DNA of 64,000 nt from Albimonas pacifica. Its GTDB lineage: Bacteria > Pseudomonadota > Alphaproteobacteria > Rhodobacterales > Rhodobacteraceae. Location: assembly GCF_900113695.1 (NCBI RefSeq), contig NZ_FOQH01000005.1, positions 186,001 to 250,000 on the forward strand. Direction: 5' to 3'. The notes under the pieces are model-generated. The model searched no databases, had not been told where the DNA came from, and saw only the letters and a program-made list of their open reading frames with translations. Positions 1 to 64,000 of this stretch are shown here, one piece after another. The translations under genes and the position numbers were made by a program. Positions within the stretch are counted from its first letter, which is position 1. Every line of letters begins with the position of its first letter.

Positions 1-210
1 GCCGCCGAGGCCGACGGAGAGCGCCATCAGCCCCACGAACAAGAGGTTCGTCCAGCGGAAGCGCAGCAGCAGCGCGCGCGCCAGCGGCCAGGGGGCCTGC
101 CCGCGCAGGGCCAGCGCCGCGAGGACGACCGCCGGCAGCAGCAGGGCCAGGGTGAGGGCGAGGTCCTGGGCGGGGTCGGACAGCGCGCGCCAGAGGTCGT
201 CGGGGGTCAT
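1..210 (-). CDS. ABC transporter permease, N-terminal part (cut by window edge)
   Basis: Only the first 70 codons are inside the window. After a short polar start (MTPDDLWRALSDP) there is a hydrophobic stretch rich in Leu and Ala, then a basic loop (LRFRWTN) and the start of a second hydrophobic segment, as in an inner-membrane permease. Its ATG overlaps the stop of the ATPase gene upstream (ATGA, 207-210), so the two are translationally coupled and probably form one exporter. An FtsX/MacB-type permease is the likeliest family given the LolD-like partner, but the domain that would prove it lies outside the window. Confidence 0.7.
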   Translation of the reverse strand, partial: MTPDDLWRALSDPAQDLALTLALLLPAVVLAALALRGQAPWPLARALLLRFRWTNLLFVGLMALSVGLGG

Positions 211-905
211 TGGCGCACCCGCCCGTCGACCACCTGGATCACCCGGTCCATGGCGGCCATCATCGCGGGGTCGTGGGAGACGGCGATCACCGTGCGCCCG
301 CGGGCGCGGGCGGCGGCGAGGAGGTCTGCGACGAGCCGGTCGGCGGTCTCGCGGTCGAGGCTGGCGGTGGGCTCGTCGGCCAGGATCGCCGCGGGGTCGC
401 GCGCCAGCGCCCGGGCCGCGGCGACGCGCTGGCGCTCGCCCCCCGAGAGCGGCCCGACGGATCCCGACTGGGGGACGCCGAAGCGGACCAGAAGCTCGGC
501 CGCGCGGGCGCGGATGGCGCCGCGCTCGGCCCGAGGGGCCCAGGCGGCGGAGACGGCGGCGTTGTCGAGGGGCGAGAGCTCCTCCAGCAGCAGGACGTCC
601 TGGAAGATCAGGCCCAGGGCGCGGCGGCGGAAGGCGTCGCGGGCGGCCTCGGGCAGGGCGGCGAGATCCGTGCCGCCCCAGCGCACGGCGCCGGCGGCGA
701 CGGGGACAAGGCCGCAGATCGCATGCAGGAGCGTGGATTTGCCGGCGCCCGAGGGGCCCTGGACCCCCAGCGTCGCGCCGGCGGAAACCTGAAGACGGTC
801 GACGGCGAGGATCGTGCGGCCGTCGGGGGCGTGCACCTCCAGCCCCTCGACCAGGAGGTCGCCGAGGGCGGGATCGGAGGCCGGCAAGGGGCGGGCGTGC
901 CTCAT
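207..905 (-). CDS. ABC transporter ATP-binding protein (LolD/MacB-like)
   Basis: ATPase subunit of an ABC exporter, about 232 aa, acting at the inner face of the cytoplasmic membrane. It has Walker A (GPSGAGKST), a Q-loop (FQDVLLLEELSP), the signature LSGGERQRVAAARALA, Walker B plus catalytic Glu (ILADEPTASLD) and the H-loop (VSHDP). The spacing is typical of the LolD/MacB/FtsE group. The chosen start (MRHARPLP) overlaps the stop of the preceding gene by four bases, while the longer open frame upstream encodes only Arg/Pro-rich shadow sequence. The substrate cannot be told from the sequence; the Tat protein upstream and the permease downstream are the likely partners. Confidence 0.9.
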   Translation of the reverse strand: MRHARPLPASDPALGDLLVEGLEVHAPDGRTILAVDRLQVSAGATLGVQGPSGAGKSTLLHAICGLVPVAAGAVRWGGTDLAALPEAARDAFRRRALGLIFQDVLLLEELSPLDNAAVSAAWAPRAERGAIRARAAELLVRFGVPQSGSVGPLSGGERQRVAAARALARDPAAILADEPTASLDRETADRLVADLLAAARARGRTVIAVSHDPAMMAAMDRVIQVVDGRVRQ

Positions 906-1369
906 GCCCGCTCGACCTCGGCGTCCTCGAGGCGCACGCGGCTCACGAAGCCGGTCTCGGGGTCGGTCCGCGCGCCCAGCGACAGGCGGCCCTCGACGGC
1001 GATGCGGATGTTGAAGGGGATCACGTCGACCACCCGGCGGGTCAGGACGGCGAGGATGTCGTCGGGCCACTCGGCCTCGGACTCGCAGAAGGGGCAGACG
1101 GCCAGCGGGCGGTTGGTGAGCACGAAGAACCGGCTCTCGGCCTTCAGGGGCGGGGCCATGAAGCCCTCGATGGTCGTCCGCTCGCCCTCCAGCGACAGCG
1201 CGAGGGCGGAGAAGGAGAGGTCCTTCTCGTAGAGCTCGCGCAGGCGGATCGGCTGCTCGGCGGCCGAGGCGGCGGCGGCAGGCGCGCGCAGCAGAAGGGG
1301 CGCGGCGGCGAGCCCCCGCAGCAGGTCGCGGCGGGCGGGCGCGGGGCGGGAGGGGCGGGGCGGGGTCAT
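902..1369 (-). CDS. Tat-signal exported protein, DUF3299-like
   Basis: A 155-residue protein with an N-terminal twin-arginine-like signal (RRDLLRGLAAAPLLL followed by an Ala-rich cleavage region). The mature part holds a beta-rich domain with GFMAPPL and a CPFC pair around residue 93, resembling the DUF3299 family of periplasmic proteins found next to LolD/MacB-like exporters. The CxxC pair could bind a metal or be redox active; this is inference. It is the first gene of a three-gene operon with four-base overlaps into the ATPase gene. Function unknown. Confidence 0.75.
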   Translation of the reverse strand: MTPPRPSRPAPARRDLLRGLAAAPLLLRAPAAAASAAEQPIRLRELYEKDLSFSALALSLEGERTTIEGFMAPPLKAESRFFVLTNRPLAVCPFCESEAEWPDDILAVLTRRVVDVIPFNIRIAVEGRLSLGARTDPETGFVSRVRLEDAEVERA

Positions 1370-1471
1370 GGCGGTCTCCCGGGCGCCGCGGCGGAGCCCC
1401 GGTCGGCGCGGGGGCGTCGCGTCTGGTGGCGGATCCGGACGCGCAGACGCGGGCCGCGGTCCGGAACGGAG

Positions 1472-1500
1472 GCGGGGGCCCGCGCGCGGCGGGCCCCCGC
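1472..1500 (-). terminator. GC-rich hairpin downstream of phoA
   Basis: Perfect 12-bp inverted repeat (GCGGGGGCCCGC ... GCGGGCCCCCGC) with a 5-nt loop. It lies 16 bp past the stop of the alkaline phosphatase gene and before the next operon on the same strand. There is no T-tract, so it may act as a Rho-assisted or 3'-end stabilising hairpin. Confidence 0.6.
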
Positions 1501-1516
1501 GAAGCCTAGCGCAGGA

Positions 1517-3001
1517 TCACTCGGCCGTCGCGGCCGCGTGCATCACGTGGAAGATCACGTTCTGCTCGATGGTGCCGCCCAGCAGATGCGCCCAGGGGCC
1601 CTTGGCCCAGGCCACCACGTCCTCGCCCGAGTGGGTCTCGGAGGACTTGGGGATCAGCGCCTGCTGCAGGAAGTCGGGGTCGGTCGCCTGCGCCTGGGTC
1701 AGCGCCTCGCGCTCGCCCGAGTAGCTGCCGTCCTCCTGCTTCTTGAGCACCGAGCCGGGGCCGTTGAGGTAGCCCACCACCGGGTAGGGCTTGCCGTCGT
1801 CGGCGGCGACCAGCTCGTCCGAGTGCTTCACCCCTTCGTTGGCGACGTCGTGGCAGAGGCCCGTGATCGGCGTGCCGCGGCCGCAGTAGCCGTTGAAGGC
1901 GATGGCGTGCTCATGGTCGGCGGTGACGATGATCAGCGTGTCGGCGTCGTCGGTCAGTTCGTCGGCCAGCGCCACGGCCTGCGCGAAGGCGACGCCGTCG
2001 GTCAGGGTGCGGTGCAGGTTGCCGGCGTGGTTGGCGTGGTCGACGCGGCCGGCCTCGATCTCGAGGTAGAAGCCGTTCGCGTTGGTCGAGAGCGCCTCGA
2101 TCGCCATGCGGGTCATGTCGACGAGGCCGATCTCGCCCTCGGGGCGGTCATGCTCGTATTTCATGTGCGAGGCGTCGAAGAGGCCGAGGATCGGGGCGGA
2201 ACCGTCGAGCGTCAGGGCCTGCGCGGTCTCGGTGTTCCAGGCGTACTGGGCGCCGGCCTCCTGCGCGGCGGCGATCAGGTCGACGCCGTCCTTGCGCCGG
2301 CCGCCCTTGCCGTCGCCGTCCATCTGCTCCTCGCCATGGAAGAAGCGGCGGCCGCCGCCGAGGGCGACGTCGACGAGGCCGGACGTCATCGCCTCGATCA
2401 TCTGGGCGGCGATGTCGGTGCAGCCCTCGGGCGCGTCGCCTTCCCAGTTGCGGTTGGCGGTCTTGGCGTAGACGGCTGCCGGGGTGGCGTGGGTGAGGCG
2501 GGCGGTCGAGACGATGCCCACCGACTTGTCCATCCCGGTCACGATCTCCGCGAAGGTGGTCAGCCGGTTCCCGGCCTCGGAGGCGCAGTCGCCGGTGATC
2601 GCGTTCTCGCCGAGGTTGATGAGGTTGAAGCGCTGCTTCACGCCGGTGTTCAACGCGCCCGCGGTGGGGGCCGAGTCGGGCGTCTGGGCGTTGATGTTGT
2701 AGGTCTTGACGAGGGCGACGTTGGGGAACGCCTCGTAGGGGAGGACGTTCTCCTCGCCCAGCAGGCCCTTGCGCTGGCCGTCGAAGACGCGGACCGCGTA
2801 GTTGGTGCCCACGCCGAGGCCGTCGGCGACGAACAGGATCACGTTTCGGGCGCGGTTGGTGTTGGGCGTGGCGGCCTTGCGCGCCTCGATCACCGCCTGC
2901 GCGTCGGTGAACCATTCGCTGGAGGCCTGGGGCAGCTCCTGCGCGGCGGCGGGCAGGGCCGCGGCGAGCGCGAGCGCGATGGCGGCGGTGTTGCGGAGCA
3001 T
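1517..3001 (-). CDS. phoA: Alkaline phosphatase (PhoA family)
   Basis: Secreted phosphomonoesterase of 494 aa that releases phosphate from organic esters in the periplasm. It has a Sec signal peptide (MLRNTAAIALALAAALPAAAQ), the metal-binding start of the fold (ILFVADGLGVG, Asp60), the nucleophile motif DSAPTAG (Ser110), and later the metal-ligand motifs EIEAGRVDHANHAG and VTADHEHA. Length and motif order fit PhoA-type enzymes rather than PhoD or PhoX. It is a single-gene unit with a hairpin after it; a partial Pho-box-like sequence and an inverted repeat lie upstream (3063-3104), consistent with phosphate-starvation control. Confidence 0.93.
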   Translation of the reverse strand: MLRNTAAIALALAAALPAAAQELPQASSEWFTDAQAVIEARKAATPNTNRARNVILFVADGLGVGTNYAVRVFDGQRKGLLGEENVLPYEAFPNVALVKTYNINAQTPDSAPTAGALNTGVKQRFNLINLGENAITGDCASEAGNRLTTFAEIVTGMDKSVGIVSTARLTHATPAAVYAKTANRNWEGDAPEGCTDIAAQMIEAMTSGLVDVALGGGRRFFHGEEQMDGDGKGGRRKDGVDLIAAAQEAGAQYAWNTETAQALTLDGSAPILGLFDASHMKYEHDRPEGEIGLVDMTRMAIEALSTNANGFYLEIEAGRVDHANHAGNLHRTLTDGVAFAQAVALADELTDDADTLIIVTADHEHAIAFNGYCGRGTPITGLCHDVANEGVKHSDELVAADDGKPYPVVGYLNGPGSVLKKQEDGSYSGEREALTQAQATDPDFLQQALIPKSSETHSGEDVVAWAKGPWAHLLGGTIEQNVIFHVMHAAATAE

Positions 3002-3062
3002 GTGCCCTCTCCTCGATCGGGTTGCGTCGGCGCTGCGATAACAGAGCGGCCGCGATCCGAGC

Positions 3063-3104
3063 GTGAATATTGGGTGACAGGCATCCGTTATGTTATCTCA
3101 TAAC
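3063..3104 (-). promoter_or_regulatory. Possible Pho box and inverted repeat upstream of phoA
   Basis: Reading on the minus strand, CTGTCAC is followed after 4 nt by TATTCAC (3063-3080), a partial match to the two 7-mer repeats of a PhoB box. Next to it is GTTATG-N6-CATAAC (3087-3104), an A+T-rich inverted repeat that stands out in this GC-rich DNA. Both lie 60-105 bp upstream of the phoA start. PhoB control is inferred from the gene's function and this weak match. Confidence 0.4.
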
Positions 3105-3134
3105 AACCGTCTGCGTTCCGCGACTTGGCCGCGA

Positions 3135-4253
3135 CTATCCGGGCGCGCGGAACTGCTTGGCGAGCTTCAGGCCCTGGCCCTGGTAGTTGGAGGCGAGGTC
3201 GGCCCCGTAGAGGACGTCGGGGACCGCGGCCATCGGCTCGTAGACCAGGCGCCCGACCACCTGGCCGTGCTCGAGCGCGAAGGGCGCCTCATAGCAGCGG
3301 ACCTCCAGCACGCCCCGGGAGCCGGTCCCGTGGGCGGAGGCGTGGCCGAAACCGGGGTCGAAGAAGCCGGCGTAGTGGACGCGGAACTCGCCGGCCATGG
3401 CGAGGTAGGGCTGCATCTCGGCGGCGTACATCGGTGGGATGGCCACGGATTCACGGCTGACCAGGATGTAGAAGGCCCCGGGGTCCAGGATCAGGCCGCC
3501 GCGCGGGGCGGGGAACAGGGGCTCCCAGAACTCGGCCGGATCGTAGGCGGCGATGCGGTCGAGGTCGATCAGCCCGGTGTGGGGCTTGGCCCGCCAGCCC
3601 ACGGGCTGGTCGCCGCGGGGCGTCAGATCGACCGAGAAGGCGAGGCCGTGGTCGATGATCGGGGTCCCGTCGACCAGCGGCTCGCGCGCGTGGAGCGCGC
3701 GCAGCTCCTCGTCGGAGAAGGCGAGGTTTCCGCGGCGCAGGCGGATCTGGTTGAGGCGCATGCCCGGGCGCACCAGGACCGAGAAGCTGCGCGGGGAGAT
3801 CTCGGCGTAGAGGGGGCCGGAATAGCCCGGGTCGACGCGGTCGAATTCCTCGCCCCGGTCGGTGATCAGGCGGGTCAGCAGGTCGAGCCGGCCGGTGGAG
3901 GACTTGGCGTTGGCCGCGGCGGAGACGTCGGGGGGGAGGTCCAGCCGCTCCTGCAGGGGGATGACGTAGACGCAGCCCTTCTCCAGCACCGCCCCGGCGG
4001 ACAGGTCGATGGAGTGCATGGTGAAGCGCTCCAGCCGATCTTCCACCGTCGAGTCGCCGCCGGCGAGGAAGCTGGCGCGGACGCGGTGGGCGACGGCGCC
4101 GAGGCGCAGGTCGAGGCTGGCGGGCTGGATCTGCGGAGCCGGGATCGGGGTCTGCGCCGAGATGCGGCCTTCGGCGATCAGGGCGCGCAGGGCCTGGGAG
4201 GGCAGGACGCCGAGGGGCTGCGGCTCCGCATCGGGCTGCACGGGCGCGGTCAT
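3135..4253 (-). CDS. dcd: 2'-deoxycytidine 5'-triphosphate deaminase (double-length form)
   Basis: Converts dCTP to dUTP for thymidylate synthesis in the cytoplasm. At 372 aa it is about twice the length of the E. coli enzyme, which is the usual alphaproteobacterial form with two dUTPase-like beta domains. The first domain carries IQPASLDLRLG and NAKSSTGRLDLLTRLITDRG, the second ILDPGAFYILVSRESVAIPP and GFFDPGFGHASAHG. It stands alone between phoA and tRNA-Pro; the start is the only ATG giving a normal N-terminus (MTAPVQPDAEPQPLGVLPSQALRALI). The symbol dcd is used by function. Confidence 0.9.
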   Translation of the reverse strand: MTAPVQPDAEPQPLGVLPSQALRALIAEGRISAQTPIPAPQIQPASLDLRLGAVAHRVRASFLAGGDSTVEDRLERFTMHSIDLSAGAVLEKGCVYVIPLQERLDLPPDVSAAANAKSSTGRLDLLTRLITDRGEEFDRVDPGYSGPLYAEISPRSFSVLVRPGMRLNQIRLRRGNLAFSDEELRALHAREPLVDGTPIIDHGLAFSVDLTPRGDQPVGWRAKPHTGLIDLDRIAAYDPAEFWEPLFPAPRGGLILDPGAFYILVSRESVAIPPMYAAEMQPYLAMAGEFRVHYAGFFDPGFGHASAHGTGSRGVLEVRCYEAPFALEHGQVVGRLVYEPMAAVPDVLYGADLASNYQGQGLKLAKQFRAPG

Positions 4254-4310
4254 GGCTCTCCCTCCCCTCGCTGTCGGCGCGCCGGGGTGGAACCGGGGGC
4301 CGCATGCGAA

Positions 4311-4338
4311 GAGCGCCAGCCGTTGCCGGCTGGCGCTC
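4311..4338 (-). terminator. Intrinsic terminator of tRNA-Pro
   Basis: Perfect 11-bp stem (GAGCGCCAGCC ... GGCTGGCGCTC) with a 6-nt loop starting 3 bp past the CCA end of the tRNA on the minus strand, followed by a short TTCG. Confidence 0.75.
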
Positions 4339-4341
4339 GAT

Positions 4342-4418
4342 TGGTCGGGCTAGCAGGATTCGAACCTACGACCTCCCGTCCCCCAGACGGACGCGCTACC
4401 AGACTGCGCTATAGCCCG
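4342..4418 (-). tRNA. tRNA-Pro (anticodon GGG)
   Basis: A 77-nt cloverleaf on the minus strand: acceptor CGGGCTA/TAGCCCG, D-arm GCGC-AGTCTGGTA-GCGC, anticodon stem TCCGT/ACGGG with loop CTGGGGG (anticodon GGG), T-arm GTAGG-TTCGAAT-CCTGC, discriminator A and an encoded CCA. It reads CCC codons and, by wobble, CCU. A strong hairpin terminator follows immediately. Confidence 0.97.
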
Positions 4419-4590
4419 CTCGACGAGGCGGGGTGTAGCCGGGCGCGCAGGGGGTGGCAAGAGGGGGCGGAGAGGTTTTTGCGTGCCGAGCGGTGCGACG
4501 TGAAGGCAGGGCCGGGCGGGCGCCTGCGGGGCGGCGCGGCGGCGGCGCGGCGGCGGCCCAGGGCGGGCGCTCGGGCGGCCTGAAACGACG

Positions 4591-4616
4591 AAGGCGCCGC
4601 GGAGGGGCGGCGCCTT
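4591..4616 (-). terminator. Terminator hairpin after purQ
   Basis: Perfect 10-bp stem AAGGCGCCGC/GCGGCGCCTT with a 6-nt loop, 63 bp past the purQ stop on the minus strand, followed by CGTCGTTT. The rest of the 4419-4678 gap shows no gene. Confidence 0.65.
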
Positions 4617-4678
4617 GCGGAGGGGGCGGGCGAGGCCCCGGGTCATGCCCGGGGCGCGGCGAGCGGGGCGCCCGTCGC

Positions 4679-5353
4679 TCAGGCCGAGACGAGCGCGTCG
4701 GCGAGGCTGCGGAACAGCGGCGCGCCGTCGGTTCCGCCGTGGGCCGGGTCCACCGCCCGCTCGGGGTGGGGCATCATGCCAAGCACCCGGCGGTTGGCCG
4801 AGAGCACGCCGGCGATGTCGTGCACCGCGCCGTTGGGGGCGCCCTGGGCGTAGGTGAAGGCGACGCGGTCCTCGCCCTCGAGCTCGGCCAGCGTGTCGGG
4901 GTCGGCCACATAGGCGCCGTCGTGGTGGGCGATCGGGATCGTCGCCACGTCGCCCGCGTTCCAGGCGGAGGTGAACGGGCTGGCCGAGGTCTTCACGCTC
5001 AGGGCCACCGGCTTGCACAGGAACTTGAGGTTCCCGTTGCGCAGGAGCGCGCCGGGCAGCAGGCCGGTCTCGGTCAGGATCTGGAAGCCGTTGCAGACGC
5101 CCAGCACGTGGCCGCCGGCATGGGCGAAGTCGGAGACGGCGCGCATGATCGGCGACTTGCCCGCGATGGCGCCGCAGCGCAGGTGGTCGCCGAAGGAGAA
5201 GCCGCCGGGCAGGGCCACGAGGTCGAGGCCCCTGGGCAGCGCCGTCTCCTTGTGCCAGACCATCTCGACCGGCGCGGAGGCGACCGCCTGCAAGGCCACC
5301 TGCATGTCCCGGTCGCAGTTCGAGCCGGGGAAGACGATGACCGCGGCGCGCAT
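4679..5353 (-). CDS. purQ: Phosphoribosylformylglycinamidine synthase subunit I (glutaminase)
   Basis: Class I glutamine amidotransferase subunit of FGAM synthase (step 4 of purine synthesis), 224 aa. It releases ammonia from glutamine for the PurL subunit, which is not in this window. Catalytic Cys87 sits in GVCNGFQ, and His196/Glu198 in MPHPER. The start overlaps the purS stop (TGATG), and purS/purQ are the small-subunit pair of the multi-subunit PurLQS enzyme. A hairpin terminator follows. Confidence 0.97.
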
Positions 5354-5592
5354 CAGGCAATCTCGATCTTGTAGGATTCGATCACCGGGTTGGCGAGCAG
5401 CGCCTCGCACATCTTCTTCACTTCGGCCTCGGCGGCGGCGGGATCGGTCTGGGCGAGCTCGAGCTCGATCAGCTTGCCCTGGCGGACGCCCTCGACGCCC
5501 TCGAAGCCGAGGGTCCCGAGCGCGTGGCGGATCGCCTCGCCCTGCGGGTCGAGCACGCCGGATTTCAGCGAGACGTGGACGCGGGCCTTCAT
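5353..5592 (-). CDS. purS: Phosphoribosylformylglycinamidine synthase subunit PurS
   Basis: Small (79 aa) structural subunit of FGAM synthase that bridges PurQ and PurL. It shows the family pattern: [18 protein letters not shown], then [18 protein letters not shown] and a C-terminal [11 protein letters not shown]. The ATG at 5592 was chosen because it gives the family length; the longer open frame upstream is Arg/Pro-rich shadow. It overlaps purQ by one base. Confidence 0.95.
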
Positions 5593-5776
5593 GGCGGATC
5601 TCCCGGGGCCGTTTGAGGGGATTTGCGCCGCGCGATAGCGCGGAATGGACGACGGGGCAAGCGGGCGGGCGGTCGCGGCGGGGCGGCGCGGGCGGCCCTC
5701 GCGTCGGCTGCGCCTCCGCATCGCCCCGCCCGGCCGTCCCCCTCACGGGCTCCGGGGCGCGGGCGGCGCGCCGGGA

Positions 5777-6541
5777 TCAGCGGCAGGGCGCGTCGGGGCG
5801 GGCGGCCTCGGCCGCGAGCAGGCGGTCGATCGTGGCGCGGGAGACGGCGCCGGTGGCGACGGTTCCGCCGATCACGACGACCGGCGTGCCGAGGAAGCCC
5901 AGCGTCTCGGCCGCGCGGGCGGTGGCGGTGAGCGCGGCGTCGGTGCGGCGACCGGCCATGTCCTGCGCGAGGCGGTCGGGGTCGAGGCCGAGCGAGGCTG
6001 CGGTCTGCGCCAGGTAGGCGGGGGTGATCACGAAGCGCGCGGCCAGCAGGCGGCGGCGCATCGGCTCGGCCGCGCCCTGGGCGGCGGCGGCGAGCGTGGC
6101 GCGCGCGGCGAGGCGGGAGCCCTCGCCCAGCACCGGCCATTCGTGGTGGACGAGGCGCAGGTCGGGGCGGTCGGCCGCCAGGTCGACCACGATCTCGTCG
6201 AGGCGGCGGCAGTAAGGGCAGTTGGCGTCGGAGAAGACGGCGATCCGGTCTCGGGCCTCGGGCGGGCCTTCGGCGGGGACGCCGGGGGCGGACCAGATCA
6301 GGCCGCAGAGCTCGCCGGGAGCGGGGGCTGCCGGGCGCTCGGCGGCGTCGAGGCCGACCATCGCCGCGCCGCCGGCCGAGGCGCCGCCGGGGCCGGAGGC
6401 GAGGTGGCGGAAGCCGGGATAGGCGGCGACGGGGACGAACTCCGTCCCCGCGGCGCGTTGCAGACCGGTCCACGCGGCGAAGGCCATGACCACGATCAGC
6501 GCGACGCCCAGGGCCGCGGCGGCGAGCGTTCGGGGCGTCAT
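5777..6541 (-). CDS. Membrane-anchored DsbA-family thiol oxidoreductase
   Basis: A 254-aa protein with one N-terminal membrane segment (about residues 5-27) and a thioredoxin-fold domain facing the periplasm. The active site is FSDANCPYCRRLDE (Cys108-Pro-Tyr-Cys111); the cis-Pro motif is GFLGTPVVVIGG. An extra cysteine (Cys79) precedes the domain. It resembles DSBA/ScsC-like proteins that introduce or reshuffle disulfides. It lies between purC and purS on the same strand but with gaps of about 180 bp on each side, so functional linkage to purine synthesis is unlikely. Confidence 0.85.
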   Translation of the reverse strand: MTPRTLAAAALGVALIVVMAFAAWTGLQRAAGTEFVPVAAYPGFRHLASGPGGASAGGAAMVGLDAAERPAAPAPGELCGLIWSAPGVPAEGPPEARDRIAVFSDANCPYCRRLDEIVVDLAADRPDLRLVHHEWPVLGEGSRLAARATLAAAAQGAAEPMRRRLLAARFVITPAYLAQTAASLGLDPDRLAQDMAGRRTDAALTATARAAETLGFLGTPVVVIGGTVATGAVSRATIDRLLAAEAARPDAPCR

Positions 6542-6666
6542 CGGGCGGCGGCCTCCGGGCGATGGGGCGCGGTGCGGCGGCGCGCCGGCGGCGGGGATGG
6601 CGGGCGGGGAGGGCGCGCGGGGCGCGCGGGGGCGGGAGGGCGCGATCCTCGCCGCGGGCGGCGCAA

Positions 6667-6699
6667 AAGAAAAGCGCCCGCCGGGGGCGGGCGCGCTTT
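6667..6699 (-). terminator. Intrinsic terminator of purC
   Basis: Stem GCGCCCGCC (6674-6682) pairs with GGCGGGCGC (6686-6694), flanked by AAA/TTT; on the minus strand it is followed by TTTTCTTTT. It begins about 25 bp past the purC stop. Confidence 0.8.
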
Positions 6700-6723
6700 C
6701 GTGACCGGGCGTGGGCCGGCGGC

Positions 6724-7488
6724 TCAGTGGACGAGCTTCGGCCCGGCGGCGGCGCGGCCCTGGCGGCGGGGCATTATCCCCAGGCGCGAGGCGACCTCGG
6801 AATAGGCGTCGGCGAGATCGCCCAGGTCCTTGCGGAACACGTCCTTGTCGAGCTTCTGGCCCGTCTTCACGTCCCACAGGCGGCACGAATCCGGGCTGAT
6901 CTCGTCGGCCACGATCACGCGCTGGTAGTCGCCCTCGTAGATGCGCCCGCACTCGATCTTGAAGTCGACCAGCCGGATCCCGACGCCGAGCATCATGCCA
7001 GAGAGGAAGTCGTTCACCCGCAAGGCCAGGGCGATGATGTCGTCGACGTCCTGCTGGGAGGCCCAGTTGAAGGCCGCGATATGCTCCTCGGTGACCATCG
7101 GGTCGCCGAGCTTGTCGTCCTTGTAGTAGAACTCGATAATCGGGCGGGGGAGGTGCATGCCCTCCTCCAGCCCCAGCCGCTTGGCGAGGCTGCCGGCGGC
7201 GATGTTGCGCACCACGACTTCGAGCGGGATGATCTCCACCGCGCGGATCAGCTGCTCGCGCATGTTGAGGCGGCGGATGAAGTGGGTGGGGACGCCGATC
7301 TCGTTGAGGCCGGTCATGATGTGCTCGGAGATGCGGTTGTTGAGCACCCCCTTGCCGTCGATGACGTCCTTCTTCTCGGCGTTGAAAGCGGTGGCGTCGT
7401 CCTTGAAGTGCTGGATCAACGTGCCCGGCTCGGGACCCTCGTAGAGGATCTTCGCCTTGCCTTCGTAGACCAGTCTGCGTCGCGCCAT
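6724..7488 (-). CDS. purC: Phosphoribosylaminoimidazole-succinocarboxamide synthase
   Basis: SAICAR synthetase, 254 aa, ligates aspartate to CAIR in purine synthesis. Motifs: [17 protein letters not shown] at the N-terminus, [17 protein letters not shown], the signature VDFKIECGR and [16 protein letters not shown]. The start at 7488 ([13 protein letters not shown]) gives the standard N-terminus; the 83 extra in-frame codons upstream look non-coding. It heads the local pur genes on the minus strand and has its own terminator. Confidence 0.97.
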
Positions 7489-7686
7489 CGGGAGCCCCGG
7501 AAAAAGATCGACGGGCGCGCGGGAGGATCCCGCGCGCCGGGGACTGCCGTTTAGTCGCTCGCTTGACCTGTCGCAAGGATTCTTCCGGCCATGCGGGCGA
7601 GCGTGGGTCTGGGTTCCGCGGCGCGGATTCCCTATCTTGAGAAGACGCCGGGGGGAGGCCCGGATTTGCACAGGCGGAGGACCGCG

Positions 7687-8007
7687 ATGACCACCTTCGA
7701 CGATCGCGAGCGGGCGTTCGAGAACAAGTTCGCCCATGACGAGGAGATGCGCTTCCGCGCCGAGGCCCGGCGGGACCGGCTGCTGGGGCTGTGGGCGGCC
7801 GGGCTGATGGGGCTCGACGGCGAGGCGGCGGCGGACTACGCGCGCTCGATCGTGGTCGAGGATCTCAAGGAGGCGGGCGACGACGACGTCTTCCGCAAGG
7901 TGAAGGCGGACCTGGAGGCGAGAGACCTGCCGGCCGACGGCCTTCGGGCGAAGATGGACGAGCTGCTGATCGAGGCCAAGGCCCAGGTGATGGGCGAGGT
8001 CGAGTGA
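7687..8007 (+). CDS. DUF1476 protein, F1-ATPase zeta-type inhibitor
   Basis: A 106-aa, highly charged helical protein starting [20 protein letters not shown]. The family is known in Paracoccus as the zeta subunit, a natural inhibitor of the F1FO-ATP synthase found in alphaproteobacteria; assignment here is by the conserved N-terminal inhibitory region and length. A purine-rich stretch (GGCGGAGGACC) precedes the ATG. A strong terminator follows. It is divergent from purC, with which it shares a 198-bp intergenic region. Confidence 0.9.
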
Positions 8008-8049
8008 GCGGCCCGCGGGTCCTGCGGGACCCGCGGCGACAGGACCAGG

Positions 8050-8082
8050 GGGCGGCGCGCCGGGCCGGCGCGCCGCCCTTTT
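8050..8082 (+). terminator. Intrinsic terminator after the DUF1476 gene
   Basis: 12-bp stem GGGCGGCGCGCC/GGCGCGCCGCCC with a 5-nt loop, followed by TTTT. A second hairpin (CCGCGGGTCC TGC GGGACCCGCGG) lies just before it at about 8013-8035. Confidence 0.85.
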
Positions 8083-8107
8083 CGCTGCCGGGCGCCTGGC
8101 GCGGGGC

Positions 8108-8920
8108 TCAGCCGCGCAGGGCGAAGAAATGATCGAGCGGACCGTGCCCGCCGCCTGCGTCGAGCCCGTCTGCCGCCTGCATCGCCGCCGCGACGTAGGC
8201 CTTGGCGCGGCGGGCGGCCTCGGGCAGGTCGCCGGCGGTCAGGGCGAGCTGGGTGGCGAGCGCCGAGGACAGGGTGCAGCCCGCGCCATGGGCGTTGCGG
8301 GTGACGATGCGCGGACCCTCGAGCAGGAGCTCGCCCCCCTCCCAGGCTAGCAGGTCGGGGCTGGGGCGGTCGCCGGGCAGGTGCCCGCCCTTCAGGAGCA
8401 CCGCCCTGGGCCCGAGGGCGAGCAGGGCGCGCGCGGTCGCCGACATCTCCGCCTCCGAGACGATCTCGGGGGCGCCGAGGAGGACGGCGGCCTCGGGCAG
8501 GTTCGGGGTCAGCACGTCGGCGAGGGGCAGCAGCGTGCGCATCGCGGCCTCCGCCTCGGGCGCGAGCAGGCGGTGGCCCCCCTTTGCGACCATCACCGGG
8601 TCGAGCACCGTGACGGGCGGGCGGCGGGCGGCGAGGACGGCGGCCACCGCCTCGACCACCTGCGGGTCGCCGAGCATGCCCAGCTTCACCGCGTCCACGG
8701 GGACGTCGTCGAAGACCGCCTCGACCTGGGCCGCGACGAAGGCGGGGGGGAGCATCTGCACCTCCCGCACGCCGCGGGTGTTCTGCACGGTCAGGCCGGT
8801 CAGCGCGGCCATGGCGTAGCCGCCGTTGGCCGAGATCGCCTTCAGGTCGGCCTGGATCCCGGCGCCGCCGGACGGGTCGGAGCCGGCGATCGACAGGATG
8901 TTGGGCACGGCGCGGGTCAT
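8108..8920 (-). CDS. thiD: Hydroxymethylpyrimidine/phosphomethylpyrimidine kinase
   Basis: Phosphorylates HMP and HMP-P, giving the pyrimidine half of thiamine; 270 aa, ribokinase fold. Motifs: [19 protein letters not shown] near the N-terminus, [28 protein letters not shown] and the anion-hole [14 protein letters not shown] near residue 210. It is the last gene of a thiM-thiE-thiD operon, and its ATG overlaps the thiE stop by four bases. Regulated by the TPP riboswitch upstream of thiM. Confidence 0.96.
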
Positions 8921-9591
8921 GGGCGGGACTTTCCTTCGGGGGGCGGGCCTTCGGGGGGCGGGCCGGCCTCCCAGGCGTCGAGGAGGGCGCGGGCCTCGGC
9001 CAGCGGATCCTCGGCGGCGCAGAGGGCGGAGACGACGGCGAGGCCGGCCGCCCCCGCCGCTCGGGCGGCGGGGGCATGGGCGGCCGACATGCGGCCGATG
9101 GCGAGGACGGGGACCGGGCAGCGCGCGGCGATGGCGGCGAGGCCTTCGAAGCCGATGGCGGGGGCGGCGTCGGTCTTGGTGGGGGTCGCGAAGACCGGCC
9201 CCGCGCCGACGTAGTCGATCGCCGACCAGTCCACGCCTTCGAGCTGGGCGGGATCCTCGATCGAGAGGCCGAGGATCGCGTCGGGGCCGAGCAGGCGGCG
9301 GGCCTGCGCGACTTCGGCGTCGGTCTGGCCGACATGGGCGCCGTGGGCGCCGACCTCTGCCGCCAGGTCGGGGCGGTCGTTGACCAGCAGGCGGGCGTGG
9401 GGAAAGGGCGCGAGGGCCGCGATCAGGGCGCGGGCGGCCGCCCGGAGCTCCGCGTCCGGGGCGGTCTTGTCGCGCAGCTGGATCAGGCCCGCGCCGCCGC
9501 GCGCGGCGGCGACGGCGGTCGCGACCACGCCGGCGCGGGCCGAAGGGTCGGTGACGAGGCTCAGGCGCGGATCGAAGGTCGGGCGGCTCAT
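8917..9591 (-). CDS. thiE: Thiamine-phosphate synthase
   Basis: Joins HMP-PP to thiazole phosphate to form thiamine phosphate; 224 aa TIM barrel. Visible motifs: LIQLRDKTA (pyrophosphate site), LLVNDRPDLAAEVGAHGAHVGQTD, GLSIEDP and DYVGAGPVFATPTKTDA. The C-terminus carries a Pro/Gly/Glu-rich tail (GPPPEGPPPEG) beyond the usual barrel. It overlaps thiM and thiD by four bases at each end. Confidence 0.96.
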   Translation of the reverse strand: MSRPTFDPRLSLVTDPSARAGVVATAVAAARGGAGLIQLRDKTAPDAELRAAARALIAALAPFPHARLLVNDRPDLAAEVGAHGAHVGQTDAEVAQARRLLGPDAILGLSIEDPAQLEGVDWSAIDYVGAGPVFATPTKTDAAPAIGFEGLAAIAARCPVPVLAIGRMSAAHAPAARAAGAAGLAVVSALCAAEDPLAEARALLDAWEAGPPPEGPPPEGKSRP

Positions 9592-10394
9592 GCGGCCTCG
9601 ATCCGGGCGCCGGCGTCGAGCTCGGCGGGCGTCAGCGCGTGCAGGGCGTCGAGGAAGGCCACGGCGAAGCCGCCGGGGCCCGTCGCGCCCTGCGCCGCCC
9701 GCTCGCCGGCGAGGCCGTAGAAGGCGAGCGCCGCGGCGGCGGCGTCGAGCGGATCCTCGCCGGTGGCGAGGAAGGCCGCGACGACGCCGGTCAGGGAGCA
9801 GCCCAGCGCGGTGACCTTCGGCATCAGCCCGTGGCCGTTCGCCACCCGCAGGGCGCGGGTCCCGTCGGTCACGAAATCCACCGGACCGGTGACTGCGACC
9901 ACGGCGCCGCTGCGCCGCGCGAGGGCGCGCGCGCCGTCCTCTGCGGCCGAGACCTCGTCGCCCGCGTCGGCGCCGCTGGCCCCCGCCGCGCCGCCCGACT
10001 GGGCCAGGATCTCGGAGGCGTTGCCGCGGATCGCGGTGGGCCGCAGGTCCAGGAGGCGCGTGCAGGCTCCGCTGCGGTAGCCGGAGGCGAAGACGGCGAC
10101 GGGGTCGAGGACCCAGGGCTTGCCATGGGCGACGGCGGAGGCGGCCGCAGCCTCCATCGCCTCGGCCCAGGGGGGCGAGATCGTGCCGATGTTGACCGTC
10201 AGGGCGGAGGCGACGGCGGCGAAGTCCGCGGCCTCCTCGCGCGCGTGGACCATGGCGGGCGAGGCGCCGGCGGCCAGCAGCACGTTGGCCATCACGTTCA
10301 TCGCCACGTAGTTGGTGATGTTGTGGATCAGGGGCGCGGCCGCGCGCATCGCGGCGAGGCGAGCGCCGGGCGAGATCGGGGCGGTCTGCGTCAT
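9588..10394 (-). CDS. thiM: Hydroxyethylthiazole kinase
   Basis: Salvage kinase that phosphorylates hydroxyethylthiazole, 268 aa. Motifs: PLIHNITNYVAMNVMANVLLAAGASPAMVHA at the N-terminus, VLDPVAVFASGYR, IRGNASEI, VAVTGPVDFVTDG and the catalytic ALGCSLTGVVAAFLA. The first gene of the operon; 63 bp upstream of its start begins a TPP aptamer, and its Shine-Dalgarno can be hidden in a hairpin (see the riboswitch entry). The thiM-E-D set makes thiamine from salvaged precursors rather than de novo. Confidence 0.96.
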   Translation of the reverse strand: MTQTAPISPGARLAAMRAAAPLIHNITNYVAMNVMANVLLAAGASPAMVHAREEAADFAAVASALTVNIGTISPPWAEAMEAAAASAVAHGKPWVLDPVAVFASGYRSGACTRLLDLRPTAIRGNASEILAQSGGAAGASGADAGDEVSAAEDGARALARRSGAVVAVTGPVDFVTDGTRALRVANGHGLMPKVTALGCSLTGVVAAFLATGEDPLDAAAAALAFYGLAGERAAQGATGPGGFAVAFLDALHALTPAELDAGARIEAA

Positions 10395-10399
10395 GGTCG

Positions 10400-10532
10400 G
10401 TCCTCCCTGGGTTCGGCGGGGGAGGACGCGGCGGGAGGCGCGGGGGGCGGTCCCGTCGCGACTCCCTCCGCCGGCACGATCCGGATCAGGTTCGAAGGGT
10501 GCGTCTCAGCCCCGCGGGGGCGCCCCTGTCGC
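10400..10532 (-). promoter_or_regulatory. TPP riboswitch with SD-sequestering expression platform
   Basis: Reading on the minus strand from 10532: P1 arm GCGAC, GGGGCGC, the invariant CTGAGA (10509-10504), ACCCTTCGAACCTGATC, then GGATCGTGCCGGCGGAGGGA and the closing GTCGC (10462-10458). This is a complete THI-box aptamer. Downstream, GTCCTCCC (10427-10420) can pair perfectly with GGGAGGAC (10407-10400), which contains the thiM Shine-Dalgarno, so TPP binding probably blocks translation. The aptamer call is direct; the OFF mechanism is inferred. Confidence 0.93.
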
Positions 10533-10582
10533 GTCTGCGCGGACGCTAGACCGCGGCTGCGGGCCGTTGCAAGGGGCGCCGC

Positions 10583-11500
10583 TCAGGACAGGTCGGCGAG
10601 CGACTCGTGCAGGCCCTCGATCCGCTCGATGCGCCGGCGGGCGGCGGGGCCGAGGCGCAGCATCGCCTCCGAGGCCAGCAGGCGCACCAGGGCGAAGGCG
10701 GGGCCGGGGGCGTCGAAGGTCTGCGGCGTGTTCACCGCGCAGGCGAACGTCCACTTCGGCCGAGGCTCGCCCCGGGGCGCCGCGTCGGAGATCGACACGA
10801 CGTCGGCCCCGGCGCCCACCAGCGCCCTGGCGAAGGCGGCGAAGCCGGCGGGCCGGCGCCGCAGGTCGACCAGCAGCACGGCGTCCTCGGGTCCGACGTC
10901 GCCCAGCGATTCGGCCGCGGTCTGCCCGTTCCAGTTCAGGAGCTGCACGTCGGGGCGGATCTGGCTGAACAGCATCCGCGCGTATTCCGCCACGAAGTAG
11001 CTGTTGCGGAACCCCACCGCCCGCATCCGCGGGGCGGTGGCGAGCCGGTGGGCGGCGGCGGTGATCCGGCGGGGGTCGAGGCGGGAGAAGGTCGCCTCGA
11101 TCGCCGCGATCTCCGCCGCGCGATGGCGTGCGATCACCCCGTCGGCCGCGCAGTCCCCCGTCGCCGGATCGGCCCGGTAGAGCGGCGAGCCCGAGGCGCG
11201 CAACGCCCGGGAGGCGCGGCGGGCCTCGTCGTAGGAGGCGTAGCCCAGCCGACGGAACAGGCGCGAGACGGTGGGCGCGGAGACGCCGGCCCGCGCCGCG
11301 AGCTCGGTCGCCGGCCAGAGCGCCAGCTCGCCCGGCCCCTCGAGCACCAGATCGACCGCGCGCCGCTCCCCGTCGGGCAGGGCGGCGTAGACGCGGTGGA
11401 TGCGCTGGATCAGCGACGCCTCGGAGGCGGACTCCGCCGTCTCGCGCGAGGCGCGAGTCGGCTTGGGCGATTCGCCCTGAAATGCTGATTTCATTCCCAT
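10583..11500 (-). CDS. MurR/RpiR family transcriptional regulator
   Basis: A 305-aa regulator with an N-terminal helix-turn-helix (about residues 30-105, with ATELAARAGVSAPTVSRLFRRLGYASYDEARR) and a C-terminal SIS sugar-phosphate-binding domain (about 130-290, with AVGFRNSYFVAEYARML and VLLVDLRRRPAGFAAFA). Such proteins sense phosphosugars and control carbon-use operons. No sugar genes are adjacent, so the target is unknown. A second ATG at 11494 is also possible. Inverted repeats overlap its start, which suggests autoregulation. Confidence 0.88.
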   Translation of the reverse strand: MGMKSAFQGESPKPTRASRETAESASEASLIQRIHRVYAALPDGERRAVDLVLEGPGELALWPATELAARAGVSAPTVSRLFRRLGYASYDEARRASRALRASGSPLYRADPATGDCAADGVIARHRAAEIAAIEATFSRLDPRRITAAAHRLATAPRMRAVGFRNSYFVAEYARMLFSQIRPDVQLLNWNGQTAAESLGDVGPEDAVLLVDLRRRPAGFAAFARALVGAGADVVSISDAAPRGEPRPKWTFACAVNTPQTFDAPGPAFALVRLLASEAMLRLGPAARRRIERIEGLHESLADLS

Positions 11501-11519
11501 TGACGGGATGAAAGATCAG
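11478..11519 (-). promoter_or_regulatory. Inverted repeats over the start of the RpiR-type gene
   Basis: TGAAAT-GCTG-ATTTCA (11478-11493) and a larger pair CTGATTTCAT ... ATGAAAGATCAG (11485-11519, one-base bulge) share half-sites and straddle the start codon. The A+T-rich palindromes resemble operator sequences of RpiR-type repressors. Autoregulation is inferred. Confidence 0.45.
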
Positions 11520-11745
11520 TTTCATGTTCCTTGCAAGGTTCGAGGCGGACTCCCAGACCTGCCCCGAATCGCAGACCCCGAACGGCCCGGCCGCCTCCCC
11601 AGACGGTCCGGTCCGCCGACCTCGTGGCTTTCCCCGGGGTCTGCGCGCCCGCGTAGCTTGCAGGGCGCATGCGAGGCGGGACGCGCGACGGCTCCCCGGC
11701 CGTCAGGATCTCCCCGGATCCTGGAGCGCGCCCGCCCGCGGGATC

Positions 11746-11773
11746 GGCGCCGGGCGTCCCCACGCCCGGCGCC
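11746..11773. other. Perfect hairpin in the 406-bp gap before the globin gene
   Basis: GGCGCCGGGCGT-CCCC-ACGCCCGGCGCC forms a 12-bp perfect stem with a 4-nt loop and no T-tract. It sits between the divergent RpiR regulator (11500) and globin (11907). Nothing else recognisable was seen in 11520-11906. Confidence 0.4.
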
Positions 11774-11906
11774 TCTGGATCCCTCCGCGTGCCGACGTCC
11801 CCCATGCCTGGCGGTGCAGCGACCTCGCGAAGCGGGGACGTCCGGTCGCGCTCGACGGGGCGCGGCGATGGGCTAGGATGTCGGCGCGGCTTCAGCGGAG
11901 GACGGC

Positions 11907-12401
11907 ATGGGGCTCGACGACGAGCAGATCGCGGCGATCCGGGGCAGCTGGGCGCCGGTCTACGCCGCGCGGGATCTGGCGGCGGGGCTGTTCTACGGCC
12001 GGCTGTTCCAGATCGCGCCCGAGAGCCGGGCGCTGTTCTCGGGCGATCCGACCGAGCAGGGCCGCAAGCTGACCGAGACGCTGGCCTATGTGATCGAGGC
12101 GCTGGACCGGCCTGAGGCGCTGGTCGAGCCGGTCGAGGCGCTGGCGCGCCGCCACGTGGACTACGGCGTGCGCCCGGAGGATTACGCCGCGGTCGGGCGG
12201 GCGCTGATCTGGATGCTGGAGCGGCACCTGGGCGGCGGGTTCACGCCGCAGGCGCGCCTGGCCTGGGTCGCGGCCTACGACCATCTCGCCCGCCGCATGA
12301 TCGCGGCCGCCTATCCGGAGGTCGGCGGCGCCGGCCTGCGGGCCCCGGGCGCGGCGGCGGCCGCCGAGGGCCGGGCCGGCGGTCCGGACACGGAAAGCTA
12401 A
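11907..12401 (+). CDS. Single-domain globin (bacterial hemoglobin-like)
   Basis: A 164-aa heme protein of the flavohemoglobin/Vitreoscilla-globin type without a reductase domain. It starts MGLDDEQIAAIRGSWAPV; residues 28-45 (GLFYGRLFQIAPESRALF) carry the B/C helix pattern, and His83 in ALARRHVDYGV is the likely proximal heme ligand. The C-terminal 25 residues are Ala/Gly-rich and probably disordered. Likely roles are oxygen binding or nitric oxide protection. A NarL-type response regulator follows 134 bp downstream on the same strand. Confidence 0.87.
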   Translation: MGLDDEQIAAIRGSWAPVYAARDLAAGLFYGRLFQIAPESRALFSGDPTEQGRKLTETLAYVIEALDRPEALVEPVEALARRHVDYGVRPEDYAAVGRALIWMLERHLGGGFTPQARLAWVAAYDHLARRMIAAAYPEVGGAGLRAPGAAAAAEGRAGGPDTES

Positions 12402-12535
12402 CGGTCTTCGGGTCTTCTGCCGGGAGCTGATTCCCTATCCGCCCGGAGCAGAGCCATGGCCCATGACGGCGCAGACCCCTCCGCCGCCTTCGGCTTCTCC
12501 CGCCCCGGCGGGCAAGAGGACGGAGGCCGCGCCGC

Positions 12536-13153
12536 ATGCGCCTGCTGATCGCCGACGACCACGCCCTGGTGCGCGACGCGCTGAGCGCGTTCCTCTCGCG
12601 CGAGCCCGACCTGCAGATCGCCGCGGCCGAAAGCCTGACCGAGGCCGTCGGCCGGATCGAAGGCGACGGCCCGTTCGACCTGGTGCTGCTGGACTACGAG
12701 ATGCCGGGGATGGACGGGCTGGAGGGTCTGGGCCGGGCGCTGTCGCTGAATGCGGGCAAGCCGGTCGCGCTGATGTCCGGCGCGGCCAGCCGCCAGGTGG
12801 CGCGCGACGCGCTGGACGCGGGCGCGGCGGGCTTCCTGCCCAAGACCATCGCCGCCGCCTCGCTGGTGCATGCGGTGCGGTTCATGCTGGCGGGGGAGAT
12901 CTACGCTCCCGTCGCCTTCATGACCGCGCCCGAGCCCGAGGCGGAGGCGCATCCGCTGGAGGACAAGCTCTCGGAGCGGGAGCGCCAGGTGCTCGGCGGG
13001 CTGTGCCGGGGGCTGTCCAACAAGGAGATCGCGCGGGAGCTGGCGCTTCAGGAGGTGACGGTGAAGCTGCACGTGAAGACGCTGTGCCGGAAGCTGGACG
13101 CACGAAACCGGACCCAGGCGGCGATGCTGGGGCGGGAGGCGGGGATCGCCTGA
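12536..13153 (+). CDS. NarL/FixJ-type response regulator
   Basis: A 205-aa two-domain regulator. The receiver (residues 1-120) has the acidic pair Asp7/Asp8, phospho-acceptor Asp53 (LVLLDYEMPGMDG) and Lys in GFLPKTI. A LuxR-type HTH follows (about 140-200: LSERERQVLGGLCRGLSNKEIARELALQEVTVKLHVKTLCRKL). No histidine kinase is adjacent, so its sensor is unknown. It lies downstream of the globin gene, which may hint at a shared redox context. Confidence 0.93.
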   Translation: MRLLIADDHALVRDALSAFLSREPDLQIAAAESLTEAVGRIEGDGPFDLVLLDYEMPGMDGLEGLGRALSLNAGKPVALMSGAASRQVARDALDAGAAGFLPKTIAAASLVHAVRFMLAGEIYAPVAFMTAPEPEAEAHPLEDKLSERERQVLGGLCRGLSNKEIARELALQEVTVKLHVKTLCRKLDARNRTQAAMLGREAGIA

Positions 13154-13185
13154 GACGCGCGCGTGGGGCGCCTCAGGGCGCCCGG

Positions 13186-13764
13186 TCAGGTGCAGACGGC
13201 GATGTGGCGCTCGTATTCCAGCGACTTGCGGTGCACCTCGGAGGCGACGCGGCGCAGCCATTCCTTGTTCTTCCAGCGCCCGCTGCGATAGCCGGCGTGG
13301 CCCTCGTGATAGGCGAGGTACTGGTTGTAGGCGTCGGTCATGGGGATTCCGTCGAGCCGGTTGCTCTTGGCCATGTACCAGCCCACGAAGTCGGAGGCGT
13401 CGTCGAAGTCGTCCCGGTCGGCGCCGCTGTTGCCGGTCTCCTTCTTGTACCAGTCCCAGGTGCCGTCGATGGCCTGGCTGAACCCGTAGGCCGAGGAGAT
13501 GCGGCCGTTGGGAATGAAGCCAAGGATGTACTTCTTGGGCGGCGCCGCGTCGTCGCGGAACGAGCTCTCCTTCCAGATGATCGCCATGGCCACGTGGGCG
13601 GGGGCGTTCCACTTGCGCTCGGCGCGCAGGATCGCCCGCTCCCAGTGGGGGCGGTCGTCGAAGATCGCGCAGGCGTTCTCGACGTTGTCGGGTTGGGAAT
13701 CGCTCGCGCAGCCGGAAAGGATCCCCAGCGCCAGGAGCGACGCGGCCGTGATGCGCGCCATCAT
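13186..13764 (-). CDS. Lytic-transglycosylase-like lipoprotein (SLT fold)
   Basis: A 192-aa predicted lipoprotein: signal MMARITAASLLALGI followed by lipobox LSGC. The mature part resembles soluble lytic transglycosylase domains: a candidate catalytic Glu in AIIWKESSFRD, then SSAYGFSQAIDGTWDWYKK and the late AYNQYLAYHEGHAGY motif. It would cleave peptidoglycan glycan strands at the outer membrane. The start at 13764 was chosen because the 18 codons upstream spoil the signal peptide. It is convergent with the response regulator. Confidence 0.85.
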   Translation of the reverse strand: MMARITAASLLALGILSGCASDSQPDNVENACAIFDDRPHWERAILRAERKWNAPAHVAMAIIWKESSFRDDAAPPKKYILGFIPNGRISSAYGFSQAIDGTWDWYKKETGNSGADRDDFDDASDFVGWYMAKSNRLDGIPMTDAYNQYLAYHEGHAGYRSGRWKNKEWLRRVASEVHRKSLEYERHIAVCT

Positions 13765-13854
13765 GTCGGGTCCGCCTGTTTCGGTCGGTTGGGTCGTCTG
13801 CTCGTTATTGCAAGCCAATATAGCGCATTGCGGGCCGACGTTGAAGCGCGTCGT

Positions 13855-14751
13855 TCAGATCCCGGCGTCAGGGAGCATCAGCGCCAGCGCGATCGGGATG
13901 GTCAGCACCGCCACCAGGGTCGAGACGACGACGGCGCCGGCCACCCGCTCGGGCTCGGCGGCGTAGCGCTCGGCCATCAGGTAGGAGGTGACGGCGATCG
14001 GCATGATCATCTGCAGGATCAGCGCATGGGTCCCCGACAGGTCCACCCCCAGCGCCCAGGCGCCGAGCCAGCCGGCCGCCCCGCAGACCGCAATGCGCAG
14101 CAGCGAGAGCACGATCGCCGGCCCCACGCCGCTGACGGTCAGCCGCGCGACCGAGACGCCGAGCGTGACCAGCATCAGCGGGATCGCCATCTGCCCCGCA
14201 AGCTCGAGCGAGCGCATCAGGAACAGGGGCAGCTCCCAGCCGGTCAGGGCGAAGACGAGGCCCAGCGCCGCGCCGTAGAAGATCGGCTGCTTGGCGGCCT
14301 CCTTCGGCGAGCCGCCGCCGGAGACGATCCAGACCCCCGCCGTGAAGCTCAGGCAGGCCATCACCGCGAAGATCACCGCGGCCTGCGCGAGGCCGGTCTC
14401 GCCGAAGGCGAACATGGCGACGGGGATGCCGACGTTGCCGGTGTTGCCGAAGGTCAGCGGCGCGAGCCAGGTGCGCGTCGACAGGCCCGCGGCGCGCAGC
14501 ATCGCCCACAGGCCAAGGCCCGCGGCCAGGTAGGCGATCAGCGAGGCGCCGGCGAGGCGGGCGAAGGCGTCGGGATCGAGCTCGGCCTTGGCGAGCGCGG
14601 TGAAGAGCAGCGCGGGCACCGAGATCGAGAAGCTCATCCGGGTGACGAAATCGACGCGGTAGTCGTGCCCGGCCTTCACCCATCCGAAGCCCACGAGGCC
14701 CAGCAGGAACACCGGGGCCACGATCTCGAGCACCTGGATTGCGATGTCCAT
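13855..14751 (-). CDS. AEC family transporter (auxin efflux carrier-like)
   Basis: About 298 aa of almost continuous membrane segments (some ten) in two halves, with GNTGNVGIPVAMFAFGE in the middle and the C-terminal QMIMPIAVTSYLMAERYAAEPERVAGAVVVSTLVAV typical of the AEC/MdcF family. Substrates of bacterial members are usually small organic acids; here it is not known. Start at 14751 (MDIAIQVLEIVAPVFLLG); the longer open frame upstream is not membrane-like. Confidence 0.9.
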   Translation of the reverse strand: MDIAIQVLEIVAPVFLLGLVGFGWVKAGHDYRVDFVTRMSFSISVPALLFTALAKAELDPDAFARLAGASLIAYLAAGLGLWAMLRAAGLSTRTWLAPLTFGNTGNVGIPVAMFAFGETGLAQAAVIFAVMACLSFTAGVWIVSGGGSPKEAAKQPIFYGAALGLVFALTGWELPLFLMRSLELAGQMAIPLMLVTLGVSVARLTVSGVGPAIVLSLLRIAVCGAAGWLGAWALGVDLSGTHALILQMIMPIAVTSYLMAERYAAEPERVAGAVVVSTLVAVLTIPIALALMLPDAGI

Positions 14752-14929
14752 CGGCGGAATGCTCCCTCGTCCAGGCCGGCGGCGCGCTCCAGGCGGGCGC
14801 TGGAGCCGTCGTCGGGGGCGTGAATCCGCGGTAGCACGCGCGGGCGCGGGCGTCGATGCGCGCGCCCCGCGGGATGTTGCGTTGCGGCGCCGCTCTGGAC
14901 AGGCCGTGAACGATTTCCTAGGTTTCGGG

Positions 14930-15316
14930 ATGGACAATCACGCCCAAGAGACTCGCAAGACGCCGGGGACGCGCATGGCCCACAGCCTCATGCATCGCGA
15001 AGCCAAGTTCCGCATCGGGCAGGTGGTGCGCCATCGCATCCACCCTTTCCGCGGCGTGGTCTTCGACGTGGATCCCGAGTTCGCGAACACCGAGGAGTGG
15101 TGGCAGGCGATCCCGGAGGAGAGCCGCCCGATCAAGGACCAGCCCTTCTACCACCTGCTGGCCGAGAACGAGACGAGCTACTACCACGCCTACGTCTCCG
15201 AGCAGAACCTGCTGCCTGACGACACCGGCGACCCGGTGGAGCATCCGCAGGTCCACGAGCTGTTCGGCGAGCTCGACGGCGGCCAGTACGAGATCGCCTC
15301 GATCCAGACCCACTGA
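14930..15316 (+). CDS. hspQ: Heat shock protein HspQ
   Basis: Hemimethylated-DNA-binding-like small protein (YccV/HspQ family) that acts as a Lon specificity factor in enterobacteria. The core reads AKFRIGQVVRHRIHPFRGVVFDVDPEFANTEEWW, then DQPFYHLLAENE and AYVSEQNLLPDDTG. As annotated it has 128 aa; later ATGs at 14975 (113 aa) or 14990 (108 aa) would match the family length better, and no clear ribosome site decides. A terminator follows. Confidence 0.9.
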   Translation: MDNHAQETRKTPGTRMAHSLMHREAKFRIGQVVRHRIHPFRGVVFDVDPEFANTEEWWQAIPEESRPIKDQPFYHLLAENETSYYHAYVSEQNLLPDDTGDPVEHPQVHELFGELDGGQYEIASIQTH

Positions 15317-15352
15317 CCGATCCGCGCCTCGGCGACGGGGTCGACAGGATGC

Positions 15353-15390
15353 AGCGCCCCCGACCCCCCGGTCCGGGGGCGCTTTCGTCT
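15353..15390 (+). terminator. Intrinsic terminator of hspQ
   Basis: AGCGCCCCCG (15353-15362) pairs with CGGGGGCGCT (15374-15383), followed by TTCGTCTT. It is 36 bp past the hspQ stop. Confidence 0.8.
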
Positions 15391-15494
15391 TGCCGCCCAG
15401 AGCATCGCCACCGCCATCGCTCCGCCGACGGTCCAACCGATGCCCCGCCCGCCGATCGCGCGCCCGCGACGCCTGCCGCGTGGCCCCGCCGGAA

Positions 15495-15776
15495 GCGCCT
15501 GTTCTCCGGAGCCGTCTCTCGCGGATGCCGACCAGAGCGACTCGCCCCCTCCGGTCAAGGATCGCGAAGCGACCCCGCGGAGCGGGGCTCGTCCTTGACC
15601 GGAGGGGGCGAGTCGCTCAGGCATCGCAAGCGAGAGACGGATCCGGAGGACAGGCGCGGGCGCATTGTTCTTGGGTGAGTCAGGAGCCCGCCGGAGGCTC
15701 CCTCCTCCCCAATCCGTCGCGACCTGTCCGCAGGCGCCCCGCAGCCAAGCCCGCCCGCAGGGCGCCTGTAGACCGC
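15495..15776 (+). repeat. Palindromic repeat element, copy 1 (282 bp)
   Basis: The left 163 bp (15495-15657) is a long interrupted palindrome. Its inner arms are 27 bp and perfect (15535-15561 with 15592-15618, starting GAGCGACTCGCC), around a loop that has its own small hairpin (CCCCGC GGA GCGGGG). The outer arms are imperfect and begin GCGCCTGT/CAGGCGC. A 119-bp tail follows, with TTCTTGGGTGAGTC, a GGAGCC/GGCTCC hairpin and AAGCCCGCCCGCAGGGCGCCTG. An inverted second copy of equal length lies at 62878-63159, with compensating changes in the arms. It sits between convergent hspQ and the dipeptidase gene. No coding capacity seen; identity unknown. Confidence 0.85.
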
Positions 15777-15820
15777 CCGCGCCCGCAAGGGCGCGATCGC
15801 TCTCGTCCCCGCCGGTCGCC

Positions 15821-16882
15821 TCAGGCGCCCCAGGTCGCCCGCAGCACCCGGGTCCAGTTCTTCCAGCACAGCTTCTCGAGCAGCTCGCCCCCCATCCCCG
15901 CCGCTTCCAGCGCCTCGCGCAGCGCGGGCAGGCCGGCGGCGTCGCGGATCGGGGAGGGGATGCGGGCCCCGTCGAAGTCGGAACCGAGGCCGACGCGGTC
16001 CTCGCCCACCCGCTCCACCAGGTAGGCGAAGTGGGCGATCAGGGGGTCGAGCGTCTCCATCTCAGCCATCCGCCCGTCGGGGCGCAGGAAGCCGGTTGCG
16101 AGGTTCACGCCCACCATCCCGTCGCGTTCGCGGATCGCGTCGAGCTGGCGGTCGGTGAGGTTGCGCGCGTGGGGGCAGATCGCGTGGGCGTTGGAGTGGG
16201 TGGCGACGAGCGGCTTGCTCGAGACCTCGGCCACGTCCCAGAAGCCGGTCTCGGTGATGTGGGACAGGTCGATCATGATCCCGCGCCGGTCGCACTCGCG
16301 CACCAGTTCCCGGCCGAGCTCGGTCAGGCCCGGGCCGGTGTCGGGCGTAGACGGGAAGCGGAACGGCGCGCCGTGGGCGAAGATGTTGTTGCGGCTCCAT
16401 ACCGGCCCCAGCGAGCGCAGGCCCGCGGCCTCGAGCACGTCGAGCACGCGCAGCTCGGGGTCGATCGCCTCGGCCCCCTCGATGTGCAGGATCGCGGCGA
16501 CGCGGCCTTCGGCGAGGCAGGTCTCGATCTCGGCGGCGGTCCGCACCACGCTCAGGGCGCCGCGGGCCTGCAGGCGCAGCAGGATGCCGGCCTCGGCCAT
16601 CGTGATCTCCAGCGCGCGGGAGCGGGGAAGGTCGTCGGGCAGGGGGACGGAGTAGCCGTTGGGGTCGTCGTCGCGCCCGAAGCCCATCGAGAAGTCGTCG
16701 TTGGGCGCGAAGCAGGCGAAGAAGCCGCCGCCGAGCCCCCCCGCCTGGATCCGGGGCAGGTCGAGATGGCCGCCGCAGCCCTCGATGAACAGGTCCTCCG
16801 GCGACTGGCCGCCCTCCTCCGCGCGCCAGAGCTTCAGAAGCACGTCGTTGTGGCCGTCGAAGACGGGAGGGGTGGCGGACAT
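15821..16882 (-). CDS. Membrane dipeptidase (peptidase M19 family)
   Basis: A 353-aa zinc dipeptidase of the renal dipeptidase family. Metal-ligand motifs are visible: FDGHNDVLLK near residue 10, ILHIEGAEAID (bridging Glu), MIDLSHITETGFWDV, VATHSNAHAICPHARNLTD and GLGSDFDGARIP. There is no signal peptide, as usual for bacterial members, so it is probably cytoplasmic and cleaves dipeptides. Start at 16882 (MSATPPVFDGHND). The gene ends 44 bp from repeat copy 1. It is followed upstream by an MFS transporter gene on the same strand. Confidence 0.93.
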   Translation of the reverse strand: MSATPPVFDGHNDVLLKLWRAEEGGQSPEDLFIEGCGGHLDLPRIQAGGLGGGFFACFAPNDDFSMGFGRDDDPNGYSVPLPDDLPRSRALEITMAEAGILLRLQARGALSVVRTAAEIETCLAEGRVAAILHIEGAEAIDPELRVLDVLEAAGLRSLGPVWSRNNIFAHGAPFRFPSTPDTGPGLTELGRELVRECDRRGIMIDLSHITETGFWDVAEVSSKPLVATHSNAHAICPHARNLTDRQLDAIRERDGMVGVNLATGFLRPDGRMAEMETLDPLIAHFAYLVERVGEDRVGLGSDFDGARIPSPIRDAAGLPALREALEAAGMGGELLEKLCWKNWTRVLRATWGA

Positions 16883-16962
16883 GGAGGGCTCCTCGGGAGG
16901 GGGGCGCGCGGACCTGCGCGGGGGGAGCCTAGGGCGGAACGCAGGCGGTGGAAACCGCGCCG

Positions 16963-18189
16963 TCAGCCGCGGCGCAGCGGCATGAGCAGCAGCGCGCCGG
17001 AGAGGGAGAGGAGCAGGGTCGCGAGAAGCGTCGCCTCCGCCCCGCCGAGCGCGCGCAGCGCGCCGCCCAGGGACGGCGAGGCGGCCATGCCCGCGATCCA
17101 GGCGAGCGCCGCGGCGCCGGAGACGGAGCCGTAGTCGCCGGTGCCCGAGGTCTCGGCCAGCACCACCGGGCGCAGGATGGTGACGGTTCCGATGCTGATC
17201 CCCTGCAGGGCCACGAACAGCGCCGCGCCGGCGAGGCCGAGCCCCCAGCCCGCCGAGAGCAGGGCGACGGAGGCGAGCGCGAGCCCGGTCAGCGAGGCGG
17301 TCGCGAGCCGACGCGGCGGCCAGCCGGGAGGCGAGGCGATCAGGGCGATCCGCCCCACCACCTGCATCGGCCCCACCGCCGCCGCCACGCTGATCGCGAT
17401 CGCCTGGGGCACGCCCTGGGCCGCGAGCAGCGGCAGCATGTGGGCCGCGACGATGCCATGGGCGACCGAGGCCCCCAGGAAGGCCGCCACGATCCGCGCG
17501 ACGCCGGGGCGGCGCAGGGCGGTCAGCACGCTCAGCCCCCGGGAGACGGGGGCGCCGGGCGCGCGCGGCGGCGCCTCGCGCTCGATCCGCCGGGCGGACC
17601 AGGCGAGGAGGGGCGCGGCGAGCAGGGCGGCGACCCCGGCCATGCCGAGCGCCGCGCCGCGCCAGCCGAAGGCGGCCTCGAGGGCGGCGTTGGCGGGGAA
17701 GGAGACGAGGGTCGCGAAGCCCGCGGTCAGGGTGACGGCCGCGATGGCGCGCCGGGCCGAGAGGCCGCGGGCGCGGGTGAGCAGGGCGAAGCAGGGCTCG
17801 TAGAGGCAGAAGGCCGAGCCCGCGCCGACCACGGCCCAGCCCAGCAGGAACAGCGGCTTGGCCGCGGCGAGCGCCACCAGGCAGAGGCCCAGCGCCCCGA
17901 GCAAGGCGCCCGCGGGCATGGTCCAGGGCGCCCGGCCCCGGTCCACCCAGCGCCCCGAGGTGGGCGCGAGGCAGGCCATGGTGGCGAGCGACAGGGTCAT
18001 GGCGAGCGAGGCGGGCACGGCGGCGGCGGCGAACTCGGCCTCGAACCGCGGCAGCAGAGCGGGGAAGGTATAGTAGAGGGCCGACCACGCGAGGAGCTGG
18101 CCCAGCGAGATCACCGCGACGGCGAGGCGGTCGGGCGGCGGCGCGCCGTCGGGGGCGCGGCTGGTCTCCGCCTTCTGGTGCATCGTCAT
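16963..18189 (-). CDS. MFS transporter
   Basis: A 408-aa protein with 12 predicted membrane segments. It has the loop 2-3 motif region (APTSGRWVDRGR), a duplicated six-helix plan with a basic central loop (RRIEREAPPRAPG) and closing LMPLRRG. The substrate cannot be assigned. It lies 80 bp upstream of the dipeptidase gene and may share its transcript; uptake of peptides or their breakdown products would fit but is unproven. Confidence 0.9.
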   Translation of the reverse strand: MTMHQKAETSRAPDGAPPPDRLAVAVISLGQLLAWSALYYTFPALLPRFEAEFAAAAVPASLAMTLSLATMACLAPTSGRWVDRGRAPWTMPAGALLGALGLCLVALAAAKPLFLLGWAVVGAGSAFCLYEPCFALLTRARGLSARRAIAAVTLTAGFATLVSFPANAALEAAFGWRGAALGMAGVAALLAAPLLAWSARRIEREAPPRAPGAPVSRGLSVLTALRRPGVARIVAAFLGASVAHGIVAAHMLPLLAAQGVPQAIAISVAAAVGPMQVVGRIALIASPPGWPPRRLATASLTGLALASVALLSAGWGLGLAGAALFVALQGISIGTVTILRPVVLAETSGTGDYGSVSGAAALAWIAGMAASPSLGGALRALGGAEATLLATLLLSLSGALLLMPLRRG

Positions 18190-18346
18190 GGGTCGTCGGT
18201 CCGGCCGGGCGGGCGGCCCCTCGCCGTCCGGGAGACATCAGTGACGGGAAGCGCGGCGGGAGGGAAGGGGGCGCGGCGACGCCGGCCGCGGCAAAGCGGC
18301 CGGTGGGGCGTGGGCGAGCGCGCCGGGGACCGCGCGGCGGCCGGGG

Positions 18347-19264
18347 TCAGCGCGCCTCGTGCGCGATCTCGCGGGGGCGGGCGAGGGAGAGCAGGCGGCG
18401 GCCGAGGGGGATCAGCGCCGGGATCGCGGCGGCGGCGAGGACCAGGACCGCGGGGCGGCCGGCTGCGAGGTCGAGGTTGGCCGCGAGGATCCGCTCTGCG
18501 GGCAGGCCGGTGAGCGTCGCGTGCCAGGCGTATTCCGAGAAGGCGGTCAGCGCGGCGGCGAGGATCGCCGCGCCGAGGATCCGCGCCTCGGGGAAGGCGC
18601 GGCCGGGGGCGAGGCCCAGCGGCGTCCGGTGCAGCATGAGGGCTGCGAAGAGGCCGAAGAGGAAGGCGGGCTCGGCCACGTCCAGCTTCTCCTGCAGGGC
18701 GTAGTGGGCGAGGCCGAGGACGGCGATCGCGTAGGCCAGCCGATGCAGGCGGCGCCAGTTCGCGCCGAGGCGCCGGATCGCCCGGTCGAAGGAGGTGGCG
18801 GCCAGCGCGGCGAAGGCCAGCAGCGCCGTGAAGCCGATGGCGAGGTAGAGGCGCTGCACGATCTCGGAGGCGATGCGCAGGGGCTGGAGCTGCTGCTCGA
18901 CCGCGTAGAGGCCGAAATGGGCGGCGGCGTAGGCGAAGGCGGTCAGGCCGATCATCCGCCGCACCTGCGCAAGCCGTCCCCAGCCGGTGATTCGACGCAG
19001 CGGCGTCAGCGCCAGCGACAGCAGCAGGAAGCGCAGCGCCCAGAGGCCGGTGAGGTGCTCGGCCTCGTGGATCGGCTCGGCGCCGAGCGCCAGGGGCCCG
19101 AAGGCGCCGGCGAGGGCGAGCGCCAGCCACAGGCCGGGGGCGAGGGCCAGCGCGAAGACGCCGCCGCGCAGGGGCGACAGCCGGCCGCCCCGGTCGTGCC
19201 AGGGGGACCAGTCGCCGGCCATCCGTCGCCAGGCGTCGGGTCGTGCGGCGGCGGCAGGGGTCAT
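18347..19264 (-). CDS. msrQ: Ferric-reductase-like heme membrane protein MsrQ
   Basis: A 305-aa heme-binding membrane subunit of the periplasmic methionine sulfoxide reductase MsrPQ. It has about six to eight helices; the ferric-reductase core has RRMIGLTAFAYAAAHFGLYAVEQ and WRRLHRLAYAIAVLGLAHYALQEK, with His residues in facing helices for heme. The C-terminal helices are longer than in short MsrQ. The catalytic partner msrP, usually directly upstream, is absent: the upstream neighbour is the divergent rpiA. Start 19264 (MTPAAAARPDAW). Confidence 0.87.
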   Translation of the reverse strand: MTPAAAARPDAWRRMAGDWSPWHDRGGRLSPLRGGVFALALAPGLWLALALAGAFGPLALGAEPIHEAEHLTGLWALRFLLLSLALTPLRRITGWGRLAQVRRMIGLTAFAYAAAHFGLYAVEQQLQPLRIASEIVQRLYLAIGFTALLAFAALAATSFDRAIRRLGANWRRLHRLAYAIAVLGLAHYALQEKLDVAEPAFLFGLFAALMLHRTPLGLAPGRAFPEARILGAAILAAALTAFSEYAWHATLTGLPAERILAANLDLAAGRPAVLVLAAAAIPALIPLGRRLLSLARPREIAHEAR

Positions 19265-19533
19265 GGGGCGTCCTCTTCCTCGCTCGGGCCCGTCCGGCGC
19301 GGGGACGGGCGGCCTTGAAGACTCAGTTACGGCGGATCGGCTCCGGGCGCCTCCCCGATCACGAAAATGTCGGCCGGGCGGAGGCCCACCGCGCGCGTTC
19401 GCGGGCGGTGGTTTCGGGGCGCGATCCGCGCTAGAGGGTGGCGCGAGTCGACGGCCCGACGTGGGCCGTCCGCTCCTGCGCCGTCCGGGAGCCTCCGGCC
19501 CCCCGGCGCCGGGGCAACGCACAGGAGGGCGCC

Positions 19534-20277
19534 ATGGGTCTCGACCGCTCGGAAATCGCGAAGCGGGCCGCCGCGAAGGCCGCCCTCGACCTGGTGCGGG
19601 ACGGCATGCGGCTGGGCCTGGGCACCGGCTCGACCGCGAAATGGTTCGTCGACCTGCTGGGCGAGCGCGCCCGGGCGGAGGGGCTGGACCTGACCTGCGT
19701 CGCCACCAGTCTGCGCACCGCGCGCCAGGCGGAGTCGGCGGGGCTGAAGGTGGTCACGTTGGACGAGGCCGGCTGGCTGGACCTGACGGTCGACGGCGCC
19801 GACGAGTTCGATCCCGACCTGAACCTGATCAAGGGCGGCGGCGGCGCGCTGCTGCAGGAGAAGATCGTGGCCACCGCCTCGGACCGGATGGTGGTGATCG
19901 CCGACCAGTCCAAGCAGGTGGAGCATCTGGGCGCGTTCCCGCTGCCGGTCGAGATCGTGACCTTCGGCTGGGAGACGACCAAGGCCATCGTCGAGGAGAC
20001 GCTGGAGGACATGGACGTCGCCGGCACCCTGACCACCCTGCGCATGGACGGGGACGAGCCCTTCGTCACCGACTGCGGCAACTTCATCATCGACTGCCGG
20101 CTGAAGCGGATCGGCGACGCCGACGAGCTCGCCGCCCAGCTCAACGCCATTCCCGGCGTGGTGGAGACGGGCCTGTTCATCGACATCTGCGACCGGGTGA
20201 TCGTCGGCTACGAGGACGGCGGCGTCGAGGTCCTGGAGATCGACGACGAGGAAGAGGACGAGGACGACTTCGTCTGA
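19534..20277 (+). CDS. rpiA: Ribose-5-phosphate isomerase A
   Basis: Interconverts ribose-5-phosphate and ribulose-5-phosphate (pentose phosphate and Calvin cycles), 247 aa. Motifs: GLGTGSTAKWFVD, the catalytic VDGADEFDPDLNLIKGGGGALLQEKI, DQSKQVEHLGAFPLPVEI and DCGNFIIDC. A clear AGGAGG lies 7 bp before the ATG. The C-terminus carries an extra very acidic tail (EIDDEEEDEDDFV) not present in the E. coli protein. Confidence 0.97.
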   Translation: MGLDRSEIAKRAAAKAALDLVRDGMRLGLGTGSTAKWFVDLLGERARAEGLDLTCVATSLRTARQAESAGLKVVTLDEAGWLDLTVDGADEFDPDLNLIKGGGGALLQEKIVATASDRMVVIADQSKQVEHLGAFPLPVEIVTFGWETTKAIVEETLEDMDVAGTLTTLRMDGDEPFVTDCGNFIIDCRLKRIGDADELAAQLNAIPGVVETGLFIDICDRVIVGYEDGGVEVLEIDDEEEDEDDFV

Positions 20278-20438
20278 GCGGCTCCGCTGGCGCGCGCGTG
20301 ATCGCGCGCGAGCGGTTTCCCCGGGCTTTCGCCCCCGCATCGCCCCGGCGCCCATGGCGCCGGGAGCGCTGCGGGACTAAGTGTGGGCGCGAACCAAGCC
20401 GTGGGCCTGCAAGGGGGGCCTGAAAGGGGGAGAGGCGC

Positions 20439-21794
20439 ATGGCCTACGACTACGACCTGATCGTCATCGGCGCGGGCTCCGGCGGAGTGCGCGCGGCGCG
20501 GATGTCCGCGCTGGCCGGCGCCAAGGTCGCGATCGTCGAGGAATACCGCTACGGCGGCACCTGCGTGATCCGGGGCTGCGTGCCCAAGAAGCTGATGGTC
20601 TACGCCTCCGCCTTCGCCGAGAGCTTCGAGGATGCCAAGGGCTACGGCTGGACGGTGGGCGAGAGCCGCTTCTCCTGGCCCGACTTCATGGCCGCCAAGG
20701 ACCGCGAGATCGCCCGGCTGGAGGGGATCTACGCCCGCAACCTCGGCGCCGCCGGCGTCGAGCTGCACCGGGCGCGAGGCGTGGTGACGGGGCCGCATTC
20801 GGTGCGCCTGAGCTCCCACGACAAGGACCTGACGGCGAAGCATATCCTGGTCGCCACCGGCGGCGCGCCCTTCGTGCCCGACGTGCCCGGCGCCTGCCAC
20901 GCGATGACTTCGAACGAGGTGTTCGAGCTGCCGGAGATGCCGAAGCGGATCGTGATCGTGGGCGGCGGCTACATCGCCTGCGAGTTCGCGGGCGTGCTGA
21001 ACGGGATGGGCGCGAAGGTCGTCCAGCTTTACCGCGGCGAGCGGATCCTGCGCGGCTTCGACGGCGAGGTCGCGGGCTTCGTGCAGGCCGAGATGATCAA
21101 GAAGGGCGTCGAGATCCGGGTGGAGAGCGACGTCGCCGCCATCGGCGATCCGACCGAGAGCGGCCTGGCGGTGGAGCTGACCTCCGGCGAAACCATCGAG
21201 ACCGACGCGGTGCTCTACGCCACCGGCCGCCATCCGAACGCCCGCGGGATCGGGCTGGAGGAGGCGGGGGTGAAACTGGGGGCGAAGGGCGAGGTGGTGG
21301 TGGACGAATACTCGCGCACCAGCGTCCCCTCGATCTGGGCGATCGGCGACGTGACGGACCGCGTGGCGCTGACGCCGGTCGCGATCCGGGAGGGCGCGGC
21401 CTTCGCGAAAAGCGTCTTCGAGGGGGAGCTGACCGCGGCCGATCACGAGCTGATCCCGACGGCGGTCTTCACGCAGCCCGAGATCGGGACCTGCGGCATG
21501 ACCGAGGAGGCGGCGCGCGAGACCCACGACATCGAGGTCTACGCGGCCGATTTCCGCCCGATGATGCACACGATGTCGGGCCGCGACGAGCGGATGCTGA
21601 TGAAGCTGCTGGTGGACAAGGCCACCCGCAAGGTGCTGGGCTGCCATCTGGTGGGGCACGGGGCGGGCGAGATGATCCAGCTCGCCGGCATCGCCCTCAA
21701 GATGGGCGCCACCAAGGAAGACTTCGACCGGACCGTCGCCGTGCATCCCACGGCGGCCGAAGAGCTGGTCACGATGAAGACTCCGACGCGCTGA
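20439..21794 (+). CDS. gor: Glutathione-disulfide reductase
   Basis: NADPH-dependent flavoenzyme, 451 aa, which keeps glutathione reduced. N-terminal FAD site IVIGAGSGGVRAAR; redox disulfide GGTCVIRGCVPKK (Cys42/Cys47); NADPH site VIVGGGYIACEFAGVL; FAD motif WAIGDVTDR; and the dimer-interface catalytic HPTAAEELVTM near the C-terminus. The RGCVPKK form and length fit Gor rather than lipoamide dehydrogenase. It follows rpiA on the same strand, 161 bp downstream. Confidence 0.95.
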   Translation: MAYDYDLIVIGAGSGGVRAARMSALAGAKVAIVEEYRYGGTCVIRGCVPKKLMVYASAFAESFEDAKGYGWTVGESRFSWPDFMAAKDREIARLEGIYARNLGAAGVELHRARGVVTGPHSVRLSSHDKDLTAKHILVATGGAPFVPDVPGACHAMTSNEVFELPEMPKRIVIVGGGYIACEFAGVLNGMGAKVVQLYRGERILRGFDGEVAGFVQAEMIKKGVEIRVESDVAAIGDPTESGLAVELTSGETIETDAVLYATGRHPNARGIGLEEAGVKLGAKGEVVVDEYSRTSVPSIWAIGDVTDRVALTPVAIREGAAFAKSVFEGELTAADHELIPTAVFTQPEIGTCGMTEEAARETHDIEVYAADFRPMMHTMSGRDERMLMKLLVDKATRKVLGCHLVGHGAGEMIQLAGIALKMGATKEDFDRTVAVHPTAAEELVTMKTPTR

Positions 21795-21895
21795 GCGCGT
21801 CGCTCCACCGGAGCGCGAGGGTTTCCGCCCGCGCGCCCCGTCTGCTACACGAAGAACCGAATACAGCTGCAATATCCCGGGAGGACATCAGGGAC

Positions 21896-23092
21896 ATGCC
21901 CTTCTCCAACAACTCCGGCGGCCCATGGGGCGGCGGGGGTCGCGACAGGAACTCGGGCGGCGGCGGCGGCCGCGGCCCATGGGGCGGGGGCGGTGGCTCC
22001 GGCGGCGGCGGCGGCGGGGGCGACCAGGGCCCCGACATGGACGAGCTGCTGCGTCAGGGCCGCGACCGCCTCAAGGTGATCTTCGGCGGCCAGGGCGGCG
22101 GCGGCGGCAACCGCGGCGGCGGCGGCTCGGGCCTGCCTGACGGCATCGGGCGCGGCGGCTACGTGCTGGCGGCCGTGGCGCTGGTCGGCGCGTGGCTCGC
22201 GGCCTCGCTCTACACCGTCGACACGTCCGAGCAATCGGTCGAGCTGCGGCTGGGCGAATTCGCCTCGATCGGGGAGCAGGGCCTGAACATCGCGCCCTGG
22301 CCGATCTACACCTACGAAGTGCTGCCGGTCACCCGCGAGAACGTCATCAACATCGGCCAGGAGCGTCCGCGCACCGGCGGCAGTCAGCAGACCGACGCCG
22401 GCCTGATCCTGACGGGCGACGAGAACATCGTCGACGTCGACTACCAGGTGGTGTGGAACATCTCCGATCCGGCCGCCTTCCTGTTCAACCTCGCCGAGCC
22501 CGAATCCACGATCCGCGCCGTCTCCGAAGCGGCGATGCGCGAGGTCATCGGGCGCTCCGAGCTGTCGCCGATCCTCAACCGCGACCGCGCCATCGTCTCC
22601 CAGGACGTGCAGGCGCTGATCCAGTCGACGCTCGACAGCTACCAGTCGGGCGTCAACATCGTGCGCGTCAACTTCGACAAGGCCGACCCGCCGCGGGAGG
22701 TCATCGACTCGTTCCGCGACGTGCAGGCGGCCGGCCAGGACCGGGTGCGGCTCGAGAACCAGGCCGAGGCCTACGCCAACCGGGCGCTGGCCGAGGCGCG
22801 CGGGCAGTCCGCGCAGCTGGTGCAGGAGGCCGAGGCCTATGCGGCCCAGACCGTCAACGAGGCGCGCGGCGAGGCAGCCCGCTTCGAGTCCATCTACGAC
22901 GCCTATTCCGAGTCCCAGGACGTGACGCGCAAGCGTCTCTACCTCGAGACCATGGAGCGGGTGCTGGGCGACGTGGACAAGATCATCGTCAGCGACGGCA
23001 TCGCGGGCGGCGGCACGGGGGGCGGGGGCGTGGTGCCCTATCTGCCGCTCGACCAGATGCGGCGCAGCCAGGGCGGGGGGGCCGACCGATGA
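21896..23092 (+). CDS. hflK: Membrane protease modulator HflK
   Basis: One subunit of the HflKC complex that surrounds FtsH in the inner membrane; 398 aa. An N-terminal Gly/Asn-rich disordered region (about residues 1-75, many GGGG runs) is followed by one membrane segment (about 85-105), the SPFH/band-7 domain (SEQSVELRLGEF through VNFDKADPPREV) and a long coiled coil. The Gly-rich C-terminus ends YLPLDQMRRSQGGGADR. The stop overlaps the hflC ATG (ATGA). Confidence 0.95.
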   Translation: MPFSNNSGGPWGGGGRDRNSGGGGGRGPWGGGGGSGGGGGGGDQGPDMDELLRQGRDRLKVIFGGQGGGGGNRGGGGSGLPDGIGRGGYVLAAVALVGAWLAASLYTVDTSEQSVELRLGEFASIGEQGLNIAPWPIYTYEVLPVTRENVINIGQERPRTGGSQQTDAGLILTGDENIVDVDYQVVWNISDPAAFLFNLAEPESTIRAVSEAAMREVIGRSELSPILNRDRAIVSQDVQALIQSTLDSYQSGVNIVRVNFDKADPPREVIDSFRDVQAAGQDRVRLENQAEAYANRALAEARGQSAQLVQEAEAYAAQTVNEARGEAARFESIYDAYSESQDVTRKRLYLETMERVLGDVDKIIVSDGIAGGGTGGGGVVPYLPLDQMRRSQGGGADR

Positions 23093-24090
23093 AGAAGCTT
23101 CCCATCCTGATCGGCGTCGTCGTGGTCGCCGTCTTCGTGCTGGTCAACTCGATCTTCATCGTGGACGAACGCCAGCAGGCCCTGAAGCTGCAGTTCGGCC
23201 AGGTGGTCGGGCAGACCGAGGGCTACCGGGAGCCCGGGCTCTACTTCAAGATCCCGCTGATCCAGACGGTGATCTTCTACGAGGACCGGATCCTGCCGCT
23301 GGAAGGCGGCGAGCTGGAGGTCACGCCGATCGACGACCGCCGCCTGGTGGTCGACGCCTTCGCCCGCTGGCGCATCACCGATCCGGTGCGCTTCCGCCAG
23401 GCTGTGAGCAGCGAGATGAACGCCCTGCCGCGGCTGGAGCGGATCCTCAACGCCTCGCTGCGCGAGGTGCTGGGCTCGGTCACCTCGGACACGATCCTGT
23501 CGGACGAGCGCTCGGAGCTGATGACCCGCATCCGCGACACCACGCGGGCGCAGTCGCAGAACCTGGGCGTGCAGATCGTCGACGTGCGTCTGCGCCGGGT
23601 GGACCTGCCGCAGCAGAACCTCCAGGCCACGTTCGAGCGGATGCAGGCCGAGCGCCAGCGCGAGGCCGCCGACGAGCGGGCCCGGGGCGAGGAGGCCGCC
23701 CAGCGGATCCGCGCCAACGCCGACCGCCAGGCGATCGAGCTGGTCTCGGAAGCGCGGCGGGAGTCGGAGGTGATCCGAGGCGAGGCCGACGGCGAGCGCA
23801 ACCGGATCTTCGCGACCGCCTATGGCCGGGACGAGGAGTTCTTCGCCTTCTACCGCTCGCTGCGGGCCTATGAGACCGCGCTGCAGGGGCGCAACTCCTC
23901 GATCGTGCTGACGCCGGACAGCGAATTCTTCCGCTACTTCGGCGAAGGCGAGCTGCAGCGGATGGTCGAGGAGACCGCGCCCGCGGATGCCGCCGGGACC
24001 GAGGCGTCGCAGGCTCCGGCCGAGCCGGCGCCCGCGGCCGCGCCCTCGGGCGAGGCGACGCCGACGACCCCGGCGCCTGCCGCGGACTGA
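23089..24090 (+). CDS. hflC: Membrane protease modulator HflC
   Basis: Partner of HflK, 333 aa: an N-terminal membrane segment (residues 4-24), then a band-7 domain (IVDERQQALKLQFGQVVG through RRVDLPQQN) and a charged coiled coil (RMQAERQREAADERARGEEAAQRIRA, contiguous in the protein). It ends with an Ala/Pro-rich tail beyond the usual DSEFFRYF. Four-base overlap with hflK; two hairpins and a T-tract follow. Confidence 0.95.
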   Translation: MKKLPILIGVVVVAVFVLVNSIFIVDERQQALKLQFGQVVGQTEGYREPGLYFKIPLIQTVIFYEDRILPLEGGELEVTPIDDRRLVVDAFARWRITDPVRFRQAVSSEMNALPRLERILNASLREVLGSVTSDTILSDERSELMTRIRDTTRAQSQNLGVQIVDVRLRRVDLPQQNLQATFERMQAERQREAADERARGEEAAQRIRANADRQAIELVSEARRESEVIRGEADGERNRIFATAYGRDEEFFAFYRSLRAYETALQGRNSSIVLTPDSEFFRYFGEGELQRMVEETAPADAAGTEASQAPAEPAPAAAPSGEATPTTPAPAAD

Positions 24091-24112
24091 GGCGAACCGA
24101 GAGCGGATGCGG

Positions 24113-24175
24113 CCGGCGGCGCGGGACCTCGCGCCGCCGGTCTGCGTTTCCGGCGGGCGTCTCGCCCGCCTTTTT
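24113..24175 (+). terminator. Tandem hairpins terminating hflKC
   Basis: First hairpin CCGGCGGCGC ... GCGCCGCCGG (24113-24140), then GGCGGGC-GTCTC-GCCCGCC followed by TTTTT (24152-24175). The second is a textbook intrinsic terminator and ends 22 bp before the DUF2065 gene. Confidence 0.85.
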
Positions 24176-24197
24176 CATGGCCGGAGGTCCTCGCGCG

Positions 24198-24380
24198 ATG
24201 CGTGATCTTCTGTTCGCCCTGGGCGCGATCCTGGCGGTGGAGGGGCTGCTGCTGGCGACCTCGCCGCATCGGCTGGAGCAGTTGCTTGAGCTGATGCGCG
24301 ACTGGGGGCCGGAGCGGCTGCGCTACGCGGGGCTGGCCTGCGCGACTGCCGGGGTGGCGCTGCTGCTGCTGGTGCGCTGA
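24198..24380 (+). CDS. DUF2065 small membrane protein
   Basis: A 60-aa protein with two hydrophobic helices (LLFALGAILAVEGLLLA and YAGLACATAGVALLLLV) around a short amphipathic stretch with RLEQLLELM, the DUF2065/YjeT pattern. This family is often encoded right after hflC. Function unknown. The start at 24198 omits seven extra codons because the family begins at MRDLLFALG. A terminator separates it from hflC, so expression may depend on read-through. Confidence 0.85.
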   Translation: MRDLLFALGAILAVEGLLLATSPHRLEQLLELMRDWGPERLRYAGLACATAGVALLLLVR

Positions 24381-24396
24381 GGGGGCGCGGGCCCCC

Positions 24397-26388
24397 TCAG
24401 GCGGTCTCGGCCGCGACGCGGGAGAGGGGGGCGACCAGGGCCTCGATCCGCTGCTCGTCGGCGAAGGGATGGGCGAGGCGCACCGCGTCGACCGAGATCC
24501 GCGAGAGGATCTTCGCCGCCGGCTCGAGCGTGCGCGCGACCTCCGAGGAGCGGCCGAGCGCCTCGAGCGTCGCGGCGCGGAGCAGGCGCGTCTGGGCCCA
24601 GTCGGGGCGCAGGGCGAGGGCCCGGTCGGTGCATTCCAGCGCGCCCTCCCAGTCGCCGATGGCGAAACGGGCCAGCGCGGGCGCGCGGATCCAGGCGGCG
24701 GCCTCGGCGGCGCCGGGGGCCGCGGCGAGCGCCCGGGCGGCCCAGTCGCCGGCCTCGTCCGCGTCGCCGGCGAGCGCCAGCAGGCGGGCCATCTCGCCGA
24801 TCGCGGGCGCGAAGCCGGGGGCCAGCGTCAGGGCGCGGAGCTGGTGGGCGCGGGCGCTGTCGAGGTCGAGCATCAGCGAGGCGGCGAGGCCCAGAACGTG
24901 CTGCGGCCAGGGATCGCCCGGCGCGCGGCGCAGGGCGCGCAGCGCCAGTTCCCGGCCGCGGAACAGCGCCTCCCGCGGGCCGGCGGACCAGCCGGACCAG
25001 CATTCCTCGAGATGGCTCAGGGCCAGGATGCAGAGTTCGGCCGCGTCCGCCTCGCCGGAGCGGGCGCGCGGATCCAGCAGCGCGCGGGCGGTCTCGGCGG
25101 CGCGGGGGCCGCCGTGCATGACCAGGCCACGGGCGCGCATCAGACGCGGCCAGGCGCTGTCGGCGGAGGGGGCGGCGAGGGCGGCGCGGGTCTCGAGTTC
25201 CGTGAGATCGGCGCAGAGGGCGCCGGCCAGCGCGCGGCCGAGGCCGACGGCGGTGGAGAGCTCGCCCCCCGGGGCCATGGCCAGCCGGCGCGCGGCGACC
25301 GAGGCGGCGTCGCCCATGCGGGAGGCCGCGACGATCTCGGCCGCGGTCTCCTCGCCGATCTCGACGCGCAGCGTGACGGCGTAGTCGGCGGCGCGGGCGA
25401 GGTCGGCCACGCAGATGCCCGAGGCCTCCAGCGCCGCGGTGCCGCGCACGCGCATCCAGCAGATACGGGCGAGCTGCTCCAGCGCCGCCTCGGCAACCGC
25501 CATGGCGACCGCGCATTCACGGGTCTGGCCCAGGCTGGGGGCGATGGCCACCAGCGGGCGGTCGTCCGGGGCGGGCTTGCGGGCGGCGCGCTCGGGCGCC
25601 GTGCGGGCGGGGGCGGGCGCCGACGGCCGGGCGGGGCGGGCGTCGGGGATCAGGGCGTCGAGGTCGATCTCGGGCGGTCCGCCGAGCTCCTCCTCGAACA
25701 GGGTCTTGCAGGCCTCGACGGCGCGTTTCGCCTGGGGGATGCGGCCGGCGGCGACGTGGATGCGCACCAGCGAGGCGTGCACGTCCTCCTGCAGGCTGTC
25801 GATGTCGAGGAGTTTTCGCGCGGCGGCGGCGGCGCGGTCGAGGCGCCCGGCGCTCTCGTCGAGGAGCATCAGGCGCAGGAGTCCGTCGCCGACGGCGGCC
25901 TCGATCTGGGAGTTGCGCGCGGCGACCCAGTCCTGAAACACCGCCTCGGGCACCGCGAGCGGGGAGAGGAGCGGCCCCCCGTAGCTGTCGATCAGCGCCG
26001 AGAGGCCCGAGGTCTCGCGCGAGGCGTAGGCGGTCTCGACCCGCTCGAGGTCGGTGACGACCGAGCCGGGGAGAAGGGCGATCTGCCCGCCCGGCGTCTC
26101 GATCACCTGGTCGAAGAGCGGGCCCATGGCGCGCTTCATCCGCCGCAGCTCCTGGCGCAGCGAGGCGCGGCCCTGGTCGGGGGAGCCCTGGGACCAAAGC
26201 AGGTCCACCAGCACGTCGCGCGTCGCCGTGCGTCCGGGCTGCATCGACAGATAGGCGAGCACCGCCAGGCCCTTGGCGCCGAGCCCGGTGAGCGCGGCCC
26301 CGTCGGGACGCCGCGCCAGCGCCGCGCCGAGCAGGCGCAGCTCCATCACCGGACCGGCGCCGGTTCCTTTAGACGGTTTCGTCTGCAT
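24397..26388 (-). CDS. SARP/BTAD-type transcriptional regulator with TPR region
   Basis: About 663 aa. The N-terminal OmpR-like winged helix (MELRLLGAALARRPDG, then LAYLSMQPGRTATRDVLVDLLWS and SLRQELRRMKRAMG) is followed by a bacterial transcriptional activation domain (to about residue 250) of helical repeats. After a Pro/Ala-rich linker comes a nucleotide-cyclase-like or peptide-like central region and a C-terminal TPR array (about 430-650). No ATPase motifs are seen. Start at 26388 or 26346 cannot be settled. It is divergent from the M3 peptidase gene. Target genes unknown. Confidence 0.8.
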   Translation of the reverse strand: MQTKPSKGTGAGPVMELRLLGAALARRPDGAALTGLGAKGLAVLAYLSMQPGRTATRDVLVDLLWSQGSPDQGRASLRQELRRMKRAMGPLFDQVIETPGGQIALLPGSVVTDLERVETAYASRETSGLSALIDSYGGPLLSPLAVPEAVFQDWVAARNSQIEAAVGDGLLRLMLLDESAGRLDRAAAAARKLLDIDSLQEDVHASLVRIHVAAGRIPQAKRAVEACKTLFEEELGGPPEIDLDALIPDARPARPSAPAPARTAPERAARKPAPDDRPLVAIAPSLGQTRECAVAMAVAEAALEQLARICWMRVRGTAALEASGICVADLARAADYAVTLRVEIGEETAAEIVAASRMGDAASVAARRLAMAPGGELSTAVGLGRALAGALCADLTELETRAALAAPSADSAWPRLMRARGLVMHGGPRAAETARALLDPRARSGEADAAELCILALSHLEECWSGWSAGPREALFRGRELALRALRRAPGDPWPQHVLGLAASLMLDLDSARAHQLRALTLAPGFAPAIGEMARLLALAGDADEAGDWAARALAAAPGAAEAAAWIRAPALARFAIGDWEGALECTDRALALRPDWAQTRLLRAATLEALGRSSEVARTLEPAAKILSRISVDAVRLAHPFADEQRIEALVAPLSRVAAETA

Positions 26389-26736
26389 GACGACGATCGC
26401 GCCCTTTCCTTCGGCCGGCATTTCGCCCGCGCCGCCACGCACCATGGCCGCACCATCCCCTCGGCGCGGCGGGCCCCTGCGCAGACCGGCCGCCTCTGTC
26501 CCTGTCGTCCAGCCCCCTGGGCCGGCGCGCGACCCCCCGGTCGGCGCGCGGCCCGGCTCTCCGCGCCGTCGCTGGCGGCTGGGCTCCGGCCCTGATAGAC
26601 CGGTGACAGCCGCGCATCGTCCGCGCGTTATCAAGACCTTCCGCGTGCCGCGGGTCCTTGGCAAGGGGCAAGCGGACGCCTCGTCCCGCCCCGGCCGCGG
26701 AACCGGCCGTCCGGCGGGCCTCCACCGGGAGCCACG
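26389..26736. other. Divergent intergenic region between the SARP regulator and M3 peptidase genes
   Basis: 348 bp with no supported gene, RNA or repeat. It must hold the promoters of both divergent genes; no clear -35/-10 pair or operator could be picked out. Confidence 0.5.
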
Positions 26737-28800
26737 ATGAGCCACGAATCCTCCGCCACCGCCCCCGCCGCAGGCGCCGTCGCGCTGGATGCGCCGACCG
26801 CCGATCCCCATGGCCTGCCGCCCTTCGCCGCGGCCACGCCGCAGGCGATCCGGGAGGCCTTCGGCCGGGCGCTGGCCGCCCACAAGGCCGAGATCGCCGC
26901 GATCCGCGATTCGGCCGACGCCCCCACCTTCGCCAACACCATCGAGGCGCTGGAGGCCGCGGGCCGCGGCCTGGGGCGGGTTGCGACCGTCTTCTACACG
27001 CTCGCCTCCACCTGCTCGGACGACCCGATCCGGGAGCTGGAGCGCGAGATGGCGCCGGTGATGTCGCGCCACTGGTCGGCCGTCTCGATGGACCCGGCGC
27101 TGGCTGCGCGCGTCGACGCCGTGCCGGAGGACGGGCTGAGCCCCGAGCAGGCGCGCGTGCTGTTCCTGTGGCGGCAGGGCTACGAGCGTTCGGGCGCGCG
27201 GCTGGACGAGGCCGGGCGGGCGCGCCTGGCGGAGATCATGGAGGAGCTCTCGAAGCTCGCCACCCGGTTCTCCCAGAACGTGCTGGCCGACGAGAGCGGC
27301 TGGTTCATGGAGCTGGGGGAGGAGGACCTGGCGGACCTGCCCGAGAGCCTGGTCGCCTCCGCCGCCCGGGCCGCGAAGGATCGCGGCAAGACGGGGCACA
27401 TGGTGACGCTGGCGCGCTCCTCGGTGGAGCCGTTCCTGAAGCTCGCCCCGCGGCGGGACCTGCGGGAGCGGGCCTGGCGGGCCTGGGTCTCGCGCGGGGC
27501 CAACGGGGGGGAGACGGACAACACCGCGATCATCGCGCGCATCGTCGAGCTCAGGATCGAGCGGGCGAACCTGCTGGGCCATCCGACCTTCGCCGAGTTC
27601 AAGCTGGCGCCGGAGATGGCGAAGACCCCGGATGCGGTGCGCGAGCTGCTGATGCGGGTCTGGGGCCCGGCGAAAGCGAAGGCCGAGGCGGAGGCGAAGC
27701 GCCTGGCCGAGGTCGCCGCCGAGGCCGGCGCCAACGACCCCATCGCCGCCTGGGACTGGCGCTACTGGTCCGAGAAGACGCGGGCGCGCGACCACGCGCT
27801 GTCGGAGGCGGAGCTGAAGCCCTACTTCCCGCTCTCGGGCATGATCGAGGCCGCCTTCGACTGCGCCGGCCGCCTGTTCGGGCTGGAGTTCCGGGAGGTC
27901 GAGGGCCTGGCCCTGCACCACCCCGACGCCCGCGCCTGGGAGGTCACGCGCGGCGGCGTGCCGCTGGCGCTGTTCGTGGGCGATTATTTCGCCCGGCCCT
28001 CCAAGCGCTCGGGCGCCTGGATGAGCCAGATGGTGGGGCAGGAGGATTTCGACGCGTCCGTGGGGCGCGTGCGTCCGGTGATCCTCAACGTGATGAACTT
28101 CGCGCAAGGCGATGACGAGACGCTGCTGTCCTTCGACGACGCCCGCACGCTGTTCCACGAGTTCGGCCACGCGCTGCACGGGATGCTGTCGGACGTGAAG
28201 TATCCGTCGGTGTCGGGGACGTCGGTGGCGCGGGACTTCGTGGAACTGCCCTCGCAGCTCTACGAGCACTGGCTGGAGACGCCCGAGGTGCTGGGCAGGC
28301 ACGCGCGCCACTACCGGACCGGCGAGCCGATCCCGGCGGCGCTGATGGAGAAGATGCTGGCCGCGCGGAACTTCGGGCAGGGCTTCGCGACGGTGGAGTA
28401 TCTCGCCTCTGCGCTGGTCGATCACGAGATGCACCGGCTGACCTCGGCCGAAGGGTTCGAGGCGCTGGCCTTCGAGAAGGCGGTGCTCGAGGGGATCGGC
28501 ATCCCGCAGGCGATCGTCTCGCGCCATTCGGCGCCGCATTTCCTGCACGTGTTCTCGGGCGACGGCTATTCGGCGGGCTACTACAGCTACATGTGGTCCG
28601 AGGTGATGGACGCCGACGCCTTCGCGGCCTTCGAGGAGGCGGGGGATGTCTTCGACGCGCAGACCGCGAAGCGGCTGGCGGACGACATCCTGACCCGGGG
28701 CGGCAGCCTGGATCCGATGGACGCGTGGCTGGCCTTCCGAGGGCGCGAGCCCGATCCGGCGGCGATGATCCGGGGCCGCGGTCTCGACGACGCGGCCTGA
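26737..28800 (+). CDS. M3 family metallopeptidase (oligopeptidase A/Dcp-like)
   Basis: A 687-aa cytoplasmic zinc oligopeptidase. The HExxH motif is in LFHEFGHALHGMLS (about residues 473-485), with the third ligand Glu in the following VARDFVELPSQLYEHW. The N-terminal helical part (ADAPTFANTIEALEAAGRGLGRV) and the C-terminal FSGDGYSAGYYSYMWSEVMDADAF are typical of Dcp/OpdA. It degrades short peptides, such as signal peptide remnants. No signal peptide is present. Confidence 0.95.
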   Translation: MSHESSATAPAAGAVALDAPTADPHGLPPFAAATPQAIREAFGRALAAHKAEIAAIRDSADAPTFANTIEALEAAGRGLGRVATVFYTLASTCSDDPIRELEREMAPVMSRHWSAVSMDPALAARVDAVPEDGLSPEQARVLFLWRQGYERSGARLDEAGRARLAEIMEELSKLATRFSQNVLADESGWFMELGEEDLADLPESLVASAARAAKDRGKTGHMVTLARSSVEPFLKLAPRRDLRERAWRAWVSRGANGGETDNTAIIARIVELRIERANLLGHPTFAEFKLAPEMAKTPDAVRELLMRVWGPAKAKAEAEAKRLAEVAAEAGANDPIAAWDWRYWSEKTRARDHALSEAELKPYFPLSGMIEAAFDCAGRLFGLEFREVEGLALHHPDARAWEVTRGGVPLALFVGDYFARPSKRSGAWMSQMVGQEDFDASVGRVRPVILNVMNFAQGDDETLLSFDDARTLFHEFGHALHGMLSDVKYPSVSGTSVARDFVELPSQLYEHWLETPEVLGRHARHYRTGEPIPAALMEKMLAARNFGQGFATVEYLASALVDHEMHRLTSAEGFEALAFEKAVLEGIGIPQAIVSRHSAPHFLHVFSGDGYSAGYYSYMWSEVMDADAFAAFEEAGDVFDAQTAKRLADDILTRGGSLDPMDAWLAFRGREPDPAAMIRGRGLDDAA

Positions 28801-28915
28801 GCCCGTGGGCGGGGGCTGCGGCCCCCGCGCCGATGAGTTCCGACGTCGACGGGGACGGCAGGGCGGGGCGACGGCGCCGCTTGCGGCGCCGAGGGCCGCC
28901 CGGCCGTCCTCGCGG

Positions 28916-29530
28916 TCAGGCCGGCTGGTCGAGGATCGCGAAGGGCTCGCGCTTGCCGACCGCAAAGCGGCGCAGGGCCTGCGGATACAGGCGATGCTCC
29001 TGCCGCAGCACCCGGGCGGCGAGCGCATCCGCGTCGTCGCCGGGCAAGACCGGCACCACCGCCTGGCCGAGGATCGGGCCCAGGTCCAGCTCCCCCGTCA
29101 CCTCGTGCACCGTGCAGCCGTGCACCGCGCAGCCGGCCTCGATGGCGCGGGCGTGGGTGTGCAGGCCGGGGAACAGCGGCAGCAGCGAGGGGTGGATGTT
29201 CAGCATTTTGCCGGCGTGACCGGCGACGAACTCCGGCGTCAGGACGCGCATGAAGCCGGCGAGGCAGATCAGGTCGGGGCGGGCGGCGGCGAGGGCTTCG
29301 TTCAGCTCAGCCTCGAAGGCGTGGCGGTCGCCCTTGTGGGGGCGGTGGTCGACCACGGCCGTGGCCACGCCGCGCGCGGCGGCCTTGGCGAGGCCGCCGG
29401 CGTCGGCGCGGTTCGAGAGCACCAGGGCCGGCTCGCAGGGGTGGTCGGGGTCGGCCATGTCGTCCAGCAGCGCGCTCATGTTCGAGCCGCCGCCGGAGAT
29501 CAGGATCGCGACGCGGGCCTTTGCGCTCAC
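28916..29530 (-). CDS. purN: Phosphoribosylglycinamide formyltransferase
   Basis: GAR transformylase, 204 aa, uses formyl-THF in purine synthesis. Motifs: [17 protein letters not shown] (phosphate loop), [33 protein letters not shown] (catalytic Asn/His) and [17 protein letters not shown] (catalytic Asp). There is no ATG near the true N-terminus; the start is the GTG at 29530, supported by its four-base GTGA overlap with the purM stop. Confidence 0.95.
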
Positions 29531-30570
29531 GCCAGGGAGCCCCTGTAGGAAACGCCCTCGCCCTCGGCGATCTCGCCGAGGCGGTGGACGGTCTCGCCCG
29601 CGGCGGCGAGGAGGGCGGAGAGCTCGTCGGCGCGGTCCGCGGCGACGACGACGCAGAGGCCGATGCCGCAGTTGAAGACGCGGAGCAGTTCCGCCTCCTC
29701 GAGGCCGCCGGCGTCGCGCAGCCAGGCGAAGACCGGGGGCAGGGTCCAGGCGGTCAGGTCGAGCGTCGCGCCGAGGCCCTCGGGCAGGACGCGGGGCAGG
29801 TTCTCGGTCAGGCCGCCGCCGGTGATGTGGGCGAAGCCGCGCACGCCGCCGGCGCGGAACGCGGCCAGCGCCGGGCGCACGTAGATGCGGGTGGGGGTCA
29901 GCAGGGCCTCGCCGAGGGTTCCCTCGGAGAAGGGGCTGGGCGAGTCCCAGGTCAGGCCGGCGTGCTCGGCGACGCGGCGGACCAGGGAGAAGCCGTTGGA
30001 GTGGACGCCGTCGGAGGCGAGGCCGAGGACCACGTCGCCGGGCTGGGCCGTCACGGGCAGGGTCTGGCCGCGCTCGGCGGCGCCGACGGCGAAGCCGGCG
30101 AGGTCGAAGTCGCCGGCGGCGTACATGCCGGGCATCTCGGCCGTCTCGCCGCCGATCAGGGCGCAGCCGGCGGTGCGGCAGCCGGCGGCGATGCCCTCGA
30201 TCACCCGGGCGCCCTCGTCGACCGACAGCTTGCCGGTGGCGAAGTAGTCGAGGAAGAACAGGGGTTCCGCGCCCTGGCAGATCAGGTCGTTGACGCACAT
30301 GGCGACGAGGTCGACGCCCACGCCGTCGAGATGGCCGGTGTCGATGGCGATGCGAAGCTTGGTGCCGACGCCGTCGGTGGCGGCGACCAGCACCGGGTCC
30401 TGGAAGCCCGCGGCCTTGAGGTCGAAGAGCCCCCCGAAGCCGCCGAGCGCGTCGGCGACGCCGGGGCGTAGGGTGGAGGCGGCCGCGGGCCCGATGCGCT
30501 TGACCAGGTCGTCGCCCGCGTCGATGTCCACGCCCGCGTCGCGATAGGTGAGGCCGTTGCGGCGGGTCAT
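29527..30570 (-). CDS. purM: Phosphoribosylformylglycinamidine cyclo-ligase (AIR synthetase)
   Basis: ATP-dependent ring closure giving AIR in purine synthesis, 347 aa. Motifs: [17 protein letters not shown] at the N-terminus, [63 protein letters not shown] and [15 protein letters not shown]. First gene of a purM-purN pair; the two pur loci of this window (purC/S/Q and purM/N) are 22 kb apart. Confidence 0.97.
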
Positions 30571-30648
30571 GGCGGAGGTCCTCGCATCCCGTTGCGTTCG
30601 GCGCCCGTTTAGCGCGGGCCGCGCGGCGAGGAAAGCCGCCGGAAAGCC

Positions 30649-31950
30649 TCAGTCGGGCAGGGTGGCCGCATCCCGGAACGCGAGGCAGGCGTTCACCCCT
30701 CCGAAGCCGAAGGCGTTGGAGAGCGCGGCCCGGATCGGGCGGGTCACGGGGCCTTCGGTCGCCAGCGTCCAGGCGCGGGCGGCGGGCTCGGGATCGGGGA
30801 GATTCGCGGCGGGCGGGATCGTCTGGCGGCGCAGGATCTCGACGGTGATCGCGGCTTCGAGCGCGCCGGCGGCGCCGAGCAGGTGGCCGGTGTTGGCCTT
30901 GGTGGCGGTGACGGCGAGGTCGGCGCCCCGGTTCGGCAGGGCGGAGGCGATGGCGGCGATCTCGGCGGCGTCGCCGACCGGCGTCGAGGTGGAGTGGGCG
31001 TTGACGTAGTCGACCTCGGCGGGGGCGAGGCCGGCCATGGCCATCGCCTTCGCCATCGCCGCGCGGGGGCCGCGGCCGTCGGCGTGGCCGGCGGTGAGCT
31101 GATATGCGTCGGCGGAGGCGCCGTGGCCGGCGAGGACCGCCAGCGGCGTCGCGCCGCGGGCGCGGGCGTGGGACAGGGTCTCGATCACCAGGGCGGCGGC
31201 GCCTTCGGAGAGGACGAAGCCGGAGCGGGCCCGGTCGAAGGGGCGGGAGGCGTCCTCGGGGCGGTCGTTGAACTCGGTGGCGAGCGCCCGGGCGGCGGAG
31301 AAGCCGCCGATGGAGATCGGGTCCACGCAGGCGTCGGCGCCGCCGACGAGGGCGACGTCGGCCTCGCCGGAGCGGATCAGGCGCATGCCGTCGGCGATGG
31401 CCTGGGCGGAGGCGGCGCAGGCGGTGGTCGGCGCGCCGATGGGGCCGGTGAAGCCGTGGCGGATCGAGATCCAGCCGGCGGCGAGGTTCGGCAGGAACGA
31501 GGGCACGATGAAGGGCGACAGGCGGCGGGGTCCGCGCGAACGGATGGTGTCCATCGCTCCGCTCATCGCGGGCACGCCGCCGACGCCGGTTCCGACGACG
31601 GTGGCGGTGCGGGAGAGGGGCTCGGGGTCATCGGGCGCCCAGCCGGCCTGGCTCAGCGCCTGGGAGGCGGCGGCGAGGGCGTAGAGGATGAACAGGTCCA
31701 TCTTGCGCAGGTCCTTGCCGTCGACGTGGTCGAGCGGATCGAGCCCGTCAGGTTCGTCGCGGCCGGGGACCAGACCCGCGATGCGGCAGGCGTAGTCGGA
31801 GGCGTCGAAACGGTCGTTGGCGCGAATGCCGCTGCGGCCCGCCATCAGGCCGCGCCAGGTCGCCTCGATCCCCACGCCGAGGGGCGAGACGGCGCCGAGG
31901 CCGGTGACGACGATCGGGTCGGACGGGTCGGGAAGGGACGTGGGAGTCAT
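30649..31950 (-). CDS. Second beta-ketoacyl-ACP synthase (KAS II/FabF-like)
   Basis: A 433-aa condensing enzyme paralogous to FabF at 36.6 kb. The catalytic triad is intact: Cys178 (TTACAAS), His319 (NAHSTSTP) and His356 (NTGHLLGA). Its sequence is clearly diverged from FabF, so it may serve a special fatty acid, lipid or secondary product. It is 105 bp downstream of a MarR regulator on the same strand, and a two-copy operator-like repeat (31964-31988) lies just before its ATG, suggesting regulated rather than housekeeping use. Confidence 0.9.
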   Translation of the reverse strand: MTPTSLPDPSDPIVVTGLGAVSPLGVGIEATWRGLMAGRSGIRANDRFDASDYACRIAGLVPGRDEPDGLDPLDHVDGKDLRKMDLFILYALAAASQALSQAGWAPDDPEPLSRTATVVGTGVGGVPAMSGAMDTIRSRGPRRLSPFIVPSFLPNLAAGWISIRHGFTGPIGAPTTACAASAQAIADGMRLIRSGEADVALVGGADACVDPISIGGFSAARALATEFNDRPEDASRPFDRARSGFVLSEGAAALVIETLSHARARGATPLAVLAGHGASADAYQLTAGHADGRGPRAAMAKAMAMAGLAPAEVDYVNAHSTSTPVGDAAEIAAIASALPNRGADLAVTATKANTGHLLGAAGALEAAITVEILRRQTIPPAANLPDPEPAARAWTLATEGPVTRPIRAALSNAFGFGGVNACLAFRDAATLPD

Positions 31951-31963
31951 GGCGGCCTCGTTG

Positions 31964-31988
31964 GTGTAGATGCACGGTGTATATGCAC
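31964..31988 (-). promoter_or_regulatory. Two direct near-palindromic repeats, possible MarR operator
   Basis: GTGTAGATGCAC (31964-31975) and GTGTATATGCAC (31977-31988) differ by one base and are spaced 13 bp apart. Each is nearly palindromic (GTG-N6-CAC). They lie 14-38 bp upstream of the second KAS gene and 68 bp downstream of the marR-type gene, in a local A+T-rich patch. Binding by that regulator is inferred. Confidence 0.55.
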
Positions 31989-32055
31989 AACGCTGGCCGC
32001 GGACAAGCGCGCCGCGAGGGATCGCGTACGGAGGCCTGCGGCCGACGGCCGTAGA

Positions 32056-32484
32056 TCAGAGGCGGGTGAGGAGGGCCAGCATGCGCAGGAAGGCGTCGGG
32101 GTCGGCGTCGGGGTCCGCCTCGTGGAGGCGGCCGCGGATCTCGGCCTGCGCCTCGCGCCAGACGGGCATCAGGCGGTCGAGGGCCGCGTCGCCCTCGGGC
32201 GTCAGGGCGCAGCGACGGGCGTTGCCGGCGCCGCCGGCGTCCTTGCGGGCAAGTCCCTTGCGCTCGAGCAGGTCGAGGTTGCGCGACAGCGTGGTGCGGT
32301 CCATCGCGATGCGCTCTGCGTGCTCGGAAAGGGTGCGGTCGGCCTTCTCGCGGATCGAGCCCATCACCGAGAACTGGGCGAGGGTGACGCCGTATTCCCG
32401 CAACCGCGCGTCATAGCGCCGGGTGAGGGCGCGGGCGGCGCGGACGGTCGACAGGACCAGGCAGGTGGAGAGTTCGTTCGCCAT
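32056..32484 (-). CDS. MarR family transcriptional regulator
   Basis: A 142-aa winged-helix dimeric regulator. Pattern: ARALTRRYDARLREYGVTLAQFSVMGSI (dimerisation helix), HAERIAMDRTTLSRNLDLLERKGLARKD (recognition helix) and NARRCALTPEGDAALDRLMPVW (wing and C-terminal helix). It is directly upstream of the second KAS gene with operator-like repeats between, so it probably represses that gene in response to a small lipophilic ligand. Confidence 0.9.
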   Translation of the reverse strand: MANELSTCLVLSTVRAARALTRRYDARLREYGVTLAQFSVMGSIREKADRTLSEHAERIAMDRTTLSRNLDLLERKGLARKDAGGAGNARRCALTPEGDAALDRLMPVWREAQAEIRGRLHEADPDADPDAFLRMLALLTRL

Positions 32485-32749
32485 GGCTTGGGCTAGCGCC
32501 GGGGGCGAAGGGGATCAAGAGCTTCCGCGCCGGCGATGGTCCGGGCGGCCCGGGAAGGCCGAAGACGCTGGCGCGGGAACGTCCCGAGAGACAATCTCGC
32601 GGAAGGCCGCGACGATGGCGCCGGGGGGGAGCCGGATGTCCAATCCTGTCCCGACGCAGGTCGCAGGCGTCGAGAGGCCCCGGGGCAAGCCCGGGGCGCC
32701 CCTGACGGACCTGCACGGGGAAGGGGCGAACGCGGCGTCTTCGACCTGC

Positions 32750-32783
32750 GGGCGGCGGGGGCCGGCGGGCGGCGGGGGCCGGC
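32750..32783. repeat. Two-copy 17-bp tandem repeat
   Basis: GGGCGGCGGGGGCCGGC is present twice in direct tandem within the 384-bp gap between marR and rplI. It probably reflects slippage in GC-rich spacer DNA. Apart from the rplI terminator, nothing else was recognised in this gap. Confidence 0.6.
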
Positions 32784-32806
32784 GAGCGGCGCGGAGGCTG
32801 GAACGA

Positions 32807-32840
32807 GAAGCGCCCGCGGCGGGTCCGCCGCGGGCGCTTC
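32807..32840 (-). terminator. Terminator of the rpsF-rpsR-rplI operon
   Basis: Near-perfect long stem GAAGCGCCCGCGGCGG/CCGCCGCGGGCGCTTC, starting 29 bp past the rplI stop on the minus strand, followed by TCGTT. Confidence 0.8.
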
Positions 32841-32868
32841 AGGATTCGGCTGCGACCGGATCCGGGTC

Positions 32869-33474
32869 TCAGAGACGCTCGTCTTCGTCCGAGCCGCGGG
32901 GATCGGAGAGCAGGCCCTCGGCCTCCTCGTCGTCCTCGAACAGCTCCTGGATGTCGAACTCGGCGGCCGCTTCCTCTTCGGCGCGGGCCTCCTGGATCGA
33001 CTTGCCGGTGGCCTGCAGCTCCGCTTCCTCGTTCGAGCGCGCGACGTTGATCGTCACGGTCGCCGAGACCTCCGGGTGGAGGATGATGCGGATGTCGTGC
33101 AGGCCGAGCTCCTTGACCGGCTTGTCGAGGTTCACCTGGCGGCGATCCACGGAGAAGCCGTTCTCGGTGGCCGCGTCGGCGACGTCACGCGTGGTGACGG
33201 AGCCGTAGAGCGCGCCCATCTCGGAAGCCGAGCGGATGATGACGAACGACTGGCCGTCGAGCTTGGCGGCCACGGTCTCGGCCTCGGCCTTGAGCTCGAG
33301 GTTGCGGGCCTCGAGCTGGGCGCGCTGGGCCTCGAACTGGGCCAGGTTGGCCTTCGTCGCCCGCAGGGCCTTGCCCTGGGGGAGAAGGAAGTTGCGGCCG
33401 TAGCCGGGCTTCACGGAGACCACGTCTCCCATCTGGCCCAGCTTTTCGACGCGCTCGAGAAGAACCACTTCCAT
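32869..33474 (-). CDS. rplI: 50S ribosomal protein L9
   Basis: Binds 23S rRNA; 201 aa, longer than the 149 aa of E. coli L9. The N-terminal domain starts [36 protein letters not shown], followed by the long helix and the C-terminal domain with [15 protein letters not shown]. The last 50 residues are an acidic tail ([22 protein letters not shown]). Third gene of rpsF-rpsR-rplI. Confidence 0.97.
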
Positions 33475-33487
33475 CTGTCAGTGCTCC

Positions 33488-33715
33488 TCAGTTGATCGCG
33501 TAGGGCAGCAGGGCGAGGAAGCGGGACCGCTTGATGGCCTTGGCCAGCTCGCGCTGCTTCTTCGCCGAGACGGCGGTGATGCGGGAGGGGACGATCTTGC
33601 CGCGCTCGGAGATGTAGCGCTGCAGGAGCTTCACGTCCTTGTAGTCGATCTTCGGCGCGTTCTCGCCCGAGAACGGGCAGGTCTTGCGACGACGGAAGAA
33701 AGGCTTGCGAGCCAT
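33488..33715 (-). CDS. rpsR: 30S ribosomal protein S18
   Basis: Small-subunit platform protein, 75 aa: [41 protein letters not shown] then [29 protein letters not shown]. Pairs with S6. Lies 13 bp upstream of rplI and 21 bp downstream of rpsF. Confidence 0.98.
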
Positions 33716-33736
33716 GGTTGGTGTCTCCTCTGCCTA

Positions 33737-34126
33737 TCAGTCGCGACGCGGGCCGCGGGGGCCGCGATCCCGGCCGCCACGACCGCCGCGGTCGTCACGG
33801 GAATTCTTGGCCTGCAGGACGGCCGACGGGCCTTCCTCGTGCTCCTCGACCTTCACGGTCAGGACGCGCAGGACGTCGTCGTGGAGGCGCATCAGGCGCT
33901 CCATCTCCATGACCGCGGCCGAGGGGCTGTCGGTCTTGAGATAGGCGTAGTGGCCCTTGCGGTTCTTGTTGATCTTGTAGGCGAGGGTCCGCACGCCCCA
34001 GTATTCGGAGCCCTGGACGTCGCCGCCGTTGTCCTTGAGAACCTGGCCGAAGTGCTCGATCAGCCCCTCGGCCTGCGCGTTGGACAGGTCCTGACGCGCG
34101 ATGAAGACGTGCTCGTAGAGCGCCAT
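33737..34126 (-). CDS. rpsF: 30S ribosomal protein S6
   Basis: Binds S18 on the 30S platform; 129 aa. Starts MALYEHVFIARQDLSNAQAEGL, with YWGVRTLAYKINKNRKGHYAYLKTDSP and MRLHDDVLRVLTVKVEEH. The C-terminal tail is Arg/Gly/Asp-rich (DDRGGRGGRDRGPRGPRRD). Start at 34126 is the standard one; the long upstream frame is shadow of fabD. First gene of the operon, divergent from fabD. Confidence 0.97.
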   Translation of the reverse strand: MALYEHVFIARQDLSNAQAEGLIEHFGQVLKDNGGDVQGSEYWGVRTLAYKINKNRKGHYAYLKTDSPSAAVMEMERLMRLHDDVLRVLTVKVEEHEEGPSAVLQAKNSRDDRGGRGGRDRGPRGPRRD

Positions 34127-34333
34127 CTGGTCATCCTTATCTTGTCGACGCTTCAAAATGCGGGGGCGAAGCCTTCCGAAGCCCGCATACGAGAGGCGCG
34201 ACGGCATCCGTTTTCGGAAGGAAGCGCGCGTATCGCCGATTTCGCCGCGGAACGCAAGGCCGGGACGGCGCCGGTTGCGACGCGCAGGCGGGAACGGTAG
34301 AGCGGAGCCGAGGCAGCGATGGGAGGATTTCGC

Positions 34334-35272
34334 GTGCGCGCATTCGTGTTCCCGGGGCAGGGCGCCCAGGCGGTCGGCATGGGCAAGGCCCTGGCCGAGG
34401 CCTATCCGGCGGCGGCGGCCGTCTTCGAGGAAGTCGACGACGCCCTGGGCGAGAAGCTGAGCGCGGTGATCTGGGAGGGTCCGGCCGAGACGCTGACCCT
34501 GACCACCAACGCCCAGCCGGCGCTGATGGCGACCTCGATCGCCGCGATGCGGGCGCTGGAGGCCGAGGGCGTGACCATCGCCGACGCCGCCTTCGTGGCC
34601 GGGCACTCGCTGGGCGAGTATTCGGCCCTGTGCGCCGCGGGCGCGCTGGAGGTGGGCGCGACGGCGAAGCTGCTGCGCCTGCGCGGCGAGGCGATGCAGG
34701 CGGCCTGCGCGCCGGGCGTGGGCGCGATGGCGGCCCTGCTGGGCATCGGCCTCGACGGCGCCCGCCAGGCGGCCGCGGAGGCCGCGCAGGGCGAGGTCTG
34801 CGAGGCGGCCAACGACAACGAGCCCACGCAGGTGGTGATCTCGGGTCACAAGGCGGCGGTGGAGCGCGCGATCGAGGCGGCCAAGGCGCTCGGCGCGAAG
34901 CGGGGCATGCTGCTGCCGGTGAGCGCGCCGTTCCATTGCGCGCTGATGCAGCCCGCCGCCGACAAGATGGCTCAGGCGCTGGCCGAGGTCGCGATCAAGG
35001 CGCCGGCGGTGCCGGTGGTCTCGAACGTGAAGGCCGAGGGCGTCTCGGACCCGGACGAGATCCGCAAACTGCTGGTGGCGCAGGTGACCGGCGCGGTGCG
35101 CTGGCGCGAGGACATCCTGTGGATGCAGTCCCAGGGCGTGACCGAGCTGGTGGAAATCGGCGCGGGCAAGGTGCTGAGCGGGCTCGCGCGGCGCATCGAC
35201 AAGGGGCTGGCGGCGAAGGCCGTAAACGGGCCCGAGGACGCGAAGGCCGTGGCGGCCGAGATCAAGGGATGA
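34334..35272 (+). CDS. fabD: Malonyl-CoA:ACP transacylase
   Basis: Loads malonate onto ACP for fatty acid synthesis, 312 aa. N-terminus (V/M)[19 protein letters not shown], nucleophile Ser92 in [14 protein letters not shown], and His in [13 protein letters not shown]. The start is the GTG at 34334: the ATG 15 bp earlier overlaps the GGGAGGA that is the ribosome site. First gene of fabD-fabG-acpP-fabF-mltG; the stop overlaps fabG. Confidence 0.95.
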
Positions 35273-36015
35273 GCGGCATGTTCGATCTGAGCGGCAAGCG
35301 GGCGCTGGTGACCGGCGCCTCGGGCGGCATCGGGGGGGAGATCGCGCGCGCGCTGCACGCGCAGGGCGCGACGGTGGCCCTGTCGGGCACCCGCACCGAG
35401 CCGCTGGAGGCGCTGGCCGCCGAGCTGGGCGAGCGGGCGTTCGTGACGCCCTGCAACCTGAGCGACGCCGCCGCCGTCGAGGCGCTGCCCAAGGCCGCGG
35501 CCGAGGCGATGGGGGGCGTCGACATCCTGGTGAACAACGCCGGCGTCACCCGCGACCAGCTGTTCATGCGCATGTCGGACGAGGACTTCGAGACCGTCCT
35601 GCAGATCAACCTGATGGCGGCCTTCCGTCTCTCGCGCGGGGTGCTGCGCGGGATGATGAAGGCGCGCTGGGGGCGGATCATCTCGGTCACTTCGATCGTG
35701 GGCGTGACCGGCAACCCGGGGCAGGGGAACTATGCCGCCTCGAAGGCCGGGCTGATCGGCATGTCCAAGAGCCTGGCGGCAGAGGTCGCGAGCCGGGGCG
35801 TCACCGTCAACTGCATCGCGCCCGGCTTCATCGCGACCGCGATGACCGAGAAGCTGCCCGACGCCCAGAAGGAGAAGCTGCTGGCCGGCATCCCCGCGGG
35901 TCGCATGGGCACGGCGCAGGAAATCGCCTCGGCGGCGGTGTATCTGGCCTCTTCCGAGGCCGGTTACACGACCGGCGCGACCTTGCATGTCAACGGCGGC
36001 ATGGCGATGATCTGA
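35269..36015 (+). CDS. fabG: 3-oxoacyl-ACP reductase
   Basis: NADPH-dependent reductase of fatty acid elongation, 248 aa short-chain dehydrogenase. Cofactor motif [21 protein letters not shown], catalytic Ser142, Tyr155 and Lys159 (YAASK), and the C-terminal [20 protein letters not shown] at 35269 overlaps the fabD stop (ATGA); a second ATG three codons in is also possible. Confidence 0.97.
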
Positions 36016-36056
36016 GGTCTTGGGGCGGCGGCCCGGAGGCCGCCGGAGGGGGGCGA

Positions 36057-36090
36057 TTCATTGTTGCCACCCCCGGCCGCTATGATATAG
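36057..36090 (+). promoter_or_regulatory. Possible acpP promoter
   Basis: TTCATT or TTGTTG (36057-36066) with TATGAT/ATATAG (36081-36090) at 18-bp spacing forms a plausible sigma-70 site in the 206-bp fabG-acpP gap, which also has a GGCGGC/GCCGCC hairpin just before. acpP commonly has its own promoter; strength here is unknown. Confidence 0.4.
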
Positions 36091-36221
36091 CCGCCCCACA
36101 AGCGACGGACCGGACCCCCGGCCCGTCGAACAGGTTTCCGGCCCGAGGCGTCCTTGCCGAGGGACGCGATCAAGGGACGACAGGGCCCTCAGACAGGGCC
36201 AAGAGGAGTGAGGATTCTCGC

Positions 36222-36461
36222 ATGAGCGACATCGCCGAGCGCGTTAAGAAGATCGTCGTCGAGCACCTGTCCGTCGAAGAGGACAAGGTCACCGAGAGCG
36301 CCAGCTTCATCGACGATCTGGGCGCAGACTCGCTCGACACCGTCGAGCTGGTCATGGCCTTCGAGGAAGAGTTCGGGATCGAGATCCCCGACGACGCCGC
36401 CGAGACCATCCAGACGGTCGGCGACGCCGTGAAGTTCATCTCCGAGAACGCCGCGAGCTGA
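36222..36461 (+). CDS. acpP: Acyl carrier protein
   Basis: Carries the growing acyl chain on a phosphopantetheine arm; 79 aa, acidic, four-helix. The attachment site is Ser37 in [21 protein letters not shown]. The start is supported by AAGAGGAG upstream. Located between fabG and fabF as in most proteobacteria. Confidence 0.98.
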
Positions 36462-36467
36462 TCGGAT

Positions 36468-36498
36468 CGCTCCCGGACCGATGACGGTTTCGGGAGCG
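36468..36498 (+). terminator. Hairpin between acpP and fabF
   Basis: CGCTCCCG-g-ACCG-ATGA-CGGT-tt-CGGGAGCG folds into a two-part stem 7 bp past the acpP stop, followed by TCGCTTGCT. It probably attenuates transcription so that acpP is made in excess of fabF. Confidence 0.65.
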
Positions 36499-36559
36499 TC
36501 GCTTGCTAAAGGCGCCGGGGCGCGGCTAGGGTCGCGCCCGGAAACTCAAGAATTTACGG

Positions 36560-37834
36560 ATGGAGCAGCGCGTGAGGCGGGTCGTCGTCACCGGCTTGGG
36601 CTTGCTGACGCCGCTTGGCTGCGGCGTCGAGGAGACCTGGTCGCGTCTGGTCGCGGGGAAATCCGGCGCCGGAAAGATCAAGTATTTCGATGCCAGCCAT
36701 CTGCCGGCCCAGGTCGCCTGCGAAATTCCGCTGGGCGACGGCACCGACGGCACGTGGAATCCCGACGACTGGGTGCCCGCGAAGGACCGTCGCAAGGTCG
36801 ACCGCTTCATCACCTACGCGATGACCGCCGCCGAACAGGCCGTGCGGGACGCCGACTGGATGCCCGAGGACGAGGCCGAGCGGAAGCGCACCGGCGTCCT
36901 GATCGGCTCGGGCATCGGCGGCGTCGAGAGCATCGCCGAGGCCGCCATCACGTTGAAGGAAAAGGGTCCGCGCCGGATCTCGCCCTTCTTCATTCCGGGC
37001 GCGCTGATCAACCTGTGCTCCGGCCAGGTGTCGATCAAATACGGCTTCAAGGGTCCCAACCACGCGGTGGTGACGGCCTGTTCGACGGGCGCGCACGCCA
37101 TCGGCGACGCGGCCCGGCTGATCCGCTACGGCGACGCCGACGTGATGATCGCCGGCGGCTCCGAGAGCCCGGTCTGCGAGATCGGGGTCGCGGGCTTCTG
37201 CGCCTGCAAGGCGCTCTCCACCGGCTTCAACGACACGCCCGAGAAGGCCTCGCGTCCCTATGACAAGGACCGCGACGGCTTCGTCATGGGCGAGGGCGCG
37301 GGGATCGTCGTGCTCGAGGAATACGAGCACGCCAAGGCCCGCGGCGCGAAGATCTACGCCGAGGTGCTGGGCTACGGCCTGTCGGGCGACGCCTATCACA
37401 TCACCTCGCCGTCGCCGGACGGGGACGGGGGCTTCCGCTCCATGTCCGCGGCGCTGGAGAATGCGGGGCTGACGGCGGCCGATATCGACTACGTCAACGC
37501 GCACGGCACCTCGACGCCGCTGGGCGACGAGATCGAGCTGGGCGCGGTGACGCGGCTGCTGGGCGAGCACGCCTCGAAGGTGACGATGAGCTCGACCAAG
37601 TCGGCGATCGGCCACCTGCTGGGCGCGGCCGGCGCGGTCGAGGCGATCTTCTGCGCGCTCGCGATCCGCGACCAGGTCGCGCCGCCGACGCTGAACCTCG
37701 AGAACCCTTCGGTGGAGACGGCGATCGACCTCGCCCCCGGCGTCGCGCGCAAGCGCGAGATCAGGGTGGCGCTCTCGAATTCGTTCGGGTTCGGCGGCAC
37801 CAACGCCTCGCTGATCCTCGGGCAGATGGACTGA
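36560..37834 (+). CDS. fabF: 3-oxoacyl-ACP synthase II
   Basis: KAS II elongation enzyme, 424 aa. Starts [20 protein letters not shown]; catalytic Cys174 ([12 protein letters not shown]), with His in [12 protein letters not shown] and in [17 protein letters not shown]. The C-terminus reads [19 protein letters not shown]. Housekeeping copy in the fab operon; a diverged paralogue lies at 30.6-32.0 kb. Confidence 0.97.
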
Positions 37835-37841
37835 TCGCGGC

Positions 37842-38840
37842 ATGCGCCACGTCGCGGCGAATGCGCTGACGATCTTCATCGTTCTGGGAGTGATCCTCGC
37901 GGGGGTCATCGGCTGGGGCGTGAACCAGTGGACCGGCGAGGGCCCCGCGCAGGCGCCGGTCCAGGTGATGGTGCCCTCGGGCGCCAACCTGACCCGGACA
38001 TCCGAGATCCTGGAAGAGGCGGGCGTCATCTCCGACGCGCGCATCTTCCGGCTGGGCGCGCGCTACGAGAAGCTCGGCTCGCGCATCCAGGCGGGCGAGT
38101 TCCTGATGCCGGCGGGCATCTCGATGCACGACGCCATGCAGTGCGTGGTCGACCAGTCCACCTGCGAGCGGGTGACCTACCGGATCACCGTGGTCGAGGG
38201 CTCGACCGTGTGGCAGGTGGTCCAGCAGATCGAGGCGATGGACGTGCTGACCGGCGAGATCGCCGAGATGCCGGCCGAGGGCACGCTGGCCCCCGAGACC
38301 TACCAGGTGAACCGCGGCGACACGCGCCAGGGGCTGATCGGCAGGATGCAGGCGGCGCAGGCCCGGATCCTGGACGAGGCCTGGGCGAACCGGGCCGAGG
38401 ACCTTCCGATCTCGAACAAGGCGGAGGCGCTGATCCTCGCCTCGCTGATCGAGAAGGAGACCGGGATCCCGGAGGAGCGCGGGGCGGTGGCCTCGGTCTT
38501 CGAGAACCGGCTGAAGCGGCGGATGAAGCTGCAGACCGACCCGGCGGTGATCTATGGCGTGACCGAGGGCAAGGCGCCCCTGGGCCGGGGCCTTCGGCGC
38601 AGCGAGCTGGACGCGCCGACGCCGTGGAACACCTACGTCATCCCCGGCCTGCCGGAGACGCCGATCGCCAACCCGGGGCGCGCCTCGATCGAAGCGGCGG
38701 TGAACCCGGAGGAGACGGATTTCCTGTATTTCGTCGCCGACGGAACTGGCGGGCACGCATTCGGGCGGACCCTGGCGGAGCACAACCGCAACGTTGCGCG
38801 ATGGCGGCAGATCGAGCGGCAGCGGAACGGATCGGACTGA
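37842..38840 (+). CDS. mltG: Endolytic transglycosylase MltG
   Basis: A 332-aa inner-membrane enzyme that cuts nascent glycan strands and sets their length. One N-terminal membrane segment (residues 8-28), a LysM-like region, then the YceG domain with the catalytic Glu in LASLIEKETGIPEERG (about residue 205), VFENRLKRRMKLQTDPAVIYG and the C-terminal FGRTLAEHNRNVARWRQ. Starts 7 bp after fabF. The GTA cluster begins 162 bp downstream. Confidence 0.95.
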   Translation: MRHVAANALTIFIVLGVILAGVIGWGVNQWTGEGPAQAPVQVMVPSGANLTRTSEILEEAGVISDARIFRLGARYEKLGSRIQAGEFLMPAGISMHDAMQCVVDQSTCERVTYRITVVEGSTVWQVVQQIEAMDVLTGEIAEMPAEGTLAPETYQVNRGDTRQGLIGRMQAAQARILDEAWANRAEDLPISNKAEALILASLIEKETGIPEERGAVASVFENRLKRRMKLQTDPAVIYGVTEGKAPLGRGLRRSELDAPTPWNTYVIPGLPETPIANPGRASIEAAVNPEETDFLYFVADGTGGHAFGRTLAEHNRNVARWRQIERQRNGSD

Positions 38841-38875
38841 CCCGAGCGGACGGCGCGCAACCTGGAATTTAGCGA

Positions 38876-38904
38876 TTGACATCGCGGGCGCTCTCAGGTA
38901 GAAA
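38876..38904 (+). promoter_or_regulatory. Sigma-70-like promoter upstream of the GTA cluster
   Basis: TTGACA (38876-38881), 17-bp spacer, TAGAAA (38899-38904). The -35 is a perfect consensus, rare in this GC-rich DNA. Transcription would start near 38911, about 20 bp before a strong terminator. Confidence 0.6.
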
Positions 38905-38910
38905 GAGAGC

Positions 38911-38968
38911 ACGCTGGGACAAGCAGGCGAAAAGGGCTCCCGACCGATCGGTCGCGGAGCCCTTTTCG
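38911..38968 (+). ncRNA. Candidate short transcript (leader or sRNA) ahead of the GTA
   Basis: The span between the predicted start of the 38876 promoter and the end of the terminator at 38966 would give an RNA of about 58 nt, most of it hairpin. It could be a small RNA or a terminated leader of GTA g1. Entirely inferred from the promoter/terminator spacing. Confidence 0.35.
38930..38966 (+). terminator. Strong bidirectional terminator between mltG and GTA g1
   Basis: AAAAGGGCTCC (38930-38940) pairs with GGAGCCCTTTT (38956-38966), with an inner GACCGATCGGTC palindrome. It ends the fab-mltG transcript and lies between the promoter at 38876 and g1 at 39003. Confidence 0.85.
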
Positions 38969-39002
38969 TTGCGGGCGGATCAGGGTCGACGAGGGAGACC
39001 CG

Positions 39003-39344
39003 ATGAACCGCGATGACCATGCGCCCGACCCCCTGGGCGATCTCCAGACCGCGCACCGGACCTTTCTGCGGCTTCACGGCCTGCTGCTGAGGCGGATCGA
39101 CCAGTTCGCCCTGGCGATGGAGGAGGCCGGGATCTCGGAGGAGGTCGAGGACGGGGCCCGGGCGAAGAAGATGGCGGAGGAGATCACGCGCCTCCAGTCC
39201 GCCATCGCCACCCTGTGCAGATGCGAGGACAAGCTTGTCGCAGACATCGAAAAGCGGGGACGACGCGGCGACGGGGACGTGGACCTCGACGCCGCCAGAC
39301 GGGAGATCCTGGGCGAGCTGGCTCGCCTCTCTGGACGAGACTGA
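39003..39344 (+). CDS. GTA g1, small terminase-like protein
   Basis: A 113-aa helical, charged protein (LQTAHRTFLRLHGLLLRRIDQFALAMEEAGI, then a KMAEEITRLQSAIATLCRCEDKL coiled coil). In R. capsulatus the g1 product is the DNA-packaging small terminase. AGGGAG precedes the ATG. Its 3' end overlaps the likely g2 start region by about 110 bp. Confidence 0.85.
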   Translation: MNRDDHAPDPLGDLQTAHRTFLRLHGLLLRRIDQFALAMEEAGISEEVEDGARAKKMAEEITRLQSAIATLCRCEDKLVADIEKRGRRGDGDVDLDAARREILGELARLSGRD

Positions 39345-40623
39345 GCGGCGACGCTTCGTCGAGGGGCTGAGCGACGGGGCGGCGGCGGCGATGCGCTGGA
39401 CCTTCGAGGTCTGGCGCCTGGCGGGGCACCAGTCGCCGCCGCCGGGGGGCTGGCGGACCTGGGTGATCCTGGGGGGCCGCGGCGCGGGCAAGACCCGCGC
39501 CGGGGCCGAATGGGTGCGGTCCCTGGTCGAGGGGGGGACGCCGTTGGCGGCAGGGGCGAGATCGCGCCTGGCCCTCGTCGGCGAAACCTTCGACCAGGTC
39601 CGCGAGGTGATGATCGAGGGGCCCTCGGGCATCAGGGCCTGCTCGCCCCCCGATCGACGGCCTGAGTGGGTGGCGACCCGCCGCCTGCTGCGCTGGCCCA
39701 ACGGGGCGGAGGCGCAGGCCTTCTCGGCCAGCCAGCCGGAGGCGCTGCGCGGCCCCCAGTTCGACGCCGCCTGGTGCGACGAGCTGGCCAAGTGGCGGCG
39801 CGGGGCGGCGACCTGGGACAACCTCGGACTGGGGTTGCGGCTGGGGGAGGCGCCGCAGGCGCTGGTGACGACGACGCCCCGCCGCACGCCGCTGCTCAAG
39901 CGGCTGCTGGAGGCGGGCGACACCGTGGTGACCCGCGCGCCGACCGAGGCGAACGCGGCGAACCTAGCGCCGGAATTCCTCGCCGCGATGGAGCGGCAGT
40001 TCGGCCAGACCGGCTTCGCCCGGCAGGAGCTGGGCGGAGAGCTGCTGGACGACGTGGAGGGCGCGCTGTGGTCGCGCGCCGCTCTGGATGCCGGGCGGGC
40101 CGCGAAGGCGCCGCCGCTGGCGCGGATCGTGGTGGCGGTGGACCCCGCCGCGACCTCGGGGGCCTCGGCGGACAGCTGCGGCATGGTCGTGGCGGGGATC
40201 TGCGCCGAGGGCGTGGTCTGGGTGCTGGCCGACCTGACGGTGCAGGGGGCGGCTCCGCTGGCCTGGGCCCGAAGGGCGGTCGACGCCTACCACGAATGGC
40301 AGGCCGACCGGGTGGTGGCCGAGGTGAACCAGGGCGGCGAGATGGTCGAGGCCCTGATCCGCCAGCTGGACCCGGAGATCGCCTACACGGGGGTGAGCGC
40401 GTCGCGCGGGAAACTGGCGCGGGCCGAGCCCGCGGCGATGGCCTACGAGCGCGGCCTGGTCCGGCATGTCGGGAGCTTCCCGCAGCTCGAGGACCAGATG
40501 TGCGCCTTCGGCCCGAAGCGCGACCCGCGCGAGGGCAGCCCCGACCGCGTCGACGCCCTGGTCTGGGCGGTGACCGAGCTGCGCAAGGGCGAGGATGCGC
40601 GCCCGCGGGTGCGGCGGATCTGA
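39235..40623 (+). CDS. GTA g2, large terminase (packaging ATPase/nuclease)
   Basis: Up to 462 aa. Walker A WVILGGRGAGKTRAGAEWVR (about residue 79), Walker B region FDAAWCDELAKW, coupling TTTPRRTP, and a C-terminal RuvC-like nuclease with VAVDPAATSGASADSCGMVV and a late SPDRVDALVWAV. It pumps DNA into GTA heads. No ATG or GTG exists before the conserved SWASWLASLDETERRRFVEGL; the only upstream candidate is TTG at 39235, which would overlap g1 by 110 bp. The exact start is uncertain. Confidence 0.92.
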   Translation: MSQTSKSGDDAATGTWTSTPPDGRSWASWLASLDETERRRFVEGLSDGAAAAMRWTFEVWRLAGHQSPPPGGWRTWVILGGRGAGKTRAGAEWVRSLVEGGTPLAAGARSRLALVGETFDQVREVMIEGPSGIRACSPPDRRPEWVATRRLLRWPNGAEAQAFSASQPEALRGPQFDAAWCDELAKWRRGAATWDNLGLGLRLGEAPQALVTTTPRRTPLLKRLLEAGDTVVTRAPTEANAANLAPEFLAAMERQFGQTGFARQELGGELLDDVEGALWSRAALDAGRAAKAPPLARIVVAVDPAATSGASADSCGMVVAGICAEGVVWVLADLTVQGAAPLAWARRAVDAYHEWQADRVVAEVNQGGEMVEALIRQLDPEIAYTGVSASRGKLARAEPAAMAYERGLVRHVGSFPQLEDQMCAFGPKRDPREGSPDRVDALVWAVTELRKGEDARPRVRRI

Positions 40624-40667
40624 AGCGCCCGGGCGGGGCGTCAGCTGACAAGCAAGGGAGAAGGCCG

Positions 40668-41861
40668 ATGGCTTTCAATTGGTTGCGAAGCGCGGCCGAA
40701 ACCTCGCCTGCGCGCCAGGCGGCGCCGACCGAGGCCAAGGCCTCGGCCGTGGGCGCGGCGGTGGCCTGGGCCACGACGGGGCGGGCGGCGTGGTCGCCGC
40801 GGGATTCGGTGAGCCTGGCGCGCAACGGCTTCGGGCGGAACGTGATCGGCTTCCGCTGCGTGCGGATGGTGGCCGAGGCGGCGGCGGCGGTGCCGATGAT
40901 CCTCTCGGACGGGGTGCGCCGGCTGGACGTCCACCCCGCCGCCCATCTGCTGGAGCGGCCCAACCCCGGCCAGGTCCGCGCGGCGTTCCTCGAGAGCGTC
41001 TATGGCCACCTGCTGCTGTCGGGCGATGCGTTCGTGGAGGCGGCGGGGACGCTGGCCTCGGGCCTGCCGGCGGAGCTTTACGCGCTGCGTCCGGACCGGA
41101 TGCGGGTGATCCCCGGGGCGGACGGCTGGCCGGAGGCCTACGAGTATGCGGTCGGCGCCAAGAAGGTGCGGTTCGACATGTCGCCCGAGGCGCAGCCGAT
41201 CCTGCATCTGAAGACCTTCCATCCGCTGGACGATCACTACGGGATGGCGCCGATGGAGGCCGCGATGGCCTCGGTGGACATCCATAATTCGGCCGGAGGG
41301 TGGTCGAAGGCGCTGCTGGACAACGCGGCCCGGCCCTCGGGCGCCATCGTCTACCGGGCGGCCGACGGCGGCACGATGACCGAGAGCCAGTATCGCCGCC
41401 TGGTCGAGGAGCTGGAGGAGAACCACCAGGGCGCGCGCAACGCCGGGCGGCCGATGCTGCTGGAGGGCGGGCTCGACTGGAAGCCGATGGGGTTCAGCCC
41501 CTCGGACATGGAGTTCCTGCAGACCAAGACGGCGGCGGCGCGCGACATCGCCATCGCCTTCGGCGTGCCGCCGATGCTGCTGGGGATCCCGGGCGACGCG
41601 ACCTATGCGAACTACCAGGAGGCCAACCGCGCCTTCTATCGCCAGACGGTGCTGCCGCTGGTGAGCAAGGTGGCGGCGGGGTTCGCGGCCTGGCTGTCGG
41701 CGCAGGCCGGGGAGCCGATCGTGCTGAAGCCCGATCTCGACGCCCTGCCGGCGCTGGCGCCGGAGCGCGAGGCGCTGTGGCGGCGGGTGACCGAGGCCGA
41801 TTTCCTCAGCGAGGACGAGAAGCGCGCGATGCTGGGGCTTCCCCCGGGCGGCGCGCGATGA
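40668..41861 (+). CDS. GTA g3, portal protein (HK97/phage portal family)
   Basis: A 397-aa portal that forms the dodecameric DNA gate of the head. Features: GFGRNVIGFRCVRMVAEAAAAVP, LLERPNPGQVRAAFLESVYGHLLLSGDAFVE, and the C-terminal DIAIAFGVPPMLLGIPGDATYANYQEANRAFYRQTVLPL signature. Preceded by GGGAGAAGG. Its stop overlaps g3.5. Confidence 0.95.
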   Translation: MAFNWLRSAAETSPARQAAPTEAKASAVGAAVAWATTGRAAWSPRDSVSLARNGFGRNVIGFRCVRMVAEAAAAVPMILSDGVRRLDVHPAAHLLERPNPGQVRAAFLESVYGHLLLSGDAFVEAAGTLASGLPAELYALRPDRMRVIPGADGWPEAYEYAVGAKKVRFDMSPEAQPILHLKTFHPLDDHYGMAPMEAAMASVDIHNSAGGWSKALLDNAARPSGAIVYRAADGGTMTESQYRRLVEELEENHQGARNAGRPMLLEGGLDWKPMGFSPSDMEFLQTKTAAARDIAIAFGVPPMLLGIPGDATYANYQEANRAFYRQTVLPLVSKVAAGFAAWLSAQAGEPIVLKPDLDALPALAPEREALWRRVTEADFLSEDEKRAMLGLPPGGAR

Positions 41862-42115
41862 ACCGGAGCTCTCTGCGGTCCCAGGGCTCGGGGTCCCGAT
41901 ACCTCTACGAGCCGTTCGACAGCGCCCACGCGCGCATCGAAGCGCTGGAGCGGGTGCTGGACGAACGCTGGGCGGCGCTGGAGCTGTCTCTGAAGAAGAT
42001 CGACGAGACCGTTGATCGGCTTGAGAAACGGCTTTGGGTCGCGGTGTTCGGCGTGGCCACGGCGATGCTGGGGCAGCTGGTCTCGGTCGTGATGGACGGC
42101 CGGTTTCATCCCTGA
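41858..42115 (+). CDS. GTA g3.5, coiled-coil membrane protein
   Basis: An 85-aa protein: a heptad-like coiled coil (residues 22-58: ARIEALERVLDERWAALELS and on) followed by one membrane helix (WVAVFGVATAMLGQLVSVVM). This resembles XhlA-like phage proteins. It is a normal member of Rhodobacterales GTA clusters; its role is not known. A part in membrane association or lysis is possible. ATGA overlap with g3. Confidence 0.8.
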   Translation: MNRSSLRSQGSGSRYLYEPFDSAHARIEALERVLDERWAALELSLKKIDETVDRLEKRLWVAVFGVATAMLGQLVSVVMDGRFHP

Positions 42116-42127
42116 GGGGGGTCCGAG

Positions 42128-42694
42128 ATGACCTACGGATCGAACTCCGCCCGGCAACTGCCTGGGTTGGAGACGAAATTCGTCGCCTTCGACCAGGTGG
42201 CGACGGTGGCCGACGACGGGCGGATCGAGGGCTACGCCTCGCTGTTCGGGATCGCGGACGCCTCCGGCGACGTGGTCGAGGAGGGCGCTTTCGAGGCGAG
42301 CCTCCGGCGGATGCGGGAGGCGGGACGCTCGGTGAAGCTGTTGTGGCAGCACGATCCGGGCGAGCCGATCGGCGTCTGGGACCTGGTGCGCGAGGACGGC
42401 CGGGGGCTGCGCGTCTCGGGCCGGCTGATGACCGAGGTGCGGCGCGGCGCGGAAGCGCTGGCGCTGCTGCGCGCGGGGGCGGTGGACGGCCTGTCCATCG
42501 GCTACCGCGCGGTGAAGGCGGGACGGACGCCCCAGGGCGGCCGCTCGTTGCTGGAGGTGGATCTGTGGGAGGTCTCGTTGGTGACCTTCCCGATGCTGCC
42601 CGAAGCGCGCGCGTCGGCGGCCGTGGCCGACGGCGACGAGGATGCGTTCGAGGCCGCCCTGGCCGAGGCGCTGAGCGAGGCGCGGGGCCGCTGA
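42128..42694 (+). CDS. GTA g4, HK97-type prohead protease
   Basis: A 188-aa serine protease that matures the capsid. Motifs: IEGYASLFGIADASGDVVEEGAFE, then VKLLWQHDPGEPIGVW (catalytic His) and AVDGLSIGYRAVKA (catalytic Ser). Starts 12 bp after g3.5 and precedes the capsid gene. Confidence 0.93.
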   Translation: MTYGSNSARQLPGLETKFVAFDQVATVADDGRIEGYASLFGIADASGDVVEEGAFEASLRRMREAGRSVKLLWQHDPGEPIGVWDLVREDGRGLRVSGRLMTEVRRGAEALALLRAGAVDGLSIGYRAVKAGRTPQGGRSLLEVDLWEVSLVTFPMLPEARASAAVADGDEDAFEAALAEALSEARGR

Positions 42695-42745
42695 AGCGGC
42701 GCATCGCGGCGAACCTGACGATCTATGGATGAAGGAATATCCAGG

Positions 42746-43909
42746 ATGAAGGACATGGGCCACGGCCTCGAGGCCAAGTCGGCGGTTGCGGGATTTCTCA
42801 AGGAATTCGGCGCCTTCCAGGATGAAGTGAAGGCGCGGATGCGCGCCCAGGACGACCGTCTGGAGCAGATCGACCGCAAGGCGGCCTCGGTCTCCTCGCG
42901 GCCTGCCCTGAGCCGGGCGTCGGATGCGGAGGCGCCCCACCGCAAGGCGCTGGCGGCCTACCTGCGCACCGGCGACGACGACGCCCTGCGCGGCGTGCAG
43001 GTCGAGCGCAAGGGGCTGTCGACCTCGGTCAACGCCGAGGGCGGCTACCTGGTCGATCCGCAGACCGCGGCGCGCATCCAGGGGGTGCTGACCGGCGCGG
43101 GCTCGATCCGCTCGATCGCCAACGTGGTGCAGGTGGAGTCGAACGCCTTCGACGTGCTGGTCGACCACGAGGACTTCGGCCACGGCTGGTCCACCGAGGC
43201 CGGCTCGGTCGCCGAGAGCTCGACGCCCACCATCGAGCGCGTCTCGATCCCGCTGCATGAGCTCTCGGCGCTGCCGAAGGCCTCGCAGCGGCTTCTGGAC
43301 GACAGCGCCTTCGACATCGAGGGCTGGCTGGCCGACCGGATCGCAGACAAGTTCGCCCGCGCCGAGAGCTCGGCCTTCATCATCGGCGACGGCGGCGACC
43401 AGCCGACCGGGATCCTCGACTACGCCTCGGTGGCGGAGGGGACCGGCGTCTGGGGGCAGCTCGAGCATGTGGTGACCGGGCAGGCGGGCGACTTCAACGC
43501 CCTGAACCCGGCCGACGCGATCGTCGACCTGGTCTACGCGCTGGGCGCCCGCTACCGCGCCAAGGCGAGCTTCGTGATGAACTCGAAGACCGCCGGCGCG
43601 GTGCGCAAGATGAAGGACGCGGACGGCCGCTTCCTGTGGTCGGACGGTCTCGCGGCCGGCGAGCCGGCGCGCCTGATGGGCTACCCGGTGCTGATCTGCG
43701 AGGACATGCCGGACATCGCCGCGGACAGCCGGTCGATCGCCTTCGGCGACTTCGCGGCCGGCTACACGATCGCCGAGCGTCCCGACCTGCGGGTGCTGCG
43801 CGATCCGTTCTCGGCCAAGCCCCACGTGCTGTTCTACGCCACCAAGCGCGTGGGCGGCGACGTGACCGACTTCTCGGCGATCAAGCTGCTGAAGTTCTCG
43901 GCTTCCTGA
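42746..43909 (+). CDS. GTA g5, major capsid protein (HK97 fold)
   Basis: A 387-aa capsid subunit. The N-terminal helical delta region (GFLKEFGAFQDEVKARMRAQDDRLEQ) would be removed by the g4 protease. The HK97 core follows: GGYLVDPQTAARIQGVLTGAGSIRSIANVVQV, LPKASQRLLDDSAFDIEGWLADRIADKF and YTIAERPDLRVLRDPFSAKPHVLFYATKRVGGDV. AAGGA lies 9 bp before the ATG at 42746; an earlier in-frame ATG at 42725 is less likely. A strong hairpin follows the stop. Confidence 0.95.
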   Translation: MKDMGHGLEAKSAVAGFLKEFGAFQDEVKARMRAQDDRLEQIDRKAASVSSRPALSRASDAEAPHRKALAAYLRTGDDDALRGVQVERKGLSTSVNAEGGYLVDPQTAARIQGVLTGAGSIRSIANVVQVESNAFDVLVDHEDFGHGWSTEAGSVAESSTPTIERVSIPLHELSALPKASQRLLDDSAFDIEGWLADRIADKFARAESSAFIIGDGGDQPTGILDYASVAEGTGVWGQLEHVVTGQAGDFNALNPADAIVDLVYALGARYRAKASFVMNSKTAGAVRKMKDADGRFLWSDGLAAGEPARLMGYPVLICEDMPDIAADSRSIAFGDFAAGYTIAERPDLRVLRDPFSAKPHVLFYATKRVGGDVTDFSAIKLLKFSAS

Positions 43910-43919
43910 GGCTGACGAT

Positions 43920-43950
43920 CCGCGGCCCGGTTTCCTGACCCGGGCCGCGG
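43920..43950 (+). terminator. Hairpin after the GTA capsid gene
   Basis: Perfect 11-bp stem CCGCGGCCCGG/CCGGGCCGCGG with a 9-nt loop, 10 bp past the capsid stop and without a T-tract. Probably a partial terminator or a 3'-end stabiliser that raises capsid mRNA above the tail genes. It lies in the only sizeable gap (201 bp) of the cluster. Confidence 0.6.
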
Positions 43951-44110
43951 GGGCTGCGCCCTTCGGGGCTGGCCGGACGCCTTCGCGTGATACGTCCGCG
44001 ACCTGCTTCCCCACGTGACCGGGCCTGCGCGAAGGCGTCTCTTCTCCAATGAAATCTGATTGGTCGCGGCTGCGCCTGAGACGGCGTGTGAGCGCGGCGA
44101 GGGCGGGATC

Positions 44111-44401
44111 ATGACCGAATACGTGACCAAGGCGCCGGCCGAGGAGCGGCCCTTCGCCGTGCTCTATTCCGATCTCGCCCCGGGCGAGACCGTGACCGAG
44201 GACCTGGGCTGGACCGTCGTGCCGGACGAGATGGACGCGCTGGCGCTGGCGGTCGCGAGCTCGACCCAGGCCGGCGCCACGGCGACGGCGGTGCTGACGG
44301 GCGGTCGGCCCGGGCATCTCTACCACGTCGCGAACCGGGTGCGGACCAGCGAGGCGCGGGTGTTGAGCCGCAGCGTGCTGGTGCGCGTGACGGCCGGCTG
44401 A
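44111..44401 (+). CDS. GTA small protein between g5 and g6 (fiber-adaptor-like)
   Basis: A 96-aa beta-rich protein (FAVLYSDLAPGETVTEDLGWTVVPDEMD, then YHVANRVRTSEARVLSRSVLVRV) that resembles small immunoglobulin-like phage fiber/tail adaptor proteins found at this spot in GTA clusters. The start at 44111 was chosen; 17 codons upstream do not look coding. Role unproven. Confidence 0.75.
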   Translation: MTEYVTKAPAEERPFAVLYSDLAPGETVTEDLGWTVVPDEMDALALAVASSTQAGATATAVLTGGRPGHLYHVANRVRTSEARVLSRSVLVRVTAG

Positions 44402-44414
44402 GGAGGATCCGAGA

Positions 44415-44990
44415 ATGCTGAGCGAACTGGAGCCGGCCCCCTGGGCGCCGATCCCGCTGGCCGAACTGGCGGCTCACCTTCGGCTGCCGGAGGGGATGGA
44501 GGAGGAGGAGCGCGGGGCGCTTGACCTCTACGCCCGGGCGGCCGGGGCGGTCGTGGAAGGAATGACCGGCAAGGCGTTGATCGCGCGAAAATTCACCTGG
44601 ACGGTGACGCGCTGGCGGGACGGGTTCGCCGAGCCGATCCCGGTGGCGCCGGTGTCGTGGATCAACGCGGTGACGCTGCTGGACGCCGACGGGGGCTGGT
44701 CGACCGCCGATCCCTCGACCTACGCCCTGGTTCCCGCGGCGCATCGGCCGCGGATCGACGGCGCGCGGGGGCGGGCGCTGCCGGGCGTGCCGACCGGCGG
44801 GCGGATCGAGATCGAGCTGACCGCGGGCTACGGGACCAGCTGGAACAAGGTTCCGGTCGACCTGCGGCAGGCGGTGATGTTGCTGGCGGCTCAGTACTAT
44901 GAGCAGCGCCAGGTCTCGGCCGATCCGGCGCGGGAGGCGCCCTATGGGGTCGAGGCGCTGGTCGCCCGTCACAGGGAGATCCGTCTGTGA
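44415..44990 (+). CDS. GTA g6, head-tail connector (adaptor)
   Basis: A 191-aa gp6/gp8-like adaptor: N-terminal ELAAHLRLPEG and helical core GALDLYARAAGAVVEGMTGKALIARKFTWTVTRW, then a beta part ending DLRQAVMLLAAQYYEQRQ. It sits under the portal ring. Overlaps g7 by four bases (GTGA). Confidence 0.9.
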   Translation: MLSELEPAPWAPIPLAELAAHLRLPEGMEEEERGALDLYARAAGAVVEGMTGKALIARKFTWTVTRWRDGFAEPIPVAPVSWINAVTLLDADGGWSTADPSTYALVPAAHRPRIDGARGRALPGVPTGGRIEIELTAGYGTSWNKVPVDLRQAVMLLAAQYYEQRQVSADPAREAPYGVEALVARHREIRL

Positions 44991-45340
44991 GGCCGCACCA
45001 GCCCTTCGCGCCGCTGCTGAACCGCAAGCTGGCGCTGGAGGAGGAGATCCGCAGCCCCGATGGGGCGGGCGGATGGCAGCGGACCTGGTCGAAAGTGGCG
45101 AGCTTCTGGGCCTCGCTCGAGGCGCGCTCCGCCTCCGAGGGCGAGGAGCGGGGGCGCGAGCGGTCCCGGGTGCGCTGGCGGATCCTGGTGCGGTCGGCGC
45201 CGATCGGCTCGGACCTGCGCCCGCGGGCGGACCAGCGGTTCCGCGAGGGCGGGCGGGTGTTCCGGATCACCGGGGTGGCAGAGGCGGACCCCCGTGGACG
45301 CTTCCTCGCATGCTGGGCGGAAGAGGAGGCGGTTCAATGA
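44987..45340 (+). CDS. GTA g7, head-tail joining (stopper) protein
   Basis: A 117-aa SPP1 gp16-like head closure protein, with LNRKLALEEEIRSPDGAGGWQRTWSKVASFWASLEARS and a C-terminal GRVFRITGVAEADPRGRFLACWAEEE. It starts at GTG 44987 inside the g6 stop and ends over the g8 ATG. Confidence 0.88.
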   Translation: MRPHQPFAPLLNRKLALEEEIRSPDGAGGWQRTWSKVASFWASLEARSASEGEERGRERSRVRWRILVRSAPIGSDLRPRADQRFREGGRVFRITGVAEADPRGRFLACWAEEEAVQ

Positions 45341-45753
45341 CCTATCGCGCGTCCTTCGCCTTGCAGGAGGCGGTCTATGCGGCGCTGACCGGCTCGGCCG
45401 CGCTGGCGACGCTGGTGGGCGGCCGGATCTATGACGCGGCGCCACATGCGGATGCCGCGGATGCCGCTGCGGGGGTGTTCGTGACGCTCGGGGACGAGCG
45501 GGTTTCGGACTGGTCGGCGCAGGGATTGTCCGGGGCGATCCATGACTTCGAGATCACGGTTCATGGCTCGGACGAAGGCTTCGCGGCGGCGAAGGTCGCG
45601 GCGGAGGCGGTGAGCGCGGCGGTTCTCGGGCCGCTTCCGGCGCTGTCGCTGGGCCGGATCGCCACGGCGGATTTCCGGGGCGCCCGGGCGCGCCGCGAGC
45701 GGACGGGCGGGCGCGCCATCGAGCTGCGCTTTCGCTTCAGGATCGAGGCATAA
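45337..45753 (+). CDS. GTA g8, tail terminator (DUF3168)
   Basis: A 138-aa DUF3168 protein: YRASFALQEAVYAALTGSAALATLVGGRIYDAAP, VFVTLGDERVSDWS and HDFEITVHGSDEGFAAAKVAAEAV. It caps the tail tube at the head side. ATGA overlap with g7. Confidence 0.92.
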   Translation: MTYRASFALQEAVYAALTGSAALATLVGGRIYDAAPHADAADAAAGVFVTLGDERVSDWSAQGLSGAIHDFEITVHGSDEGFAAAKVAAEAVSAAVLGPLPALSLGRIATADFRGARARRERTGGRAIELRFRFRIEA

Positions 45754-45774
45754 ACCTAAGAGAGGGCGCGGGAA

Positions 45775-46182
45775 ATGGCGGCTCAGAGCGGTAAGGACCT
45801 GCTGCTGAAGGTGGACACCGGAAGCGGCTATACGACGGTGGCGGGGCTGCGCGCCACGCGCATCGCCTTCAATGCGCAGACGGTCGACGTCACGCATATC
45901 GGCTCGGCCGGGCGCTGGCGGCAGCTGCTGGCGGGGGCGGGGCTGCGGTCGGCCTCGATCTCCGGTTCGGGGGTGTTCCTGGACGCGGACACCGACGCGA
46001 CGCTGCGCCAGGCGTTCTTCGACGGCACGGCGCCGGAGTTCCAGGTGGTGGTGCCGGACTTCGGCACGCTGGAGGGGAGCTTCCAGATCACCGCGCTGGA
46101 GTATTCGGGCCAGCACGACGGGGAGGCGGTCTACGAGATCTCGCTGGCCTCGGCGGGCGCCGTGAGCTTCGCGGCGGCCTGA
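45775..46182 (+). CDS. GTA g9, major tail tube protein (TP901-1 family)
   Basis: A 135-aa tube subunit: KDLLLKVDTGSGYTTVAGLRATRIAFNAQTVDVTHIGS, then GSGVFLDADTDATLRQAFFDGT and FQVVVPDFGTLEGSFQITALEYSGQHDGEAVYEISLASAG. A GAGAGGG ribosome site precedes it. Confidence 0.94.
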   Translation: MAAQSGKDLLLKVDTGSGYTTVAGLRATRIAFNAQTVDVTHIGSAGRWRQLLAGAGLRSASISGSGVFLDADTDATLRQAFFDGTAPEFQVVVPDFGTLEGSFQITALEYSGQHDGEAVYEISLASAGAVSFAAA

Positions 46183-46183
46183 G

Positions 46184-46507
46184 ATGGTCAACGCGGCGCG
46201 CGGAGAGGCGGAGGTCGTCGTCGAGGGCGAACGGCGCGCGATGCGGCTGACGCTGGGCGCGCTGGCGGAGCTGGAGACGCGGCTGGGCGCGACGGGCCTG
46301 CCGGGCCTGATCGCGCGGTTCGAGGGCGGCGAGTTCGGCGCCTCGGACCTGGTGGCGCTGCTGGGCGCGGGGCTGCGGGGCGGGGGCCTTGCGGCCTCGG
46401 ACGAGCAGGTCGCGTCGATGAGTTTCGAGGGGGGCGCTGGTGGAGCGGCGCGGGCGGCGGCGCGCCTGCTGGCCGCCACTTTCGCCCCCCTGAGCGAGGA
46501 CGGCTGA
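46184..46507 (+). CDS. GTA g10, tail assembly chaperone-like (GTA_gp10 family)
   Basis: A 107-aa protein with a beta start (GEAEVVVEGERRAMRLTLGALAELETRLG) and helical remainder (FGASDLVALLGAGLRGGG). Together with the next short gene it corresponds to the G/GT-type tail chaperones of phages, although here they are separate genes rather than a frameshift pair. Confidence 0.85.
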   Translation: MVNAARGEAEVVVEGERRAMRLTLGALAELETRLGATGLPGLIARFEGGEFGASDLVALLGAGLRGGGLAASDEQVASMSFEGGAGGAARAAARLLAATFAPLSEDG

Positions 46508-46510
46508 GCG

Positions 46511-46708
46511 ATGGACTGGCCGGCGATGATGCGCTTTGGCCTGGGGGTCCTGCGGATGACGCCGCGGGACTTCTGGGAGATGACCCCGCGCGAGTTCCTG
46601 GCGGCCTCCGAGCCCTACGTGGGCGAGGGGGCCGCGCCGATGGGGCGCGCGGAGCTGGAGGCGCTGCGGGCGCGGTTCCCTGACGTGACGCGGGAGGCGG
46701 ACGGATGA
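46511..46708 (+). CDS. GTA g10.1, small tail chaperone (rcc01693-like)
   Basis: A 65-aa protein: DWPAMMRFGLGVLRMTPRDFWEMTPREFLAA matches the phage tail assembly chaperone family found here in GTA clusters. Lies 3 bp after g10 and overlaps g11 by four bases. Confidence 0.85.
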   Translation: MDWPAMMRFGLGVLRMTPRDFWEMTPREFLAASEPYVGEGAAPMGRAELEALRARFPDVTREADG

Positions 46709-47367
46709 CCGAGAACCTGGACGGCGATCTCTCGGGCGCACTGCGCGAGTTCGGCGCGGCGGGGGAGGAGGCCCAGGGCCTCGCCCAGGGCGTGGCCGAG
46801 GAAATGGCCCGCCTGCGCGGCGAGATGCGCGAGACCTCGCGCGAGGCGCAGGGGCTGGCGGGGGCGATCTCGGGCTCTCTGCGCTCGGCCTTCGACCGGA
46901 TGATCACCGGGGGGTCTGGCGCGTCGGACGTGATGCGCCGGTTGGGTTCGGACCTGGCGGGGCGGACCTTCGATGCGGCGATCCGGCCGGTGCACGGGGC
47001 GCTGAGCTCGGCGCTGACCTCGGGGATCTCGGGGCTGCTGGGGGGGATCTCGCCGTTCGCGGCGGGGGGCGCGTTCTCGGGCGGGCGTCTGCGGGCGTTC
47101 GCGGGGGGCGGGGTGGTCGAGGGGCCGACGCTGTTCGGGATGCGCGGCGGCGCGGGGCTGATGGGCGAGGCGGGGCCGGAGGCGATCCTGCCTCTGCAGC
47201 GCGGACCCGACGGGCGGCTGGGCGTCGCCGCGGGCGGCGGCGGCGGGCGCTCGGTGAGCGTGACGGTGAACGTCTCGACCCCCGACGTCGCGGGCTTCAG
47301 CAAGTCCCGCAGCCAGGTGGCCGCGCAGGTGGCGCGGGCGGTGCAGCTGGGCGTGCGCAACGGGTGA
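46705..47367 (+). CDS. GTA g11, tail tape measure protein
   Basis: A 220-aa tape measure, short as in all GTAs with short tails. Helical N-terminal half (DGDLSGALREFGAAGEEAQGLAQGVAEEMARLRGEM), Gly-rich middle (GISGLLGGISPFAAGGAFSGG) and a C-terminal VTVNVSTPDVAGFSKSRSQVAAQVARAVQLG. The motif MRGGAGLMGEAGPEAILPL is typical of tape measure C-termini. Confidence 0.92.
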   Translation: MTENLDGDLSGALREFGAAGEEAQGLAQGVAEEMARLRGEMRETSREAQGLAGAISGSLRSAFDRMITGGSGASDVMRRLGSDLAGRTFDAAIRPVHGALSSALTSGISGLLGGISPFAAGGAFSGGRLRAFAGGGVVEGPTLFGMRGGAGLMGEAGPEAILPLQRGPDGRLGVAAGGGGGRSVSVTVNVSTPDVAGFSKSRSQVAAQVARAVQLGVRNG

Positions 47368-47407
47368 CGCCGCCCTCAAGGGCAGGGCGCGCAGACAGGA
47401 GGCGGAG

Positions 47408-48040
47408 ATGGCCTTTCACGAGGTGAGGTTCCCCGACACGCTCTCGGTCGGCTCGACCGGCGGTCCGATGCGGCGCACGGAGATCGTGACGCTCGCCAAC
47501 GGCTTCGAGAAGCGCAACACCAACTGGGCGGAGTCGCGCCGCAGCTATGACGCCGGCATCGGCGTCTCGAGCCTCGACGACCTGCAGGAGGTGGTGGCCT
47601 TTTTCGAGGCGCGCCGCGGGCAGCTGCATGCGTTCCGTTGGAAGGACTGGCTGGACTACAAGTCCTGCGCGCCGTCCGAGGAAGTGTCCTCGGGCGATCA
47701 GCGGATCGGGACGGGCGACGGCTCGACCTACCTGTTCCAGCTCACCAAGAGCTACGAGGCGGCGGTGAACCCCTATGTGCGGACCATCGCCAAGCCGGTG
47801 ACCGGGACTACTCGGGTCGCGGTGGACGGGGTCGAGCAGGTGGCGGCGGCGGATTTCGTGGTGGCGGATTCGACCGGCGAGATCAGCTTCATCGTGCCGC
47901 CGGCGGCGGGGCAGGCGATCACCGCGGGGTTCGAGTTCGACGTGCCGGTGCGCTTCGACACGGACCGGATCGTGTGGAGCCTGACAGCCCTTCAGGCGGG
48001 CGAGATCCCCTCGATCCCGGTGGTGGAGGTGCGGGTCTGA
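47408..48040 (+). CDS. GTA g12, distal tail protein (DUF2460)
   Basis: A 210-aa DUF2460 protein: FHEVRFPDTLSVGSTGGPMRRTEIVTLANGFEKRNTNWAESRRSYDAGIG and LDDLQEVVAFFEARRGQLHAFRWKDWLDYKSC. It forms the distal tail ring. AGGAGG lies before the ATG. The stop overlaps the g13 ATG (TGATG). Confidence 0.94.
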   Translation: MAFHEVRFPDTLSVGSTGGPMRRTEIVTLANGFEKRNTNWAESRRSYDAGIGVSSLDDLQEVVAFFEARRGQLHAFRWKDWLDYKSCAPSEEVSSGDQRIGTGDGSTYLFQLTKSYEAAVNPYVRTIAKPVTGTTRVAVDGVEQVAAADFVVADSTGEISFIVPPAAGQAITAGFEFDVPVRFDTDRIVWSLTALQAGEIPSIPVVEVRV

Positions 48041-48933
48041 TGCGCGAGCTGGATCGGGATCTCGAGCTGGCGCTCGAGGGCGAGACGACGACGCTGTGCC
48101 GGTGCTGGGTGGTGAAGCGGCGCGACGGCGTCGAGCTGGGCTTCACCGACCACGACCAGCCGCTGAGTTTCGGCGGCGTGGAGTTCGAGCCGGAGACCGG
48201 GTTCGAGGGCACGCAGGTCGAAAGCTCGCTGGGGCTGGCGGTCGACAACCAGGAGACGATGGGCGCGCTGCGCTCGGACGCGATCCGGGAGAAGGACATC
48301 CTGCTGGGGCTCTATGACGGGGCCGAGGTGACGCGCTGGGTGGTGGACTTCACCGACGTCGGCAGCCGCGAGAAGCTGTCGGTGGGCGTGGTCGGCGAGA
48401 TCCGGCGCGGGGACCTGGCATTTGAGCTGGAGATCCTGGGCCGCTCGGAGGTGCTGAACAGGCCGCTGGGTCGGGTGTTCCAGCGCTCGTGCGACGCGGA
48501 GGTGGGCGACGCGCGCTGCGGGGTGGAGCTGGACGGCGCCTTCCGCAGGAGCGGCGAGGTGCTGGCCGTGCAGGATGCGCGGCGCTTCGCGGTCGCCGGG
48601 AACGCGGCGGAAAGTCCGGCGGGCTGGTTCGATTACGGCAAGGTCGAGTGGACCTCGGGCGCGAACGACGGGCAGGTCGTCTCAGTGCGTCGGTTCTATC
48701 TGCAGGCGGGGCAGATGGTGGTGGACCTGTGGAACACGCCCGCGTCGCCGATCCAGGCGGGGGACGGCTTCCGGCTGGTGGCGGGCTGCGACAAGACCGC
48801 CTCGACCTGCAAGGCGAAGTTCGCGAACTTCCTGAATTTCCGAGGCTTTCCGCTGATGCCGGGCGAGGACTGGTCGACGGCCTATCCGCGCTCGGACGAG
48901 CTGCACGACGGCGGCTCGCTGTTCCATGACTGA
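48040..48933 (+). CDS. GTA g13, baseplate hub protein (DUF2163)
   Basis: A 297-aa DUF2163/phage BR0599-family protein: TTTLCRCWVVKRRDGVELGFTDHDQPLSF, GLAVDNQETMGALRSDAIREKDI, and four cysteines later (QRSCDAEVGDARCGVEL and GCDKTASTCKAKFAN). In the R. capsulatus GTA the g13 product is part of the hub and binds an Fe-S cluster through such cysteines. Overlaps g14 by eight bases. Confidence 0.93.
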   Translation: MRELDRDLELALEGETTTLCRCWVVKRRDGVELGFTDHDQPLSFGGVEFEPETGFEGTQVESSLGLAVDNQETMGALRSDAIREKDILLGLYDGAEVTRWVVDFTDVGSREKLSVGVVGEIRRGDLAFELEILGRSEVLNRPLGRVFQRSCDAEVGDARCGVELDGAFRRSGEVLAVQDARRFAVAGNAAESPAGWFDYGKVEWTSGANDGQVVSVRRFYLQAGQMVVDLWNTPASPIQAGDGFRLVAGCDKTASTCKAKFANFLNFRGFPLMPGEDWSTAYPRSDELHDGGSLFHD

Positions 48934-49369
48934 GGGGCGGCGGGCGGTGATCGTGGCCGCGGCGCGGGACTGGCTCGGCACGCCCTATCGGCATCAGGCG
49001 AGCGCCAAGGGCGCGGGGGCGGACTGCCTGGGCCTGGTGCGCGGCGTCTGGCGCGAAGTGCTGGGGAGCGAGCCCGAGACCCCGCCGCCCTATTCGCCCG
49101 ACTGGATGGAGGCGAGCCGGGAAGAGCGCCTGTTCGACGCGTGCCGCCGCCTGCTGGTCGAGCTTCCGACGGCGGAGGCCGGGCCCGGCGACGTGCTGCT
49201 GTTCCGCATGCGTGCCCAGGGGCCCGCGAAGCACCTGGGCATCCTGGTCGAGACCGGGGGGGACGAGCCCCGGATGATCCACGCCTATTCGGGGCGTGGA
49301 GTGGTGGGCTCGTCCCTCGGACCTTCCTGGCGGCGGCGCATCGCGGCGGCCTTCAGCTTTCCGGAGTGA
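48926..49369 (+). CDS. GTA g14, NlpC/P60 peptidase
   Basis: A 147-aa cell-wall peptidase: catalytic Cys34 (GADCLGLVRG), His103 (AKHLGILVE) and His119 (MIHAYSGRG). It would cut peptidoglycan peptides as DNA enters the recipient. Located between g13 and g15 as usual. Confidence 0.94.
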   Translation: MTEGRRAVIVAAARDWLGTPYRHQASAKGAGADCLGLVRGVWREVLGSEPETPPPYSPDWMEASREERLFDACRRLLVELPTAEAGPGDVLLFRMRAQGPAKHLGILVETGGDEPRMIHAYSGRGVVGSSLGPSWRRRIAAAFSFPE

Positions 49370-49372
49370 TCC

Positions 49373-52300
49373 ATGGCGACTTTGGTTCTTGCCGCCGCAG
49401 GCGCCGCCGTCGGCGGCGCCGTCGGGGGCGGCATCGCCGGCGTCAGCGCGATGGCGCTGGGGCAGGCTGCGGGCGCGGTCGTCGGCGGGCTGATCGACCA
49501 GAAGATCCTGGGCGGGGGCGGCCGCGCGGTGGAGCGGGGCCGCGCCTCGACCCTGCGGGTGCAGGCGGCCAACGAGGGCGCGCCGATCGCGCGCGTCTAT
49601 GGCCGGATGCGCGTGGCGGGGCAGGTGATCTGGTCGACCCGCTTCAAGGAGCACGTGAACCGCGAGGAGCACGGCGGCAAGGGCGGGGGCGGGGGCACGA
49701 CCGTCTCGGAATACTCCTACACCATCAGCTTCGCGGTGGCGCTGTGCGAGGGGCCGATCACCCGGATCGGCCGGATCTGGGCGGACGGCCGCCAGATCAA
49801 CGCGGATTCGCTGAATTGGCGCCTGCATCGCGGCACCGAGGGGCAGGGGCGGGACCCTGCCATCGAAGCGGTGGAGGGCGAGGAGAACACGCCCGCCTTC
49901 CGGGGCCTCGCCTACATGGTTTTCGAGGACGTGCCCGTCGGCCAGTTCGGAAACCGCGTTCCCCAGATCAGCGTCGAGGTGTTCCGCCGTCCCAAGTCGC
50001 CCGCCAGCGTCGAGGTCGGCGAAGAGGGCGAGCTGCGCATCCACAAGATCGTCAAGGGCGTGACGATGATCCCCGGCTCCGGCGAGTTCGTGCTGGAGAC
50101 GGAGCCGGTGCGCGAGATCCTGGGCGAGGGGCAGGAGAAGTTCCTGAACCTCAACGCCTGGTCGGACCGCACCGACGCGGTGGTGGCGCTGGACCAGCTG
50201 CTGGAGGAGCTGCCGGAGCTGGAGAGCGTCTCGCTGGTGGTCAGCTGGTTCGGCGACGACCTGCGCTGCGCCGAATGCCAGATCCGGCCGGGCGTGGAAT
50301 ATGCCGACAAGGTCACCGCGCCCCACGTCTGGACCGTGGGGGGCGAGGCGCGCGGCGACGCCTACCTGGTGGGGCGCGACGGCGAGGGGCGGCCGATCTA
50401 CGGGGGCACGCCCTCGGATGGATCGGTGGTGCGATACATTCGCGAGCTGAAGAGCCGCGGGCTGCGGGTGCTGTTCTATCCCTTCATCCTGATGGACGTG
50501 GCGCCGGGCAACGGCAAGCCGGATCCCTGGGGCGGGAGCGAGCAGGCGGCCTTCCCCTGGCGCGGGCGCATCACGCAGATGCCGGCCGCCGGGCGGCCTG
50601 GCTCGCCTGACCAGACGGCGGCGGCGGCGGACGAGGTCGACGACTTCTTCGGCGACGCGCAGCCTGGGGACTTCACGCCCTCTGGCGACACGGTGTTGTT
50701 CTCGGGGGCCAGCCCGCATCGCTACCGGCGGTTCATCCTGCACTATGCGCATCTGTGCGCGCTGGCGGGGGGCGTCGATGCGTTCTGCGTCGGCTCGGAA
50801 ATGCGCAGCCTGACGCAGATCCGCTCGGAGAAGACCGTCTATCCGGCGGTGGAGCGGATGAAGGCGCTGACCGGCGATGTGCGCGCGGTGTTGGGGAGCG
50901 GGACCAAAATCGGCTATGCTGCGGATTGGTCGGAGTATTTCGGCCACGATCCCGCGGACGGGAGCGGGGACCGGATCTTCCACCTCGATCCGCTGTGGAG
51001 CGATCCCGGGATCGACTTCGTGGGGATCGACTACTACGCGCCGCTGACCGACTGGCGCGACGGGTTCGATCACCTGGACGCCGAGATCTCGCCGACGATC
51101 TACGACCTGGACTATCTCGCCTCGCGCTTCGAGGCGGGGGAGACCTACGACTGGTACTACGCCTCCGACGCGGACCGGCGGGCGCAGGTGCGCACGCCGA
51201 TCGAGGACTGGTACGGCGAGCCCTGGGTGTGGCGGGCGAAGGACATCCGCAACTGGTGGTCGAACATGCACTTCGACCGGGTCGACGGCGTTCGCCAGTC
51301 TGACCGGACGAACTGGCGGCCGAAGTCGAAGCCGATCTGGCTGACCGAGATCGGCTGCGGCGCGGTCGACAAGGCGACGAACCAGCCGAACGTCTTCGTG
51401 GACCCGAAGAGCTCGGAGAACGCGCTGCCGCATTTCTCCTCGGGGATGCGGGACGACCTGATCCAGCGCCGCATGATCCAGGCGATGCAGCTGCATTGGG
51501 GGAAGGCGGCGAACAACCCCTATTCGACCCGATACGGGGCCCGGATGCTGGACCTGTCCAACGTCCATGTCTGGACCTGGGACGCGCGGCCCTGGCCCGC
51601 GTTTCCCACCCGTCCGGACCTGTGGTCGGACGGCGCCAACTACGAATACGGGCACTGGCTGAACGGGCGCGTGGCCTCGGCCTCGCTCGACCGGGTGGTG
51701 GCGGAGATCTGCGCGGAGGCGGGGCTGACGGACATCGACGTCACCGGCCTCCATGCGCTTATGGACGGCTACGTCCAGCAGGCCACGCAGTCGCCGCGCG
51801 CGGCGCTGCAGGCGCTGATGATCGCCTACGGATTCGACGCCTACGAGAGCGGCGGCACGCTGCGCTTCGTGATGCGCGGCATGCAGGCGGCGTCCGAGAT
51901 CGACCCGGAGACGGTGGTCGAGGACGGCGCGGGCCCTGCGCGGGACATCGAGCGGGTGCGCGCGCCCTACAATGCGGCGCTGAAGGAGGTGCGGGTGGGC
52001 TACCTGCGCACCGAGGCCTCCTATCAGGCCGGCGCGGCGGAGGTGATCAACCCCGACGGCGCGGCGGTCGGCGTCGAGGGCTCCGAGCTGCCGATCGCCA
52101 TGAGCCGCGGGCGCGCGATCGAGATCGCCGACCGGTGGGCGCGCGAGAGCGCGGTGGCAAGGGAGACGGTGAGCTTCGCCCTGCCGGGCACGGCGTTGAG
52201 CCTCGAGCCGGGGGACGTGGTGCGCCTGGGGCCCGAGGGCGACCCGGAGTATCGCGTCGATCGCATCTCGGAGGGCCTGACCCGGATGGTGGAGGCCACG

Positions 52301-53320
52301 CGGGTCGAGGCCTCGATCTACCAGCTCGGCGCGCGGCCCTTCGGCGACGATCCCGAGGCGCCGCTGGACGTTCGCCCCGGGGCGGGGGTGCCGGGCTATC
52401 GCCTGATGGACGTGCCCTGGGCGCTGTTCGGGGGAGACGCCGACAACGGCTTCGCCGCGGTCTGGTCGACGCCCTGGCCGGGGACGGTGGCGCTCTACGG
52501 CTCCGACCGGGATGACGACTACGTGCCGGAGGGGGCCACGACGCGGCCCTCTACGGTGGCGAAACTGCTTGCGCCGCTGCCGGGCGCGCAGCCGTGGCTG
52601 TGGACGCGGGGCGTGAAGGTGCAGGTGCAGATGCTCTCGGGAACGCTGTCGAGCGCGGATCGGCTGGCGGTTCTGAACGGCGCGAACCTGGCGGCGCTGA
52701 GCTCCCCGCTCGGCGGCTGGGAGGTGCTTCAGTTCCGGGACGCGACGCTGGTGGCGCCGGGGATCTACGAGCTCTCGGGCTTCCTGCGCGGCGTCGCGGG
52801 GACCGAGACGGTGATCGGTGCGCCGACGCCGGCAGGTGCGGTGCTGGTGATGCTGAACCGTCGGCTGATCGGCTTCGACCTGGGGCTCGAGAACCTCGAC
52901 CTCGAGCGGCACTACCGCATCGGCCCGGCGACGGACGACCTCGGCTCGGGCAGCTTCGCCCATGCAACCTGGACCTGGGGAGGCTCGGCGCTGAAGCCCT
53001 TCGCTCCGGTCCATATCGAGGCGGAGCGGCGACCGGGCGGCGAGGTGGCGGTGTCGTGGATCCGGCGCGGACGGCTCGACGCCGACAACTGGCCGGCGGG
53101 CGATACGCCGCTGTTCGAGGAAATCGAGGCCTACCGGGTGCGGGTGCGGGCGACCTCGGGGACGGTGGTGCGCCAGACGCAGGTGAGCGCGCCGGAGTTC
53201 ATCTACACGACCGCGATGCAGGCGGCCGACGGAGTGCCGGGGGCCGCGACCTTCGAGATCGCGCAGATGTCGGCCGCCGTGGGCGCCGGCCACTATGGGA
53301 AGGTGACGTTCGATGGCTGA
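49373..53320 (+). CDS. GTA g15, large tail host-interaction protein
   Basis: The largest gene of the window, 1315 aa. The N-terminus is hydrophobic and Gly/Ala-rich (AAGAAVGGAVGGGIAGVSAMALGQAAG), followed by a hub-like domain (GAPIARVYGRMRVAGQVIWSTRF). The middle (about 400-800) has a TIM-barrel glycoside-hydrolase-like domain (DPLWSDPGIDFVGIDYYAPLTDWRDG, KPIWLTEIGCGAVDKATNQPN), then a phage-tail-III-like beta region and a C-terminal receptor part. It overlaps the DUF2793 gene by eight bases. Confidence 0.93.
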   Translation: MATLVLAAAGAAVGGAVGGGIAGVSAMALGQAAGAVVGGLIDQKILGGGGRAVERGRASTLRVQAANEGAPIARVYGRMRVAGQVIWSTRFKEHVNREEHGGKGGGGGTTVSEYSYTISFAVALCEGPITRIGRIWADGRQINADSLNWRLHRGTEGQGRDPAIEAVEGEENTPAFRGLAYMVFEDVPVGQFGNRVPQISVEVFRRPKSPASVEVGEEGELRIHKIVKGVTMIPGSGEFVLETEPVREILGEGQEKFLNLNAWSDRTDAVVALDQLLEELPELESVSLVVSWFGDDLRCAECQIRPGVEYADKVTAPHVWTVGGEARGDAYLVGRDGEGRPIYGGTPSDGSVVRYIRELKSRGLRVLFYPFILMDVAPGNGKPDPWGGSEQAAFPWRGRITQMPAAGRPGSPDQTAAAADEVDDFFGDAQPGDFTPSGDTVLFSGASPHRYRRFILHYAHLCALAGGVDAFCVGSEMRSLTQIRSEKTVYPAVERMKALTGDVRAVLGSGTKIGYAADWSEYFGHDPADGSGDRIFHLDPLWSDPGIDFVGIDYYAPLTDWRDGFDHLDAEISPTIYDLDYLASRFEAGETYDWYYASDADRRAQVRTPIEDWYGEPWVWRAKDIRNWWSNMHFDRVDGVRQSDRTNWRPKSKPIWLTEIGCGAVDKATNQPNVFVDPKSSENALPHFSSGMRDDLIQRRMIQAMQLHWGKAANNPYSTRYGARMLDLSNVHVWTWDARPWPAFPTRPDLWSDGANYEYGHWLNGRVASASLDRVVAEICAEAGLTDIDVTGLHALMDGYVQQATQSPRAALQALMIAYGFDAYESGGTLRFVMRGMQAASEIDPETVVEDGAGPARDIERVRAPYNAALKEVRVGYLRTEASYQAGAAEVINPDGAAVGVEGSELPIAMSRGRAIEIADRWARESAVARETVSFALPGTALSLEPGDVVRLGPEGDPEYRVDRISEGLTRMVEATRVEASIYQLGARPFGDDPEAPLDVRPGAGVPGYRLMDVPWALFGGDADNGFAAVWSTPWPGTVALYGSDRDDDYVPEGATTRPSTVAKLLAPLPGAQPWLWTRGVKVQVQMLSGTLSSADRLAVLNGANLAALSSPLGGWEVLQFRDATLVAPGIYELSGFLRGVAGTETVIGAPTPAGAVLVMLNRRLIGFDLGLENLDLERHYRIGPATDDLGSGSFAHATWTWGGSALKPFAPVHIEAERRPGGEVAVSWIRRGRLDADNWPAGDTPLFEEIEAYRVRVRATSGTVVRQTQVSAPEFIYTTAMQAADGVPGAATFEIAQMSAAVGAGHYGKVTFDG

Positions 53321-54011
53321 GACCGCCAACCTCGACCTGCCGCTGCTGGCCGCCGGCCAGGCGTCCAAGCACATCACCGTCAACGAGGCGCTGATCCGCC
53401 TCGACCAGCTGGTGATGCTGGCGGCGCGCAGCCGGACGCTGGCGACGCCGCCGAGCACGCCGACTGAGGGCGACCGCTACATCATCCCCGTGGGCTCGAC
53501 CGACGCTTGGGCGGGGCGAGCCTCGCAGGTCGCGATCGCCGTGAACGGGGGCTGGGACTTCGTCGTGCCGCTGGTCGGATGGCGGGCCTTCGTCGAGGAC
53601 GAGGGCGCCGAGGTGATATACGCCGCCGGCGTGTGGTCGAGCCTGACGCTGCCCGCGGCGCCCTCGGGCGCGATCACGGTGGTGGAGTTCGAGCACCAGC
53701 TGACGGCGGGCGGCGCGCAGGTCACGACCGGGCAGATCCCCGCCGGCTCGCTGGTGCTGGGGATCACGGCCCGGGTTCAGCAGGCGATCACCGGGGTCTC
53801 GGGCTGGTCGCTTGGGGTGACCGAGGCGGATACGCGCTACGGCTCCGGGCATGCGACCGGGGCGGGGGCCGGGATCGTGGCCGTGGTGGGGGCGCCGCTG
53901 GCCTACTCGACGAACATCGGGCTGCGGCTGACCCCGCAGGGCGGCTCCTTCACTGGGGGGCGGGTGAAGTTCAACATCCACCGGCTGACCTTCGCGCCGC
54001 CGGCGGCGTGA
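53313..54011 (+). CDS. DUF2793 protein, GTA-attached tail fiber candidate
   Basis: A 232-aa protein: ETANLDLPLLAAGQASKHITVNEALIRLDQLVML then PPSTPTEGDRYIIPVGSTDAWAGRASQVAIAVNGGWDFVVP, the DUF2793 domain, followed by a beta-rich C-terminal domain. In R. capsulatus a DUF2793 tail fiber is encoded away from the main cluster (from memory); here it overlaps g15 by eight bases and should be co-expressed with it. Confidence 0.88.
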   Translation: MAETANLDLPLLAAGQASKHITVNEALIRLDQLVMLAARSRTLATPPSTPTEGDRYIIPVGSTDAWAGRASQVAIAVNGGWDFVVPLVGWRAFVEDEGAEVIYAAGVWSSLTLPAAPSGAITVVEFEHQLTAGGAQVTTGQIPAGSLVLGITARVQQAITGVSGWSLGVTEADTRYGSGHATGAGAGIVAVVGAPLAYSTNIGLRLTPQGGSFTGGRVKFNIHRLTFAPPAA

Positions 54012-54140
54012 TCCCGGGGCGACGCTTCGGTGACCGATCTCTTCACAATTGGTCATGACGCCTTGGCTTGAAACGCCGGATCGGGCAACGATCTCTCGGA
54101 AAGGCGCGCACTCCGCGCGCGGCCCCGAGGGAGGACCGCC

Positions 54141-54944
54141 ATGTCCGTGGCCCCGAAGGAAGACGCCCCCGCGAAGCTGGACCCGGTCTGGTCCCGCATT
54201 TGCGACGAGGCCAGGGAGATGGTCGAGGACGAGCCGCTGATCGGCAGTCTCGTCCATGCGACCGTGCTCCACCACGACAGCTTCGAGGATGCGCTGAGCT
54301 ACCGCATCGCCCAGAAGCTGGCCGCGCCGGACCTGTCCGCACTGATCCTGCAGGACGTCGCGCGCGACGTGATCCGGCAGGACAAGTCGATCGGCGCCGC
54401 CGCTCGTGCGGACGTGGTCGCGGTCTACGAGCGCGACCCCGCCTGCCACCGCTACGTCCAGCCGCTGCTGTTCTTCAAGGGCTACCTGGCGATCCAGAGC
54501 TACCGGGTCGCGCACTGGCTGTGGATGAACGGGCGTCAGGACCTGGCGCTGTTCATCCAGATGCGCGCCTCCGAGGTCTTCGCCATCGACATCCATCCCA
54601 ATGCCCGGGTGGGCCGCGGGATCATGATCGATCACGGGCATTCCGTGGTGATCGGCGAGACGGCGGTGCTGGGCGACAACTGCTCGCTTCTGCACGGCGT
54701 GACGCTGGGCGGCACCGGCAAGGAGGATGGCGATCGTCATCCCAAAGTCGGCCATGGCGTGCTGATCGGGGCGGGCGCGAAGATTCTCGGCAACATCCAG
54801 ATCGGGCATTGCAGCCGGATCGCGGCGGGCTCGGTGGTGCTGAAGGACGTGCCGCCCTGCAAGACCGTCGCCGGGGTGCCGGCAAAGGTCGTGGGCGATG
54901 CGGGCTGCGACCAGCCCTCGCTGAGCATGGATCAGCTGATGTGA
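54141..54944 (+). CDS. cysE: Serine O-acetyltransferase
   Basis: First step of cysteine synthesis, 267 aa. Helical N-terminal domain (WSRICDEAREMVEDEPLIGSLVHATVLHHDSFEDALSYRIAQKL) and a left-handed beta-helix (IDIHPNARVGRGIMIDHGHSVVIGETAVLGDNCSLLHGVTLGGTG with catalytic His). GGGAGGA precedes the ATG. cysE is the usual right-hand neighbour of GTA clusters. A strong terminator follows. Confidence 0.96.
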   Translation: MSVAPKEDAPAKLDPVWSRICDEAREMVEDEPLIGSLVHATVLHHDSFEDALSYRIAQKLAAPDLSALILQDVARDVIRQDKSIGAAARADVVAVYERDPACHRYVQPLLFFKGYLAIQSYRVAHWLWMNGRQDLALFIQMRASEVFAIDIHPNARVGRGIMIDHGHSVVIGETAVLGDNCSLLHGVTLGGTGKEDGDRHPKVGHGVLIGAGAKILGNIQIGHCSRIAAGSVVLKDVPPCKTVAGVPAKVVGDAGCDQPSLSMDQLM

Positions 54945-54975
54945 GATCTCCGCCGCTTCGGCGGGCGGAATGAAG

Positions 54976-55012
54976 AAGGGCGCGGAGGCTGATGCCTCCG
55001 CGCCCTTTTTTT
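54976..55012 (+). terminator. Strong bidirectional terminator between cysE and pdhC
   Basis: AAGGGCGCGGAGGC-TGAT-GCCTCCGCGCCCTT followed by TTTTT: a 14-bp perfect stem. It serves cysE on the plus strand and, less well, pdhC on the minus strand. Confidence 0.9.
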
Positions 55013-55029
55013 CGTTTCCGGAGCTGGCG

Positions 55030-56355
55030 TCAGGCCAGCAGGGCCATCGGGTTCTCGAGGTTGTTTTTCACAGCCTCGAGGAACTGGGCGCCCAGCGCGC
55101 CGTCGATCACCCGGTGGTCGACCGAGAGGGTCACGGACATCACCGTGGCCACCTTGATCTCCCCGTCCGCGCCCACGATCGGCTTCTTCAGGCCGGCGCC
55201 GACCGCGAGGATCGAACCATGCGGCGGGTTGATCACCGCGTCGAAGTTCTCGATCCCGTACATGCCGAGGTTGGAGATCGCGAAGCTCCCGCCCTGGTAT
55301 TCCTGGGGCTGAAGCTTGCGGTCGCGGGCCTTGCCGGCCAGCGTCTTCATCTCCCCCGACAGGGCCGAGAGCGACTTGGTGTCGGCCGAGCGCAGCACCG
55401 GCGTGATCAGGCCGCCCTCGATGGCGACCGCCACGGCGACGTCCGCGCGCGAGAACTTAAGGATCCGGTCGCCGGCCCAGACGGCGTTGCAGTCGGGCAC
55501 CTGGATCAGGGCCGCCGCGCAGGCCTTGATGACGAAGTCGTTGACCGAGAGCTTCACGCCGCGCTTTTCCAGCGCCCCGTTCAGCTCCGCCCGGAAGGCC
55601 ATCAGCGCGTCCAGCTCGATGTCGCGCCGCAGGTAGAAATGCGGGATCGTCGACTTCGCCTCGCTGAGGCGCGCGGCGATGGTGCGGCGCATCCCGTCGA
55701 GCTTCACCTCCTCGAACTCCACGTCCGTGTAGAGCTTCTTGACCGCATCCGCGCTGGCCGGCTCGGCCTTCGCGACCGGCGCGGGGGCGGCCTTCTCCTC
55801 GGACTTCGCGGCGGGTGCAGCCGCCTCTGGCCTGGCGCTCTCGACGTCGGCCTTCACGATCCGGCCCTTGGGTCCGGAGCCCTTGACCTTTGCGAGGTCC
55901 AGCCCCTTCTCCTTCGCGATCCGCCGCGCGAGCGGCGAGGCGAAGACCCGCTCGCCGTCCGCAGTCTCGGGCGCGGGCGGGGCAGGGGTCTCGGCGGTCT
56001 TGGGCTCAGGCGCGGCGGGGCCGGCCGAGGGTTTCTCGGCGTCGCTCTCGGCCGGCGCAGGCTTCGCCTCGGGCTTGGCCGAAGCGGCCTCGTCGGCGGC
56101 CGAGGCGTCCTCGCCTTCCTCGAGCAGGACGGCGATGGGGGTGTTCACCTTCACCCCCTCGGTCCCTTCGGCGACCAGCAGCTTGCCGATCACGCCATCG
56201 TCGACGGCCTCGAACTCCATCGTGGCCTTGTCGGTCTCGATCTCGGCCAGGATGTCGCCGGAGGAGACCTTGTCCCCCTCCTTGACCGCCCACTTGGCCA
56301 GCGTGCCTTCCTCCATCGTGGGGGAAAGCGCGGGCATCAGGATCTGGATGGACAT
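55030..56355 (-). CDS. pdhC: Pyruvate dehydrogenase E2, dihydrolipoamide acetyltransferase
   Basis: Core of the PDH complex, 441 aa. One N-terminal lipoyl domain (lipoyl Lys in [14 protein letters not shown]), a long Ala/Pro/Glu linker, the E1/E3-binding domain ([33 protein letters not shown]) and the catalytic domain ending in [15 protein letters not shown]. Its lipoyl domain is nearly identical to that of the adjacent E1 beta gene. Last gene of pdhA-B-C. Confidence 0.97.
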
Positions 56356-56367
56356 CTCCCTCCCCCC

Positions 56368-57795
56368 TCAGCGATAGCAGACGGCCTTGGCGGCCTCGAC
56401 CACCTCGGCGGTCGTGACCAGCGCATGGCGCTCGAGATTGGCGGCGTAGGGCATCGGCACGTCCTTGCCGGTGCAGTTCAGGACCGGCGCGTCGAGATAG
56501 TCGAACGCCTTCGTCATCAGCGTCGCCGAGAGGTGGTTGCCGATGGAGGCCACCGGCCAGCCCTCTTCGATCGTCACGCAGCGGTTGGTCTTCATCACCG
56601 ACTTCACCACCGTGTCGGTGTCCATCGGACGCAGGCAGCGCAGGTCGATGACCTCGGCCTCGATCCCCTCGGCGGCGAGCGCCTCGGCGGCTTCCAGCGC
56701 ATAGGTCATGCCGATGCCGAAGCTGACCAGGGTCACGTCCGTCCCCTGGCGCCAGATCCGGGCCTTGCCCAGCGGGATCGTCAAATCCTCGACGTCGGGC
56801 ACGTCGAAGGACCGCCCGTAGAGGATCTCGTTCTCCAGGAACACCACCGGGTTGGGGTCGCGGATCGCGCTTTTCAGCAGGCCCTTGGCGTCGGCGGCCG
56901 AGTAGGGCTGCACGACCTTCAGGCCGGGGATCTGCGCATACCAGGCGGCGTAGTCCTGGGAGTGCTGCGCGCCGACGCGCGCCGCGGCGCCGTTGGGTCC
57001 GCGGAACACGATCGGGCAGCCCATCTGCCCGCCGGACATGTAAAGCGTCTTCGCCGCCGAGTTGATGATCTGGTCGATCGCCTGCATGGCGAAGTTGAAG
57101 GTCATGAACTCGACGATGGGCTTCAACCCGGCGAAGGCCGCGCCGACGCCGAGACCGGCGAAGCCGTGCTCGGTGATCGGCGTGTCGATCACCCGCTTGC
57201 CGCCGAACTCGTCCAGCAGGCCCTGGGTGATCTTGTAGGCGCCCTGGTACTCGGCCACCTCCTCGCCCATCACGAAGACGTCGCCGTCGCGGCGCATCTC
57301 CTCGGCCATCGCATCCCGCAGCGCTTCGCGCACGGTCTGCTTCTTCATCTTGGCGTCCTCGGGCCAGTCGAGCTCCAGCTCGGCCATCGGCGCGCCGGGC
57401 TTGGCCGAGGCGGGGACGGTCCCGTGCGGCATCTCCCTGGCGGCGGCGACCGCGTCGGACTTGCCCTTGGCGGCGTCCTGCGCGCTCTCGGCCTCGCCGT
57501 CGTCGGCTTCGGCCTTCGGCTCGGCGGCCGCGTCGGCGGCGGAGGCGTCCTCGCCCTCCTCCAGCAGCACCGCGATGGGCGTGTTCACCTTCACGCCCTC
57601 CGTGCCTTCCTCGATCAGGATCTTCCCGATCACGCCTTCATCGACGGCCTCGAACTCCATCGTGGCCTTGTCGGTCTCGATCTCCGCGAGGATGTCGCCG
57701 GAGGAGACCTTGTCCCCCTCCTTGACGTTCCATTTCGACAGCGTGCCCTCCTCCATGGTGGGGGAGAGCGCGGGCATCAGAATCTGAACGGCCAT
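56368..57795 (-). CDS. pdhB: Pyruvate dehydrogenase E1 beta with N-terminal lipoyl domain
   Basis: A 475-aa fusion: lipoyl domain (residues 1-78, [14 protein letters not shown]), an Ala/Glu-rich linker, then the E1 beta transketolase-like domain ([90 protein letters not shown]). The lipoyl fusion on E1 beta is typical of alphaproteobacteria. 12 bp separate it from pdhA and pdhC. Confidence 0.97.
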
Positions 57796-57807
57796 TCGTC
57801 CCCCTCC

Positions 57808-58794
57808 TCAGGCGTACACGTCGGTCCAGAGCTCCTCGAGCGCGGGCTCGGGGCTCTCCTGGGCGAAGTCGGCGGACGCGTTGACGATGCCGCGGACCTC
57901 CTTGTCGATGGCCTTCAGCTCATCGTCGGTCGCGTCGCCGCCCAGCGTCAGCAGCTCGCGCACATGTTCGATCGGGTCGCGGGTCTCGCGCATCTTCTGC
58001 ACTTCCTCGCGGGTCCGGTACTTCGCCGGGTCGGACATCGAGTGCCCGCGATAGCGATAGGTGTTCATCTCGAGGATGTAGGGCCCCTCGCCCTTGCGGC
58101 AGAGGTCGGCGGCCTTCAGGCAGGCCTCCTTCACCGCCAGCACGTCCATCCCGTCGACCGCCTCGCCCTCGATCCCGAAGGCGGCGCCGCGGGTGTAGAG
58201 GGCAGGGGACGACGAGGCGCGCTTCAGGCTGGTGCCCATCGCGTACTGGTTGTTCTCGATGATGAAGATCACCGGCAGCTTCCACAGCGAGGCCATGTTG
58301 AAGGTCTCGTAGACCTGGCCCTGGTTCGCCGCGCCGTCGCCGAAATAGGTGAAGGTGACGTTGTCGTTCTCGCGGTACTTGTTCGCGAAGGCGAGGCCCG
58401 CGCCAAGGGGGACGTTCGCGCCGACGATGCCGTGCCCGCCGTAGAACTCCTTCTCCTTGGAGAACATGTGCATCGAGCCGCCCTTCCCGCGGGAGTATCC
58501 CCCCTCGCGCCCGGTCAGCTCGGCCATCACCCCGTTCGGATCCATCCCGCAGGCCAGCATGTGGCCGTGGTCGCGGTAGGTGGTGATGCGCTGGTCGCCC
58601 TCCTTCGCCGCGGCCTCGGCCCCGACGACGACGGCCTCCTGGCCGATGTAGAGGTGACAGAACCCGCCGATCAGTCCCATGCCGTAGAGCTGGCCGGCCT
58701 TCTCCTCGAAGCGCCGGATCAGGAGCATGTCGCGATAATAGGCGAGCAGCTCCTCCTTGGACGCATTGGGCTTCTTTCGCCGCGTGGCGGCCAT
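57808..58794 (-). CDS. pdhA: Pyruvate dehydrogenase E1 alpha
   Basis: TPP-dependent decarboxylase subunit, 328 aa. Motifs: MLLIRRFEEKAGQLYGMGLIGGFCHLYIGQEAVVVG, the TPP motif GDGAANQGQVYETFNMASLWKLPVIFIIENNQYAMGTS, and the phosphorylation-loop-like YRYRGHSMSDPAKYR. First gene of the operon. The 237-bp region upstream, an A+T-richer stretch, must hold its promoter; no site could be fixed with confidence. Confidence 0.97.
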   Translation of the reverse strand: MAATRRKKPNASKEELLAYYRDMLLIRRFEEKAGQLYGMGLIGGFCHLYIGQEAVVVGAEAAAKEGDQRITTYRDHGHMLACGMDPNGVMAELTGREGGYSRGKGGSMHMFSKEKEFYGGHGIVGANVPLGAGLAFANKYRENDNVTFTYFGDGAANQGQVYETFNMASLWKLPVIFIIENNQYAMGTSLKRASSSPALYTRGAAFGIEGEAVDGMDVLAVKEACLKAADLCRKGEGPYILEMNTYRYRGHSMSDPAKYRTREEVQKMRETRDPIEHVRELLTLGGDATDDELKAIDKEVRGIVNASADFAQESPEPALEELWTDVYA

Positions 58795-59031
58795 GGCGTC
58801 AACCTCCCTGGTGTGGGCCCGGATCGTTCACGATGTTCCGACTTTTCTAGCCTCGCACCATAACGACTGCACGCCAATACCGAGCAACCGAATTGCGGTT
58901 TTGGCGAAACTACGGGAAGTTTCGTGCGTTCCGGCCGGAAGCGTGCCGTCGTGAAAACATGGCTTTGGCGAACGATAAGGCGGCCTGCGCGTTCGGCGCG
59001 GCCGCGTCGGGACCCGGCCGGCCGCGACGGC

Positions 59032-59334
59032 TCAGCGGATCACGATCTCGTCCTGCCGGGCATAGCCCAGGATCCGCCGCGCGCGCTCGTCCAGCAGGTC
59101 GAGGTCGAGGTAGCGGTCCGAGAGGCGGCGCGTCAGGTTCTCCATCCGCCGGCGCTCGGTCTTCAGCTCGGCGAGGTTCGCCTCCAGCGTCGCCTGTTCG
59201 CGCGCCAGACGCACCTGCTCCACCAGCCCGGTGTCGCCCTGCAGCGCCGAGTATCCGAAGTAGCTGGTGGTCGCGATGACGAAGAAGCCGAAGACCGCCT
59301 GGGCGATCCGCCGCGTGGCGCCGCTCTCGTTCAT
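59032..59334 (-). CDS. Septum formation initiator, FtsB/DivIC-like
   Basis: A 100-aa bitopic protein: one membrane helix (AQAVFGFFVIATTSYFGYSAL, residues 13-33) followed by a coiled coil (LVEQVRLAREQATLEANLAELKTERRRMENLTRRL) and LDERARRILGYARQDEIVI. This is the FtsB/DivIC pattern, and it occupies the spot of ftsB between eno and pdhA in alphaproteobacteria. Start at 59334 (MNESGATRR). Confidence 0.9.
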   Translation of the reverse strand: MNESGATRRIAQAVFGFFVIATTSYFGYSALQGDTGLVEQVRLAREQATLEANLAELKTERRRMENLTRRLSDRYLDLDLLDERARRILGYARQDEIVIR

Positions 59335-59481
59335 GTCGTTCGCCTGCCTGCTCCGATGGCCGCCGCCCCGAGCGGGAACGCGCCTCAGCCTGACTGCAAA
59401 CAATGCCGGAGCGGGGGCGGTTTGAAAAGAGTCTTTCGTCCCGCAGGTTTGCGCGCGCGCCTTCAGACGCCGTCGCGGCCC

Positions 59482-59736
59482 TCAGCCGCCCTGCGAGCGG
59501 ACGTAGACGATCACCGCCGCCACCACCGCCAGGATCGCCACATGGCGCAGCCGGAGCCCGCCCTGGAACGCCCCCGTCTGCAGGCGCGCATAGGCCTTCA
59601 GCGGCGGCGGCCGTCCGCCCGCGCCGCCGCGCGCCGCCTCGCCGCCGCCGAAGAAGCGGGCGCGACGGTCCGGAACCGCGGATACGGCCGGGACCCGGTC
59701 GGCCGGCCGGAGATAGGATCTGTATGGGGTGGTCAT
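59482..59736 (-). CDS. Small tail-anchored protein of unknown function
   Basis: An 84-aa ORF with a basic, Gly/Pro-rich N-terminal part (RSYLRPADRVPAVSAVPDRRARFFGGG), and a C-terminal membrane helix (HVAILAVVAAVIVYVRSQ). No family is recognised. It is supported by its own A+T-rich upstream region and its place in the eno-ftsB interval, not by homology. It may be a conserved small membrane protein or a chance frame. Confidence 0.5.
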   Translation of the reverse strand: MTTPYRSYLRPADRVPAVSAVPDRRARFFGGGEAARGGAGGRPPPLKAYARLQTGAFQGGLRLRHVAILAVVAAVIVYVRSQGG

Positions 59737-59843
59737 GGCGGATCGGATACCAAGCCGCCCCTGTGCGCCGTCTTAACGGCGCTTTCATATTCCGTAAATA
59801 TTACGACAAATGCCGAATAATCACGCTTTTCGGTCAAGAACGT

Positions 59844-59859
59844 CTGTGAGAAACCTCAC
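59844..59859. promoter_or_regulatory. Perfect CRP-type palindrome in the eno-downstream gap
   Basis: TGTGAGAAACCTCACA is TGTGA-N6-TCACA, the exact CRP half-site pair, 108 bp upstream of the small tail-anchored gene (minus strand). It can also form a 7-bp hairpin. Nearby DNA (59770-59840) is A+T-rich and promoter-like. Which CRP/FNR-family protein might bind is unknown. Confidence 0.5.
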
Positions 59860-59902
59860 AGCTTGCGCAACGTCATCCGGCCGACGGACGGCTGGAACGC
59901 GA

Positions 59903-59937
59903 AGCGCCGCCGACCCTCGGTGAGAATCGGCGGCGCT
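59903..59937 (-). terminator. Terminator hairpin after eno
   Basis: AGCGCCGCCGA/TCGGCGGCGCT, an 11-bp perfect stem with a 13-nt loop, beginning 60 bp past the eno stop on the minus strand and followed by TTCGCGTT. Confidence 0.65.
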
Positions 59938-59997
59938 CCAGCTCTTCCGCGCCGGGCCCGGCGCGGCGTCGGTTCCGCGCCCCGTCGGCGCGGCGGC

Positions 59998-61785
<1,788 letters not shown>

Positions 61786-61905
61786 TCATCTCCGGGCCGT
61801 CCTGCGGCCCCGCAGAAGGTCGGGCCGCGCACGGCTTGGGTGATAACGGAAGCGCGAGGCGGGGTCAAAGCGGCGAGGCGTCCGCAAGGCGCGACGGACG
61901 CAGGG

Positions 61906-62799
61906 TCACATGCGGTCGTCGGGCGCGGCCTTCGGGCCCGGGACGGGCGCGGCCGCGGCCCTGTCCTCGGCCCGGATCTCGTCCCAGATCGCGTCCATCT
62001 CGGCGAGATCCGAGTCCTCCGGCCGCTTGCCCTTCGCGGCGAGCCGCCGCTCCACCTCCCGGAACCGGCGTTCGAACTTGGCGTTGGTGCGCCGGATCGC
62101 ATGTTCCGGCTCGACCTTGAGATGGCGGGCGAGGTCCGCCAGCACGAAGGCGAGGTCGCCGAACTCAGCCTCCACCTCGTCGGCGGTCAGCCGGTCGCGG
62201 GCCTCGGCGAGCTCGCCCGCCTCCTCGACCACCTTGGCGATGACGTCGGAGGCGTCGGGCCAGTCGAAGCCCACCCGCGCCGCCCGCGCCTGCAGCTTCA
62301 CCGCCCGCGTCAGCCCCGGCAGCCCCGTCGCCACCCCGTCGAGCGCCGAGGCCGCGGCCTCGACCTTTCCCTTCCCCGCCCGCTCGGCCGCCTTCATCCG
62401 CTCCCAGTCGCCGGGGCGCAGCTCGCGCACCACGCCGTCCTCGTCGCCGAAGACGTGGGGGTGGCGGCGGAGCATCTTGTCGGCGACGGCGCGGGCGACG
62501 TCGTCGAAATCGAACAGCCCCGCCTCCTGCGCCATCTGCGCGTGGTAGACGACCTGCAGCAGCAGGTCGCCGAGCTCGTCCTTCAGGTCGGCCATGTCGC
62601 CGCGCTCGATGGCGTCGGCGACCTCGTAGGCCTCTTCGACGGTATACTTGGCGATGGACGCGAAATCCTGGTCGCGGTCCCAGGGGCAGCCGTCGGGGGC
62701 GCGGAGGCGGCGCATGATCTCGCGCAGGCGGGGCAGGGCGCCGGAGGCATCGCGGACCAGCGCGTCGGAAGCCTCGCGGGAGGGGGCGTCGGTCATCAT
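61906..62799 (-). CDS. mazG: Nucleoside triphosphate pyrophosphohydrolase MazG
   Basis: Hydrolyses NTPs and dNTPs to the monophosphates, cleansing aberrant nucleotides; 297 aa with two MazG repeats. First: LREIMRRLRAPDGCPWDRDQDFASIAKYTVEEAYEVADAIERGDMADLKDELGDLLLQVVYHAQMAQE; second: VIAKVVEEAGELAEARD and VEAEFGDLAFVLADLARHL. The EExxE/ExxD metal motifs are present in both. Lies downstream of repeat copy 2. Confidence 0.95.
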   Translation of the reverse strand: MMTDAPSREASDALVRDASGALPRLREIMRRLRAPDGCPWDRDQDFASIAKYTVEEAYEVADAIERGDMADLKDELGDLLLQVVYHAQMAQEAGLFDFDDVARAVADKMLRRHPHVFGDEDGVVRELRPGDWERMKAAERAGKGKVEAAASALDGVATGLPGLTRAVKLQARAARVGFDWPDASDVIAKVVEEAGELAEARDRLTADEVEAEFGDLAFVLADLARHLKVEPEHAIRRTNAKFERRFREVERRLAAKGKRPEDSDLAEMDAIWDEIRAEDRAAAAPVPGPKAAPDDRM

Positions 62800-62877
62800 G
62801 CGTCTCCGTCAGGGGCGGTCCCGGCCGGCCTAGCGCGGAGCGGCCGGCGCGGGCAAGGCGGCGGATCGCGGCGGGGA

Positions 62878-63159
62878 GCGGTCTGCAGGCGCCCTGCGGG
62901 CGGGCTTGGCCGGGTCGCGACCGGGGGGACGGGGGGGCGAAGGGCGGGGAGGGAGGAGCCGCCGGCGGGCTCCGGACTCACCCAAGAACAAGACGCCCGC
63001 GCCTGTCCTCCGGATCCGTCCATCGCGTCCGATGCCTGAGCGACTCGCCCGGCCCCGTCAAGGACAAGCCCCCTTCGGGGGTCGCTTCGCGATCCTTGAC
63101 GGGGCCGGGCGAGTCGCTCTGATCGGCATCCGCGATGGACGGCTCCGGAGAACAGGCGC
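62878..63159 (-). repeat. Palindromic repeat element, copy 2 (282 bp, inverted relative to copy 1)
   Basis: Same architecture as 15495-15776 but on the other strand. The palindrome is 62999-63159; the perfect 27-bp inner arms are 63038-63064 and 63093-63119, with loop hairpin CCCCC TTC GGGGG. The tail is 62878-62998. Relative to copy 1 the arm changes from CCCCCTCCGG to CCCGGCCCCG are matched on the opposite arm, so pairing is kept. It lies between mazG and rplY, away from coding sequence. Identity unknown. Confidence 0.85.
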
Positions 63160-63231
63160 TCCCCGGGGGCGCGTGGGGCACGGGGGGCCCGGGGCGCGCG
63201 TCGCGCGAGAAGGCGGGGGCGCCGCGGGGGA

Positions 63232-63251
63232 GAGTTGACAGCTGTCAACTC
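63232..63251. promoter_or_regulatory. Perfect 20-bp palindrome with FNR-type half-sites
   Basis: GAGTTGACAGCTGTCAACTC is a perfect palindrome containing TTGAC-N4-GTCAA, the spacing of FNR/FnrL-family boxes. It lies in the 549-bp gap between mazG and rplY, 98 bp past the rplY stop and 433 bp upstream of mazG, so its target gene is unclear. Confidence 0.5.
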
Positions 63252-63286
63252 GCGGGCGCGCGGGCGTCGGGAAAGGGGGCGCCACG

Positions 63287-63318
63287 AAAAACGCCCGCTC
63301 CTGGAGAGAAGCGGGCGT
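63287..63318 (-). terminator. Intrinsic terminator of rplY
   Basis: ACGCCCGCT (63291-63299) pairs with AGCGGGCGT (63310-63318); on the minus strand a TTTTT run follows. It starts 31 bp past the rplY stop. Confidence 0.88.
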
Positions 63319-63348
63319 CGGGTCGCGTCGGCGGGAGGCCGGCGAGGA

Positions 63349-63975
63349 TCACTCCTCGGCGGGAGCCTCCTCGGCCGCATCCTCCTCGGCCGCCTCGGAG
63401 GCGCGCAGGCCCGAGGGAGCGGAGATGTTGGCCAGCACGAAGTCGCGGTCGCGGATCACCGGGGTCACGCCCTTGGGCAGCTCGACGTCGGAGATGTGGA
63501 TCACGTCGCCGAAGCTCTTGCCCGTCAGGTCGACGGTGATGTGATCGGGGATCGAACCCGCGACCACGTTCAGCTCGACCTCGGAGCGCACCACGGTCAG
63601 CACGCCGCCCTTCTTCAGGCCCGGCGAGGCCTCCTGGTTCACGAAGTCGACGTGAACGAAGAGGTTCACGCGGCTCTTCTCCGTCAGGCGCAGGAAGTCC
63701 ACGTGGGTCGGCAGGTCGCGGACCACGTCGCGCTGCACGGCGCGGCAGATCACGCGGTTGTCCTGGCCGTCCACCTTCACGTTGAACAGCGTGGACAGGA
63801 AGCGCCCGGCCTTGAGCCGCTTGAGCAGCTCGTTGTGCTTGACGTTGATCGTGACGGGATCGATCCCGCCGCCGTAGATCACGCCGGGAACCAGCCCCTC
63901 GCGCCGCGCGGAACGGGCAGCCCCTTTGCCCGTGCCGGAGCGGGCGGTGGCCTCGAGAACCGGAAGGTCGGCCAT
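63349..63975 (-). CDS. rplY: 50S ribosomal protein L25 (Ctc/TL5 type)
   Basis: 5S-rRNA-binding protein, 208 aa, the long form with a C-terminal beta domain. Starts [37 protein letters not shown], then [43 protein letters not shown] and the second domain [49 protein letters not shown]. An acidic tail ends it ([15 protein letters not shown]). Start 63975 is used; four codons earlier there is another ATG. Confidence 0.97.
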
Positions 63976-64000
63976 CGTCGACTCCAATCATATATCTGGT

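Follow-up and report, generated by a model that had tools for sequence, protein, structure and literature searches.

The occurrence of a 282-nt palindrome between two genes of Albimonas pacifica raises the question of whether its folded form is what is being kept and, if so, what the folded strand does. The element lies in the window, the whole stretch of 64,000 nt analysed here (G000:C36:186001-250000, from a genome of 6.02 Mb in 68 contigs, hereafter G000). An earlier note, made from the letters alone, had described a 163-nt hairpin with a conserved tail and had offered three roles for it, namely a structured RNA, a bidirectional terminator or a nonautonomous palindrome moved by a transposase. 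The hairpin and its perfect 27-bp inner arms were confirmed (Table 1), and the inverted copy elsewhere in the window is also 282 nt by count, with 27-bp inner arms of other sequence and with the described change of the loop hairpin from CCCCGC/GCGGGG to CCCCC/GGGGG. The length of the unit was as noted, but the unit is composite. The stretch most often common to copy pairs is a core of about 206 nt (-2 to about 206), from GCGCCTG to GGAGGCTCC, in a count over 120 sequences of which 16 were entered twice, and a further small repeat is added on the 3' side. RNA folding of the 282 nt gives -202 kcal/mol (z = -11.7), DNA folding of the 163-nt hairpin gives z = -14.9, and 0 of 200 shuffles equalled either value. 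The window copy occupies a convergent site. As had been claimed, the element has no ORF of its own, with predicted genes entering the 64 copies sampled by at most 90 nt, according to a purpose-built codon-model caller rather than an annotation.

Table 1. Coordinates of the element, its parts and its neighbours in the window
Feature	Position	Strand	Evidence
Branched long hairpin, 163 nt, element core	15495..15657	+	folding, covariation
Word A (CCTGTTCTC) in 5' outer arm, then conserved CGGAGCC	15498..15506	+	
Left inner arm, perfect 27 bp	15535..15561	+	
Hypervariable part of left arm (A1 columns 51-58); partner about 15601-15608	15545..15552	+	
Mini-hairpin A, TCGC-GAA-GCGA, GNA loop	15562..15572	+	
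Mini-hairpin B, CCCCGC-GGA-GCGGGG, then linker CTCG (copies: CYYG)	15573..15587	+	
Right inner arm	15592..15618	+	
Word A2, downstream repeat of A	15665..15673	+	
Conserved GGTGAGTC	15674..15681	+	
Small hairpin GGAGCC-CGCCGGA-GGCTCC, end of ~206-nt core	15683..15701	+	
Companion small repeat M3, CCAAGCCCGCCCGCAGGGCGCC + TGTAGACCGC	15745..15776	+	repeat search
Second window copy (limits approximate)	62878..63159	-	
Neighbour gene, YccV-like (hemimethylated-DNA-binding) protein, 3' end toward element	14744..15316	+	
Neighbour gene, membrane dipeptidase (Peptidase_M19), start tentative, 3' end toward element	15821..16960	-	

Across the family, the outermost part is a stem with word A and a constant CGGAGCC, followed inwards by a TCGC..GATGCC stem, likewise constant and carrying an A-rich bulge, and then by a hypervariable inner stem. 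The tip is formed by a constant (C)AAGG/CCTTG collar, mini-hairpin A, mini-hairpin B and a C-Y-Y-G linker, and A2 and GGTGAGTC, frequently with CGGAAGC after them, stand 3' of the hairpin. The loop of mini-hairpin A is GNA in 58/60 Albimonas copies; among the other copies, with 12 short forms left aside, 28 were classified and 20 of them have GNA. GNA loops are stable in DNA, which the observed loop fits, yet GNA does not distinguish RNA from DNA. A second tip class, AAATCGCCGAGGGGCCCC..GGGGAGACGGCTATTT, occurs with the outer architecture unchanged in L143, L146, L149, L157, L187, L201 and L137.

The search for further copies proposed in the earlier note, run with DNA, covariance-model and profile methods, revealed a dispersed intergenic family, contrary to the absence of other copies that would have refuted the claim. 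In an own-genome DNA search with the window copy, the best 40 of 259 candidates were scored and all 40 matched, and an own-genome search with a copy of a second Albimonas (G001) as query also gave 40 matches. A covariance model, R1, built from 60 hairpins, returned at least 150 matches each in G000 and G001, strands possibly both counted, and at least 61 distinct places in G000 among the matches listed. Profile searches of contiguous stretches found 49 copies per 1.6 Mb of G000 and 15 per 0.4 Mb of G001, so that some 180 (about 184 by proportion) would be expected in the 6.0 Mb of G000. The copy load of G001 is similar to that of G000, and the congener G002 gave short or weak matches only. Beyond Albimonas, the counts are 19 distinct full-length places (E < 1e-11) plus two weaker ones in Mameliella sp. 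CS4 (G061), 13 copies in G022 (E up to 0.0031), three in G346 and six in G409. A strict family scan, in which scoring was limited to seven candidates per genome, gave matches in 21 of 394 genomes (G000 and G001 among them), which is a lower bound. In about 10 of these 21, only model positions about 43-123 were matched. They represent a short form (L186, L189, L190, L191, L194, L197 and others, about 1501-1680) in which a simple stem bears the collar and two mini-hairpins; a second hairpin, conserved and particular to this form, follows and ends in CTCTCAGCA, and the short form is perhaps a separate family. The small repeat AAGCCCGCCCGCAGGGCGCC, the 3' piece of the unit, has 108 exact copies in G000 and 97 in G001 and none in G002, G022 or G061. 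In Albimonas, M3 follows the element and M3-like sequence is often found 5' of the hairpin. At its places in the two Albimonas genomes, AAGCCCGCCCGCAGGGCGCC often stands directly behind stop codons and is similar to the element's 5' flank.

The covariation of the arms seen between the two window copies holds with more copies aligned. In 60 Albimonas hairpins, 99.2% of the cells of 70 pairs are paired, and 17 pairs contain 203 double-changed cells; in 24 hairpins from several genera, the corresponding figures are 94.2% of 60 pairs, with 232 double-changed cells in 35 pairs. Double changes as high as observed were reached in 0/500 shuffles of either alignment, although the shuffles ignore kinship, and a slid-partner control gave 36 to 46% paired. 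Between Albimonas copies, 0.47 of the sites of the hypervariable arm differ, compared with 0.075 for the rest of the 5' half, and 473/480 of the arm's cells are paired. Among ten Mameliella rows the corresponding differences are 0.56 for the arm and 0.14 for columns 3-36, and over all 20 non-Albimonas rows 298/340 arm cells pair.

The earlier note held that such covariation means that the fold is kept. The fold is indeed kept, but covariation alone is no proof of this, because template switching also matches both arms. It could accordingly be argued that the fold is unselected and that template switching keeps the two halves of every palindrome in agreement; G-C to C-G flips make up many of the double changes (e.g. 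29 to 27 at A1 columns 54-115), and the arms change in blocks, as expected from arm-onto-arm copying. However, the repair of palindromes is strand-symmetric and therefore cannot give a strand asymmetry, yet the A1 cells comprise 4047 Watson-Crick and 96 G-U pairs against 8 A-C, with 23 other and 26 gaps. Likewise, the + folds of 95 hairpins contain 323 G-U pairs and 14 one-by-one A-C mismatches and the - folds 121 and 153, respectively, the counting being not quite alike for the two kinds. Folding energy is lower for the + strand in 98/107 copies, with the same direction in all six groups (24/30, 29/30, 12/13, 10/10, 12/12 and 11/12), in a comparison to which fixed loops contribute and whose trials are not independent, as copies share ancestry. 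The constant joints and loops, moreover, remain constant. As a full account, template switching is already contradicted by the strand asymmetry and is highly improbable, but it may be how the arms change so fast. The proof that covariation could not give is supplied by the asymmetry: departures from regular pairing lie on one side (G-U instead of A-C), the better fold is that of the + strand, and thus single-strand folding of the + strand is under selection. Cis read-through was rejected as the source of the strand bias, which is equal across gene contexts (p = 0.72). The asymmetry does not tell RNA from single-stranded DNA, for in the same set of folds G-G and A-G mismatches, too, are preferred to C-C and C-T.

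One way in which the + strand could act is as a transcribed, structured RNA, perhaps switching between A'-A and A'-A2 pairing. The order around the outer stem is A-A'-A2, then GGTGAGTC, and A2 tracks A across classes. The agreement of A2 with its own A is 7.05 of 8 places in 42 copies of several classes, compared with 4.67 (sd 0.21, maximum 5.67) when A2 was exchanged among copies 2000 times. Since A2 tracks its own A, the A'-A2 pairing also covaries, with pairing in 92.1% of cells and 24 double changes (0/500 shuffles), as would suit such an RNA. Nevertheless, pairing found no support as the reason why A2 equals A, for A2 words that differ from A pair with A' in 22/35 cases (0.63), and composition predicts 0.64. 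With deviant A2 pairing at chance, word identity of A and A2 may be conserved instead of pairing. A structured RNA would also account for the tolerance of G-U but not A-C, for the covariation of 35/60 pairs across genera and for the recurrence of some sites between genera. Against it are the two window copies, which lack a promoter-like site, the ~180 copies, which are many for a regulator, and the orientations relative to genes, with sense and antisense about equal in Albimonas (21, 17) and 14 antisense to 5 sense elsewhere. Overall, a structured RNA family is the main rival of the preferred reading and is somewhat unlikely.

The genomic context of the copies bears on the second proposed role. 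The 64 Albimonas copies comprise 20 convergent, 21 sense tandem, 18 antisense tandem and 5 divergent sites; divergent sites are rare, with 4 against 18 convergent among the complete copies (n=60, p = 0.004). Outside Albimonas, 48 of 52 loci were classified, as 28 convergent, 14 antisense, 5 sense and 1 divergent, and a gene end lies on the 3' side of the element in 42/48. No clear replication-strand preference was seen, by hand from the skew. The excess of convergent sites and of gene ends at the 3' side outside Albimonas is what a two-way terminator or insulator behind genes would predict, but the hairpin is without a T-run, there are 0 terminator-like sites in 15250-15900, and the second window copy has two weak 5-bp sites only. 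In addition, separate terminator-like sites stand between gene and element at 14/49 gene ends, compared with 7/300 random stretches, the strand asymmetry is equal across gene contexts, and Albimonas copies have no gene-orientation preference. Behind gltB, 29 of the 30 genera fetched gave no match to the element. The bidirectional terminator is thereby weakened, and a terminator or insulator role appears improbable.

The sharing of sites between genomes was also compared. For the 12 copies in G000:C32 1-400000, nine were found at the matching place in G001 (one by a single flank), one was absent and one probably absent, and the alignment gave no call for the remaining copy. Conversely, for 15 copies in a G001 segment, nine were shared with G000, two were absent and four were without call (alignments read by eye). 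Empty sites lie opposite L142, s0 86415, s1 106861 and s1 134587. At five sites flanked by the same two neighbours, copies recur in different genera (L170/L180; L019/L187; L157/L174/L314; L183/L189, full and short form; L194/L197). Copies at shared sites are no more alike than others, with ranks of 3/29, 31/38, 15/26, 7/26, 16/26 and 28/31 for six pairs, two of which share one flank only. gltB was found in 37 genomes, and in a comparison by genera its site carried a copy only in the genus of that copy, the other 29 having no match at E < 0.7. Since shared-site copies are not more alike and the gltB site is empty in 29/30 genera, the pattern suggests that preferred places are refilled, or that copies are homogenised, more than simple inheritance.

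Among the three roles first proposed, the nonautonomous mobile palindrome fits best. Quite possibly, the family is a nonautonomous mobile element of Rhodobacteraceae, whose + strand folds single-stranded, which depends on a putative non-Y1 enzyme encoded elsewhere and which has multiplied strongly in Albimonas. The one-sided pairing indicates that the + strand acts single-stranded. Mobility is suggested by the burst in one genus (49 copies per 1.6 Mb in G000, compared with 3-19 in G061, G022, G346 and G409), by near-identical copies at separate places (97% over 272 nt; L314 and L315 in G409, by eye), by the empty sites, including that behind gltB, and by independence of neighbours, the strand bias being the same in all gene contexts. 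Divergent sites being rare also fits. The + strand would fold most likely as DNA exposed at replication, and would be recognised by its constant joints, the GNA mini-hairpin and the A/A2 words; the putative enzyme would then copy the element into gaps behind gene ends, where copies would be tolerated. No sigma-70-like promoter was found in 15250-15900 or 62780-63420, and no upstream conservation is evident outside Albimonas, so the evidence leans to single-stranded DNA, although RNA pairing explains the tolerance of G-U at least as well as DNA does. Other observations sit less easily with a mobile element: only 4/64 Albimonas copies are partial, the whole hairpin being present in 60, which is few for a decaying repeat, and a kept function would also fit both the nine of 12 G000:C32 copies matched in G001 and the five sites recurring between genera.

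A further point against mobility is that searches for a mover among Y1 transposases, reverse transcriptases, attC boxes and recurrent neighbours yielded none. The mover part of the original proposal thus fared less well, in that the usual mover of such repeats, the Y1 (PF01797; REP/IS200-type) transposase, was absent from all 15 genomes searched (0/3 and 0/12), with 5/14 control genomes positive. Reverse transcriptase, which a retron or another reverse-transcribed element would need, was rejected as a common factor, with RVT_1 present in 5/10 genomes, borderline in G000 and not found in G001, G346, G242, G211 or G061. The attC boxes RYYYAAC and GTTRRRY occurred together in 0/80 hairpins on either strand, and a GTAG/GGAC-type tetranucleotide within 12 nt 5' of the hairpin foot in 0/60. 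MITEs have terminal inverted repeats, a target duplication and a matching transposase; here there was no clear target duplication, a 6-nt repeat lying near the ends, whose exact positions are putative, in 18/59 copies against a control of 0.175, and the transposase search covered the Y1 type. An autonomous partner as recurrent neighbour was also rejected; over 46 loci from genomes other than G000 and G001, any one ORF family was seen in two genomes at most, in a comparison in which 10 neighbours were given names. Plasmids gave no match to a Mameliella copy, and viral contigs gave a single 20-nt word match that is not an element.

The assertion that the element fits no known family stands with respect to Rfam, in which no element match was obtained at gathering score (TPP and tRNA only in the window, and below-threshold rows only in 5 and 13 loci), and nothing on the element was found in the literature searched. 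As far as these searches show, the family was previously uncatalogued. In kind it is an unusual variant among the dispersed palindromic repeats. REP/BIME repeats, which are moved by RAYT (Y1) transposases and have a GTAG-type foot, are likewise dispersed, intergenic, palindromic, structured as a single strand and present in many copies per genome, whereas the present element is much longer, branched and without either that foot or a Y1 transposase. RIME, ABC and Bru-RS are dispersed palindromes of Alphaproteobacteria, also intergenic and of about 100-300 bp; the hypervariable arms, the strand-specific fold and the A-A'-A2 arrangement of the element are not known from them. Integron attC sites share the keeping of structure above sequence and the folding of one strand (in part from PMC8632094), but the element lacks their paired boxes and lies outside cassette arrays. 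HRC-8-4, according to PMC8632094, is a structured motif similarly confined to Rhodobacterales. Unlike the element, it lies for the most part between cco operons and is similar to a terminator stem with a U run.

More broadly, and with some doubt, a new class of single-strand-folding element in Rhodobacteraceae may be proposed, with constant joints, copy-specific arms and an A/A'/A2 strand-exchange module beside GGTGAGTC, read by a putative structure-reading recombinase or RNA machinery. Dispersed palindrome families usually have a known transposase or give no indication that their fold is selected. In the present family, hundreds of natural variants in two genomes, together with relatives across genera, allow fixed bases to be separated from those needed for pairing only, on one strand. 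The missing enzyme or partner can in this way be sought directly, and strand-specific folding in a bacterial genome can be studied on a set of natural mutations. Elsewhere in the window, a TPP riboswitch lies at 10446-10537 (-), above gathering score, and a 300-nt direct repeat (56066-56365 and 57506-57805), 85% identical and 1440 nt apart, is probably within tandem similar genes.
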